DNA from: Candidatus Uhrbacteria bacterium RIFOXYB12_FULL_58_10 | GTDB taxonomy: Bacteria; Patescibacteriota; Patescibacteriia; UBA9934; GWF2-40-263 | Direction of reading: 5' to 3' | Length of the DNA stretch: 37,874 bases | NCBI GenBank assembly: GCA_943354165.1 | Contig: CALRBH010000008.1 | Coordinates: forward strand, 1-37,874 | Shown: piece after piece, positions 1-37,874 of the stretch | How the letters are laid out: each line of letters opens with the position of its first letter | Position numbering within the stretch: position 1 is the first letter of the stretch | Translations under genes and position numbers: made by a program | Notes under the pieces: model-generated | Told to the model about the DNA's origin: nothing | Database searches by the model: none | The model's input: only the letters and a program-made list of their open reading frames with translations

Positions 1-2
1 TT

Positions 3-350
3 CAGGCCACCCCGCCAGGGAAGCGCCTCAAGGCCCTCAACCTCCTCTCCGGCGGCGAACGCGCCCTCACCTCAATCGCTCTCCTCTCCGCAATCATGGC
101 CGTAAACCCATCTCCGTTCGTCGTCCTCGATGAAGTCGATGCGGCCCTCGACGAATCGAACACCTACCGCTTCGCCTCAATTCTCGATGAACTCGCCAAG
201 CTCACGCAATTCATCGTCGTCACGCATAACCGCGCGACCATGGAAAAGGCGCGAGTGCTCTATGGTGTCACCATGGGCGATGACGGGGTGTCGAACTTGC
301 TCTCAGTGAAACTGGAAGATGTGGCAGATGGCGGAACGGCTCGCAGATAA
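3..350 (+). CDS. smc: SMC chromosome-segregation ATPase, C-terminal fragment
   Basis: Only the last ~115 residues are in the window; the gene enters from the left edge and the first whole codon is at base 3. The frame holds the ABC signature LLSGGERAL, then Walker B and the catalytic acid in [15 protein letters not shown], then the H-loop VVTHNR. That order and wording are typical of the C-terminal half of an SMC head, which pairs with the N-terminal Walker A to bind ATP at the DNA-entrapping ring. The ORF track starts at an internal Met (96) and misses the signature motif. SMC acts in nucleoid organisation. RecN is a possible alternative, but [17 protein letters not shown] fits SMC better. 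A strong terminator follows directly. Confidence 0.93.
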
Positions 351-355
351 AAGAA

Positions 356-382
356 GACGCCCCTGTGAACCAGGGGCGTTTT
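356..382. terminator. Intrinsic terminator after smc (convergent)
   Basis: A 9-bp stem, ACGCCCCTG / CAGGGGCGT, with a 5-nt loop is followed by TTTTT on the plus strand. It sits 6 nt after the smc stop and between two convergent genes, so it may also stop the M16 peptidase transcript. Confidence 0.9.
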
Positions 383-401
383 TGATATGCAGACTTTGAA
401 T

Positions 402-1631
402 TCATTGACTATGCAGTCGAATGATCGTTCGTTCCTCGGTTGCAAGCTGGCGAAACTGTTCCTGCAATTCGTCACGCGAGACATAACGAGCATCGTGGGA
501 ATAATACCCGTAATCGTCACGCAACCACATTGCTCGCAGGATGCCCACCCATTCTTGAAATGAAGCGGGGCCAATGTGGGACTCAAGGTCAGAGCGTATG
601 CCAAGCCGCCACCTTCGTTCGCGCGCGGCAAGCTTATCTGACGGCACGCCGTTCATCGCGAGATCCGCGATCACCTCGCTCATCTGCGTGCTTGCCTCCG
701 CGAACTTGTCCGTTGCCGTAACGGCACCGATCGTACAGATTGCCTGGTCAACGTCGAACTCATTGTGGATGGAATACACGAGCCCTAATTCCTCTCGCAG
801 CCGACGAAAGATTCCGTCTTCCAGAAACGAAAGGGCCGTCTGACGAGGATGTGGAACAGTGAACGGATCTTTGATTCCCCACACGAACAAAATTCTGGGG
901 GACTCATTGATCTCCTCGACCGACTCATCAAATGCCCCGACCATTCGCATAGGAGGTGGTGGCAATGGACGTCGTGCGCCGGGCACGCCACCCATAGGCC
1001 AGCGCAGTACCTCCTCAAGCAACACCTCGTGTTTCACGCCTCCACACACAATGAGCGTGGCATTCCCAAACCGGTAGTCCCGTTCGAGACGGGCGTTTAC
1101 GTTCTTTGCAGAGATTGATCGAATCCCCTCCTCATTTCCAATCGGATGAAACGTCCAAGGCTCCTTCTCCTTAAAGAGCATCTTATCGCGGATTCGAAAG
1201 ACGGCATGATCGATCCATCTTTCCTTGTACTCCGCGAGAATCACCGAGCGTTCCGCTTCAACCTCCGGCTTCTTAAACCTTCTGCCGAAACACAGGTGGA
1301 ACAGCGCATTCACCATGGATGCACACTCCTCGACCGGACCGTCAAAATGGAATGCTGTGCAGGTCAGCCCAGTCATCGCATTATAATCCGTGTTCTGGGC
1401 CTCAAGTGCGCGTCTCAAGGAATGCTGAGCACGCGTCCCATCTTTCCCGATCAAATGCTCGATGAAATGCGCGAGCCCCGAATAGTTGGTGTCATCGACG
1501 CCACCCGTCCGGAACACCATCTCAGCATGGACGAATGCGGAACCGGTCTCTGCCGTAAGGACGGTCAGACCGTTGTCCAACACCGTACGACCAACCCGAA
1601 CCGGCATGTTTTCAAAGAACGTCGTCTTCAT
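402..1631 (-). CDS. M16 family zinc metallopeptidase (insulinase/processing-peptidase type)
   Basis: The 409-aa protein carries the inverted zinc motif HxxEH as HFIEH at residues 55-59. The third ligand is probably Glu134 in ILAEYKE, about 76 residues downstream, as is usual for M16. Length and the single catalytic half fit the ~420-aa mitochondrial-processing-peptidase-like subfamily, which works as a clamshell on short peptides. No signal peptide or membrane segment is seen, so it is probably cytoplasmic. The start is supported by AAGGAGA 5-6 nt upstream of the ATG, one of the clearest Shine-Dalgarnos in the window. A partner subunit lacking the motif is often encoded next door in this family; none is seen here. 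Substrate unknown. Confidence 0.9.
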   Translation of the reverse strand: MKTTFFENMPVRVGRTVLDNGLTVLTAETGSAFVHAEMVFRTGGVDDTNYSGLAHFIEHLIGKDGTRAQHSLRRALEAQNTDYNAMTGLTCTAFHFDGPVEECASMVNALFHLCFGRRFKKPEVEAERSVILAEYKERWIDHAVFRIRDKMLFKEKEPWTFHPIGNEEGIRSISAKNVNARLERDYRFGNATLIVCGGVKHEVLLEEVLRWPMGGVPGARRPLPPPPMRMVGAFDESVEEINESPRILFVWGIKDPFTVPHPRQTALSFLEDGIFRRLREELGLVYSIHNEFDVDQAICTIGAVTATDKFAEASTQMSEVIADLAMNGVPSDKLAARERRWRLGIRSDLESHIGPASFQEWVGILRAMWLRDDYGYYSHDARYVSRDELQEQFRQLATEERTIIRLHSQ

Positions 1632-1734
1632 GTCTTTCTCCTTTTTTGTGCCCGGAAATCGGACCCATGACTCTAGGGGAATATCTGCACGCCGTCAAGC
1701 AATAAGTTCAAGGTTCTATGGCCTCCTGGAACGC

Positions 1735-1764
1735 AAAACCGCTCGGACATTCCGAGCGGTTTTT
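1735..1764 (-). terminator. Intrinsic terminator after cupredoxin-like gene
   Basis: The 13-bp stem AAAACCGCTCGGA / TCCGAGCGGTTTT has a 3-nt loop. Read on the minus strand it lies 12 nt after the stop of the 1777-2226 gene and ends in a short T-run. Confidence 0.85.
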
Positions 1765-1776
1765 GATCTCCTGAGC

Positions 1777-2226
1777 TTATCGAACGTGCAGCGTAGCAGC
1801 GCCGCCACCATCGCAAGTGATGTTGAAATCCCCTGCCGTCTTGCCGGAATTCGCAATCGCGAATCCGTAGGCGCCGAGCGCGTACGACTTGGTCCCGATC
1901 ATGATGGTGTGCTTCTTGGCGTCGCGGTTATCAAGCATCACGGTTGCACCCTTCGCGACGTTGATCTCGCCTGGCGTCCCGTGGCAGCCGATGAACTGGA
2001 AGCGATAGTCTCCGTAGAGGTCTACCGCTGCATCATAGGTAAGCGGGAGTACTGGGGCGGTAGCCGTACCAGCTGGCGCGTCATTCTTATCTGGAGTGAG
2101 GTCGAAATCCCCAGAAAGTTTAAGCTGCTTCACGAGCGAAGCTACGATGAGCAGCGTAATGAGAGAAACACACAGCGCGGCGAGCGATACGACAAACGTC
2201 TTATTAACCATGTGCTTTTCTGCCAT
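1777..2226 (-). CDS. Membrane-anchored cupredoxin-like protein
   Basis: 149 aa. A hydrophobic N-terminal segment (about residues 10-32, VVSLAALCVSLITLLIVASLV) would anchor or export the protein, leaving a ~110-residue outer domain. That domain contains FIGCHGTPGEI, then VMLDNRDAKKHTIMIG, then FNITCDGGGAATLHV. A His after a DNRD turn and a late Cys...His pair resemble the His/Cys/His pattern of cupredoxins, but the usual C-x-H-x-M spacing is not obvious, so copper binding is inferred. Electron transfer or copper handling are possible roles. A second ATG five codons in (MVNKTF) is an alternative start; neither has a good Shine-Dalgarno. Confidence 0.6.
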   Translation of the reverse strand: MAEKHMVNKTFVVSLAALCVSLITLLIVASLVKQLKLSGDFDLTPDKNDAPAGTATAPVLPLTYDAAVDLYGDYRFQFIGCHGTPGEINVAKGATVMLDNRDAKKHTIMIGTKSYALGAYGFAIANSGKTAGDFNITCDGGGAATLHVR

Positions 2227-2379
2227 ATGAAGTACGTGGGGGTTACTGCTTTATTGATCGAAGTGTGCCATACGGGGCTAAGTTGTGCAGAATCGTTGAC
2301 AATCTGCTCAAGCTCCCCTACACTCCCGTCACCGTAACAAAGCCGTAGCAAGCAGCCGCTCTACCTGTTTGCTGCATCG

Positions 2380-2466
2380 TAGTTAGTAGTAAGTAGTAAG
2401 TAGTTAGTAGGTTTTCCTCCTAAACACCGAACCTTTGACTACTAACTACTTACTACTAACTACTAA
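2380..2466. repeat. Inverted repeat, AGTTAGTAGTA family, copy 1 (rpsP leader)
   Basis: Two facing arms (2381-2409 and about 2438-2466) match as reverse complements at 28 of 29 positions, separated by a ~28-nt spacer (GTTTTCCTCCTAAAC...). Each arm is built from degenerate AGTTAGT/AGTAAGT words. The right arm ends about 10 nt before the rpsP ATG. Further copies lie at 8508-8595 and 22748-22829. It could fold as a long AU-rich hairpin in the rpsP mRNA. Confidence 0.9.
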
Positions 2467-2476
2467 CTCCCGACAC

Positions 2477-2824
2477 ATGGTCTCCATCCGTCTCTCCCGC
2501 GTAGGTCGGCGCAATTCGCCAAGCTACCGCGTGATCGTCGTGCCAAAGCACAAGGACCCTTGGGGCGACGTGATCGAAATCCTCGGTCACTTCAATCCGT
2601 TGAAGAACCCTAAGGAACTCGTCATCGATGCTGAGCGCGTAAAGTACTGGATCGGCCAGGGCGCTGAACCGTCTGACACCGTGTGGAACCTGCTCGTGGA
2701 CGAAAAGATCGTCACCGGCAAGAAACACAACGTCACCCACATCAGCGACACCCGCCACGTCACATTGAACGAGGCAAAGAAGAAGGCAGAGCCAGCTCCT
2801 GCAGCTGAAGCTCCAGCCGCGTAA
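2477..2824 (+). CDS. rpsP: 30S ribosomal protein bS16
   Basis: The 115-aa product starts MVSIRLSRVGRRNSPSYRVIVV and continues with IEILGHFNPL and YWIGQGAEPSDTVWNLL, the conserved core of bS16, which stabilises the 5' domain of 16S rRNA. The C-terminus has an Ala/Pro/Lys-rich tail (KKKAEPAPAAEAPAA), a common extension. The ORF track extends it to a TTG at 2435, but that would translate the inverted repeat; the ATG at 2477 matches the family start. No Shine-Dalgarno is visible: the sequence before the ATG is the pyrimidine-rich arm of the repeat. rpsP and trmD, usually in one operon, are convergent here. Confidence 0.97.
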   Translation: MVSIRLSRVGRRNSPSYRVIVVPKHKDPWGDVIEILGHFNPLKNPKELVIDAERVKYWIGQGAEPSDTVWNLLVDEKIVTGKKHNVTHISDTRHVTLNEAKKKAEPAPAAEAPAA

Positions 2825-2829
2825 ACATA

Positions 2830-2860
2830 AACTCCCGCCTACACGGCGGGAGTTTTGTTT
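2830..2860. terminator. Bidirectional terminator between rpsP and trmD
   Basis: The 10-bp stem AACTCCCGCC / GGCGGGAGTT with a 5-nt loop is followed by a T-rich run on the plus strand and AAA on the other side. The last codons and stop of trmD (minus) lie inside the stem, so one hairpin serves both convergent genes. Confidence 0.9.
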
Positions 2861-3522
2861 TCGCGTTGTTTGCCCTTCCGCCACTCCTCTATCTTCTTAT
2901 GATCGCCCGAGAGCAGAACCTCCGGCACGCTCCATTTCTTATACACCTCCGGCTTCGTATACTGCGGATACTCAAGCAACCCTTCCTCGCCGTGCGATTC
3001 CTGTGCGAGCGATTCCTTTGCACCTAGTACGCCAGGAACGTTTCGCGCGATCGCATCGATCATCACAAGGGCCGGCAGTTCGCCACCGGTCAGAACGTAG
3101 TTCCCGATCGAAAACGATTCGTCCGCAATCTTTTCTTCGACGCGCGCGTCAATACCCTCGTACCGCCCACAAAGAAATATGACCTGGTCATATTTCGCCA
3201 ACCGAATCGCGTCCTGCTGCGTAAACGGCTTCCCCGAAGCCGATGTCACGATCACCCGAGTCTTCTTCCCCCTTACAACCCTTACCGCCCTTACCGCCCC
3301 ATCGAACGGTTCGATTTTCATCACCATCCCCGGCCCTCCGCCATACGGCGAGTCATCTACCTTATGATGCTTGTCCATCGCCCAGTCCCGCAGGTTGTGC
3401 GCGACAATCGAAATCAACCCGTTCTTCTGCGCACGCCCAAGAATCGACGCTTCCGCGTACGGAGCGATTACTTCAGGGAAGATCGTAATTACGTCGAAAC
3501 GACGGAGCTTGAGTTTGGGCAT
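2839..3522 (-). CDS. trmD: tRNA (guanine-N1-)-methyltransferase TrmD
   Basis: 227 aa of the SPOUT class, which makes m1G37 in tRNAs reading CNN/GNN codons and prevents +1 frameshifting. The start FDVITIFPEVI, the DDSPYGGGPGM loop, FLCGRYEGIDARVEEKI (knot/SAM site) and SIGNYVLTGGELPALVMIDAIARNVPGVLG are diagnostic. It is ~25 residues shorter than E. coli TrmD. The variable stretch GAVRAVRVVRGKK is encoded by GTAAGGGNN-type 9-bp repeats (about 3268-3299). The ATG lies 2 nt after the T-run of a terminator-like hairpin, with no Shine-Dalgarno. It is downstream of khpA on the same strand, an order seen in many bacteria. Confidence 0.97.
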   Translation of the reverse strand: MPKLKLRRFDVITIFPEVIAPYAEASILGRAQKNGLISIVAHNLRDWAMDKHHKVDDSPYGGGPGMVMKIEPFDGAVRAVRVVRGKKTRVIVTSASGKPFTQQDAIRLAKYDQVIFLCGRYEGIDARVEEKIADESFSIGNYVLTGGELPALVMIDAIARNVPGVLGAKESLAQESHGEEGLLEYPQYTKPEVYKKWSVPEVLLSGDHKKIEEWRKGKQRENKTPAV

Positions 3523-3524
3523 AC

Positions 3525-3559
3525 AAAAAATCGGCTACGAACGAGCGTAACCGATTTTT
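3525..3559 (-). terminator. Terminator-like hairpin between khpA and trmD
   Basis: On the minus strand a stem AAAAATCGG(T)TACG / CGTA(G)CCGATTTTTT closes a short loop and runs into Ts. It lies just after khpA, and its T-run is followed by only GT before the trmD ATG, so it could act as terminator, attenuator or start-site structure. Confidence 0.75.
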
Positions 3560-3569
3560 GCCTTTCTGA

Positions 3570-3914
3570 CTAGATTCCGAGGTCGTCGATGGAGGCTTCC
3601 TGACGCTCCGCTGGAGCTGCCCCACTATCGGCCATCCCGTTCCCTTCCATCTCGCGCATGCGGCGGGAGCCTTCTGGCTCATGGATCTTGAAGTTCACAC
3701 GGGCGTTGTTCTTGGCCCCGACGATCTTCAGGAGCGTGCGGACCGCGCGCGCCGTCTGGCCCTGGCGGCCGATGACGTAGCCCATGTCTTCTGGATTTAC
3801 ATGGAGCGTGATGAGCACACCGCGCTCGTCCACCGTCCGTTCCGTCTTTACTTCATCTGGCTTATTTACGATGTTCTTAATCAGGTATTCCGTAAATTCC
3901 TGGTCTCGTTCCAT
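3570..3914 (-). CDS. khpA: KH-domain RNA-binding protein KhpA
   Basis: 114 aa. The single type-II KH fold contains the GxxG loop in MGYVIGRQGQTARAVRTLLKIVGA (about residues 43-67), typical of KhpA (YlqC family), a small RNA-binding protein that in other bacteria pairs with KhpB and affects cell division and mRNA levels. After the KH core there is a charged, probably disordered tail (EPEGSRRMREMEGNG...). The start is supported by TTTAGGAGACAGTTGAT before the ATG (AGGAG, ~8 nt). Its place next to trmD, with rpsP nearby, is the classical context. Confidence 0.93.
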   Translation of the reverse strand: MERDQEFTEYLIKNIVNKPDEVKTERTVDERGVLITLHVNPEDMGYVIGRQGQTARAVRTLLKIVGAKNNARVNFKIHEPEGSRRMREMEGNGMADSGAAPAERQEASIDDLGI

Positions 3915-3989
3915 ATCAACTGTCTCCTAAATAAGTTAGTCAGCTTCCCTATGGTACTGCGAGGAGAAATGCCGTCAACTTGAGACGGA

Positions 3990-4754
3990 TTAGTCACGAA
4001 GCTTGTAGGTGACGTTCACTGTGAGCATAACTTCATTGGTTCCTGGCTGGATGACCGGACCGCCGCCTCCCATCCCCGATGACATCTTGTCGTAGGCATA
4101 GTAAGTAGCGGCGTCAGTTGCGTATTCCGTGTAACCGACAACGCGTTCGAGTCTGAGCCCAAGCTGCTCCGCAATCATGCCCGCGCGCTTCATGGAATCC
4201 GCCAATGCCTCTGCACGAGCTTCGTCCTTGAGGCTGCTTGGATCATCGATCGTGAAGTTAGGTCCGGAGATGTTGGTCGCCCCGTTCTGGCCGGCCACCT
4301 GGATGACGTTGGAAATTTTGTCCGTGTTGCGCACCTTCACGTTCACTTGCTGGCTCACGATCCACTCGCCCGGTTCGCTCTTACCGGTCTGCGGGTTGTA
4401 GGAGGTTTCCTGATACGCATTATAGGAAGAGGTCTGCACGTCATCCGCCACGATCTCAAGCGCCTTCATTTTATCGATGAGGGTGTTCATGGACTTGGAG
4501 TTCCTGTCCTGTGCCGAGGCCACATCCTTCCCGCGAGTCTCCACGCCAAAGGAAATGGTGGCGATATCCGGCCGGCCTAACACCTTCCCTACTCCCTCCA
4601 CATTAATGGTGTGTTCATACGGAACAGGCTTATCCAACCGCATGGTCTGCTGGATGGCCTGATGGGTTTTTGCCCCGAGGAATACAACTCCATAGGCGAT
4701 GAGGATGAGCAGGCCGAGCGCAAATGGGCGATTTTCTTTCCAGGTTGGGAACAT
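3990..4754 (-). CDS. SIMPL-domain (DUF541) membrane-anchored protein
   Basis: 254 aa from the chosen start. An N-terminal hydrophobic stretch (ALGLLILIAYGVVFLGA) is followed by the SIMPL domain: INVEGVGKVLGRPDIATISFGVETRG, then SQQVNVKVRNTDKISNVIQVA, and the end TNEVMLTVNVTYKLRD. SIMPL proteins (for example E. coli YggE) are exported or periplasmic, form ring-like oligomers, and are linked to stress tolerance; the biochemical role is unknown. I prefer the Met at 4752-4754 over the track start at 4796, because AAGAGA lies ~4-6 nt before it and the longer form adds a poorly hydrophobic leader. It is upstream of khpA on the same strand, 75 bp away. Confidence 0.9.
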   Translation of the reverse strand: MFPTWKENRPFALGLLILIAYGVVFLGAKTHQAIQQTMRLDKPVPYEHTINVEGVGKVLGRPDIATISFGVETRGKDVASAQDRNSKSMNTLIDKMKALEIVADDVQTSSYNAYQETSYNPQTGKSEPGEWIVSQQVNVKVRNTDKISNVIQVAGQNGATNISGPNFTIDDPSSLKDEARAEALADSMKRAGMIAEQLGLRLERVVGYTEYATDAATYYAYDKMSSGMGGGGPVIQPGTNEVMLTVNVTYKLRD

Positions 4755-4788
4755 AAGTTCTCTTAAAGATGAGTGATAATTGAGGGAA

Positions 4789-4794
4789 GTATAC
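4789..4794 (-). promoter_or_regulatory. Possible -10 box for the SIMPL gene
   Basis: TATACT on the minus strand lies about 35 nt before the chosen ATG. No convincing -35 is seen at 17 nt, so this is tentative. Confidence 0.3.
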
Positions 4795-4867
4795 ACCTTT
4801 TCCCTTCGCTTCGCAGGGCCTTACAAATCAGGCTTTTTTATCCCCATCTCCCACACACAGACACCCC

Positions 4868-4896
4868 TTGACAGGCTTTTCCGACTTCACTAAGAT
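4868..4896 (+). promoter_or_regulatory. Sigma-70-type promoter of the 16S rRNA unit
   Basis: A perfect -35 TTGACA (4868-4873), 17-bp spacer and -10 TAAGAT (4891-4896) lie about 280 nt upstream of the mature 16S 5' end. The predicted start at ~4903 gives a long leader containing the processing stem. Confidence 0.85.
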
Positions 4897-5176
4897 GCCC
4901 GCACGCCGTTCACAAATATGGTCTGACCGAAACGAGGAGATCACATCTTCCGGGGTATCCCTGGGGTGTAGGAGTCCTAAGACCGTGTACGAGCCCGCTC
5001 TGTCACAATTGAACAAGTTTGACCTAAAGTTGTACGCAAATAAACAGAGCTGGATCGGAGATATCCTTTCAAGAGATTGATCGCAAGATTTGTCGCCTGG
5101 ATGGTTGCAACGTCTCCTGCTTCTTAACTGAAGCGAACCGACAGAGCTCTGACACCTTCTTCGGAAGATCAGAGTT
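4897..5176 (+). other. 16S rRNA leader with 5' processing-stem arm
   Basis: This ~280-nt stretch holds no convincing gene; the 70-aa ORF here looks spurious. Bases 5097-5116 (CTGGATGGTTGCAACGTCTC) are the exact reverse complement of 6757-6776 downstream of 16S. That gives a 20-bp stem enclosing the rRNA, as expected for RNase III-type processing. Confidence 0.85.
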
Positions 5177-6678
<1,502 letters not shown>

Positions 6679-6756
6679 CCAGGGAAACTATCACGCTATA
6701 TGCGTGACAAGTCCTAGGTCGAGATCAGATTCGTCTGATCGGAAAGACATCAAAGC

Positions 6757-6776
6757 GAGACGTTGCAACCATCCAG
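6757..6776 (+). other. 3' arm of the 16S rRNA processing stem
   Basis: GAGACGTTGCAACCATCCAG is a perfect 20-nt reverse complement of 5097-5116 in the leader. Together they close the precursor 16S stem. Confidence 0.88.
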
Positions 6777-6787
6777 AAGATAAATCC

Positions 6788-6816
6788 AAAACACCGGATC
6801 CCCCGGTGTTTTGTTG
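6788..6816 (+). terminator. Intrinsic terminator of the 16S rRNA unit
   Basis: The 10-bp stem AAAACACCGG / CCGGTGTTTT with a 5-nt loop is followed by GTTGTT. It lies 11 nt after the processing stem and so ends the unit before any tRNA or 23S gene. Confidence 0.88.
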
Positions 6817-6850
6817 TTCTTGGACGAGGTTTTAGGTGCACAATTCCCTA

Positions 6851-6879
6851 TTGACCGTTCATCACGAATTTCATACACT
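6851..6879 (+). promoter_or_regulatory. Promoter upstream of structured RNA and tRNA-Ile
   Basis: TTGACC (6851-6856), a 17-bp spacer and TACACT (6874-6879) form a good sigma-70-type promoter. Predicted initiation near 6886 precedes the folded region and tRNA-Ile. Confidence 0.7.
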
Positions 6880-6907
6880 GCTCCCGCTGTTCACAATGAA
6901 GTTATCG

Positions 6908-7035
6908 GTGTAAGTCTCTAGCCTGGATGAGATTTCGTTGAGCGACGAGCACCCATCCCGAGCCGTACTATCAAGTACGGTAAGCGGTGGGCGCGCAGGA
7001 GCGAGACGAAAGATCGCCAGGATAGAGGCTTACAC
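6908..7035 (+). ncRNA. Strongly folded 128-nt RNA of unknown family upstream of tRNA-Ile
   Basis: The ends GTGTAAGTCTCTAGCCTGG and CCAGGATAGAGGCTTACAC pair over 19 positions with one mismatch and one G-U. Pairing can continue inward (GATTTCG against CGAAAGATC). An inner perfect stem CCGTACT / AGTACGG has an ATCA loop. No tRNA, SRP, 6S or RNase P signature was recognised. It lies between a promoter and tRNA-Ile, so it may be an independent small RNA or an unusually long pre-tRNA leader. That it is transcribed is inferred. Confidence 0.55.
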
Positions 7036-7040
7036 ATTAA

Positions 7041-7117
7041 GGGCGTGTAGCTCAGTTGGTTAGAGCGCGACACTGATAATGTCGAGGTCCCAAGTTCGAA
7101 TCTTGGCACGCCCACCA
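7041..7117 (+). tRNA. tRNA-Ile (GAT)
   Basis: Cloverleaf: acceptor GGGCGTG / CACGCCC, D arm GCTC...GAGC, anticodon stem CGACA / TGTCG around loop CTGATAA (anticodon GAT), T arm CCAAG TTCGAAT CTTGG. CCA is encoded. It is 5 nt after the folded RNA element and is not cotranscribed with 16S, judging by the terminator between them. Confidence 0.97.
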
Positions 7118-7227
7118 TCCTTCGCCCTTATGGGCTACGGATGGCAGGCCATTATGGCGAAGGATGTCCTCCGAAGCCGTAGCGTAGGAGGACGCGAATC
7201 GCGCACACAGCAGGCCCGAGAAAGTTA
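7118..7227 (+). repeat. Inter-tRNA spacer with palindromic repeats (GTCCTCC...GGAGGAC copy A)
   Basis: Two hairpins fill the spacer. The first has outer arms TCCTTCGCC / GGCGAAGGA (7118-7164 region). The second is TGTCCTCCGAAGCCGTAGCGTAGGAGGA at 7165-7192, whose arms GTCCTCC and GGAGGAC pair. The second is nearly identical (27/28) to a minus-strand copy at 32817-32844 and related to 10557-10588. Confidence 0.85.
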
Positions 7228-7302
7228 GCCGGGGTAGCTCAGTGGTAGAGCGCAGGCCTGAAGAGCCTGGCGTCGTGGGTTCAATTCCCACCCCCGGCAC
7301 CA
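7228..7302 (+). tRNA. tRNA-Phe (GAA)
   Basis: Acceptor GCCGGGG / CCCCGGC, D arm GCTC...GAGC, anticodon stem CAGGC / GCCTG with loop CTGAAGA (anticodon GAA), T arm GTGGG TTCAATT CCCAC, encoded CCA. It follows tRNA-Ile by 110 nt and is followed at once by a terminator. Confidence 0.96.
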
Positions 7303-7336
7303 CAAAAAAGCCCTAACCCGTTTAGAGCTTTTTTGT
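7303..7336 (+). terminator. Intrinsic terminator of the tRNA-Ile/tRNA-Phe unit
   Basis: AAAAAAGCCCTAA and TTTAGAGCTTTTTT form an imperfect stem ending in a T-run directly after the tRNA-Phe CCA. Confidence 0.8.
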
Positions 7337-7373
7337 TTATCTGTGCTATCCTGTTCAGGAAATCATCGATTCT

Positions 7374-8510
7374 ATGATCCGTAAACTTTCCCTTACCGCC
7401 CTTACTACCCTTACCGCCCTTACTACCCCTCTCGCCTCCTTCGCGATCGCCCCAAACGATCCGTATGCGGATACGGTCTTTTCTGTCTCAAACCAAGTAC
7501 TCGCTCCCATGAATGCGCTGAGCGCGCCCGATGGTGTGTATGCAGACTTCCTTCAGAAGGATGCAAATGTAACTTTGGACATGGGCGCAGGCGAAGAAGG
7601 AACCGGCGACCTCGTCCTCACGATGAAGCCGTTAAACTTCGGGGCAAGCTATCGAGTAGAGTTCATGGACGCCACCTTCCTTATGTTGGAATCCAAGGGA
7701 GACTTTCTTCCACTGGATTCGGATGAAGAACTGGTGACCTACGCAGGATCAACGCCGTACCGCTATGTACGCATCACGAGTCTTCGGGAAGAAAACTGGC
7801 GTCTGGACTCCATCGAGGCAAAGACGTCCGTTACAGCTCCCATCGTGGAACCAACTCCTTCCCAACCTTCCGAACTTCTCCAACCTCCCAAACCCACCTC
7901 TCCACGCGGTCTCCTCCTGAAGGTCGTGGACGACAAGAACCCAATCACGGAAACGGATTCGATCGTGTACTCGATCGGCGCGGACGGAAAACGTCACGCC
8001 ATGCCATCGTTCAGTGTATTCAGTACGTGGTATGCGGATTTCAACGATCTTTCCTACATCGACATCGACCACTTGGCCGAGTACGCGCTTGGAAAGAACG
8101 TAACGGTGCGGCCGGGGACCTCCCTCGTGAAGATCACGACGGATCCAAAGGTCTATGCCATTGAACCGGGCGGCATCCTCCGCTGGATCACTTCAGAAAC
8201 GATCGCGATCCACTTGTACGGCGCCACATGGGCAAAACGCGTGATAGACGTTCCAGATACGTTCTTCGGAAACTACACGCTAGGAGAACCCATCTTCACG
8301 GAAATTCATCCAAACGGTTCCGTAGGGGTATTACCGGGTGGCGAAGTGGTCTATATCGAAAACGCGACGGCTCACACCATCCCTGGCGAGGTGTACACCG
8401 ACATGCGTTTCAACCCGGACTTCTTTGTCCCTATCAACAATACGCAGGAGGCAATGTATGGACACGGAGCGCCCCTGACGTCTGATCCGAACCTGCGGTT
8501 TCCGTATTAG
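7374..8510 (+). CDS. Secreted surface protein with TDPKVYAI/GGILRWI repeat-type domain
   Basis: 378 aa. A signal peptide (residues 1-24, MIRKLSLTALTTLTALTTPLASFA) precedes a ~120-residue beta-rich domain, a proline-rich linker (about 155-178, PTPSQPSELLQPPKPTSP) and a ~190-residue C-terminal region. That region contains YSIGADGKRHAMPS, TWYADFNDL, GKNVTVRPGTSLVKITTDPKVYAIEPGGILRWI and IDVPDTFFGNY. I recognise this wording as a recurrent secreted module of CPR genomes, with no assigned function known to me. The DNA is odd twice. The signal-peptide core is four 9-bp CTTACCGCC/CTTACTACC units, and the linker is TTCCCAACC-type 9-bp units; both are intergenic repeat words of this genome. Its TAG stop is the first base triplet of an inverted repeat. 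Confidence 0.8.
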   Translation: MIRKLSLTALTTLTALTTPLASFAIAPNDPYADTVFSVSNQVLAPMNALSAPDGVYADFLQKDANVTLDMGAGEEGTGDLVLTMKPLNFGASYRVEFMDATFLMLESKGDFLPLDSDEELVTYAGSTPYRYVRITSLREENWRLDSIEAKTSVTAPIVEPTPSQPSELLQPPKPTSPRGLLLKVVDDKNPITETDSIVYSIGADGKRHAMPSFSVFSTWYADFNDLSYIDIDHLAEYALGKNVTVRPGTSLVKITTDPKVYAIEPGGILRWITSETIAIHLYGATWAKRVIDVPDTFFGNYTLGEPIFTEIHPNGSVGVLPGGEVVYIENATAHTIPGEVYTDMRFNPDFFVPINNTQEAMYGHGAPLTSDPNLRFPY

Positions 8511-8597
8511 TTAGTAGTAAGTAGATAGTAGATAGTAGTGGTATATAAGTACGATTTTTTATCCAATCTACTTACTACTAACTACTCTCTACTAACT
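8508..8597. repeat. Inverted repeat, AGTTAGTAGTA family, copy 2
   Basis: Left arm 8509-8541 (AGTTAGTAGTAAGTAGATAG...) faces right arm 8562-8597 (...CTTACTACTAACTACTCTC), matching as reverse complements at roughly 25 of 31 positions. The spacer is ~20 nt. The stop codon of the preceding gene overlaps the left arm, so the hairpin would form the mRNA 3' end. A small CTTGTAAAAACAAG hairpin follows. Confidence 0.85.
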
Positions 8598-8663
8598 CTT
8601 GTAAAAACAAGGGGGTTTTGATAGCATGCCGTCGAAGTAGATTAAAGAGATAAGCAACTTGGT

Positions 8664-8739
8664 CGGACCGTGGCGCAGTTGGTAGCGCGCCTGGTTTGGG
8701 ACCAGGAGGCCGCCGGTTCGAGCCCGGCCGGTCCGACCA
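8664..8739 (+). tRNA. tRNA-Pro (TGG)
   Basis: Acceptor CGGACCG / CGGTCCG, D arm GCGC...GCGC, anticodon stem CCTGG / CCAGG with loop TTTGGGA (anticodon TGG), T arm GCCGG TTCGAGC CCGGC, encoded CCA. The pairing extends outside the tRNA: leader GCAACTTGGT is complementary to ACCAAGTTGC, which covers the CCA end and trailer, giving 17 uninterrupted pairs. Confidence 0.97.
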
Positions 8740-8763
8740 AGTTGCGTATCATTAAAAAATCGA

Positions 8764-8935
8764 TGGCGCAGCCCCGACGCCCCATGAAATCCGTGGGGTC
8801 GGGGGTCCGACCCGATCACGGCGTCGGACTTGGTAGCGCGCCTGGTTTGGGACCAGCCCCGACGCTGATGGTCGGGGGCCCGATCCCATCAGGCGTCGGG
8901 CGAGGCCGCCGGTTCGAGCCCGGCCGGTCCGACCA
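8764..8935 (+). pseudogene. Second tRNA-Pro copy split by two palindromic inserts
   Basis: Three blocks (8764-8771, 8830-8856, 8902-8935) reproduce, without a mismatch, the last 69 nt of the tRNA-Pro just upstream. Only the 7-nt 5' acceptor strand is missing. The blocks are separated by a 58-nt insert in the D loop (8772-8829) and a 45-nt insert after the anticodon stem (8857-8901). Both inserts begin CCCCGACGC, contain GGTCGGGGG and end GGCGTCGG, and each folds on itself. Without a 5' acceptor strand it is probably a pseudogene, but the fidelity of the tRNA blocks is striking. No target-site duplication is visible. Confidence 0.85.
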
Positions 8936-8937
8936 TT

Positions 8938-8967
8938 GAAAATACCCCCGCATGGGGATATTTTTTT
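8938..8967 (+). terminator. Intrinsic terminator after the split tRNA-Pro copy
   Basis: AAAATACCCC / GGGGATATTTTTTT forms a stem with a T7 tail, 3 nt after the CCA of the split copy. It ends only 8 nt before the ATG of the next gene. Confidence 0.85.
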
Positions 8968-8975
8968 AACATCAT

Positions 8976-9785
8976 ATGATTTCAATTTTTCTCTCACTTG
9001 TTCTCCTCCTTGCTCCCCTTCCCGCTCAGGCGAAAGGCTCCGCAGGAACAGACGAATATCTTCGGCGCACGATGGGGTATTCAGACGCCGAACTTTCCAC
9101 GCCCCTTGCCGCCGAGAAACGTGAATCGTTTGCGGTCGTCGATGGGACAAATACAGTCACGGACCCAGTGGGCGATATTGTCGACCGGGCAGGTAATACT
9201 TCGAAGCTTGTCGTTCTATGGACGGATATCATCTCCGCATCAGCCCAGAAAAATACCGAGACTTCATCTTGGGATTTTACGATAGAAACTGCCGCAGACA
9301 TCCCCGCCCGATCTACGGAAAAGAAAACACAGTTCTTTTTCATGATCGATAAGGATGGAGATGCATCAAACAACGAAACAATAGGATTCAACTCAAACGT
9401 CGACACCGAGTACACCGTCGAATGGAACGAAGCGACGGGATGGAGCACGGACTACCGATGGTACAACCAACCGGTAGATTTCTGGGCCTTCAACAAGGAC
9501 ACGGCCTCCACGTTTGTCTTCAACGGAAACACGCTCGTTTATTCCGTCCCATTTTCCGAACTTCCAGCAGACGCGACGATTAAATGGCGCCTCTCTGCGG
9601 CGGTAGCAAATGATGATTCCACGGCGATTGATACGGCACCTGGCATTGGTTTCCCTCCTCCAAAGGGAGTGCCTGCCCACACCGCTTCGAGATTCCAGTT
9701 TCCAGAGATTCCGGTCTACGCATATGTCATCCTTGTAACCCTCGCTATCACCGCCGGCGCCTTCTTCCGATCCCGTCGAAAATAG
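8976..9785 (+). CDS. Secreted, C-terminally membrane-anchored beta-sandwich protein of unknown function
   Basis: 269 aa. Signal peptide at residues 1-19 (MISIFLSLVLLLAPLPAQA), a ~220-residue outer domain, and a C-terminal anchor YAYVILVTLAITAGAFF followed by RSRRK. This is the architecture of a surface protein held by a tail helix. The middle includes FFFMIDKDGDASNNETIG, where DKDGD resembles a calcium loop, and a strand-rich WSTDYRWYNQPVDFW region. I do not recognise the family. There is no Shine-Dalgarno, and a terminator hairpin ends 8 nt before the ATG. The tlyA-like gene begins 3 nt after the stop, so the two are probably cotranscribed. Confidence 0.8.
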   Translation: MISIFLSLVLLLAPLPAQAKGSAGTDEYLRRTMGYSDAELSTPLAAEKRESFAVVDGTNTVTDPVGDIVDRAGNTSKLVVLWTDIISASAQKNTETSSWDFTIETAADIPARSTEKKTQFFFMIDKDGDASNNETIGFNSNVDTEYTVEWNEATGWSTDYRWYNQPVDFWAFNKDTASTFVFNGNTLVYSVPFSELPADATIKWRLSAAVANDDSTAIDTAPGIGFPPPKGVPAHTASRFQFPEIPVYAYVILVTLAITAGAFFRSRRK

Positions 9786-9788
9786 TCT

Positions 9789-10340
9789 ATGCCATTCGTC
9801 TCACGCGCCGGGGAAAAACTTGCACATGCGCTCGCGACGTTTAAGATCGACGTTCGTCATCTTATCGCCGCAGACTTCGGCTGCTCCACGGGTGGGTTCA
9901 CGGATTGTCTTCTCCAAAACGGCGCGGCAAAAGTGTTCGCCGTGGACACCGGCTACGGCATCATCGAATGGAAACTCCGCAACGATGAGCGCGTGGTCGT
10001 GATGGAGAGGAAGAACGCGATGCACATCGTCCTCCCGGAACTCGTCGATCTCATTACGATGGACACCAGCTGGACCAAGGTGAAGAACGTCCTCCCAAAC
10101 GCCTTCAAGAACCTCAAGGACGGAGGAACGATCATTGTCCTTGTGAAGCCGCACTATGAGGCCGAGGAGCGGGAGCGCGTTAAAGGCGTAGTCCCTGATA
10201 AAATGCTCCCAGACATCCTCAAGCGCGTCCGAAGCGATATAGAGGCCGCAGGAGGCCTCATACAGGCAGAAACCGAGTCTCCCATCACCGGAGGAAAGGG
10301 TGGAAACCGGGAATTCCTCTGGCAGATCACGCGCGCTTGA
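9789..10340 (+). CDS. TlyA-like FtsJ-fold rRNA methyltransferase lacking the S4 domain
   Basis: 183 aa. VSRAGEKLAHAL, the SAM-binding ADFGCSTGGFTDCLLQNGAAKVFAVDTGYG, WKLRNDERVVVMERKNA and the late VLVKPHYEA match the methyltransferase half of TlyA/RrmJ-like enzymes. Those make 2'-O-methylcytidines in 16S/23S rRNA. Full TlyA is ~270 aa with an N-terminal S4 RNA-binding domain; this protein begins directly at the SRAGEKL motif, so the S4 part is absent. No S4 remnant lies in the bases before it, which belong to the previous gene. The TTGATA -35 box for tRNA-Gly overlaps its TGA stop. Confidence 0.85.
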   Translation: MPFVSRAGEKLAHALATFKIDVRHLIAADFGCSTGGFTDCLLQNGAAKVFAVDTGYGIIEWKLRNDERVVVMERKNAMHIVLPELVDLITMDTSWTKVKNVLPNAFKNLKDGGTIIVLVKPHYEAEERERVKGVVPDKMLPDILKRVRSDIEAAGGLIQAETESPITGGKGGNREFLWQITRA

Positions 10341-10365
10341 TAAAAAGGGCGTTTCCTGCTAGTAT
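10337..10365 (+). promoter_or_regulatory. Promoter of tRNA-Gly
   Basis: TTGATA (10337-10342), a 17-bp spacer and TAGTAT (10360-10365), with TGC just before the -10 (extended -10). It overlaps the tlyA-like stop codon and points to tRNA-Gly, 66 nt downstream. Confidence 0.75.
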
Positions 10366-10431
10366 GCCCTTCGTTGAGTGAGGAGGCCTTTAAATACATC
10401 ATCGGCAGAATGACTTCTAAAAGTCAGGTAT

Positions 10432-10505
10432 GCGGGCGTAGTTTAGTGGTCAAACGACTCTCTTCCAAGGAGTAGTCACGGGTTCGATTCCCGTCGCCCG
10501 CTCCA
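10432..10505 (+). tRNA. tRNA-Gly (TCC)
   Basis: Acceptor GCGGGCG / CGCCCGC, D arm GTTT...AAAC, anticodon stem ACTCT / GGAGT with loop CTTCCAA (anticodon TCC), T arm ACGGG TTCGATT CCCGT, encoded CCA. It stands alone with its own promoter. Confidence 0.97.
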
Positions 10506-10725
10506 GCCTTCGCTAAAGCTTCGGCTGGCGGGGCCAGACGAGTTTTAGCGAAGGCTGGTCCGCCGAAGCCATAGGGCGTAGGAGGACCTCGAGGTGAGTG
10601 CGCACGGCTGGCGGAGCTACATGCACGGTGTGAGTCGGCTTCTGGATATGACTTCGTCATGCATAGAAGCCGGGACATCCGGAATTATCCATTTAGCGAT
10701 CGGGAGACCCCCATCGCAAGTATCT
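10506..10725 (+). repeat. Palindromic repeat cluster downstream of tRNA-Gly
   Basis: Three potential hairpins are seen. The first is a perfect 12-bp pair, GCCTTCGCTAAA (10506-10517) / TTTAGCGAAGGC (10544-10555), starting right at the tRNA end. The second is GGTCC...GGAGGACC (10557-10588), a divergent copy of the GTCCTCC palindrome. The third is GGCTTCT...AGAAGCC (10637-10673) with an inner stem near a TTCG loop. No gene is supported here; the 44-residue N-terminal extension of the next ORF is read from these repeats. Confidence 0.75.
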
Positions 10726-11010
10726 ATGCCAGACATCAATCTGACGTGCCGCGACTGCGGAAAGCCATTCGACTTCACAGAACGCGACCAGGAGTTCTAC
10801 GCAGAAAAGGGATGGCAGAACCAGCCAACACGCTGCCGCGACTGTGCGAAGGCCCGCAAGGCTGACGTCAACGGTGGCGCACGTGGCGCTGATCGCCAAA
10901 TGTACCCAGCTGTATGCTCCGATTGCGGCAAGTCGACCACGGTTCCATTCGAACCAAAGGAAGACCGCCCAGTTCGCTGCATGGATTGCTTCAAAGCATC
11001 CAAGGGTTAA
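10726..11010 (+). CDS. Double zinc-ribbon protein
   Basis: 94 aa from the ATG at 10726. The first half, LTCRDCGKPFDFTERDQEFYAEKGWQNQPTRCRDCAKARK, matches the zf-trcl type of probable zinc-binding domain (CxxC...CxxC). The second half repeats the idea, VCSDCGKSTTVPFEPKEDRPVRCMDCF. Such small proteins are common in CPR genomes; a nucleic-acid role is plausible but unproven. The track's 138-aa form adds 44 residues read through hairpin repeats and is rejected. No Shine-Dalgarno is evident. It is convergent with ruvC, sharing a terminator. Confidence 0.85.
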   Translation: MPDINLTCRDCGKPFDFTERDQEFYAEKGWQNQPTRCRDCAKARKADVNGGARGADRQMYPAVCSDCGKSTTVPFEPKEDRPVRCMDCFKASKG

Positions 11011-11016
11011 TCGCCC

Positions 11017-11059
11017 AAAACAAAATCCGCTCCGAGTTTTTCTCGGAGCGGTTTTGTTT
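11017..11059. terminator. Bidirectional terminator between zinc-ribbon gene and ruvC
   Basis: A long stem, AAAACAAAATCCGCTCCGAG / CTCGGAGCGGTTTTGTTT, has a T-rich loop. Both sides provide T-runs for convergent transcripts, and the ruvC stop lies at its edge. Confidence 0.92.
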
Positions 11060-11525
11060 ATCGCATCGACGCGGCACAGAGCGCGAGTCCGAGCGCATCC
11101 GCCGCGTCATCGATCTTCGGCCCTTTCTTCATCTCAAGAATCTGAGCCACCATCCACCCCATCGCCTTCTTGTCTGCCTTGCCGTTGCCTGTGAGCGCCG
11201 ACTTGGCCTGGCTCGGGGTGAGTTCGATCACTTCGAGACGATGGCGCGCGGCGGTGAGTATGATAACGCCGCGCGCTTCGGCAACTTGCATCGCCGTTTT
11301 GACGTTCTTTGTGAAGTACAGTTTTTCGACCGCGAGACGATCGGGCTTATGTGTGCGAATAAGCTCCTCAAGATCATCAGCGAGCTGGACGAGGCGTTGG
11401 CCGAACGAGTCTTTGCCCGATGTGCTCACGATGCCGTAATCAAGGACCGTCGTTTTTCCACGTGCGACTTGGATGCATCCGAAACCCATTCGACCGTAGC
11501 CAGGATCGATTCCAAGAATAATCAT
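11058..11525 (-). CDS. ruvC: Holliday junction resolvase RuvC
   Basis: 155 aa. Catalytic acids are visible: Asp7 in ILGIDPGYGRMGFG, Glu67 in LAVEKLYFTKN, and Asp139/140/143 in PKIDDAADALGLAL. ARGVIIL and LTPSQAKSALTGNGKADK are also typical. RuvC dimers cut four-way junctions moved by RuvAB. No ruvA or ruvB is in the window. Its ATG overlaps the hicA stop (ATGA), so it is probably translationally coupled to the toxin-antitoxin pair upstream. Confidence 0.97.
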   Translation of the reverse strand: MIILGIDPGYGRMGFGCIQVARGKTTVLDYGIVSTSGKDSFGQRLVQLADDLEELIRTHKPDRLAVEKLYFTKNVKTAMQVAEARGVIILTAARHRLEVIELTPSQAKSALTGNGKADKKAMGWMVAQILEMKKGPKIDDAADALGLALCAASMR

Positions 11526-11707
11526 ACGGTTGGAATTCCAAGATCCTTACAGATCTTCTTCGCAAGATAATCGTCGATCTCATTGTGCCGCGGCACCGTC
11601 GAGAACCGATTCGTCACAGGATTCAAAAACAGGCTGTGTTTGCTGCCCTCGCGGACAAGCACACAGCCGTTTTTCCTTAAATGACTCAACAGGTCCCTAA
11701 GCTTCAC
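11522..11707 (-). CDS. hicA: HicA-family toxin (mRNA interferase)
   Basis: 61 aa with a GTG start. The protein has the small HicA fold: LRDLLSHLRKNGCVLVREGSKHSLFLNP, then TVPRHNEIDDYLAKKICKDLGI. In the subfamily with GSKH/GGKH, the His of KH is the likely catalytic residue, here His24. HicA cuts mRNA and is neutralised by HicB. It starts inside the hicB stop (GTGA, 4-nt overlap) and ends overlapping the ruvC start (ATGA). No separate promoter is visible. Confidence 0.88.
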   Translation of the reverse strand: MKLRDLLSHLRKNGCVLVREGSKHSLFLNPVTNRFSTVPRHNEIDDYLAKKICKDLGIPTV

Positions 11708-11919
11708 ACGGCGACACGAATGGATTGCCGGACAGCGCGTCCGCGGGGACGAGACTTCTCTACCATATGGCGATTGGCTTCAATCACCATGGAGAGCGCC
11801 TCTTTGAGATTCTCCTTGGTCTCCGAGAGCGTCGCTCCTTGCGTATTCACGCCAGGAATCTCCTCCACCCATCCGAGGAACCAATCTCCATGTTTTTGGT
11901 ACACGGCGGTACATGTCAT
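11704..11919 (-). CDS. hicB: HicB-family antitoxin (short form)
   Basis: 71 aa. DWFLGWVEEIPGVNTQGATLSETKENLKEALSMVIEANR is the partial RNase H-like HicB core. The C-terminus (SRPRGRAVRQSIRVAV) is short and basic, with no recognisable ribbon-helix-helix or HTH, so autoregulation by DNA binding is uncertain. It is first of three genes (hicB-hicA-ruvC) on the minus strand. Upstream is AT-rich without a Shine-Dalgarno. An antitoxin-first order is common for HicB-HicA pairs of this short type. Confidence 0.85.
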   Translation of the reverse strand: MTCTAVYQKHGDWFLGWVEEIPGVNTQGATLSETKENLKEALSMVIEANRHMVEKSRPRGRAVRQSIRVAV

Positions 11920-11945
11920 ACATTGATACGTTATCGATATTCCGA

Positions 11946-12680
11946 TCAGACGTCAAAATCCAGCATGAGCGGCGCATGATCCGAAACTTCGTCGGGCAAT
12001 ACTTTAAAATCCTTCACCTTGATGCCCTTCGAGACCATTACGTAGTCTGCGAACTTTCCTTCTTTCTTATAGAAGCTCGTTCGTGTGCTCGTGATTCCGA
12101 ATTCTTTCACGAGATTTCGAAGCCCGGCCGCTTCGATGATGGCCAAACTCTCTGTGTCTGGATTCAGGTTGAAGTCACCACACAAAATAATCTCGCCTTC
12201 GATCGATTTCAGCGTCTCGATGATCTTCCGTGATTGTTCCAGTCGCTCTGACGAATCGCCTTTTCCTTTCCCGTTCCACAGGCCGTGAAAATTTACGATC
12301 GAAAACTTTTTCGGAGCGTCGAATGTAGCAATCTGAACATTCCGTGCACTTCGAGCCAAGTCATCAGGATCGTACCCCCGAAACTCATACACAAAAATGT
12401 CTTCCACCTTTACTGGTTGCGATGTCGATCGAACGAACATGGCCTGTCCGTAAAAATCCGCAATGTAAGGATGGAAATACACGGCATGTTCTGGCAGCAC
12501 GGCGCGAATATCACGAAGAAGGTCAACGTGATTTTCCGTATACTGCCTCACCTTCCCTGCCGCCTCATGCAGAACTTCCTGCAAACAAAAGACGTCGGTC
12601 GTCCCCGCTTCCCGTTTCAAAAACGAAATGAGGTCATCGTGTCGTCGACCGCCCCATGTGTTGAGCGTGATGAGTTTCAT
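11946..12680 (-). CDS. Endonuclease/exonuclease/phosphatase (EEP) family protein
   Basis: 244 aa. The EEP landmarks appear in order: LITLNTWGG, VFCLQEVLHE (metal-binding Glu), VNFHGLW, ILCGDFNLNP, FADYVMVS and SDHAPLMLDF (catalytic Asp-His). The family includes ExoIII-like nucleases, inositol phosphatases and sphingomyelinases; the short form with no signal peptide suggests a cytoplasmic metal-dependent phosphodiesterase of unknown substrate. It starts 2 nt after the yebC stop, so it is the distal gene of a yebC operon. Its stop lies 26 nt before hicB, so the transcript may run into the toxin-antitoxin genes. Confidence 0.9.
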   Translation of the reverse strand: MKLITLNTWGGRRHDDLISFLKREAGTTDVFCLQEVLHEAAGKVRQYTENHVDLLRDIRAVLPEHAVYFHPYIADFYGQAMFVRSTSQPVKVEDIFVYEFRGYDPDDLARSARNVQIATFDAPKKFSIVNFHGLWNGKGKGDSSERLEQSRKIIETLKSIEGEIILCGDFNLNPDTESLAIIEAAGLRNLVKEFGITSTRTSFYKKEGKFADYVMVSKGIKVKDFKVLPDEVSDHAPLMLDFDV

Positions 12681-12682
12681 AC

Positions 12683-13429
12683 CTAGGCTTCGTTCGTATA
12701 CACCGCCTCCACATCATCATGATCATCCAAAAGCTCGATCAACTTATCGAGCTCCGCCTTAGCCGTCCCATCCTCAACCGCCACAGGCGTCTTTGGGATA
12801 TAGCCGATTCGGACATCATCTGTCTTCAATCCTTGGCCGGCAGCTGCCGGGCCCTGCGCCAGGAGCGCATTTACGACCTTTGCGAGGTCATCAGGGGCAC
12901 ATAGGACCTCCAGAGCGTCGTCCGCCCACTTGATGTCGTCAGCTCCAGCGTCAATCATCGACAGCTCAAACGCATCACGGTCTTTCACGCTCGACGCATC
13001 GCCCACGGCAATCATTCCCTTCCGATCGAACATCCAGGCCACCGAACCAGATGAGCCGATCGTCCCGCCGTTCTTGGAGGCGATGATTTTCACTTCCGCG
13101 ACCGAACGGTTCTTGTTATCCGTCACGCAAGCGATCATGAGCGCAATGCCGCCCGGACCGAACCCTTCGTACACGGCCTCTTCGAGCACAACACCGTCTC
13201 CCCCGCCCGTCCCACGATCAATCGCACGCTGAATATTATCGTTCGGCATGTTCATGGCCTTTGCTGCTTCCACCGTCATGCGCAGTTTGAAATTAAACGA
13301 CATGTCTCCCCCGCCGTCCTTGGCCGCGACCGTAATGTTCTTCGCCAACTTCGAAAAAACTCCGGCCTTGGCCCGGTCGGCTTTGCCTTTCTTGAGCTGG
13401 ATGTTATGCCAGTGACTATGCTTTGCCAT
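12683..13429 (-). CDS. yebC: YebC/PmpR family (TACO1-like) protein
   Basis: 248 aa. The start MAKHSHWHNIQLKKGKADRAKAGVFSKLAKNI and the core AIDRGTGGGDG, YEGFGPGGIALMIACVTDNKNRSVAEVKIIASKNGGTIGSSGSVAWMFDRKG are diagnostic. YebC family members were described as transcription regulators; more recent work on relatives links them to translation of difficult sequences such as proline stretches. It is often encoded beside ruvC, and ruvC is nearby here. The ATG lies inside the 3' end of the IVP gene and directly after GGTTNGGGA-type repeats, without a Shine-Dalgarno. Confidence 0.95.
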   Translation of the reverse strand: MAKHSHWHNIQLKKGKADRAKAGVFSKLAKNITVAAKDGGGDMSFNFKLRMTVEAAKAMNMPNDNIQRAIDRGTGGGDGVVLEEAVYEGFGPGGIALMIACVTDNKNRSVAEVKIIASKNGGTIGSSGSVAWMFDRKGMIAVGDASSVKDRDAFELSMIDAGADDIKWADDALEVLCAPDDLAKVVNALLAQGPAAAGQGLKTDDVRIGYIPKTPVAVEDGTAKAELDKLIELLDDHDDVEAVYTNEA

Positions 13430-13847
13430 ACGAGTTTGGTTGGGGAAGTTTGGGAGGTTCGGGAGGTTCGGGGGGTTTGGAAGGTGGCTTTTGATGTTGA
13501 GAATCGATGAGTTGGTTTAGGAGATACGCCGTTCGGTTTTGTTGATCGTCTAGTTTTTGGTATTCGGCGATAGACAGGTATTTCAGATCACGCGAAAACT
13601 CTAGGAGAACTGCACACTCTCTGATAGATCCTTTGGCAATGTCTAAATACCGAATAAAATCAGGCCTAGTCGCTTTCCCTTGCCCCTCAACGATATTCGC
13701 AACAATTGAGACCGACGCACGTCTTAATTGAGATGTGATCCCATACATTTCTTCTTTTGGAAACGTTTGTGTATGAAAATAAATATCTAAGACAAACTTA
13801 TACGCTTCCTTCCACACAACAAGTTTATGATACGGCTGTTCACCCAT
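13416..13847 (-). CDS. Four-helix-bundle protein (23S rRNA-intervening-sequence/IVP family)
   Basis: 143 aa from the Met at 13845-13847. YHKLVVWKEAYKFVLDIYFHTQTFPKEEMYGITSQLRRASVSIVANIVEGQGKATRPDFIRYLDIAKGSIRECAVLLEFSRDLKYL matches the IVP/TIGR02436 four-helix bundle, common in CPR and Bacteroidetes and of unknown role. The track's 16 extra N-terminal residues (MGKFGRFGRNCFTDDF) partly translate the right repeat arm, so I chose the later Met. The C-terminal tail PPSKPPEPPEPPKLPQP is encoded by five GGTTNGGGA-type units and overlaps the yebC start by 14 nt. The gene therefore sits between two facing arms of one repeat family. Confidence 0.88.
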   Translation of the reverse strand: MGEQPYHKLVVWKEAYKFVLDIYFHTQTFPKEEMYGITSQLRRASVSIVANIVEGQGKATRPDFIRYLDIAKGSIRECAVLLEFSRDLKYLSIAEYQKLDDQQNRTAYLLNQLIDSQHQKPPSKPPEPPEPPKLPQPNSYGKA

Positions 13848-13914
13848 AAAATCATCAGTAAAACAGTTCCTCCCAAACCTCCCGAACTTCCCCAACCTCC
13901 CAAACCTTCGAACC
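13438..13914. repeat. Inverted 9-bp-unit repeat (GGTTNGGGA family) flanking the IVP gene
   Basis: Left arm 13438-13485 reads GGTTGGGGA AGTTTGGGA GGTTCGGGA and on. The reverse complement of right arm 13869-13914 reads GGTTTGGGA GGTTGGGGA AGTTCGGGA GGTTTGGGA. Over 29 bp the arms differ at two positions. They are ~380 bp apart with the IVP gene between. The same family forms a compact hairpin before recA. Confidence 0.88.
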
Positions 13915-13942
13915 TCAGCCTACCAACCCTACGGACACAACG

Positions 13943-13970
13943 CAAAACCGCCCCTTATGAGGCGGTTTGC
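13943..13970 (-). terminator. Terminator after rpoC
   Basis: AAACCGCC / GGCGGTTT forms an 8-bp stem with an 8-nt loop; on the minus strand it is followed by TTTTGC. It lies 8-10 nt beyond the rpoC stop. Confidence 0.75.
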
Positions 13971-13977
13971 CGTTTCA

Positions 13978-17994
<4,017 letters not shown>

Positions 17995-18005
17995 ATGGAG
18001 GGGGT

Positions 18006-21287
<3,282 letters not shown>

Positions 21288-21840
21288 CCCAAATAAAATG
21301 GAATGGAGGACTTATGAGTTTTCCGCGGCGGAGAACGACATCAAAGAGGCGTTAGGTGACTCTCTGGTGTCATGTGTCCTGTAGACATATCCGCCAAAAA
21401 CGGAACACTCTGACCGCCGGAATCTATCATGAACTGTTTAAGGCGTCAAACGAGAGGGAGGCAGGGGGATGTAAGGGTTGTAAGGGGCGTAACGGCGGTA
21501 AGGGATTGGTTCGGGGTGGATACAGGGTTTATTGGGCTTGAACAATAAAAAAACGCCAAACTTTTCTATTTGTCGTTTTCAGCCTTTCTTTGTCGTTTGA
21601 CGTTTGTTGTTTATCGCCACGATCTCCTCCCTAAGGCTGCAAAGTGGCGCCACGATTTACGAAGTGTCAAACCAGTGCATCCAGAGCGCGAGGAGAGAGA
21701 TTTATGTCCCCAGTAAAGGGGACAAAACGCCCTTCTGCCCTGATCCGACGGAATCGTACGCCGCTTCGCAGCCTTTGAGAGAACATCGAGATTGATCACC
21801 AGCCAGGCCACGCGCGTACCGCGCGGCCTGGCTGGCAAGA
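21288..21840. other. Gene-free region with repeat words and hairpins
   Basis: No ORF here is convincing. It holds four GTAAGGGNN units at about 21471-21505, TTTGTCGTT-family words at about 21569-21612, and a TGTCCCC / GGGGACA hairpin near 21704-21723. At 21799-21835 there is a GC-rich stem CCAGCCAGGC(CA)CGCGCG / CGCGCGGCCTGGCTGG, immediately after the stop of the minus-strand gene at 21841. That last stem may end the transcript, but it has no T-run. The rpoB promoter should lie in the part nearest 21300; no good match was found. Confidence 0.6.
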
Positions 21841-22362
21841 CTACATCGCCTTCTTCTGGTCGGACGTTGCAACCGGAGCTTCCACTGTAGTGGAGGCCTC
21901 CTGGTCGCGTTCCTCACGCTCGCGCATGAGGGCTTCCACCGGATCTTCCACGAACACGCCGCTCTCCGGATCGGTGGTCACGCTGGTGGCCACGCTGACG
22001 GTGAGAGGCGCTGGATGCGGATCGAATCCAAGATTCGCCTTCAGGACCGCTTGCACAAACGCCGGCTTTCCCTTGAGCACGTCGGCGAAGGTGGCATTCC
22101 ACGCTTCCCGGTGCATCATCCTTGGCAGTTCAGTGTCTTGCACGAGCTTCACCTTCACCTTCCGCCGTGCCACCCGACAGTAGAGGCAGAGACTCTGCCC
22201 TTCCACCGTGGCGAACATGGGCTCGGACTTCACGTCCGTAGGCCATGGAAGACTTCCATTGACCCGACACGAGAGATCCTTTCCAAAGGATCCGCTGGGG
22301 TATCGACCCCGACATTGCACATTCTCACAGGTTTGTAGCCCGGAAGACCCTTCTTGCTCCAT
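21841..22362 (-). CDS. Hypothetical protein with cysteine-pair N-terminal half
   Basis: 173 aa from the ATG at 22360-22362, chosen because AAGGGG lies 6 nt upstream; the track's longer ORF starts 98 codons earlier with no such support. The N-terminal half has Cys pairs in TCENVQCRGRYPSG and QSLCLYCRVARRKVKVKLV, suggesting a small zinc-binding fold. The C-terminal half is acidic and probably flexible (VEDPVEALMREREERDQEAS). Not recognised. Upstream, GTTCCGACAC...GTGTCGGAAC (about 22413-22458) can form a hairpin; downstream is a GC-rich hairpin. Confidence 0.7.
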   Translation of the reverse strand: MEQEGSSGLQTCENVQCRGRYPSGSFGKDLSCRVNGSLPWPTDVKSEPMFATVEGQSLCLYCRVARRKVKVKLVQDTELPRMMHREAWNATFADVLKGKPAFVQAVLKANLGFDPHPAPLTVSVATSVTTDPESGVFVEDPVEALMREREERDQEASTTVEAPVATSDQKKAM

Positions 22363-22747
22363 GTTGTTCCCCTTTTGTATGCGATTGCTCTCCCACTCGG
22401 AAGACCGGAACACTGTTCCGACACACGCTTCTCTCCCCCAGAAACACGTGTCGGAACACTGAAAAGTGGATAATACGCCTGAGGGCATCTCTAGGCAAAC
22501 CCTCCTTCGCTCTGAAGAGCTTCGGAAGGGCAAACGAAAACGACCGATCGCGGCAGACGAGAAAACTGCCCAGTGGCCTCGCGCGAGCGCGTGGCATAGA
22601 CAGCAGGTGGGCGTATACGGTGAGGATACAGCCGGAGCCGCATCCTCATCGAACACCCATCCAACAAAGACGCTTCCCTACGCATAGGGTAGGCAAGAAT
22701 CTTCGCAACCTCTCGTCCTCCGCGATCGGTCGTTATCGCTTTGGGAT

Positions 22748-22829
22748 AGTTAGTAGGTAGTAGAAAGTAGTTAGTAAAGCTACGGACCAGCCGTAAAACC
22801 TACTAACTACTAACTACTTTCTACTAACT
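22748..22829. repeat. Inverted repeat, AGTTAGTAGTA family, copy 3
   Basis: Left arm AGTTAGTAGGTAGTAGAAAGTAGTTAGTA faces a right arm whose reverse complement is AGTTAGTAGAAAGTAGTTAGTAGTTAGTA: 29-nt arms, about 4 mismatches, ~25-nt spacer. The nearest gene on either side is more than 100 bp away, unlike the rpsP copy. Confidence 0.85.
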
Positions 22830-22908
22830 TTCGAACGCACTTTTCAAACAGCAACTGGCTAATCTAACAGAAAAAATGGATTTTGTCAACAGACCTTGTC
22901 ACGCAAAG

Positions 22909-22932
22909 AAAAAAGCCCACGCTAGGCGGGCT
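22909..22932 (-). terminator. Terminator after the 140-aa hypothetical gene
   Basis: On the minus strand AGCCCGCC...GTGGGCTTTTTT forms a short stem with a T6 tail, about 36 nt beyond the stop at 22968. Confidence 0.8.
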
Positions 22933-22967
22933 ATTGAGAGCTTCGAGGCACGAACATGTACGAGTGA

Positions 22968-23390
22968 TCAGATGTCCTGATCGGAGTCGTTGTACATGGA
23001 CGATGCGACCGCGATCTGGCTGAACCGGGCTTTGGGCTTGCTGGAATTTCCCTTTCCGGTCTTGAGATCCTTCCCTTCCTTGCGCCCCTTGGAATGGCTG
23101 CGCACAAAACCACCTACATCGAACTGCGCCTCGTAGACGTGGGACGGGACCTTCGGCGTGGAGCGCGGGAGCTCCACGACCTGCGACTTGGCACGAGCCA
23201 CGCGGGTATCTGCGTTGGTCATCTGCGACCTGAGCACCCCATTCGCATGATAGAGCGACATGCTGCGGAGGATCTTATCCTCCTGAGCCAGCGTGTGGTC
23301 TTGAGGCAAGACCTCGCCATGTGAGACATGCTTTGCATGTCCATTGGTGCCATTCGTCTTCCGTTGGGCCTGACCTGTCGTCTCAAACAT
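22968..23390 (-). CDS. Hypothetical basic, low-complexity protein
   Basis: 140 aa, polar and Ser/Lys/His-rich without membrane segments or a recognisable domain; the middle part, KSQVVELPRSTPKVPSHVYEAQFDVGGFVRSHSKGRKEGKD, looks disordered. I trust it as a gene because it has the best Shine-Dalgarno in the window (GAGGAGG, 7 nt before the ATG), a clear promoter and a terminator. Function unknown; the base-rich sequence could bind nucleic acid, but that is a guess. It is divergent from ftsK with closely packed promoters. Confidence 0.75.
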   Translation of the reverse strand: MFETTGQAQRKTNGTNGHAKHVSHGEVLPQDHTLAQEDKILRSMSLYHANGVLRSQMTNADTRVARAKSQVVELPRSTPKVPSHVYEAQFDVGGFVRSHSKGRKEGKDLKTGKGNSSKPKARFSQIAVASSMYNDSDQDI

Positions 23391-23433
23391 CGAGTAGCCT
23401 CCTCAGTTCCCGCCAAAAGTGACGGGAGCCAGC

Positions 23434-23462
23434 AAGATATCCCCGTGCATGAATATCGTCAA
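23434..23462 (-). promoter_or_regulatory. Promoter of the 140-aa hypothetical gene
   Basis: Minus strand: TTGACG (23457-23462), exactly 17 bp, TATCTT (23434-23439). Initiation is expected near 23427, giving a ~37-nt leader that contains the GAGGAGG site and a small CTCCCGTCACTTTTGGCGGGA hairpin. Confidence 0.75.
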
Positions 23463-23468
23463 GGGTGA

Positions 23469-23474
23469 TAGAAT
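23469..23474 (+). promoter_or_regulatory. Possible -10 box for ftsK (near-leaderless mRNA)
   Basis: TAGAAT lies 9 nt before the ftsK ATG, so initiation would fall within a few bases of the start codon. No -35 match is clear, and no Shine-Dalgarno is present. Confidence 0.35.
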
Positions 23475-23483
23475 ACTGACACT

Positions 23484-25736
23484 ATGGCTCGAAAAAAGAA
23501 GCGTTCCAGATCAGAGGAACCGGAGGAGAGTTTATTTGAACTGAATCCTGAGACAAAACGAGGTATTATCGTGGTGTTTTTATTTGCCGCCTCCGCCATT
23601 CTTTTCCTCTCATTCCTGAAACTGGGTGGATCCCTTGGTGATTGGATCGAACAAGCCCTCACAACCCTTTTCGGTTGGGACCGATTTCTCATCCCAATTT
23701 TCCTGGTCATAATCGGTGCCACGAAAGTCTTCCCGGAGCGTGGATCCCTTTCTGCTTGGAACTACCTGGGATTCCTCTTCTTTTTCCTTTCCTTTAACAC
23801 GCTTCTTAACCTAGTGCTCATTAATCGCCCGGAGCCGTTCACGTCAGATCTAGGGATGGCAGGTGGACTTATTGGACAACTCCTAGGCCTTTCGCTTCCC
23901 GCCATCATTGGTTACATAGGTTCATTGATCGCATCGGCGGCCCTCCTTTTAGTATCCATTCTCCTGATTTTCAATACGTCCCTCCGACGCATTCTGGGAG
24001 TTCATGAGCACATCACGGGATGGATCGGGGAAAAGGTCCACGCTCAGGGCGAATCCGAACAAGAAGAATCGGAAGAAGAGGACGAAGACTTGGAAACTGT
24101 AGAGATGATCGAGGAGGCGGATGAGGATGAAGAAGAAGAGGTTGAGGAAAAACCCAAATACAAAGCGAAGGCCGTCGCGATGCCCGTGGAAACGGAGAAG
24201 GCACTCACCACCAAAGTGCGTCGCACGGTTATCATTCCTCTCGACCTTTTGGAGAACCGGCCGAACAAGGCTCAATCTGGGGACATCGAGCGCAATCAGG
24301 AAATCATTACCAAGACGTTCGAGCAGTTTGGGATCGATATCGAGATGGGCGACACCGCGACCGGCCCGACCGTCACCCAATACACCATGCGCCCAGCACA
24401 GGGTGTGAAGCTCGCACGCATCATCGGCCTCTCGAACGATCTTTCGCTCGCGCTCGCCGCCCACCCGATCCGCATCGAGGCCCCGATCCCAGGCAAGTCC
24501 TTGGTGGGTATCGAAGTGCCTAACCAAGTGGTCTCCACTGTATCCCTGCGCGAACTTATAGAATCAAAGTCCTTCACGACCCGCCCAGGCAACATGGCTC
24601 TTCCGGTTGGAAAGGACGTCACGGGAAATACCTTCACCATCCAGCTCGATAAGATGCCACACATGCTGGTGGCCGGTTCCACAGGTTCCGGTAAATCCGT
24701 CGCCCTCAATACCTTCATTGTCTCCCTTCTTTATGAGAACGGTCCGGATGATCTCAAGCTCATCCTTGTAGACCCTAAGCGCGTGGAAATGGGCGTCTAT
24801 GAAGGCATCCCTCACTTGCTCATCCCGCCTATTACCAAGGTCGATGACACCGTGAACGCCCTCAAGTGGACCGTGCGAGAAATGGAACGCCGTCTGGATG
24901 TGCTCGCCAAGTTCGGTGCGCGTGATATCAATTCCTATAACGAGCGTGCGGAAGAAAAGATGCCGAAGATCGTGGTCATCATCGATGAGCTGGCGGATCT
25001 CATGCAGACCTCCGGCCGCGAGGTGGAAGCGCTTATCGTACGCGTGGCCCAGATGGCCCGTGCCGTGGGAATCCACTTGATCCTCGCCACTCAGCGCCCG
25101 TCCGTGGACGTCATTACCGGCCTCATCAAGGCGAACGTCCCAGCCCGCATGGCCTTTGCCGTAGCTTCCCAAATGGACTCCCGCACCATCCTCGACATGA
25201 GCGGTGCCGAGAAACTCATGGGCCGCGGCGACATGCTGTTTACGAACGCCGAGATTTCAAAACCGAAGCGCTTACAGGGTGCCTACATCTCGGAAGAAGA
25301 GTGCCGACGCGTGGTGGAGTTCCTCAAGAAGGAAGGAAAGCCTGACTACAACTACACCATCACCCAGCACCAGAAGAGCGGAACGGTGTTTGATAGCAAT
25401 GGAGACGATGACGGCGATGCCCTGCTCGACGACGCTGCCCAGGTGGTGATCCAGGCCGGAAAGGCATCCACCTCCCTCCTGCAGCGCCGCCTGAAGGTAG
25501 GCTATGGTCGCGCCGCCCGCATTATGGACCTTATGGAGGAGCGAGGTATCATAGGCCCAGGAGAGGGCGCAAAGCCTCGGGAAATCCTCGTAGACACCTG
25601 GCCGCAGGATAATGGGGAAGGCCTAGGTGAAACGATTCCCACGGCTGACGATGATATAAGAGAGGCGGATGTGGAGAATGTGGTAGATGTTGAAGATGCA
25701 GAAAGTGGAGAGGAAAAAGACAGTAAGGAGAGATAA
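23484..25736 (+). CDS. ftsK: DNA translocase FtsK/SpoIIIE
   Basis: 750 aa. The N-terminus has about four membrane helices (residues ~25-180), then a strongly acidic linker (EQEESEEEDEDLE...EDEEEEVEEKPK), then the motor. The motor shows Walker A VAGSTGSGKSVALN, LILVDPKRVEMGVYEGIPHLL, Walker B KIVVIIDELADLM and LATQRPSVDVITGLIKANVPARMAFAV. The C-terminal gamma winged helix (ASTSLLQRRLKVGYGRAARIMDLMEERGIIGP) would read the KOPS-type orienting sequence. It pumps DNA at the septum and clears chromosome termini. The ATG directly follows a possible -10 box. Shorter than E. coli FtsK because the linker is short. Confidence 0.97.
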   Translation: MARKKKRSRSEEPEESLFELNPETKRGIIVVFLFAASAILFLSFLKLGGSLGDWIEQALTTLFGWDRFLIPIFLVIIGATKVFPERGSLSAWNYLGFLFFFLSFNTLLNLVLINRPEPFTSDLGMAGGLIGQLLGLSLPAIIGYIGSLIASAALLLVSILLIFNTSLRRILGVHEHITGWIGEKVHAQGESEQEESEEEDEDLETVEMIEEADEDEEEEVEEKPKYKAKAVAMPVETEKALTTKVRRTVIIPLDLLENRPNKAQSGDIERNQEIITKTFEQFGIDIEMGDTATGPTVTQYTMRPAQGVKLARIIGLSNDLSLALAAHPIRIEAPIPGKSLVGIEVPNQVVSTVSLRELIESKSFTTRPGNMALPVGKDVTGNTFTIQLDKMPHMLVAGSTGSGKSVALNTFIVSLLYENGPDDLKLILVDPKRVEMGVYEGIPHLLIPPITKVDDTVNALKWTVREMERRLDVLAKFGARDINSYNERAEEKMPKIVVIIDELADLMQTSGREVEALIVRVAQMARAVGIHLILATQRPSVDVITGLIKANVPARMAFAVASQMDSRTILDMSGAEKLMGRGDMLFTNAEISKPKRLQGAYISEEECRRVVEFLKKEGKPDYNYTITQHQKSGTVFDSNGDDDGDALLDDAAQVVIQAGKASTSLLQRRLKVGYGRAARIMDLMEERGIIGPGEGAKPREILVDTWPQDNGEGLGETIPTADDDIREADVENVVDVEDAESGEEKDSKER

Positions 25737-25740
25737 TAAA

Positions 25741-25844
25741 GGTTTGGGTGGGCAAGAGTGGGCGGAGTGGGCAAGAGTGTTGGAAATTTTTATAAAAAGA
25801 ATTCCTTCACCCTTGCAAACCCTTGCCCACCCCGCAAACCCTCT
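25741..25844. repeat. Inverted repeat, GGGCAAGAGT/GGTTTGGGTGGGC family
   Basis: Left arm 25741-25780 (GGTTTGGGTGGGCAAGAGTGGGCGGAG...) faces right arm 25808-25844 (CACCCTTGCAAACCCTTGCCCACCCCGCAAACC). The arms are imperfect reverse complements built from ~9-10-bp words, with an AT-rich loop (TTGGAAATTTTTATAAAAAG). The hairpin occupies the ftsK-rodZ gap and ends ~13 nt before the rodZ-like ATG. Confidence 0.75.
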
Positions 25845-25857
25845 CGATTCCACGACC

Positions 25858-26544
25858 ATGTCGTTCGTCATCCGCAAACTAGAGGACGGGGAAACGTTGG
25901 GAAAACGGCTCAAAGCAATGAGAGCCGGTTCCGGATTAACGCTGTCTGAAATGAGCGGGAAGACCAAGGTACGCAAGCATCACCTCGCGGCGTTTGAGGC
26001 CGATGCCTTCGACAAGCTCCCAGCGCCCATGTACGCCCGGCAGTACCTCAAGAGCTACGTGCGCGCCCTCGGCGGCGATCCGGACTACTTCCTCCGCCGC
26101 TTCGACGATGAACGCGGCACCTGCGATTATCTTGAAGGGGCCCGGTTGCCCGTGGAACGTCCGCGCAGTTCCCTGTTCTTCGTCTCAAGTCGATTCCTGA
26201 GCGCGTCCGTGTTCGCTCTCGCCATGCTCGCGGTGGTTGGGTACCTCGGACTGGAGGTAAGAGCGGTCACAGCCCCGCCGGAGCTCGTCATCATGGACCC
26301 GGCGGACGGATTTTCCACGGATAGTGCCATCGTGAAGGTCCACGGCCACACGCATCCGGAAGCGCGCGTGTATGTGAACGGAGTCACCGTCATCACGGAC
26401 GCGGCAGGCGACTTCTCCACGGAGGTTCAACTGGAACGCGGCCTCAACCTGCTGGAAATCCAAGGAACCAAACGTTACTCACGTACAAAAACCGTATACA
26501 GACGCATAGTTCTGACCGAAAACAAACAAACCGCCGCCCGATAA
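25858..26544 (+). CDS. RodZ-like protein: HTH, membrane helix, outer Ig-like domain
   Basis: 228 aa from the ATG at 25858. The N-terminal helix-turn-helix (LGKRLKAMRAGSGLTLSEMSGKTKVRKHHLAAFEADAFDKLPAPMYARQYLKSYVRALGGD) is of the RodZ/HTH_25 type. One membrane helix follows (FLSASVFALAMLAVVGYLGL, ~108-128). Outside lies a ~90-residue domain, PPELVIMDPADGFSTDSAIVKVHGHTHPEARVYVNG..., that looks like a glucodextranase-B/Ig-type sandwich. RodZ ties the cytoskeleton to cell-shape machinery; no mreB is in the window. The track's upstream start reads through the repeat and is rejected. No Shine-Dalgarno. Confidence 0.82.
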   Translation: MSFVIRKLEDGETLGKRLKAMRAGSGLTLSEMSGKTKVRKHHLAAFEADAFDKLPAPMYARQYLKSYVRALGGDPDYFLRRFDDERGTCDYLEGARLPVERPRSSLFFVSSRFLSASVFALAMLAVVGYLGLEVRAVTAPPELVIMDPADGFSTDSAIVKVHGHTHPEARVYVNGVTVITDAAGDFSTEVQLERGLNLLEIQGTKRYSRTKTVYRRIVLTENKQTAAR

Positions 26545-26561
26545 TCCGGGCGGTGTTTTTT
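26530..26561 (+). terminator. Intrinsic terminator after rodZ-like gene
   Basis: ACCGCCGCCCG / CGGGCGGT stem with an ATAATC loop is followed by GTTTTTT. It starts within the last codons of the rodZ-like gene. Confidence 0.87.
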
Positions 26562-26625
26562 CATCCACAGCCCGCCTTGCCCGCCCCGTGGCGTCTGTTA
26601 GGATTCACAGACGTTAACGATTCTA

Positions 26626-26727
26626 GGTTGGGGATGTTGGGGAAGTCCGGGAGGTTTGGGAGGTTAATTACCTCTCGATCCTATTGTCCTCCCCAACATC
26701 CCAAACCTACCGGACCTCCCAAACCTT
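26626..26727. repeat. Inverted 9-bp-unit repeat (GGTTNGGGA family) before recA
   Basis: Left arm 26626-26665: GGTTGGGGA TGTTGGGGA AGTCCGGGA GGTTTGGGA GGTT. Right arm 26688-26727 reads as its approximate reverse complement (about 29 of 38 pairs, plus G-U). The loop is ~22 nt (AATTACCTCTCGATCC...). The right arm ends 7 nt before the recA ATG. Confidence 0.88.
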
Positions 26728-26734
26728 TCTCGAT

Positions 26735-27808
26735 ATGGCCAAAAACATTACGGAAGACGTCGTCGCGAACCTCCGCTCCAAGGCGGCACTTGAGGCCGTC
26801 TCGCAAATCAAACAGAAGTTCGGTGAGGGCTCCATCATGCGTCTTGGCGAGGCTAAAACCATGGAAGTTGAGTCGGTCACCACCGGCTGCCTTTCGCTCG
26901 ACCTCGCGCTTGGCGTCGGCGGCGTACCACGTGGACGTATTATCGAAATCTACGGTCCGGAATCTTCTGGAAAGACCACCCTCGCCCAGCACATCGTCGC
27001 TGAGGTGCAGAAACTCGGCGGTCTTGCCGCGTATGTGGACGCAGAACATGCACTTGATCCGGAGTACGCGGAAAAGATCGGCGTAAACATCAACGAGCTA
27101 TTCATTTCCCAGCCAGACAACGGCGAGCAGGCGCTCGATATCGTCGAAACGCTCGTTCGTTCGAATGCGGTGGACGTGATCGTCATCGACTCCGTCGCGG
27201 CCCTCACCCCAAAAGCAGAAATCGAAGGCGACATGGGCGACAGCCACATGGGACTCCAGGCTCGCCTCATGAGCCAGGCCCTGCGCAAGCTCGCGGCCAT
27301 CATCAACAAGTCAAAGACCACGGTTATCTTCATCAACCAGATCCGCATGAAGATCGGCGTCATGTTCGGCAACCCAGAAACGACGACTGGTGGGAACGCC
27401 CTCAAGTTCTACGCCTCGGTCCGCATCGAAATCCGCCGCTCCGCGCAGATCAAGCAGGGTGACAAGATCATCGGGAACCGGACCAAGGTAAAGATCGTAA
27501 AGAACAAGGTCGCTCCCCCGTTCCGGGTGTGCGAGTTCGACATCATGTACAACGAAGGTATCTCCATCGCCGGCGATCTACTCGATGTAGGCGTTCCCGC
27601 CGGCGCTATTGGCAAGAGTGGGAACAGTTACACGTTCGGTGAGGAGAAGCTCGGGCTTGGACGCGAGGCGGCGAAGCAGCATTTGCGTGAGAATCCGAAG
27701 CTTATGAAGGCGGTGCGCAAAGAAATCGAAAAGCGCATAAAGGACGGCGTCCTCGAGGACACGAGTGAGCCGACTTCTGACGAAGTTCCACCGCCATCAG
27801 TGGAATAA
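26735..27808 (+). CDS. recA: Recombinase RecA
   Basis: 357 aa from the ATG at 26735. Walker [13 protein letters not shown], Walker [37 protein letters not shown], loop L2 region [36 protein letters not shown], and the acidic tail [16 protein letters not shown] are all present. RecA forms the strand-exchange filament and triggers LexA cleavage where LexA exists; no LexA-type box was seen upstream. The leader is instead a long repeat hairpin, and there is no Shine-Dalgarno. The track's start 17 codons upstream translates the repeat arm and is rejected. Confidence 0.98.
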
Positions 27809-27814
27809 ACGAAT

Positions 27815-27849
27815 CAAAAGAGCCGACCCATACGGGCCGGCTCTTTTGT
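27815..27849. terminator. Bidirectional terminator between recA and efp
   Basis: CAAAAGAGCCG(A)CCC / GGGCCGGCTCTTTTG forms a ~14-bp stem with A/T runs on both sides, between convergent recA and efp. Confidence 0.9.
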
Positions 27850-27858
27850 TCATCGAAA

Positions 27859-28422
27859 TTACTTCCCCACGCGCTCCGAGTACGAGCCATCTTCCGTGTC
27901 CACGACAATTTCGTCCCCTTCGCCGATGAAGATTGGCACCTTCACCATGAGGCCGTTGTCCATGATCGCTTCCTTGGTCACGTTTCCGGAAGCCGTATCA
28001 CCCTTCACTGCAGGCTCGGTGCTTGCGATCTTGAAGGTGATCTTCTTCGGGAGCTGGATGGTGAGCGGGACATCGTCGTGCGTGACGATGGTCACCTCGA
28101 TCCCCTCCTTGAGGTACTGGATGTCCGATCCGATGTCAGGCTTCGCGATCTGGACCTGTTCGTAGTTGCTGTTATCCATGAACGTGTAGAGGTGGCCGTC
28201 GTTGTAGAGGTACTGCATCTTCTTGTACTGAACCTCCTCGAACGTAAGGCTCTCGGCGGACTTGAAGTTGTTGTCGACGACCTTGCCGGACTTGAGGTTC
28301 TTCAAGCGCGTGCGCACGAACGAGCTTCCCTTGCCTGGGGAGACGCGCTGAACTTCGATGACGATACATAGATCGCCGTCGTAGCGGATGACTGTACCTT
28401 TGCGCATTTCATTGGGAGACAT
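27859..28422 (-). CDS. efp: Translation elongation factor P
   Basis: 187 aa with the three-domain EF-P layout. The N-terminal KOW-like domain has the tip loop VSPGKGSSFVRTRLKN, in which Lys31 is the position lysylated by EpmA in gamma-proteobacteria (Lys34 there). The C-terminal part includes GNVTKEAIMDNGLMVKVPIFIGEGDEIVVDTEDGSYSERV, close to the family signature. EF-P rescues ribosomes stalled at polyproline. An epmA-like gene lies directly upstream on the same strand. The leader is a GTAAGGGNN repeat whose C-rich side ends ~14 nt before the ATG; no Shine-Dalgarno. Confidence 0.97.
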   Translation of the reverse strand: MSPNEMRKGTVIRYDGDLCIVIEVQRVSPGKGSSFVRTRLKNLKSGKVVDNNFKSAESLTFEEVQYKKMQYLYNDGHLYTFMDNSNYEQVQIAKPDIGSDIQYLKEGIEVTIVTHDDVPLTIQLPKKITFKIASTEPAVKGDTASGNVTKEAIMDNGLMVKVPIFIGEGDEIVVDTEDGSYSERVGK

Positions 28423-28436
28423 ATGTCGTGGGATCG

Positions 28437-28505
28437 TGGGGCTGTAAGGGGAGTAAGGGTTGTAATGGTGGTAAGGGGAAAACGGAGCAGTCCCTTACCG
28501 CCCAA
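28437..28505. repeat. GTAAGGGNN repeat array between epmA-like gene and efp
   Basis: Units GTAAGGGGA GTAAGGGTT GTAATGGTG GTAAGGGGA (28447-28482) are followed, after ~12 nt, by the facing piece CCCTTACCGCCC (28492-28503). A partial hairpin is possible. Related words occur at 3268-3299, 7390-7430 and 21471-21505. Confidence 0.8.
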
Positions 28506-28507
28506 AA

Positions 28508-29473
28508 TTATTGAAATAATTTTGAGGCCGGGAACAGCAGGACATCCTCTATCGAAGCCGCCCCCGTTGCAAGCATGTGCAATCGGTCGATTCCGAGGGC
28601 ATTTCCAAAGGTGGGAGAACGGACGGATGGTAGCAGCGTGAGCAGGTCCTCGTCAACGGGGAAGGTCGACTTCCCTTGTGCCCGGCGTTCCTCAAGTTCA
28701 CCTTCGAAACGGGCCCGTTGTTCGGCCGAATCAATAAGTTCTGTGAACCCATTACTCAATTCTACCCCATCGATATACGACTCCACCCGCTGGGCGTATT
28801 TCCCGTCGGCCGTCTTCGCCGCTAGTGCGGCCTGGCAGAGCGGATAGTCGTAGACAAACGTCGGATGCATGCCGATTTTCGATTCCCCCCACACGAGGAA
28901 AATGCGATAGAACAGGTCGCTCTCCGTATCCGAGGCGTCACGATGTATCCCAAGACGGTCACAGGCCGCCGCAAGATATTCCGTCGAAGCCAGATCCAAA
29001 TCGACGCCGCAAGTTTCGAGGAGAAGATCTCGAACGCGAACGCGACGGAACGCCGGCAACTCGCGTCCGAATGCGGCGCACGCTTCGTGGACCAACGCTT
29101 CGGTCTCATCCATCATGGCATGGTAGTCCTTCCCCTGCTGGTACCACTCAATCATCGTGAACTCCGGATTGTGCGTCCCACCAAGCTCTTCATCATTCCG
29201 AAACACCCGGGCGAGCGTGAAGATTTTCTCAAACCCCTTCCCTAACAGCTTCTTCATGGAAAACTCAGGACTGGTGATGAGCGCTCCCTGCCGAGACTTC
29301 TCCCCGGGGACAACCATAGTCGTCTCGAAGTACGTAAAATTCGGCGCGAGGTCTGGGCTCGCGACAAACGTCGGCGTCTCGACTTCGATGTATCCCCGCG
29401 CACGAAAGAACGACCGAACGAGATCGTTCAGTTTCTGACGTTCGAGAGCGATTTTTTGAACGGGTTGAGCCAT
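28508..29473 (-). CDS. epmA: EpmA-like EF-P lysine ligase (class II LysRS paralogue without anticodon domain)
   Basis: 321 aa from the Met at 29471-29473 (MAQPVQKIALERQKLN); the track's start seven codons earlier falls about where a TAAAAT box would start transcription. Class II motifs are present: FTLARVFRNDEELGGTHNPEFTMIEWYQQG (motif 2) and NALGIDRLHMLATG (motif 3). The start corresponds to the catalytic domain of LysRS; the N-terminal OB fold is absent, and length equals E. coli EpmA (325). EpmA attaches (R)-beta-lysine, made by EpmB, to EF-P. Adjacency to efp with its PGKG loop supports this. A catalytic LysRS fragment is the alternative. Confidence 0.88.
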   Translation of the reverse strand: MAQPVQKIALERQKLNDLVRSFFRARGYIEVETPTFVASPDLAPNFTYFETTMVVPGEKSRQGALITSPEFSMKKLLGKGFEKIFTLARVFRNDEELGGTHNPEFTMIEWYQQGKDYHAMMDETEALVHEACAAFGRELPAFRRVRVRDLLLETCGVDLDLASTEYLAAACDRLGIHRDASDTESDLFYRIFLVWGESKIGMHPTFVYDYPLCQAALAAKTADGKYAQRVESYIDGVELSNGFTELIDSAEQRARFEGELEERRAQGKSTFPVDEDLLTLLPSVRSPTFGNALGIDRLHMLATGAASIEDVLLFPASKLFQ

Positions 29474-29578
29474 ATGTGGCTTGACTTTTCTCATATTTTA
29501 GCGTAATATGCAACCCCTCACGCACTCCGTGAGCCTTCGTCATTTCCAAACTGAATACTGACTACCACAGGAGACATA

Positions 29579-31411
29579 ATGCATGAGCCTCAGCGTTTCC
29601 AAGGATGGGTTACCGGTCCACGATCATCGTGGCATGCCTTGAAATGGGTTTTTGCGACGTTCGTCGACAAGGAAGGATGGAGGTACGCCAAACAGCTGGC
29701 CTTTTTTGCCACCCTGTTCGACGGCTTCCGCGTGATCCAACCGTGGATCATGGGATACGGCCTCGCCATGATCGCCACCGGCAACTGGAATCAAGTGCTT
29801 GTGGCGTTTGGCGCGTTCGTGATCGCGAATATCTTGCAGGACATCTGCAATTACCGTGTAGCGGGCTTACGCGAATACCTCGAAGGGCGGGTCGCGCAAC
29901 GACTCGACCTCGTCATCAGCAAAGAGTTCCTGACAAAAGAAATGGGCCTGCACATGGACCGCCACGATCTGCTGTGCGAAGCGGTCCTGAACAAAGGTCG
30001 GGAGCACGCCACTATTCTCCTGAAAACGGTCCTTCAACCCATCACGGAAAACATTCCGGCGATGTTGCTGACCTTGATCGCCCTATTCGTGGTTGCCCCA
30101 GGTCCTGCCTGCTTCATCATATTCACCATGGGCATCGTTGCCCTGTTGGGTACCCGTGGCAGCAGACGCCTGGTGGCCGGACTCGAGCCGATCGACGGCG
30201 AATTTTCGGCCCTCGCGCGCTACCGCAACGAGCGGTATGCCTCGCTTGAGCGCGTGAAGACGAACGAGAAAGAAACCGAGGAAATCGCGCTGATGGATAC
30301 GCGGTACGGCCTGTCCCTCACAAAGGAACGTGGCGTCATCGCTATCTTCATCCGAGGCATCCAGTGGCGGCAACTCGTCATCCAGGCGGGATATGCCACC
30401 GTCGTTGGATATGTCGGATGGGGTGTGTACCAAGGACACCGGAGCGTCCCCGACCTCGTGTCGGTGATGAGCTGGTGTTGGACGGTGCTCGCAAACGTTC
30501 GATCGCTTAACGCCCCGAGCCGAGCCATCGCAAAGGCAACCGCAAGCGTCCTGCGTCTGAAAGAAGCGCTCGAGCTTCCGCGTCAGGTCTTCAATGCACC
30601 GGACGCCACTCCCCTTGTGGCCGACGCGTCGCTCACCATCGCCTTCGAAGGGGTGACGCACCGGTACAAGGAGGGCTCGTCCGTACTCATGGATGTGTCA
30701 TTCAAGATGGAACCCGGCCAGCGCGTCGCGCTCCTCGGCCCAAGTGGCGCCGGGAAAAGCACGCTCGTGCGGCTGCTGCAGCGGTTCATGGATCCGAGCG
30801 AAGGCCGCATCACTGTGAATGGGATCGACCTCCGGCAGATCAAGCTGGAATCATGGCAGCATCTGCTCGCCTACATTCCCCAGCGGCCCCAAGTGCTGGA
30901 CGGCACGTTGCGCGACAACCTGCTCTACGGACTCAATCAGGAAGCGCGGGCCACGTTCACGGATGAAAAGCTGTGGGAGATGATGAGGCGGTTCCGTGTG
31001 GACTTCGGGAAAAGGCTCGATCAGGGCCTCAACACCAAGGTCGGCAAGCACGGCATCGAACTCTCGGGTGGCGAACAGCAGCGCGTGATGATCGCCGCGG
31101 CCGCAATACGGCGCCCACGGTTCATGATCATCGATGAAGCAACGAGTTCGCTGGATGCGGAAAGCCAACGGGCTGTCCAAGAGGCCCTCGACGAATTGCT
31201 GCACGATGGAACCGGAGCGATCGTGATCGCCCACCGGCTCTCCACCGTCCAGCACAGCTGCAACCGGTTCGTGTACCTGCGCCCGGCAGGAAGTGAACCG
31301 AACACGCCACAAGTTGGAGCCATCGCAGACTCCATGGGGGAACTCATGGATCTCTCCGACGACTTCCGAACGATCGCTCTTTTGGAGGGAGTCACGCCCG
31401 CAAAGGCCTGA
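29579..31411 (+). CDS. ABC exporter, fused permease and ATPase
   Basis: 610 aa. The N-terminal half (~1-330) has membrane helices typical of type I exporters (AFFATLFDGFRVIQPWIMGYGLAMIA, PAMLLTLIALFVVAPGPACFIIFTMGIVALLG). The ATPase follows: Walker A LLGPSGAGKSTLVRLL, Q-loop YIPQRPQVLDGTLRDNLLYG, signature ELSGGEQQRVMIAAAA, Walker B FMIIDEATSSLD, H-loop VIAHRLST. It would work as a dimer; lipid, peptide or drug substrates are all possible. A strong Shine-Dalgarno (AGGAG, ~6 nt) precedes the ATG. A small CTCACG / CGTGAG hairpin lies in the divergent gap with the epmA-like gene. It stands alone between divergent and convergent neighbours. Confidence 0.93.
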   Translation: MHEPQRFQGWVTGPRSSWHALKWVFATFVDKEGWRYAKQLAFFATLFDGFRVIQPWIMGYGLAMIATGNWNQVLVAFGAFVIANILQDICNYRVAGLREYLEGRVAQRLDLVISKEFLTKEMGLHMDRHDLLCEAVLNKGREHATILLKTVLQPITENIPAMLLTLIALFVVAPGPACFIIFTMGIVALLGTRGSRRLVAGLEPIDGEFSALARYRNERYASLERVKTNEKETEEIALMDTRYGLSLTKERGVIAIFIRGIQWRQLVIQAGYATVVGYVGWGVYQGHRSVPDLVSVMSWCWTVLANVRSLNAPSRAIAKATASVLRLKEALELPRQVFNAPDATPLVADASLTIAFEGVTHRYKEGSSVLMDVSFKMEPGQRVALLGPSGAGKSTLVRLLQRFMDPSEGRITVNGIDLRQIKLESWQHLLAYIPQRPQVLDGTLRDNLLYGLNQEARATFTDEKLWEMMRRFRVDFGKRLDQGLNTKVGKHGIELSGGEQQRVMIAAAAIRRPRFMIIDEATSSLDAESQRAVQEALDELLHDGTGAIVIAHRLSTVQHSCNRFVYLRPAGSEPNTPQVGAIADSMGELMDLSDDFRTIALLEGVTPAKA

Positions 31412-31436
31412 CCCCGATCACCTATCGCTCGCAAAC

Positions 31437-31476
31437 GAAAACCCGCCCTTCCTTCACAGGAACGGCGGGTCTTTTA
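31437..31476. terminator. Bidirectional terminator between ABC exporter and rpsR
   Basis: AAAACCCGCCCTTCC / GGAACGGCGGGTCTTTT forms an imperfect ~12-bp stem with a TTCACA loop; A and T runs flank both sides. Confidence 0.85.
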
Positions 31477-31480
31477 ATTC

Positions 31481-31708
31481 TTACTTTTGTACGAACGGGA
31501 TGAGGGCCATGATGCGGGAGCGCTTGATCGCGTTCGAGAGTTCGCGCTGGTGGCCGGCGCAGACGCCTGAGCGCTTGCGGGGGACGATCTTCGCAAAGGA
31601 AGAAATGTAGCGGCGCAGGATGGAAACATCCTTGTAATCAAGGTCGTTGATGTTGTTCTTGCAGAAGGAGCAATGACGCTGCTTCCCAGAAGGTGATTGA
31701 GTGGACAT
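31481..31708 (-). CDS. rpsR: 30S ribosomal protein bS18
   Basis: 75 aa. HCSFCKNNINDLDYKDVSILRRYISSFAKIVPRKRSGVCAGHQRELSNAIKRSRIMALIPFV matches bS18 throughout. The Cys residues (CSFC, VCAGH) make it a possible zinc-binding C+ form. It is the last gene of rpsF-ssb-rpsR, starting 3 nt after the ssb stop and therefore probably translationally coupled. Confidence 0.98.
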   Translation of the reverse strand: MSTQSPSGKQRHCSFCKNNINDLDYKDVSILRRYISSFAKIVPRKRSGVCAGHQRELSNAIKRSRIMALIPFVQK

Positions 31709-31711
31709 AGG

Positions 31712-32194
31712 TTAAAAAGGGATATCTTCTACTTTAATTTCATCGTCTGGGTTTGGGGCTGGATCCGCTTTAGGAGCGGCTGGAGCGAATGGCGAAGCGG
31801 CGCGAGGAGCGAATCCGGAGGCGGAGGGAGCGGCCGGTGCCGATCCGCTGATCGGAGTGGCTGGACCCTTGTCCAAGATGATCAGGTTTTCCGTGATGAT
31901 CTCGGTGGTGCGGCGCTTGGCGCCGTCCTGCCCTTCCCAGTCGCGGGTCTTCAGGCGACCGTCGACGTACACTTTGCGGCCCTTGCTCAGGTACTGTCCG
32001 CAGATTTCTGCGAGCTTGCCCCAGGCGACCACGTTGTGAAACTCCACTTCCTCCTGCTTCACTCCGGCGGCGTCGTTCCAGGAGCGGTTGGTGGCGACCC
32101 CGAAGGTGCACACCTGCTGCCCAGTACTTGTCTGACGCACCTCTGGATCGCGCGTGACGTTTCCGATGATTTGCGCCCGATTCAATGAGTACAT
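31712..32194 (-). CDS. ssb: Single-stranded DNA-binding protein
   Basis: 160 aa. The OB fold spans MYSLNRAQIIGNVTRDPEVRQTSTGQQVCTFGVATNRSW to KVYVDGRLKTRDWEGQDGAKRRTTEIITENLIILDKG. A Pro/Ala-rich linker leads to the acidic tip DDEIKVEDIPF, the docking peptide for replication and repair proteins. Middle gene of the operon; no Shine-Dalgarno in the 11-nt gap after rpsF. Confidence 0.98.
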   Translation of the reverse strand: MYSLNRAQIIGNVTRDPEVRQTSTGQQVCTFGVATNRSWNDAAGVKQEEVEFHNVVAWGKLAEICGQYLSKGRKVYVDGRLKTRDWEGQDGAKRRTTEIITENLIILDKGPATPISGSAPAAPSASGFAPRAASPFAPAAPKADPAPNPDDEIKVEDIPF

Positions 32195-32205
32195 ACGAGC
32201 AACGG

Positions 32206-32721
32206 TTATTTCGTTACGTCGCCTTCAAGGATCTGGTCGAGTTTCTTATCGAGCTCTTCGATGGACATGGCTGGCTCTGCCTTCACGGGAGCGGTGCCTG
32301 GCACCATCGGTACGGCAGAAGAAACTGCAGAGCGAGGGCGAGCATCGCGCGAGTCTCCGCGGGACGCCTGCGCTTCCTCGGAAAGAGGAGCGATGTAGGC
32401 GGTGAGGTCGAAGGTCTTCTTAAGATCCGCGGTTGGGTGAAGAGCCAACATGGTGTGACGCAACATTTCGTCCGTCAGCCCGAGCTGGCGATCCAATTCT
32501 GCCATCGCCGTTGTTGGAGCGGTGAAGTACACCAGCACGTAGGTGCCATGGCGCTGCTTCTTGATGATGTAAGAAAGACGAATCTTCGCGAGGGCTTCCT
32601 CACGAACGATCTTGCCGCCTTCCTTCTCAATCATCGTCTTCACGGTCTTGCGGATCGCTTCTACTTCGTCGTCGGTGTACTTCGTCGAAACGATGTACAA
32701 AAGTTCGTACGTTTTTTCCAT
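32206..32721 (-). CDS. rpsF: 30S ribosomal protein bS6 with C-terminal extension
   Basis: 171 aa. The first ~105 residues are bS6: YELLYIVSTKYTDDEVEAIRKTVKTMIEKEGGKIVREEALAKIRLSYIIKKQRHGTYVLVYFTAP. Beyond it lies an Ala/Ser/Pro-rich extension ending in a short helix MSIEELDKKLDQILEGDVTK, longer than the usual ~100-130 aa. First gene of rpsF-ssb-rpsR, the normal order in bacteria. In other bacteria S6:S18 binds the leader to autoregulate; the upstream GGGGGC/GCCCC-rich segment at about 32733-32762 could be such a structure, but I could not match the known motif. Confidence 0.96.
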   Translation of the reverse strand: MEKTYELLYIVSTKYTDDEVEAIRKTVKTMIEKEGGKIVREEALAKIRLSYIIKKQRHGTYVLVYFTAPTTAMAELDRQLGLTDEMLRHTMLALHPTADLKKTFDLTAYIAPLSEEAQASRGDSRDARPRSAVSSAVPMVPGTAPVKAEPAMSIEELDKKLDQILEGDVTK

Positions 32722-32729
32722 ATGGAATC

Positions 32730-32849
32730 TGGCCCCTCTCGGGGGCAGCCCTTTTGGGGCTACGGACAGATAATAATTAGTGCCTGGATCCTAGCCCAGC
32801 ACCAGGAAAAGGTCAATCCTCCTACGCTACGGCTACGGAGGACAGGTCC
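32730..32849 (-). repeat. Palindromes upstream of rpsF (GTCCTCC copy C)
   Basis: On the minus strand TGTCCTCCGTAGCCGTAGCGTAGGAGGA (32817-32844) matches the inter-tRNA copy at 7165-7192 at 27 of 28 positions. Nearer rpsF, GCCCC(T)...GGGGGC and AGCCC(TTTT)GGGGCT stems are packed at 32733-32760. The region separates the surface operon end from rpsF. Confidence 0.85.
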
Positions 32850-33893
32850 TTACCAGGCTAGGCGCCACGAATCTCCTTCCTTTATAAGCCGATAGGTCAC
32901 CCGGGAGGTACCATGCTCAATGGTAAGCTCAAATATCTGTTTAAATGCCACGCCTGTGGCGGAAGAAGTCCAGGTCGGAAGCGTCTTTGCCGAAACCACG
33001 CGGAGCTCCTGCATCCCCACTTCCTTAGGTTCAAACGACGATGGATAAGAAGCGATAAAGCTCCCCGCATCCATGGCCTTTTGGGCGTCGGTGGCGAGGA
33101 ATTGGTAGAGATCTCCCTCGAGGGAACGCGCATCAAGATCGATGACGGCGCTTACGAGATTGAGGACGGCGGCATCAAACCAGAGGTCCACGGGGAACAT
33201 GCGCGCCACTGGTCCATCTTCATCGGGAAAGGCATACACCACTGGGCGGGCAACCAAAGGATGCGTCACCCGAATGCCGGTCCCGGCATCGATGCCTTCA
33301 AAAGCGAATTGACCTCCGGCGTCCGTACGAATACGCGTATCCCCCGCCACCAAATCGGCGCCGGCTACGGGGCCGCCGAACGGCGCTTTCAAAGTTCCGG
33401 CGATAGAGAGCTTCACAGGCACAGCCTCCTGGTGCGGAAGGAATCGTTGAATCACCCCGACGGTTTTATTGAGGGCAACCCCGATGGCGAGGGAAATCAG
33501 TATCGCAGCGATCGCTGCCGCCACCGCGCCCAGATAGCTCTTACGATGATTAGTATGCCGGTCGTGTATGTCGGCCTTACGTGCAAGACGCACGCCATTG
33601 AGAGCGAGCGCGAGCACGATGAGGATGAAAAGGAAAAGCGCGTACGCAAACTCGGGAGGAACGGACGGCAGGATCCGCTCCACGATCGTAGGAGTCGATA
33701 CGGAAACCGTAGACGGTTCCCCTTGAGGACGTTCCACAAACAGGAGCGAGGTGGTGAAGTTTCCGAGCTCGTCGATTGCTTCAACCCGATGCAACCCGTC
33801 GGAGACGGACGTCGGGACAATGGCTTCCCAGTCCCCGTCCTGGTCGGCTTCCACCTGACTGACGAGTTCCGGCTGTTGGGTGTCGATGGCCAT
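32850..33893 (-). CDS. Membrane protein continuing the split surface protein (half Ig, two helices, CarboxypepD_reg-like, NTF2-like)
   Basis: 347 aa. Residues 1-55 (QPELVSQVEADQDGDWEAIVPTSVSDGLHRVEAIDELGN) look like the second half of an Ig-type sandwich whose first half ends the upstream gene. Two membrane helices follow (about 82-101 and 120-143). Then comes a carboxypeptidase-regulatory-like domain (IAGTLKAPFGGPVAGADLVAGDTRIRTDAGGQFAFEGI). A ~120-residue end (AQKAMDAGSFIASYPSS...VTYRLIKEGDSWRLAW) looks NTF2-like. The ATG is 1 nt beyond the upstream TAA and in another frame. It is either the C-terminal part of a frameshifted gene or a coupled partner. Confidence 0.75.
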   Translation of the reverse strand: MAIDTQQPELVSQVEADQDGDWEAIVPTSVSDGLHRVEAIDELGNFTTSLLFVERPQGEPSTVSVSTPTIVERILPSVPPEFAYALFLFILIVLALALNGVRLARKADIHDRHTNHRKSYLGAVAAAIAAILISLAIGVALNKTVGVIQRFLPHQEAVPVKLSIAGTLKAPFGGPVAGADLVAGDTRIRTDAGGQFAFEGIDAGTGIRVTHPLVARPVVYAFPDEDGPVARMFPVDLWFDAAVLNLVSAVIDLDARSLEGDLYQFLATDAQKAMDAGSFIASYPSSFEPKEVGMQELRVVSAKTLPTWTSSATGVAFKQIFELTIEHGTSRVTYRLIKEGDSWRLAW

Positions 33894-33894
33894 A

Positions 33895-36420
33895 TTAGTA
33901 CACGATAAACGTTACCTTCCCGCCCGGAATGGTGCGACCGGAGAACCGATAGCCATTCGTCACCCTTCCGATGTCGTTAATGGTGATGATCGGACCATAT
34001 GACGTTCCTTCGGAAGGAGCGGGAGCCGGAAGGGCGATCGGTCGGCTCACAGGGGCCGATGTCTTGGCTGATGGGGTCGATGTCTTGGCTGATGGGGTCG
34101 ATGTCTTGGCTGATGGGGCCGCAGGCTCCCTTACTGGCACGAACACGACCTGTGGCGCCGGACACACAGGAGTGGAAACAGGGACGGATGCCTCCGGCTC
34201 CGGACATGCGGGAACAACCAGCGACTCCGGACACTGGAACACCACCGGCGGACGCGTCGCAAGCTTCACGCGCTCCCCCGTCATCTCATTGCCGCGCTGC
34301 GTGGTCCCGACCGGCATGAATGTGTACACCGTACCCGTCGTAAGGCCGTCGATGATAACTGAGTGGGATTCCGTAAGCTGACCGTCGAGTACGGTTGAAG
34401 TGGCGAACCCGAAATTAGGCGATCCGCTGTTCACAATCGGGTCGAACGTTCCGTAGACGACCCGTGAGGTCGAGTTCGGGTAGGAGCTCCAGGAGACGAT
34501 AACGGAATCGCCATCCACCTGCGTCACATCAACATCGTAAAGACGTTCTGGGAAGGATACGGAACCTCCTCCCCCGCCGCTTCCAGGGACGCAGGCGATC
34601 CCATCATCGATCACCACAGCGAACACCACGCGCTCCATGATGTTTCCGGAGAGATCCTTCGCATACACGATGACGGGCACCGCTTCCCCATCCGTAAAGT
34701 TCGAGGCCGGATCGATCGTAAAGGTGAAATCCGCCGGCGATCCCGTCACGTCGGTGGTGTCTCCAAGATAGTTCCCTCCGTTGAAATCGAGAGAGCTGGC
34801 GAACGTAATCTTGGTGCCGGTCGTCGTTACGGACCCTGCCCCGCCTCCGTTGGTATAATAGTCCCCGTTCACGAACACCACGACGTTCGAAAGATTCACC
34901 CCCGTCCCATTATCTTTTACATGAAAGAGAATGTTGGTCGTAGAGGTGATCGTCCCGTCGTTGCTCGGGCTCGTCCCGTCCACGAACGGTGCGTCGCTGT
35001 CGGAAGTGGAAAACGTCCAGACGTCCGTGACCATGGTGTTGCCAACCACGTCCTCACAATCAAACGCGGAAATGGACACGGTTTCATTCTGCGCGAAGTT
35101 ACTCGCTGGATTGATCACGTACTGCACGCCGAAATCCACCAGTGTCGCCGCCACTTCCGGATCAGTGGAATCAAACGTCGTGAGCGCAAACGATGGTGAT
35201 GAAACGTTGAACTGACAGCTCGCGGTCACGACCCCGGTCCCGGAAACCGTGCCCGGGAAGGTCTTCTTGTCGTGCACAATGACGGTGATGTTTGTGGAAA
35301 TGCTGTTCCCTGTGCTCGATCGCGTTGGTGTTTCGCTCACGACCTGCGGAGGCACCGTGTCCGCCTCGGTGGTAAACGTGAACGACTTTGGATTCATCGT
35401 GTTCGGCCCATTGGCATCCCCGAGCTGGTTCTGCGTTGGCGAGGCCAGATCGCGGAAGCCGGTGATGTCGATGGTGTAGGCGGTGTTATAGAGCCAGTTG
35501 CGCGTATCACTCCCGATGCCGAGCGGACTTGGCGGATTCACGGTCACCCCACACAGGTTTGTGCCCCACACGCCAGAACAGACATAAGCGTCGAACGCCG
35601 TCATATCATCAGCGCCGCCGTCGTCGTCTGCCGTAATGACGCCAGGGGGTGTCGTGGTGCTCACCCCGGTTCCGACGCCGACGTTATCGCCTTCCCCGTT
35701 CTTGGTATCGCGCAGGTCAAACGTATAATTCGACGAAACGGAAACCGCCGTCGCCGCGTTCGCTGGCGATGGATTCTCCGCGAACGGTTTAATCGTATCT
35801 GCCCAAAGGTGCAGACTGAAATCTTCTTCGTCATCGAGAATGTCGAGACCGGAAAGCGAGATGTTCGACTCCGTGGTCGCTCCAATGGTCCCAACGTTCA
35901 CGTCGAGCGTGCTCGGCGTACCGGTTGCATACGCGGCTTCCCCTGGCGCATCCACCGTCCAGGTGTTGGAACCAAAGATCCCGGTGCCGCTGGACGTCCC
36001 GCTGGTCCGGAACCCCGTAAGATTCACGCGCCCGCCGGAAATGGTCGCCCCAGCGTAGTTTGGAAAATACGTTCCATTGGTGAGCACGGAAGCGGTGAGC
36101 TTGGCGACGTTGTAATCCACCCAAATATTCGCCGCATCCGTCCCGCCGGAGACGATGCGCATGGTCGTCGTGAAGGATTGGCCGACGTAGTAATAGTTGA
36201 GGTCGGTCGTGACGCCCGTGCCGCCATCGCCTGTGTTGTCCCCGCCCGTGGTCGGCGATGTAGTGAGTTCGAAGGTATCGGCCCCGACAGGAGCAGCGGC
36301 TTGGGCAGAGGCTGACGCAAACGACAAAGAGCAAACGACAAACGACAAAGAAATCCAAAACGACAAACGGGTGAAAGGTTTGATGTTTGAGTTCTTTTTT
36401 TGTCCGTTCAACTTTTCCAT
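33895..36420 (-). CDS. Large secreted surface protein with cohesin-like, Ig-like and FN3-like domains
   Basis: 841 aa. Signal peptide ~1-42 (core SFWISLSFVVCSLSFASASAQA). Residues ~48-205 resemble a cohesin-type sandwich (VGQSFTTTMRIVSGGTDAANIWVDYNVAKLTASV...FPNYAG...GRVNLTGF). Then come Big_5/Ig-like domains to ~590 (repeated DxxxPxVxxxxP starts, GN ends) and an FN3-like unit (VTQVDGDSVIVSWSSYPNSTSRVVYG...IIDGLTTGTVYTF, ~610-700). A Cys/Pro-rich stretch, three PSAKTST repeats and a half Ig fold end at GGKVTFIVY. No anchor of its own; the next gene has membrane helices. The signal-peptide core is encoded by TTTGTCGTT repeats. No enzymatic motif seen. Confidence 0.8.
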   Translation of the reverse strand: MEKLNGQKKNSNIKPFTRLSFWISLSFVVCSLSFASASAQAAAPVGADTFELTTSPTTGGDNTGDGGTGVTTDLNYYYVGQSFTTTMRIVSGGTDAANIWVDYNVAKLTASVLTNGTYFPNYAGATISGGRVNLTGFRTSGTSSGTGIFGSNTWTVDAPGEAAYATGTPSTLDVNVGTIGATTESNISLSGLDILDDEEDFSLHLWADTIKPFAENPSPANAATAVSVSSNYTFDLRDTKNGEGDNVGVGTGVSTTTPPGVITADDDGGADDMTAFDAYVCSGVWGTNLCGVTVNPPSPLGIGSDTRNWLYNTAYTIDITGFRDLASPTQNQLGDANGPNTMNPKSFTFTTEADTVPPQVVSETPTRSSTGNSISTNITVIVHDKKTFPGTVSGTGVVTASCQFNVSSPSFALTTFDSTDPEVAATLVDFGVQYVINPASNFAQNETVSISAFDCEDVVGNTMVTDVWTFSTSDSDAPFVDGTSPSNDGTITSTTNILFHVKDNGTGVNLSNVVVFVNGDYYTNGGGAGSVTTTGTKITFASSLDFNGGNYLGDTTDVTGSPADFTFTIDPASNFTDGEAVPVIVYAKDLSGNIMERVVFAVVIDDGIACVPGSGGGGGSVSFPERLYDVDVTQVDGDSVIVSWSSYPNSTSRVVYGTFDPIVNSGSPNFGFATSTVLDGQLTESHSVIIDGLTTGTVYTFMPVGTTQRGNEMTGERVKLATRPPVVFQCPESLVVPACPEPEASVPVSTPVCPAPQVVFVPVREPAAPSAKTSTPSAKTSTPSAKTSAPVSRPIALPAPAPSEGTSYGPIITINDIGRVTNGYRFSGRTIPGGKVTFIVY
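34058..34120. repeat. Tandem repeat, 3 x 21 bp, inside the surface protein gene
   Basis: GATGTCTTGGCTGATGGGGTC is repeated three times (the last with one change), encoding SAKTSTP-type units in the linker before the C-terminal half Ig fold. The near-identity of the copies suggests recent expansion. Confidence 0.92.
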
Positions 36421-36473
36421 ATTTGTCGTTTTCTTTTTTCTTTGTCGTTTGGGATTTATCGTTTGTCGTTTCT
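36325..36473. repeat. Inverted repeat, TTTGTCGTT family, spanning the start of the surface protein gene
   Basis: Words AACGACAAA (36318-36366) and TTTGTCGTT (36421-36473) face each other around the ATG at 36418-36420. On the mRNA (minus) side, AAACGACAAACGATAAATCCC...GACAAAG can pair with CTTTGTCGTTT...GGATTTCTTTGTCGTTTGTCGTTT in the signal-peptide coding sequence. The start codon would be in the ~50-nt loop. Confidence 0.82.
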
Positions 36474-37146
36474 AATTCTCTCCTTCCACATCCAGATTGG
36501 AGATCATGAGGCTCAGATCCACAGAGTTTACCACTACGTCCTGATTCAGGTTCGGCCGCTGAACGTTTCCCGTAAGATCATCAGCGTCAATCACCGCAAG
36601 GAGCGTCGAGATATCCACCGAGTTCACCACATCATCCCCAAGCGTCGCAGGACTCGTCCCCGCTCCGTTTACATCACCCGCAAGGAGGACTTGCGATCCT
36701 TTTGGCACAGCATTGGACGGCTGGGTGAAGTTCAATACGTTATTCCCCGAGACGAGCGTCACATCCTGAAGGACACGCGTGAGATGCTGGTGCCCCTTGA
36801 TGCCTAGGTCATAGATCCCCGGAGACACTGTGAGATTCTCTGGAATGACATAGGTCCCATCGACACCTGCGGAAAGCAAGGTGGCGGCCGGTGCCGTTGC
36901 AAGAACCACGTCATCTCCGTTTGTGGCCGTACGTACGGTGAGGAAGAAATTGGAATCATCATTTGTCTCCGCGGCCCCGACCCTCCCTTGTGGCATCGCC
37001 CATTGTACCGTAGCGGTTACGTCCGAGGCGACGATCGCGGTCACAGAGACGTTTTCCGCAGAGACATACGCCGCGGAGGACACCAAACATGCGCCAATGC
37101 CTACGGCGGCGATCAGATATTTGGTTTGGGTTCCTCCGTGTTTCAT
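36472..37146 (-). CDS. Secreted protein with C-terminal dockerin-like domain
   Basis: 224 aa. Signal peptide or anchor ~9-30 (YLIAAVGIGACLVSSAAYVSA), a ~110-residue beta domain (carboxypeptidase-regulatory-like: GVDGTYVIPENLTVSPGIYDLGIKGHQHLTRVLQDVTL), then ~65 residues of dockerin type I character: GDVNGAGTSPATLGDDVVNSVDISTLLAVID and PNLNQDVVVNSVDLSLMISNLDVEGE. Two near-duplicated DxNxxxxVNSVD-type loops, each followed by a helix, are the dockerin plan. The first loop is stretched by an insert (AGTSPATLGD), so Ca2+ binding there is doubtful. It starts 3 nt after the preceding stop and is followed by the cohesin-like gene. Confidence 0.75.
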   Translation of the reverse strand: MKHGGTQTKYLIAAVGIGACLVSSAAYVSAENVSVTAIVASDVTATVQWAMPQGRVGAAETNDDSNFFLTVRTATNGDDVVLATAPAATLLSAGVDGTYVIPENLTVSPGIYDLGIKGHQHLTRVLQDVTLVSGNNVLNFTQPSNAVPKGSQVLLAGDVNGAGTSPATLGDDVVNSVDISTLLAVIDADDLTGNVQRPNLNQDVVVNSVDLSLMISNLDVEGEN

Positions 37147-37149
37147 ACG

Positions 37150-37874
37150 TTATGGTGCAGGTTCGGTTGGGGCCGCTTCGGTTGGGGCCGGTTCTGTTGG
37201 TGCAGGTTCGGTCGGTGCTGGTTCCGTCGGTGCCGGTTCTGTTGGGGCCGGTTCTGTTGGTGCAGGTTCGGTCGGTGCAGGTTCGGTCGGTGCTGGTTCC
37301 GTCGCTGGTACGACCACGTCCGTCGCTGGCACGACTACCGGTTCATAATCCTTGCGAATCGCTTCGACGTACCAGTCAAAGTCGACGTCCGAGGCGCCGC
37401 CCATCGTTTCCTTTACGAAGAAGCCGTTGTGGTCGGAGGATTCGACGTAGATGCCGTTCGCAGGACCGCGAAGCGTGACAAGGACGCGAACTGGCGTGGT
37501 CGTCGACGTGACGTCGTTGAACGATGGATCGATGTCTTCGAACGCGATCGATGCAGCTCCAGCGGTGAGATGGCCGGTCCCCGAGAGCGAAACCTTGTGT
37601 TGCGGACTGATGACGACCGGCACGGCGACCTTCTCGTTCTGGTAGCTCGTAATCACCACCTTGATGTCTCCCTCCGTGAGAATCACCCCCGCTTCATCAA
37701 TCGACCAGACTCCGCCGATCCCCGCCACGCGTCCGAGGTCGAGGATGTGGTTCCCCTGCATGAAGATGTTGCCGGACATGTTGAGCGCCGCGAGGTTTCC
37801 AGAGAGGGTGGAGGCATTGTTCTGGTTGATAATCGTCGTTGTATTCGTCACGTTCCCTGTCGACCAGTACGAGA
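37150..37874 (-). CDS. C-terminal part of a large surface/appendage protein with TEPAP repeats (partial)
   Basis: The gene enters from the right edge; the frame stays open from base 37874 (…YWSTGNVTNTTTIINQNN), so the track's start at 37851 is not the true one. IFMQGNHILDLGRVAGIGGVWSIDEAGVI is followed by a ~100-residue beta domain (VSLSGTGHLTAGAASIAFEDIDPSFNDV...VLVTLRGPANGIYVESSDHNGFFVKETMGGASDVDFDWYVEAIRKDYE). I associate that domain with the C-termini of long CPR surface proteins. The end is about ten PTEPA units, a stiff Pro-rich tail. First visible gene of the surface operon; the next ATG is 3 nt beyond the TAA. Function unknown; structural. Confidence 0.75.
   Translation of the reverse strand, partial: SYWSTGNVTNTTTIINQNNASTLSGNLAALNMSGNIFMQGNHILDLGRVAGIGGVWSIDEAGVILTEGDIKVVITSYQNEKVAVPVVISPQHKVSLSGTGHLTAGAASIAFEDIDPSFNDVTSTTTPVRVLVTLRGPANGIYVESSDHNGFFVKETMGGASDVDFDWYVEAIRKDYEPVVVPATDVVVPATEPAPTEPAPTEPAPTEPAPTEPAPTEPAPTEPAPTEPAPTEAAPTEPAP
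37153..37307. repeat. 15-bp tandem repeat array encoding PTEPA units
   Basis: About ten copies of GGTGCAGGTTCGGTC-type 15-bp units with mostly silent third-position changes, encoding the (PTEPA)n tail. Copy number is likely to vary between strains. Confidence 0.92.

Follow-up and report, generated by a model that had tools for sequence, protein, structure and literature searches.

AGTAG hairpin repeats at operon junctions of a Patescibacteria genome are probably miniatures of an IVP-encoding hairpin element

The AGTAG repeats dispersed in the genome of Candidatus Uhrbacteria bacterium RIFOXYB12_FULL_58_10 are probably a miniature, non-autonomous form of a hairpin element that carries an IVP gene (23S_rRNA_IVP, Pfam PF05635) and sits at operon junctions. 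The association of the repeats with IVP genes, their placement, their orientation and the coupling between IVP proteins and arms were observed. We conclude that the repeats are an intergenic cousin of the rRNA intervening sequences (IVS).

The window, i.e. the whole stretch of DNA analysed, comprises 37 874 nucleotides of contig CALRBH010000008.1. The heptamer pattern AG NN AGT was matched 18 times in it, compared with 0.01 times in dinucleotide shuffles. The three copies claimed in the first-pass annotation were all found, each as a facing pair of arms:

2381..2410 (+): left arm of the rpsP element, an AGTAG miniature upstream of rpsP (match to the heptamer pattern)
2411..2438: loop (spacer) of the rpsP element, 28 nt
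2439..2468 (-): facing right arm of the rpsP element
2478..2824 (+): rpsP (ribosomal protein S16) frame adjoining the element (open reading frame and translation)
8509..8538 (+): second AGTAG element, left arm
8568..8597 (-): second AGTAG element, right arm
22748..22777 (+): third AGTAG element, left arm, with a degenerate innermost unit
22800..22829 (-): third AGTAG element, right arm

The right arm of the rpsP element is separated by 9 nt from the rpsP ATG at 2478. The name rpsP is that of the first-pass annotation and was based on the reading frame and its translation. The AG of the second left arm finishes the TAG stop of the gene at 7374-8510. Spacers of the three copies measure 28, 29 and 22 nt, respectively. 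Arms are mismatched at one position in 30 in the rpsP copy and at five in 30 in each of the other two. Folded as RNA and compared with shuffles, the copies gave z values of -7.6, -4.6 and -5.6, corresponding to a long stem of the facing arms. An Rfam scan of the window returned 16S rRNA and tRNAs only, and the repeats had no match.

Each arm consists of four heptamers AG NN AGT, followed by AG. An AGTAG core therefore recurs every 7 bp, and the dinucleotide between cores is variable, mostly A/T. The 852 500-base genome contains 92 intact four-unit arms (48 forward and 44 reverse), and none was found with the reversed pattern used as a control. The loci examined were stretches around matches, together with some sample stretches of the genome. 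Over the 852 kb, about 46 facing pairs were counted and 45 were resolved; a contig-end locus present twice in the list of pairs was entered once. Only two arms have a badly decayed partner (L050:827 and L070:1962). The element is thus dispersed in facing arms, as had been claimed, and since single arms are this rare, the many unpaired arms named in the first-pass annotation as evidence against its reading were not found. Spacers are 6 to 53 nt long, with a single case of 376 nt. The same AGTAG element was seen in opposite orientation at two contig ends (G000 C12:38-139 and C19:36-130; L068 and L049), where the assembly was probably broken at the palindrome.

It had also been proposed that the two arms of a copy match one another through arm-to-arm correction, or through selection keeping them alike. 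The single mismatch of the rpsP copy and the pairing of the invariant cores agree with this proposal. However, agreement at the eight variable positions is below that of random re-pairing: in the 44 pairs compared, 165 of 352 positions agree between facing arms, vs 206±8 for random pairs, and none of 5000 re-pairings was as low. Typically, TA is found opposite AT. Complementarity at the variable positions is higher between loci than within a locus, and only the invariant AGTAG cores pair. Because facing arms are less alike than randomly paired ones, arm-to-arm correction was rejected, and the proposal as a whole is very improbable. Selection for pairing of the AGTAG cores alone may still operate. 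The anti-Shine-Dalgarno role suggested for CCTCCT in the rpsP loop is without support, since CCTCC occurs in one of 45 spacers; CCTCCT was rejected as such a signal, being confined to the rpsP copy and found in no other spacer.

Genes around the elements were called with a codon-usage model made for the present analysis, rather than with a published gene finder. By these calls, 38 of the 45 AGTAG elements have co-directional genes on both sides. The element usually adjoins the upstream stop codon directly, and in 13 cases the gene ends with a TAG to which the flank contributes the T and the element the AG. Downstream, the start codon is often within about 20 nt, usually with only a few bases before the ATG, and most of these gaps are without a Shine-Dalgarno sequence when judged by eye. 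Since 7 is not divisible by 3, ribosomes that enter an arm meet stops in every frame. Adjoining genes encode MreB, ribosome recycling factor, a class II tRNA synthetase (labelled proS on neighbourhood grounds), EF-Ts, EF-G, peptidyl-tRNA hydrolase, L7/L12, L1, LexA, and the gamma and beta subunits of ATP synthase. No target duplication was seen by eye in the flanks of the copies. This placement at stop/start junctions, like the tie to IVP described below, had not been seen in the first-pass annotation, one IVP gene being present in the window.

The sole AGTAG element with a long spacer (376 nt; L056:2413-2848, i.e. G000 C1:125612-126040) encloses an intact gene of 121 aa. Its product matches Pfam 23S_rRNA_IVP PF05635 (E 2.5e-38) and the four-helix bundle family TIGR02436, and has 2gsc and 2rld as solved structural relatives. 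The window itself holds a second full-length element and miniatures with two further words:

13416..13895 (-): IVP gene, PF05635/TIGR02436, four-helix bundle (Pfam E 3.4e-34, NCBIfam E 2.7e-32)
13438..13484 (+): arm of the window IVP element, 9-nt word of GGTTTGGGA type (inverted-repeat z 17.5)
13869..13906 (-): facing arm of the window IVP element
25741..25840: miniature carrying the third word GTGGGCAAG, with arms at 25741-25775 and at 25812-25840
26626..26725: miniature with the same 9-nt word as the window IVP element (arms 26626-26663 and 26688-26725)

The 9-nt arm unit of the window IVP copy is GGGAGGTTT, whereas the AGTAG unit is of 7 nt. The miniature at 26626-26725 ends 9 nt ahead of the start of a RecA-like gene at 26735, and the word of the miniature at 25741-25840 matches the IVP element at G000 C10:11318. 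No two of the six IVP genes in this genome have the same arm word, and the window alone contains miniatures with three of these words.

Flanks of IVP genes were tested for facing tandem-unit arms at 45 loci, which correspond to 44 genes as one gene had been entered twice; 41 tests were significant. Such arms were found at 40 of the 44 IVP genes of the family, vs one of 189 control genes of 300-600 nt (Fisher p 6e-40). In a wider set including other phyla, 63 of 67 IVP loci have them. The named-genome subset, i.e. the best IVP loci of genomes reached through the facing-AGTAG scan, gave 22 of 24, using the recorded gene strands. Arm units of IVP elements are mostly of 7 nt, also of 8 to 10 nt. 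Where both neighbouring genes could be called, 16 of 18 full-length IVP elements lie between co-directional genes, with the IVP gene in the sense of the host genes.

The atpA-atpG, atpG-atpD and frr-proS junctions were compared across the family, in as many as 29 further genomes. Gap lengths are bimodal (n = 81): 48 gaps are of at most 12 nt, three of 13-29 nt and 30 of at least 30 nt. The short gaps, typically "TAA T ATG", are empty sites in the relatives. Among the 30 long gaps, 17 fold at z below -3, and the palindromes differ widely in sequence; among them are heptamers of other words in G001, G004 and G011, AGGTGG and ACAGAT units in G022, and GTGATGG in G392. Unlike palindromes at the same tight junctions indicate that different hairpins were received independently in different lineages. 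As the comparison covers family-level relatives, movement is inferred. Operon junctions only a few bases long between essential genes, such as those of the ATP synthase operon, thus repeatedly take inserts of about 30 to 180 nt, many of which are hairpins. This is relevant to how translation starts and mRNA is processed in Patescibacteria.

Filled junctions go with IVP genes. They make up 23 of 37 junctions in genomes with at least two IVP genes and seven of 44 in the rest (p 2e-5), and their number is correlated with IVP copy number (Spearman 0.53, p 0.003). In G392, an IVP gene lies directly downstream of atpG, inside the atpG-atpD junction. Some filled junctions occur in genomes without PF05635 (G393, G317, G020 and G021). 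The proportion of 9-mers common to junction inserts and IVP arms is 0.124 within a genome and 0.011 between genomes (0/5000). In a test of the MITE type, short and full-length elements of the same genome were therefore found to have inverted-repeat words in common.

Arms are also coupled to the protein. In 46 of 62 cases, an IVP protein and its closest counterpart in a different genome have arm units of equal length, where 26 were expected (0/2000). A maximum-likelihood tree of the IVP proteins, poorly resolved in places, requires 16 changes of unit length, compared with 22.5 when shuffled (0/200). Protein similarity and arm sequence similarity are weakly correlated (0.18, p 0.001), and restriction of the AGTAG word to one IVP clade was not significant (p 0.32).

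Spacers of the AGTAG copies are alike (24 similar pairs vs 0.4 expected) and lie at unrelated flanks, which indicates that the element was copied whole, arms together with loop. Of 39 spacers read in the direction of host transcription, 30 resemble the common form GGTTT..CTACGAA, a number that none of 300 random orientations reached; the kinship among copies makes the exact significance soft. This orientation with transcription is consistent with action or movement of the element at the RNA level. The possibility that the miniatures are plain internal deletions of the IVP element was rejected, since the spacers and the ends of the IVP interior are no more alike than expected.

Facing AGTAG heptamers occur in many phyla among the matches listed from genome contigs. 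Examples are Bacteroides sp. 519, Ruminococcus flavefaciens ND2009, Mesorhizobium, Sediminibacterium, acidobacteria, planctomycetes and other Patescibacteria. The flavour of the dinucleotide differs from genome to genome among these listed matches. PF05635 genes are present in 32 of 35 such genomes and in none of 14 well-known control genomes. The baseline in the class of the window is 248 of 381, so that presence of PF05635 alone proves little there. In one member of this class (G107), the element is identical, letter for letter, to the one in a Candidatus Buchananbacteria contig, which makes ABY1 the probable class. Pairs of facing AGTAG heptamers were also seen in a few viral contigs of IMG/VR (L181-L186).

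A mechanism can be proposed on these grounds. The element would travel in the transcript of the host operon and fold into a stem of about 30 bp. It would be tolerated because both reading frames are left whole when it lies between cistrons. By analogy with the rRNA intervening sequences, RNase III may trim it. IVP would recognise the units of its own arms, whether in cis or in trans, and would aid the making of new copies; the short copies would be satellites of IVP as a result of this aided copying. We infer three features here, namely mobility of the element, binding of IVP to the arms and excision by RNase III.

Three other explanations were weighed against the reading of the repeats as miniatures of an IVP element. 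IVP genes could be parasites of hairpin loops: the palindromes would arise otherwise and the gene would insert into the loop, as IVS do in 23S rRNA helices. IVS are known to replace the loops of rRNA helices (PMC4990558), and the AGTAG family counts about 45 gene-less copies for one with a gene. However, the six IVP genes have six arm words and are not concentrated in the most numerous family. Moreover, arm unit length tracks the IVP protein tree, which speaks against IVP as a casual passenger of ready-made hairpins, and this explanation is rather unlikely. It is also quite unlikely that the repeats are host regulatory elements, whose heptad arrays would bind a regulator, as DNA or RNA, and control the translation or transcription of some 45 operons. 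Their position a few nucleotides before start codons, usually without a Shine-Dalgarno sequence and beside essential genes, would suit such a role, as would their orientation with transcription, and a similar proposal was made for the TAACTGA repeats (PMC4679880). Yet the same genes have no element, or unrelated palindromes, in relatives, gene functions are mixed, the word differs by genome and full-length copies carry their own gene. Some sites may have been adopted for regulation later.

A REP/REPIN-type element moved by a RAYT (Y1 tyrosine transposase) would likewise consist of intergenic palindromes with GTAG words and paired arms, as satellites of a single-gene driver. Y1_Tnp (PF01797) had no match in the assembly, which is 98% complete, whereas the same search was positive in five of 14 controls, and this explanation is extremely improbable. 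REPIN/RAYT is nevertheless the nearest functional analogue of the miniature IVP element (PMC3116915), as it combines many short intergenic palindromic satellites with a single-gene driver in the same genome. It differs in its driver, which here is IVP instead of a Y1 transposase, and the present elements have tandem-unit arms and a junction-specific placement.

The present elements also resemble the IVS of 23S rRNA, e.g. in Coxiella and Leptospira, which are stem-loops with an S23/IVP gene in the loop and are cut out by RNase III; their mobility was suggested and not demonstrated (PMC4990558). In both systems, a stem with inverted ends (28 bp in the Coxiella IVS (PMC4990558), about 30 bp in AGTAG elements) has a PF05635 gene in its loop and is inserted into transcribed DNA where a cut in the RNA does no harm. 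The likeness in gene content is limited to the full-length copies, the short ones being gene-less. Unlike IVS, the present elements lie between protein-coding genes and not in the 23S rRNA gene, have arms of tandem 7-10-nt units and have gene-less copies dispersed genome-wide. The TAACTGA repeats described by MacGregor in Beggiatoaceae are also heptamers found just ahead of starts, overlapping upstream stops, with stops in three frames, mostly without a Shine-Dalgarno sequence and at essential genes (PMC4679880). They are exact direct repeats, almost never inverted, and a link to IVP was not reported (PMC4679880), whereas AGTAG arms are facing and variable at two of seven positions.

Avd is regarded as a homologue of the PF05635 proteins (PMC10053308), and a weak bAvd match was obtained in the Pfam search. 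In contrast to diversity-generating retroelements, the strong IVP loci have no adjoining reverse transcriptase, judging from coordinates; only weak, Avd-like matches adjoin RVT_1 genes. Reverse transcriptase as an obligatory partner of IVP was rejected, as G019 has eight IVP genes and no RVT_1. No description of intergenic IVP elements or of their miniatures was found in the literature searched, a set that excludes preprints and most subscription journals.

The finding ties the role of the IVP family to the origin of genome-specific heptamer repeats in bacteria. A broader claim is that mobile hairpins driven by IVP (S23, Avd-like) proteins form a widespread class in bacteria that had gone unrecognised. 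Each IVP would recognise an arm unit of its own, of 7 to 10 nt, move at the RNA level into stop/start junctions in an orientation given by host transcription, and mobilise gene-less satellites. Taken whole, this claim has about an even chance of being right. If true, it would account both for what the IVP family does and for where many genome-specific heptamer repeats in different phyla come from, and the rRNA intervening sequences would be members of the class that landed in rRNA. The finding itself predicts that each IVP binds arms of its own unit length, and that short copies are strain-variable only where such an IVP is present.

Several further arrays and palindromes were recorded. The atp and frr-proS junctions at L207, L212, L222 and L243 contain other palindromes (GTCATTGCGAGC.., CTTCGACAGGCTCAG.. 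and CTCCC/GGGAG-rich). Some genomes with these have no PF05635 gene, and they may be a second kind of junction hairpin. At L343 (Mesorhizobium hawassense, G407), more than 10 pure AGTAGGC heptamers precede an IVP gene, hinting that arms can expand by slippage. In the window, tandem CCCTTACCG/CCCTTACTA units were found at 7390-7428, in the N-terminal, signal-peptide-like coding part of the gene at 7374-8510. The IVP element at G000 C2:71601 has this word in its arms, and the coding part of the gene may thus include a captured arm. CAAACGA units, the word of the IVP element at G000 C18:6803, were found at 36318-36369, in the N-terminal coding part of the gene at 33895-36420 (minus strand).

Follow-up and report, generated by a model that had tools for sequence, protein, structure and literature searches.

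Comparison of the sequence with that of related genomes indicates that the IVP gene found between rpoC and yebC, together with the two short tandem arrays that flank it, is a single unit that was added between yebC and the terminator on the rpoC side. The local observation holds, and it leads to a general class of repeat-ended elements that can be tested. We consider it probable that the members of this class are tandem-repeat-ended insertions in which the IVP protein reads the repeats, gene-less hairpins are satellites, and no transposase takes part.

The IVP element in the window

The window (the whole stretch of DNA analysed, 37,874 nt) contains 14 occurrences of GGTTNGGGA against 1.5 expected, a count reached by none of 100 shuffles. 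The features concerned are the following:

7859..7894, minus strand: unpaired GGTTNGGGA array of 4 units, of the same family as the IVP arms
12683..13429, minus strand: yebC (PF01709 and PF20772), adjoining the insertion downstream in gene orientation
13416..13847, minus strand: IVP (S23, PF05635) gene of the N-x-V-E-G clade, likely ATG at 13847
13438..13482, plus strand: arm downstream of the IVP gene, 5 GGTTNGGGA units in a facing array that is rich in C when read on the gene strand
13869..13906, minus strand: arm upstream of the IVP gene, G-rich, 4 GGTTNGGGA units plus GG
13945..13968, minus strand: rpoC-distal terminator-like hairpin (AAACCGCC...GGCGGTTT), adjoining rpoC
13978..17994, minus strand: rpoC (RNA_pol_Rpb1 domains), adjoining the insertion upstream in gene orientation
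26626-26661 and 26690-26725, no strand assigned: arms of a gene-less GGTTNGGGA hairpin before recA, 28 nt apart, folding z -4.0

The GGTTNGGGA arrays at 13438-13482 and 13869-13906 face each other across 386 nt, and the two arms are complementary over 37 nt at 89%. The units of the upstream arm are, in order, GGTTTGGGA GGTTGGGGA AGTTCGGGA GGTTTGGGA GG. Both alignment and folding place the IVP ORF within the loop of a terminal inverted repeat; the RNA of the unit folds better than 100 of 100 shuffles (z -4.1), with a long stem predicted. The IVP reading frame continues through the downstream arm, which encodes a proline-rich C-terminal tail (PPSKPPEPPEPPKLPQPNSYGKA), the end of the IVP ORF sharing 14 nt with the start of yebC. 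A longer IVP frame, from the TTG at 13895 given as start in the ORF list, begins within the upstream arm and reads through it. The first-pass annotation had placed the gene between arms about 380 bp apart and had described one arm as a proline-rich tail running into yebC, and both descriptions are borne out by the distance and the frame. The hairpin that it reported before recA is present as well, but with 28 nt between the arrays instead of a 22-nt loop, and the polarity of the arms needs correction: the gene strand is G-rich upstream of the IVP gene and C-rich downstream. An Rfam search gave no match above cut-off, the RsmY-like and CRISPR-DR9 matches being weak and far below theirs. A phage origin was rejected, as tblastn against 50,697 phage records returned no match.

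Insertion at the rpoC-yebC junction

The rpoC and yebC genes are adjacent in many relatives. In six of them (L323, L326, L320, L319, L334 and L340) the junction is clean, with a gap of 78-103 nt that lacks the IVP gene and the arrays and contains a terminator-like hairpin, directly before yebC, and a spacer; in a seventh relative the gap is 9 nt. The corresponding gap in the window genome is 548 nt. Its hairpin at 13945-13968 by rpoC is comparable to that of the relatives, and the IVP unit lies between this hairpin and yebC. Since the junction of the relatives carries neither gene nor arrays, the IVP unit is an insertion. Such an IVP-free junction was what the first-pass annotation had proposed to look for, and the empty site exists in at least six relatives. 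Its picture of a hairpin with a cargo gene in the loop, or a cassette, holds as far as the hairpin and the inserted cassette are concerned, in view of the empty junctions and of the gene-less hairpins and Nostoc plasmid sites described below. "Cargo", however, is probably the wrong word: IVP looks like the core gene of the element, because facing arrays accompany it across phyla and unit length tracks the IVP clade. The possibility that the GGTTNGGGA repeat is common to the relatives was rejected, the repeat being found in 0 of 58 of their genomes. As GGTTNGGGA is thus private to one genome, it is the architecture that is conserved and not the repeat sequence.

Facing arrays around IVP genes

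Six PF05635 genes are present in the window genome and all six lie between facing short tandem arrays, with units of 7-10 nt that are all different (GTAGTTA, CGTTAGG, GGGYGGTAA, GGTTNGGGA, GGGGCAAG and AACGACA). An arm score was obtained from the alignment of the sequence upstream of each gene with the reverse-complemented downstream sequence, and a threshold of at least 30 was set. This threshold was reached by 77% of 198 IVP loci from CPR, Bacteroidota, Proteobacteria, Firmicutes, Cyanobacteria and others (IVP sequences from one genome or order being non-independent samples), against 1.3% of mismatched flank pairs (cross pairs), 9% with flanks reversed but not complemented and 13% with direct flanks. 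Within a set of 126 loci, the figures were 74% for IVP genes and 3% for 168 neighbouring ORFs of the same loci. The median score was 41 at 35 CPR loci versus 17 in mismatched pairs, and the score was 36 versus 18 at 80 loci taken from a scan of one genome per species across phyla. A further 40 CPR loci were fetched afterwards, and 37 exceeded the 95th percentile of cross pairs. About one quarter of the IVP loci exhibit no arms at the score threshold, for which degenerate arms, contig edges or a different lifestyle may be considered. At 100 loci the two neighbouring genes share a strand, and the IVP gene has the same orientation as both in 91 of these (about 10:1). This co-directional bias may fit an RNA-linked step, selection for expression, or ordinary operon structure.

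The unit is 7 nt long at 82 loci, 8 nt at 22, 9 nt at 18 and 10 nt at 2, and array size across IVP loci peaks at 4-5 units. Units of 9 nt occur with 10 of 11 IVPs of the N-x-V-E-G clade versus 8 of 113 other IVPs (Fisher 3e-9). On the IVP protein tree, the Fitch count of unit-length changes is 23, versus 39 ± 1.7 with shuffled labels. The match between clade and unit length is also seen within the window genome. In the sequences compared, IVP clade and unit length evidently co-vary.

Gene-less copies of the arms

In 379 kb of the window genome, the arms of its own six IVP genes were found at 24, 8, 14, 33, 2 and 14 places; these stretches were picked partly by GGTTNGGGA matches, so that the count of the GGTTNGGGA family is inflated while those of the other five families are unaffected. 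For 88 foreign arms, the mean in the same 379 kb was 0.15 places. The GGGGCAAG family (L005) has only about two copies. In a second genome, own arms were found at 9, 6, 3, 2 and 5 places versus a foreign mean of 0.03. Many of the dispersed arm copies in the window genome are compact gene-less hairpins, and these outnumber the IVP copies. Arrays of the 9-nt family lie within stop-free frames of at least 200 codons in 32 of 36 cases, those of the 7-nt GTAGTTA family in 4 of 33.

Cyanobacterial plasmids, Xanthomonadales and CRISPR operons

Plasmids of Nostocales and other cyanobacteria carry IVP genes flanked by typical STRR heptamers, at sites between cas6 and cas4, cmr2 and cmr3, and nrdB and nrdA, and among conjugation genes. 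The empty form of one of these sites (site A) reads ...AAAAAGTAA/TTAACAAAT..., and in Trichormus and Scytonema the same site holds an IVP gene with both arms, readable as a duplication of GTAA. TTCTA flanks both sides of the L188 plasmid site, and comparison of the gene-less hairpin L200 with L201 reveals GTCA on both sides. Such 4-5-nt flanking duplications are seen at three or four plasmid sites only, and other parsings are possible. A second site (site B) of Nostoc plasmids is empty in three, holds a gene-less hairpin in one, and a hairpin plus IVP in two; this site and that of L185 are too diverged for exact boundaries. In the cyanobacterial plasmids, the unit inserts with its ends in the arrays. 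Two close copies, L187 and L195, differ in unit number by two heptamers. L194 (1253-1384) is the remnant of an IVP element, with the left arm and the first part of the gene, at a plasmid site that is empty or intact in relatives.

IVP genes of Dokdonella are flanked by heptamer units of the Xanthomonas GGGAATC / STRR kind. Across 61 genomes of the order to which Dokdonella belongs, (GGGANTN)3 arrays are present in 13 of 26 genomes with IVP versus 0 of 35 without (p 1.6e-6).

IVP genes also lie within CRISPR operons (L177, L179 and L190), in the orders cas6-IVP-cas4 and cmr2-IVP-cmr3. IVP genes were earlier listed as cas-associated (PMC3936711); those within CRISPR operons are probably insertions and not cas genes.

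The IVP protein

The window IVP matches PF05635 (23S_rRNA_IVP) with an E-value of 3.4e-34 (117.7 bits, cut-off 33.8). Among Pfam and NCBIfam profiles, the unit matched PF05635 only, plus a weak Avd match, with no transposase and no HUH/Y1 profile. An AF2 model of the protein (pLDDT 95) finds its best PDB match in 2gsc (XCC0516; Z 21.6), followed by DGR Avd at Z of about 15 (8ub7, 15.4). The solved IVP entries 2gsc and 2rld have five chains each. To our knowledge, no function has been assigned to IVP/S23, a widespread family with solved structures, nor do we know of a recognised catalytic site or motif in it.

Possible mechanism and alternative explanations

Taking the insertion and the association with arrays as observed, we infer from sequence how binding and movement may proceed. 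The two ends of the element would be arrays of some 4-5 short tandem repeats (9 nt here) that face each other, IVP being its sole gene. An IVP pentamer would bind the tandem units, with about one unit per subunit, in the single-stranded RNA or DNA of the arms. The TRAP ring, which binds spaced triplets, provides an analogy, and the simplest model that we infer is a five-membered ring that reads 4-5 tandem units. Unit binding by IVP would mark and spread its own element and the gene-less hairpins in the style of RAYT and REPINs. Cutting and joining would presumably be borrowed from the host or from other enzymes, since IVP has no recognised catalytic site. In transcripts, the arms would pair into a long stem and could be a substrate of RNase III, like the stem of the 23S rRNA IVS, which are excised without ligation; such cutting is plausible by analogy (PMC4990558), and would make insertions in operons tolerable. 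Because the same layout surrounds most of about 200 IVP genes, these genes look like the master copies of the puzzling short tandem repeats dispersed in many bacterial genomes. We lean, with reserve, towards the wider view that a class of transposase-less mobile elements extends throughout bacteria, with IVP genes as its autonomous members and with tandem 7-9-nt arrays, read by the IVP ring, as its ends; this class would be the source of most dispersed intergenic heptamers of prokaryotes and of the 23S IVS.

The arrays might instead have arisen before the gene, by polymerase slippage at hairpins, as fragile sites prone to recombination, and IVP might be an unrelated selfish gene that preferentially landed in such hairpins, these being tolerated. 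Slippage does occur, as the differing unit numbers of L187 and L195 demonstrate, and the excess of gene-less hairpins over IVP copies would also fit. However, unit length tracks the IVP clade, within one genome too, and one array type is limited to the IVP-bearing genomes of an order (13/26 vs 0/35); moreover, empty sites have no array, so that the arrays come with the gene. We regard this scenario as improbable. A comparably small chance is given to a reverse-transcriptase route, in which a reverse transcriptase, of DGR type or another, makes cDNA from the RNA of the element and this cDNA is inserted, IVP being a cousin of Avd. The predicted fold, which matches Avd in the DGR ribonucleoprotein (8ub7, see above), the sense-orientation bias of 91 to 9 and the four RVT_1 matches in the window genome all point in that direction. 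Nevertheless, a common fold is no proof of common function, and genome G018 (listed as 100% complete) has 8 IVP and 0 RVT_1 matches, the situation being similar in G028, G029, G044 and others. The reverse transcriptase as a necessary partner was rejected in view of such genomes, which have several IVP matches but lack RVT_1.

It is still less likely that the arrays are regulatory hairpins, i.e. protein-binding or G-quadruplex sites serving the neighbouring genes, with IVP a regulator encoded among its own sites. G-rich arrays do lie close to where essential genes (recA, rpoC/yebC) begin or end, and heptamers of this kind can form quadruplexes and are transcribed (PMC4692102), but the repeats are private to each genome, are inserted within enzyme genes (glycosyltransferase, ValRS), are present or absent at orthologous sites, and are carried on plasmids. 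As for a mere effect of composition, by which G-rich intergenic DNA would mimic inverted repeats around any gene, the low complexity of the arms and nothing else speaks for it; it is refuted by the cross-pair, neighbour, reversed and direct controls given above, and hardly deserves credence.

Relation to known systems

The tandem-repeat-ended insertion proposed here resembles the 23S rRNA IVS of Coxiella and Leptospira, in which a gene of the IVP family likewise lies in the loop of a terminal inverted repeat. The Coxiella IVS has three tandem heptamers (GACAGAT) and one degenerate unit upstream of its ORF, a strain-variable heptamer number, and a 28-bp end stem (PMC4990558). In contrast to these IVS, which lie inside rRNA genes, the window element is located between rpoC and yebC, and its arms also occur as dispersed gene-less hairpins. 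The conserved rRNA motifs searched for were found in none of the IVP loci examined, the two motif-bearing stretches being bulk genome. The 23S rRNA IVS look like a special case of the repeat-ended class.

In REPIN/RAYT systems, a master gene is flanked by the palindromic repeats that it probably spreads as gene-less satellites, in strain-private families. The IVP gene of the window genome is similarly flanked by repeats dispersed as hairpins, but IVP is an Avd-like helical bundle and not a Y1/HUH enzyme, and its repeats are 7-9-nt tandem arrays and not REP palindromes. Avd of DGRs has the same predicted fold, and acts as a pentamer working with RNA in the DGR complex. Unlike a DGR, the window IVP presumably has no template/variable repeat pair, and the genome can do without RVT_1; no RVT_1 match lies near the window locus, the matches in G000 being on C1, C3, C15 and C19 and not on C8. 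Compared with classical insertion sequences, the element has inverted arrays at its ends and no recognisable transposase, with 4-5-nt duplications seen at three or four plasmid sites only.

The origin of IVS elements has been unclear for decades. Known heptamers include the cyanobacterial STRR, GGGAATC of Xanthomonas and TAACTGA of Beggiatoaceae, which share with the IVP arrays units of 7 nt, a preference for four units and frequent convergent pairs (PMC4692102, PMC4679880), but were described as orphans, with no protein held responsible for them. Among the intergenic tandem repeats of prokaryotes, heptamers are the most abundant; for this "prime number periodicity", a survey of 7,006 genomes published in 2018 found "no clear clue" (PMC6344855). 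The link between IVP and the arrays joins three problems, namely the tandem heptamers, the function of IVP and the origin of the IVS, and it accounts for the IVP genes within CRISPR operons. It predicts that IVP binds tandem units and that the preferred unit length can be read from the clade. In the mostly open-access literature searched, which included no dedicated preprints, we found no paper linking IVP to dispersed heptamers, and an earlier description is possible; the nearest are the report of heptamers in one IVS (PMC4990558) and the guess that a repeat-binding protein could be a mobile element (PMC4679880).

Other repeats in the window genome

Arrays or hairpins of the GTAGTTA family, corresponding to the arms of IVP gene L001, occur in the window at 8514-8597, 22753-22829 and 2439-2468. 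Three other families (GGGYGGTAA, GGGGCAAG and AACGACA), whose units form the arms of further IVP genes, one each, have arrays at 3270-3291, 7393-7420, 28456-28474, 25746-25835, 21568-21608 and 36319-36451. The 9-nt arrays at L070 (G000:C5:27916-27959 and 29259-29302) and L071 (G000:C5:53328-53365) are in-frame insertions within genes of conserved enzymes (ValRS, a glycosyltransferase), to which they add short repeats such as PNLPNLPNL. A tRNA-Pro(TGG) gene (window 8664-8739) is followed by a partial second copy (about 8820-8930), which a GC-rich hairpin (CCCCGACGC...) interrupts beyond the anticodon region. Hairpins of this type occur 9 times in the genome and perhaps represent another family of hairpin elements.

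Follow-up and report, generated by a model that had tools for sequence, protein, structure and literature searches.

Inspection of the open reading frames at the contig end of the window (the whole stretch of 37,874 nucleotides analyzed here) identified four head-to-tail genes on the minus strand, referred to as A, B, C and D (Table 1). The source genome is 0.85 Mb in size and 98% complete. The genes for ribosomal protein S6 and ssb are located downstream of A-B-C-D, and the same gene order adjoining the same S6 gene is found in relatives of the same family, including Candidatus Uhrbacteria bacterium RIFCSPHIGHO2_01_FULL_63_20. The original prediction, made from the DNA letters, gave the open reading frames at positions that we can retain, but its placement of the membrane helices required correction: the order is giant protein A, dockerin protein B, cohesin protein C and anchor D, and the helices are carried by D, which begins just beyond the 33895-37146 segment of that prediction, not by C.

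Table 1. Genes and domains of the A-B-C-D locus (window positions).
Feature	Position	Strand	Basis
Gene A, giant surface protein of which the last 240 aa, with a Pro-rich (TEPAP)n tail, are encoded in the window; upstream part past the contig end	37150..37874 (ORF 37872-37150)	-	
Gene B, 224-aa secreted X-module and dockerin protein, signal peptide ~residues 1-30	36472..37146	-	
B residues ~46-147, X-module-like beta domain	36706..37011	-	Profile alignment to X-module and dockerin of PDB 5k39_B/5m0y
B residues ~155-219, dockerin, two calcium-loop/helix units (D158..D171..N175..D178; N199.N201.D203..N207..D210)	36490..36684	-	
Gene C, secreted protein of 841 aa: signal peptide (~residues 1-44) followed by cohesin, Big_5-like and fn3-like domains, a Pro-rich linker and the initial half of an Ig domain	33895..36420	-	
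C residues 45-209, cohesin domain	35794..36288	-	Intermediate L048 in Pfam Cohesin and fold match
C residues 354-472, weak match to the bacterial Ig-like domain Big_5 (E 0.02); Big_5 match in 10 of 12 family members	35005..35361	-	
C residues 629-716, weak fibronectin III / Pur_ac_phosph_N-like domain; 8 of 12 members of the family match Pur_ac_phosph_N	34273..34536	-	
C residues 809-841, first three strands of split Ig-like domain	33898..33996	-	
Gene D, membrane anchor of 347 aa with the rest of the split Ig, a pair of membrane helices, a CarboxypepD_reg-like domain and an alpha/beta domain at the C-terminus	32850..33893	-	
D residues 1-54, other four strands of split Ig-like (Big_13) domain	33732..33893	-	Big_13 match
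D residues 79-97, first membrane helix	33603..33659	-	Hydropathy
D residues 118-136, second membrane helix	33486..33542	-	Hydropathy

A relative (L041) encodes, at the same position, a protein longer than 2280 aa, with whose C-terminus the last 221 aa of A share 58% identity; counterparts in relatives range from 2280 to more than 3318 aa. One of these (in L042) contains a Peptidase_S74 domain and an extensin-like Pro-rich tail, as in fibre proteins. With a relative's protein as query, the remainder of A was not found elsewhere in the assembly, and no anchor was recognized in the C-terminal 240 aa. A is probably held at the surface through B and C; such giants adjoin the dockerin-cohesin pair in only part of the loci.

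At the junction of B and C (window 36319-36471), AAACGACAAA / TTTGTCGTTT repeats form the intergenic gap on one strand and signal-peptide codons of C on the other. These repeats are able to pair, the same decamer is present again at 21569 and 21589, and they could represent a mobile repeat or an attenuator. In a relative (L040:10626-10790), C has an additional N-terminal stretch (ERNEATSRREKFVIARRHQPTKQ) resembling a translated repeat of REP type that was inserted at the same junction. Elsewhere in the window (27859-29494), a short lysyl-tRNA-synthetase-like (EpmA-like) gene was noted by eye; it lies directly 5' of, and on the same strand as, the gene for elongation factor P, an arrangement that suggests lysylation of EF-P in this reduced genome.

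Dockerin and cohesin domains of B and C

Dockerin and cohesin are known as a kind of plug and socket from cellulose-digesting machines, and their interaction is exceptionally tight. Two VNSVD-type loop-helix units had been recognized at the end of the 224-aa protein B, and they are real: residues D158, D171, N175, D178, N201, D203 and N207 do not vary among the 23 relatives aligned, and position 210 holds D in 22 of them and E in the other. B thus contains the duplicated D-x-N/S-x-D-x-x-V-N-x-x-D calcium loop plus helix of type I dockerins (PF00404), and the domain is predicted to bind calcium. In the first loop, inserted residues separate positions 3 and 5, and a long loop 1 is also seen in the solved X-dockerin 5k39_B.

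Against the Pfam model Dockerin_1 (PF00404), window B scores 10.8 bits (E 0.57), below the cut-off of 22.9, and homology is established through the family, as 5 of 13 B homologues match the model (best E 2.7e-6). A profile of the B family finds the X-dockerin 5k39_B/5m0y in the PDB (E 1.5e-6; range 1.5e-5 to 1.5e-6) over both the X-module and the dockerin, as well as other cellulosomal dockerins (e.g., 2mte_A, 8e-5). In the alignment to 5k39_B the X-module sits immediately before the dockerin, as in an X-dockerin dyad. No cargo module was recognized in B besides these two domains.

For window C, no Pfam match to cohesin was obtained, either with the protein alone or in the genome scan, and homology to PF00963 is reached only via intermediates: homologue L048, aligned over the same domain of C, matches Pfam Cohesin with 46.3 bits (E 6e-12; cut-off 24.1). 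Searches of the PDB by sequence with C alone, a C-family profile or a cohesin-domain profile did not return a cohesin. The Pfam comparison (PF00963 and PF00404) proposed as a check in the original prediction therefore yields, for the window proteins themselves, a weak dockerin and no cohesin, the latter being gained through L048. Taken by itself, this outcome would have led to the wrong rejection of the pair; the gap to the Pfam families is bridged because relatives match Cohesin and X-dockerin.

As the genes B and C are in frame with each other, both proteins could be folded as one chain by reading through the TAG stop codon of B (as Gln), and this chain was modeled with AlphaFold from a 41-row alignment. 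The cohesin core has a pLDDT above 90, with a pTM of 0.52 for the joined chain. In a Foldseek search of the PDB each of the top 43 matches is a cohesin or a cohesin–dockerin complex (best E 4.6e-7), and the X-dockerin chains 2b59_B and 4wi0_B were matched as well. Comparison by VIA aligned model residues 240-406 with cohesins, at best with the ScaC cohesin (Z 14.2, rmsd 2.4 over 131 residues), at an identity to solved cohesins of ~14%. The cohesin-like sandwich expected behind the signal peptide of C, in residues 48-205, is thus confirmed by intermediate sequences and predicted fold at residues 45-209, in favor of the earlier reading. It is very unlikely that this domain is a generic adhesin β-sandwich of CLIPPER or pilin type that resembles cohesins by convergence. 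A CLIPPER domain (9ifr, Z 10.5) and streptococcal PilA (Z 10.2) do match the model, but cohesins score clearly higher, homologous intermediates exceed the Pfam Cohesin cut-off, and a dockerin gene adjoins the C domain throughout.

A split Ig-like domain and probable anchors of the cohesin protein

C ends in ...GGKVTFIVY and D begins with MAIDTQQPELVSQVEADQDGDWEAI... When the tail of C and the head of D are joined, they match Big_13 continuously over positions 30-93 (E 2.5e-4; 21.9 bits, with a cut-off of 27 bits), while the head of D alone covers 48-93. A natural fusion of C and D (L042) models as a seven-stranded sandwich in which the cut falls between strands three and four. The joined match and this model agree on a seven-stranded Ig-like sandwich across the junction, and the boundary between genes C and D cuts this Ig-like domain in two. 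Linkage of C to D by programmed frameshifting or readthrough was ruled out: the frame offset is 0, 1 or 2 among relatives, and D has its own start. The varying offset indicates a true split rather than recoding.

D lacks a signal peptide, so its N-terminus would need N-out export. The two halves of the Ig-like domain may reassemble across the separate chains, strands A-C being contributed by the C-terminus of C and strands D-G by the N-terminus of D. We see an even chance that C and D are locked in this way by a non-covalent, donor-strand-like snap joint that fixes the cohesin receptor to the membrane, its place being taken elsewhere by gene fusion or a second cohesin-dockerin step.

C is followed by D in 14 loci and fused to it in two (L042 and L142), and in about 11 loci membrane helices are located within the cohesin protein itself. 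In the Peregrinibacteria loci L138 and L144, a three-gene chain is found, consisting of a dockerin gene, a gene encoding a cohesin and a C-terminal dockerin, and a second cohesin gene, whose product ends in a membrane helix in L138. From its domain order, this chain appears to provide two successive, differently typed docking steps in place of the anchor D. No D was detected near B and C in L045:9234-12480. The recurrent tethering of the cohesin protein is the best support for its role as an anchored receptor.

In one locus (L121:9231-11389) the frame of C is broken into two overlapping open reading frames of 546 and 181 aa, which reflects either an assembly error or a real frameshift.

Conservation of the pair and a proposed surface clasp

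A dockerin gene followed by a cohesin gene on the same strand is present in 29 loci of one class, most of them less than 75 bases apart, and also in Peregrinibacteria; in L116 and in Candidatus Vogelbacteria L142 the two genes face each other. A search of 380 genomes of the class with dockerin and cohesin profiles identified a dockerin in 46, a cohesin in 42 and both in 29 (Fisher p 1e-21, a value that overstates the case since the profiles were built from the paired loci and the searched genomes are related). The side-by-side order stands independently of this value. Across the phylum, cohesins of the C type were detected at E 1e-10 in 34 of the 379 genomes drawn.

The divergences of the dockerin and cohesin domains correlate with r 0.88 (permutation maximum 0.45), in part because of shared ancestry. 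Shared ancestry does not account for the matching of types inside two-pair genomes (Peregrinibacteria L138 and L144, and G264 with L117 and L118), where dockerin type 1 lies beside cohesin type 1 and type 2 beside type 2. Adjacency and co-inheritance suggest that B binds C, and because dozens of related genomes carry the pair, it appears to be a clasp devoted to surface assembly rather than a digestion complex. We consider it unlikely that B and C share one surface complex in which the modules have drifted to other partners, in adhesin or sugar-binding use, with B not plugging into C. The insertion in the first dockerin loop and the low identity of the C cohesin to solved cohesins would fit such drift. 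Against it are the near-invariant calcium-loop residues, the paired inheritance and type matching in two-pair genomes, and the long loop 1 shared with the solved X-dockerin.

Scans of the 98% complete genome with Pfam models and family profiles identified exactly one dockerin and one cohesin, and no further domains of the B or C kind. A cellulosome combines a scaffoldin with several cohesins and several dockerin-tagged enzymes; here the genome encodes a single cohesin, and its single dockerin protein carries no catalytic domain. These counts rule out a scaffold with several clients and point to a dedicated 1:1 pair rather than a cellulosome. The original prediction of a compact surface docking system is upheld by the cohesin fold in C, the X-dockerin in B, a linkage conserved well past chance and a membrane-anchored partner, and has to be given up with respect to a scaffold serving multiple clients. 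It had also taken a lack of other dockerins in the genome as evidence against docking; that lack is indeed what the search returned, and we read it as the mark of a dedicated pair, with docking not disproved. It is very unlikely that B and C are the degenerate remnant of a former polysaccharide-degrading cellulosome. Their modules are akin to cellulosomal ones in fold and sequence, but the genome lacks a multi-cohesin scaffold and a second dockerin, the domains are not decaying and are conserved both across numerous families within the class and in Peregrinibacteria, and none of the scanned partner proteins has a glycosidase domain.

Gene order, domain identities, conservation, the 1:1 copy number and the split or fused state of C and D are established at these loci. 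We think it likely that B, C and D form a dedicated, non-cellulosomal cohesin-dockerin clasp on the patescibacterial surface, in which the dockerin of B sits in the cohesin of C and C is tied to the membrane by D. B and C would be exported by means of their signal peptides, the calcium-loaded dockerin would plug into the N-terminal cohesin of C, and the Ig/fn3 domains and Pro-rich stalk would carry C outward, with D holding the C-terminus of C at the membrane through the shared Ig-like domain. The assembly would pin B to the cell surface and, probably via B, the giant fibre-like A. The clasp may function in adhesion and, as the original prediction speculated, perhaps in attachment to a host.

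Patescibacteria are found on other cells or close to them, and little is known of how their surface proteins are held. The clasp would give a defined point of entry into the retention of giant surface proteins: the module is compact, occurs in about one in ten of the genomes sampled from the class, and is testable in vitro with two soluble domains of ~80 and ~165 residues. It would use the cohesin–dockerin principle as a one-to-one clasp as opposed to a multi-enzyme scaffold.

The type II cohesin and X-dockerin of Clostridium thermocellum (PDB 5k39, 5m0y; 2b59) share with B and C an X-module followed by a dockerin with a long first calcium loop, the cohesin sandwich, and a place at the anchoring end of a surface complex. 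Unlike the C. thermocellum system, B-C has no enzymes, no repeated cohesins and no SLH anchor, and each genome has a single cohesin and a single dockerin. Non-cellulosomal cohesins and dockerins have been described in ANME archaea (PMC9012536), and an Omnitrophota giant open reading frame contains nine dockerins (PMC10066038). These modules and the Archaeoglobus cohesin 2xdh have in common with B-C that there are few per genome, that they do not degrade cellulose and that they are presumed to act in surface assembly; B and C differ in that their genes almost always lie side by side and are inherited together, and in their connection to a membrane anchor by way of a split Ig domain. In the episymbiont Southlakia epibionticum (Saccharibacteria), the dockerin-domain protein SEML1_0315 is listed among the essential envelope proteins (PMC10633639). 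By its description it resembles B as a dockerin protein of an episymbiotic patescibacterium, although the entry in that list does not name a cohesin partner. A literature search for cohesin and dockerin together in Parcubacteria found no paper. B and C share the modules of the known non-cellulosomal kind, in a version that is paired, tied to the membrane and equipped with a split Ig joint.

Several further arrangements were observed. Pairs of the second type have small surface proteins and a protein anchored in the membrane as neighbors (L118:6438-8043, L120:5629-8574, L049:4880-7765), and the neighbor in L118 resembles the WxL-interacting protein domain (PF06030, E 2.6e-4). In the phylum search, several genomes of one family (G593, G619, G627) were found to encode two short cohesin proteins of ~210-260 aa in tandem.
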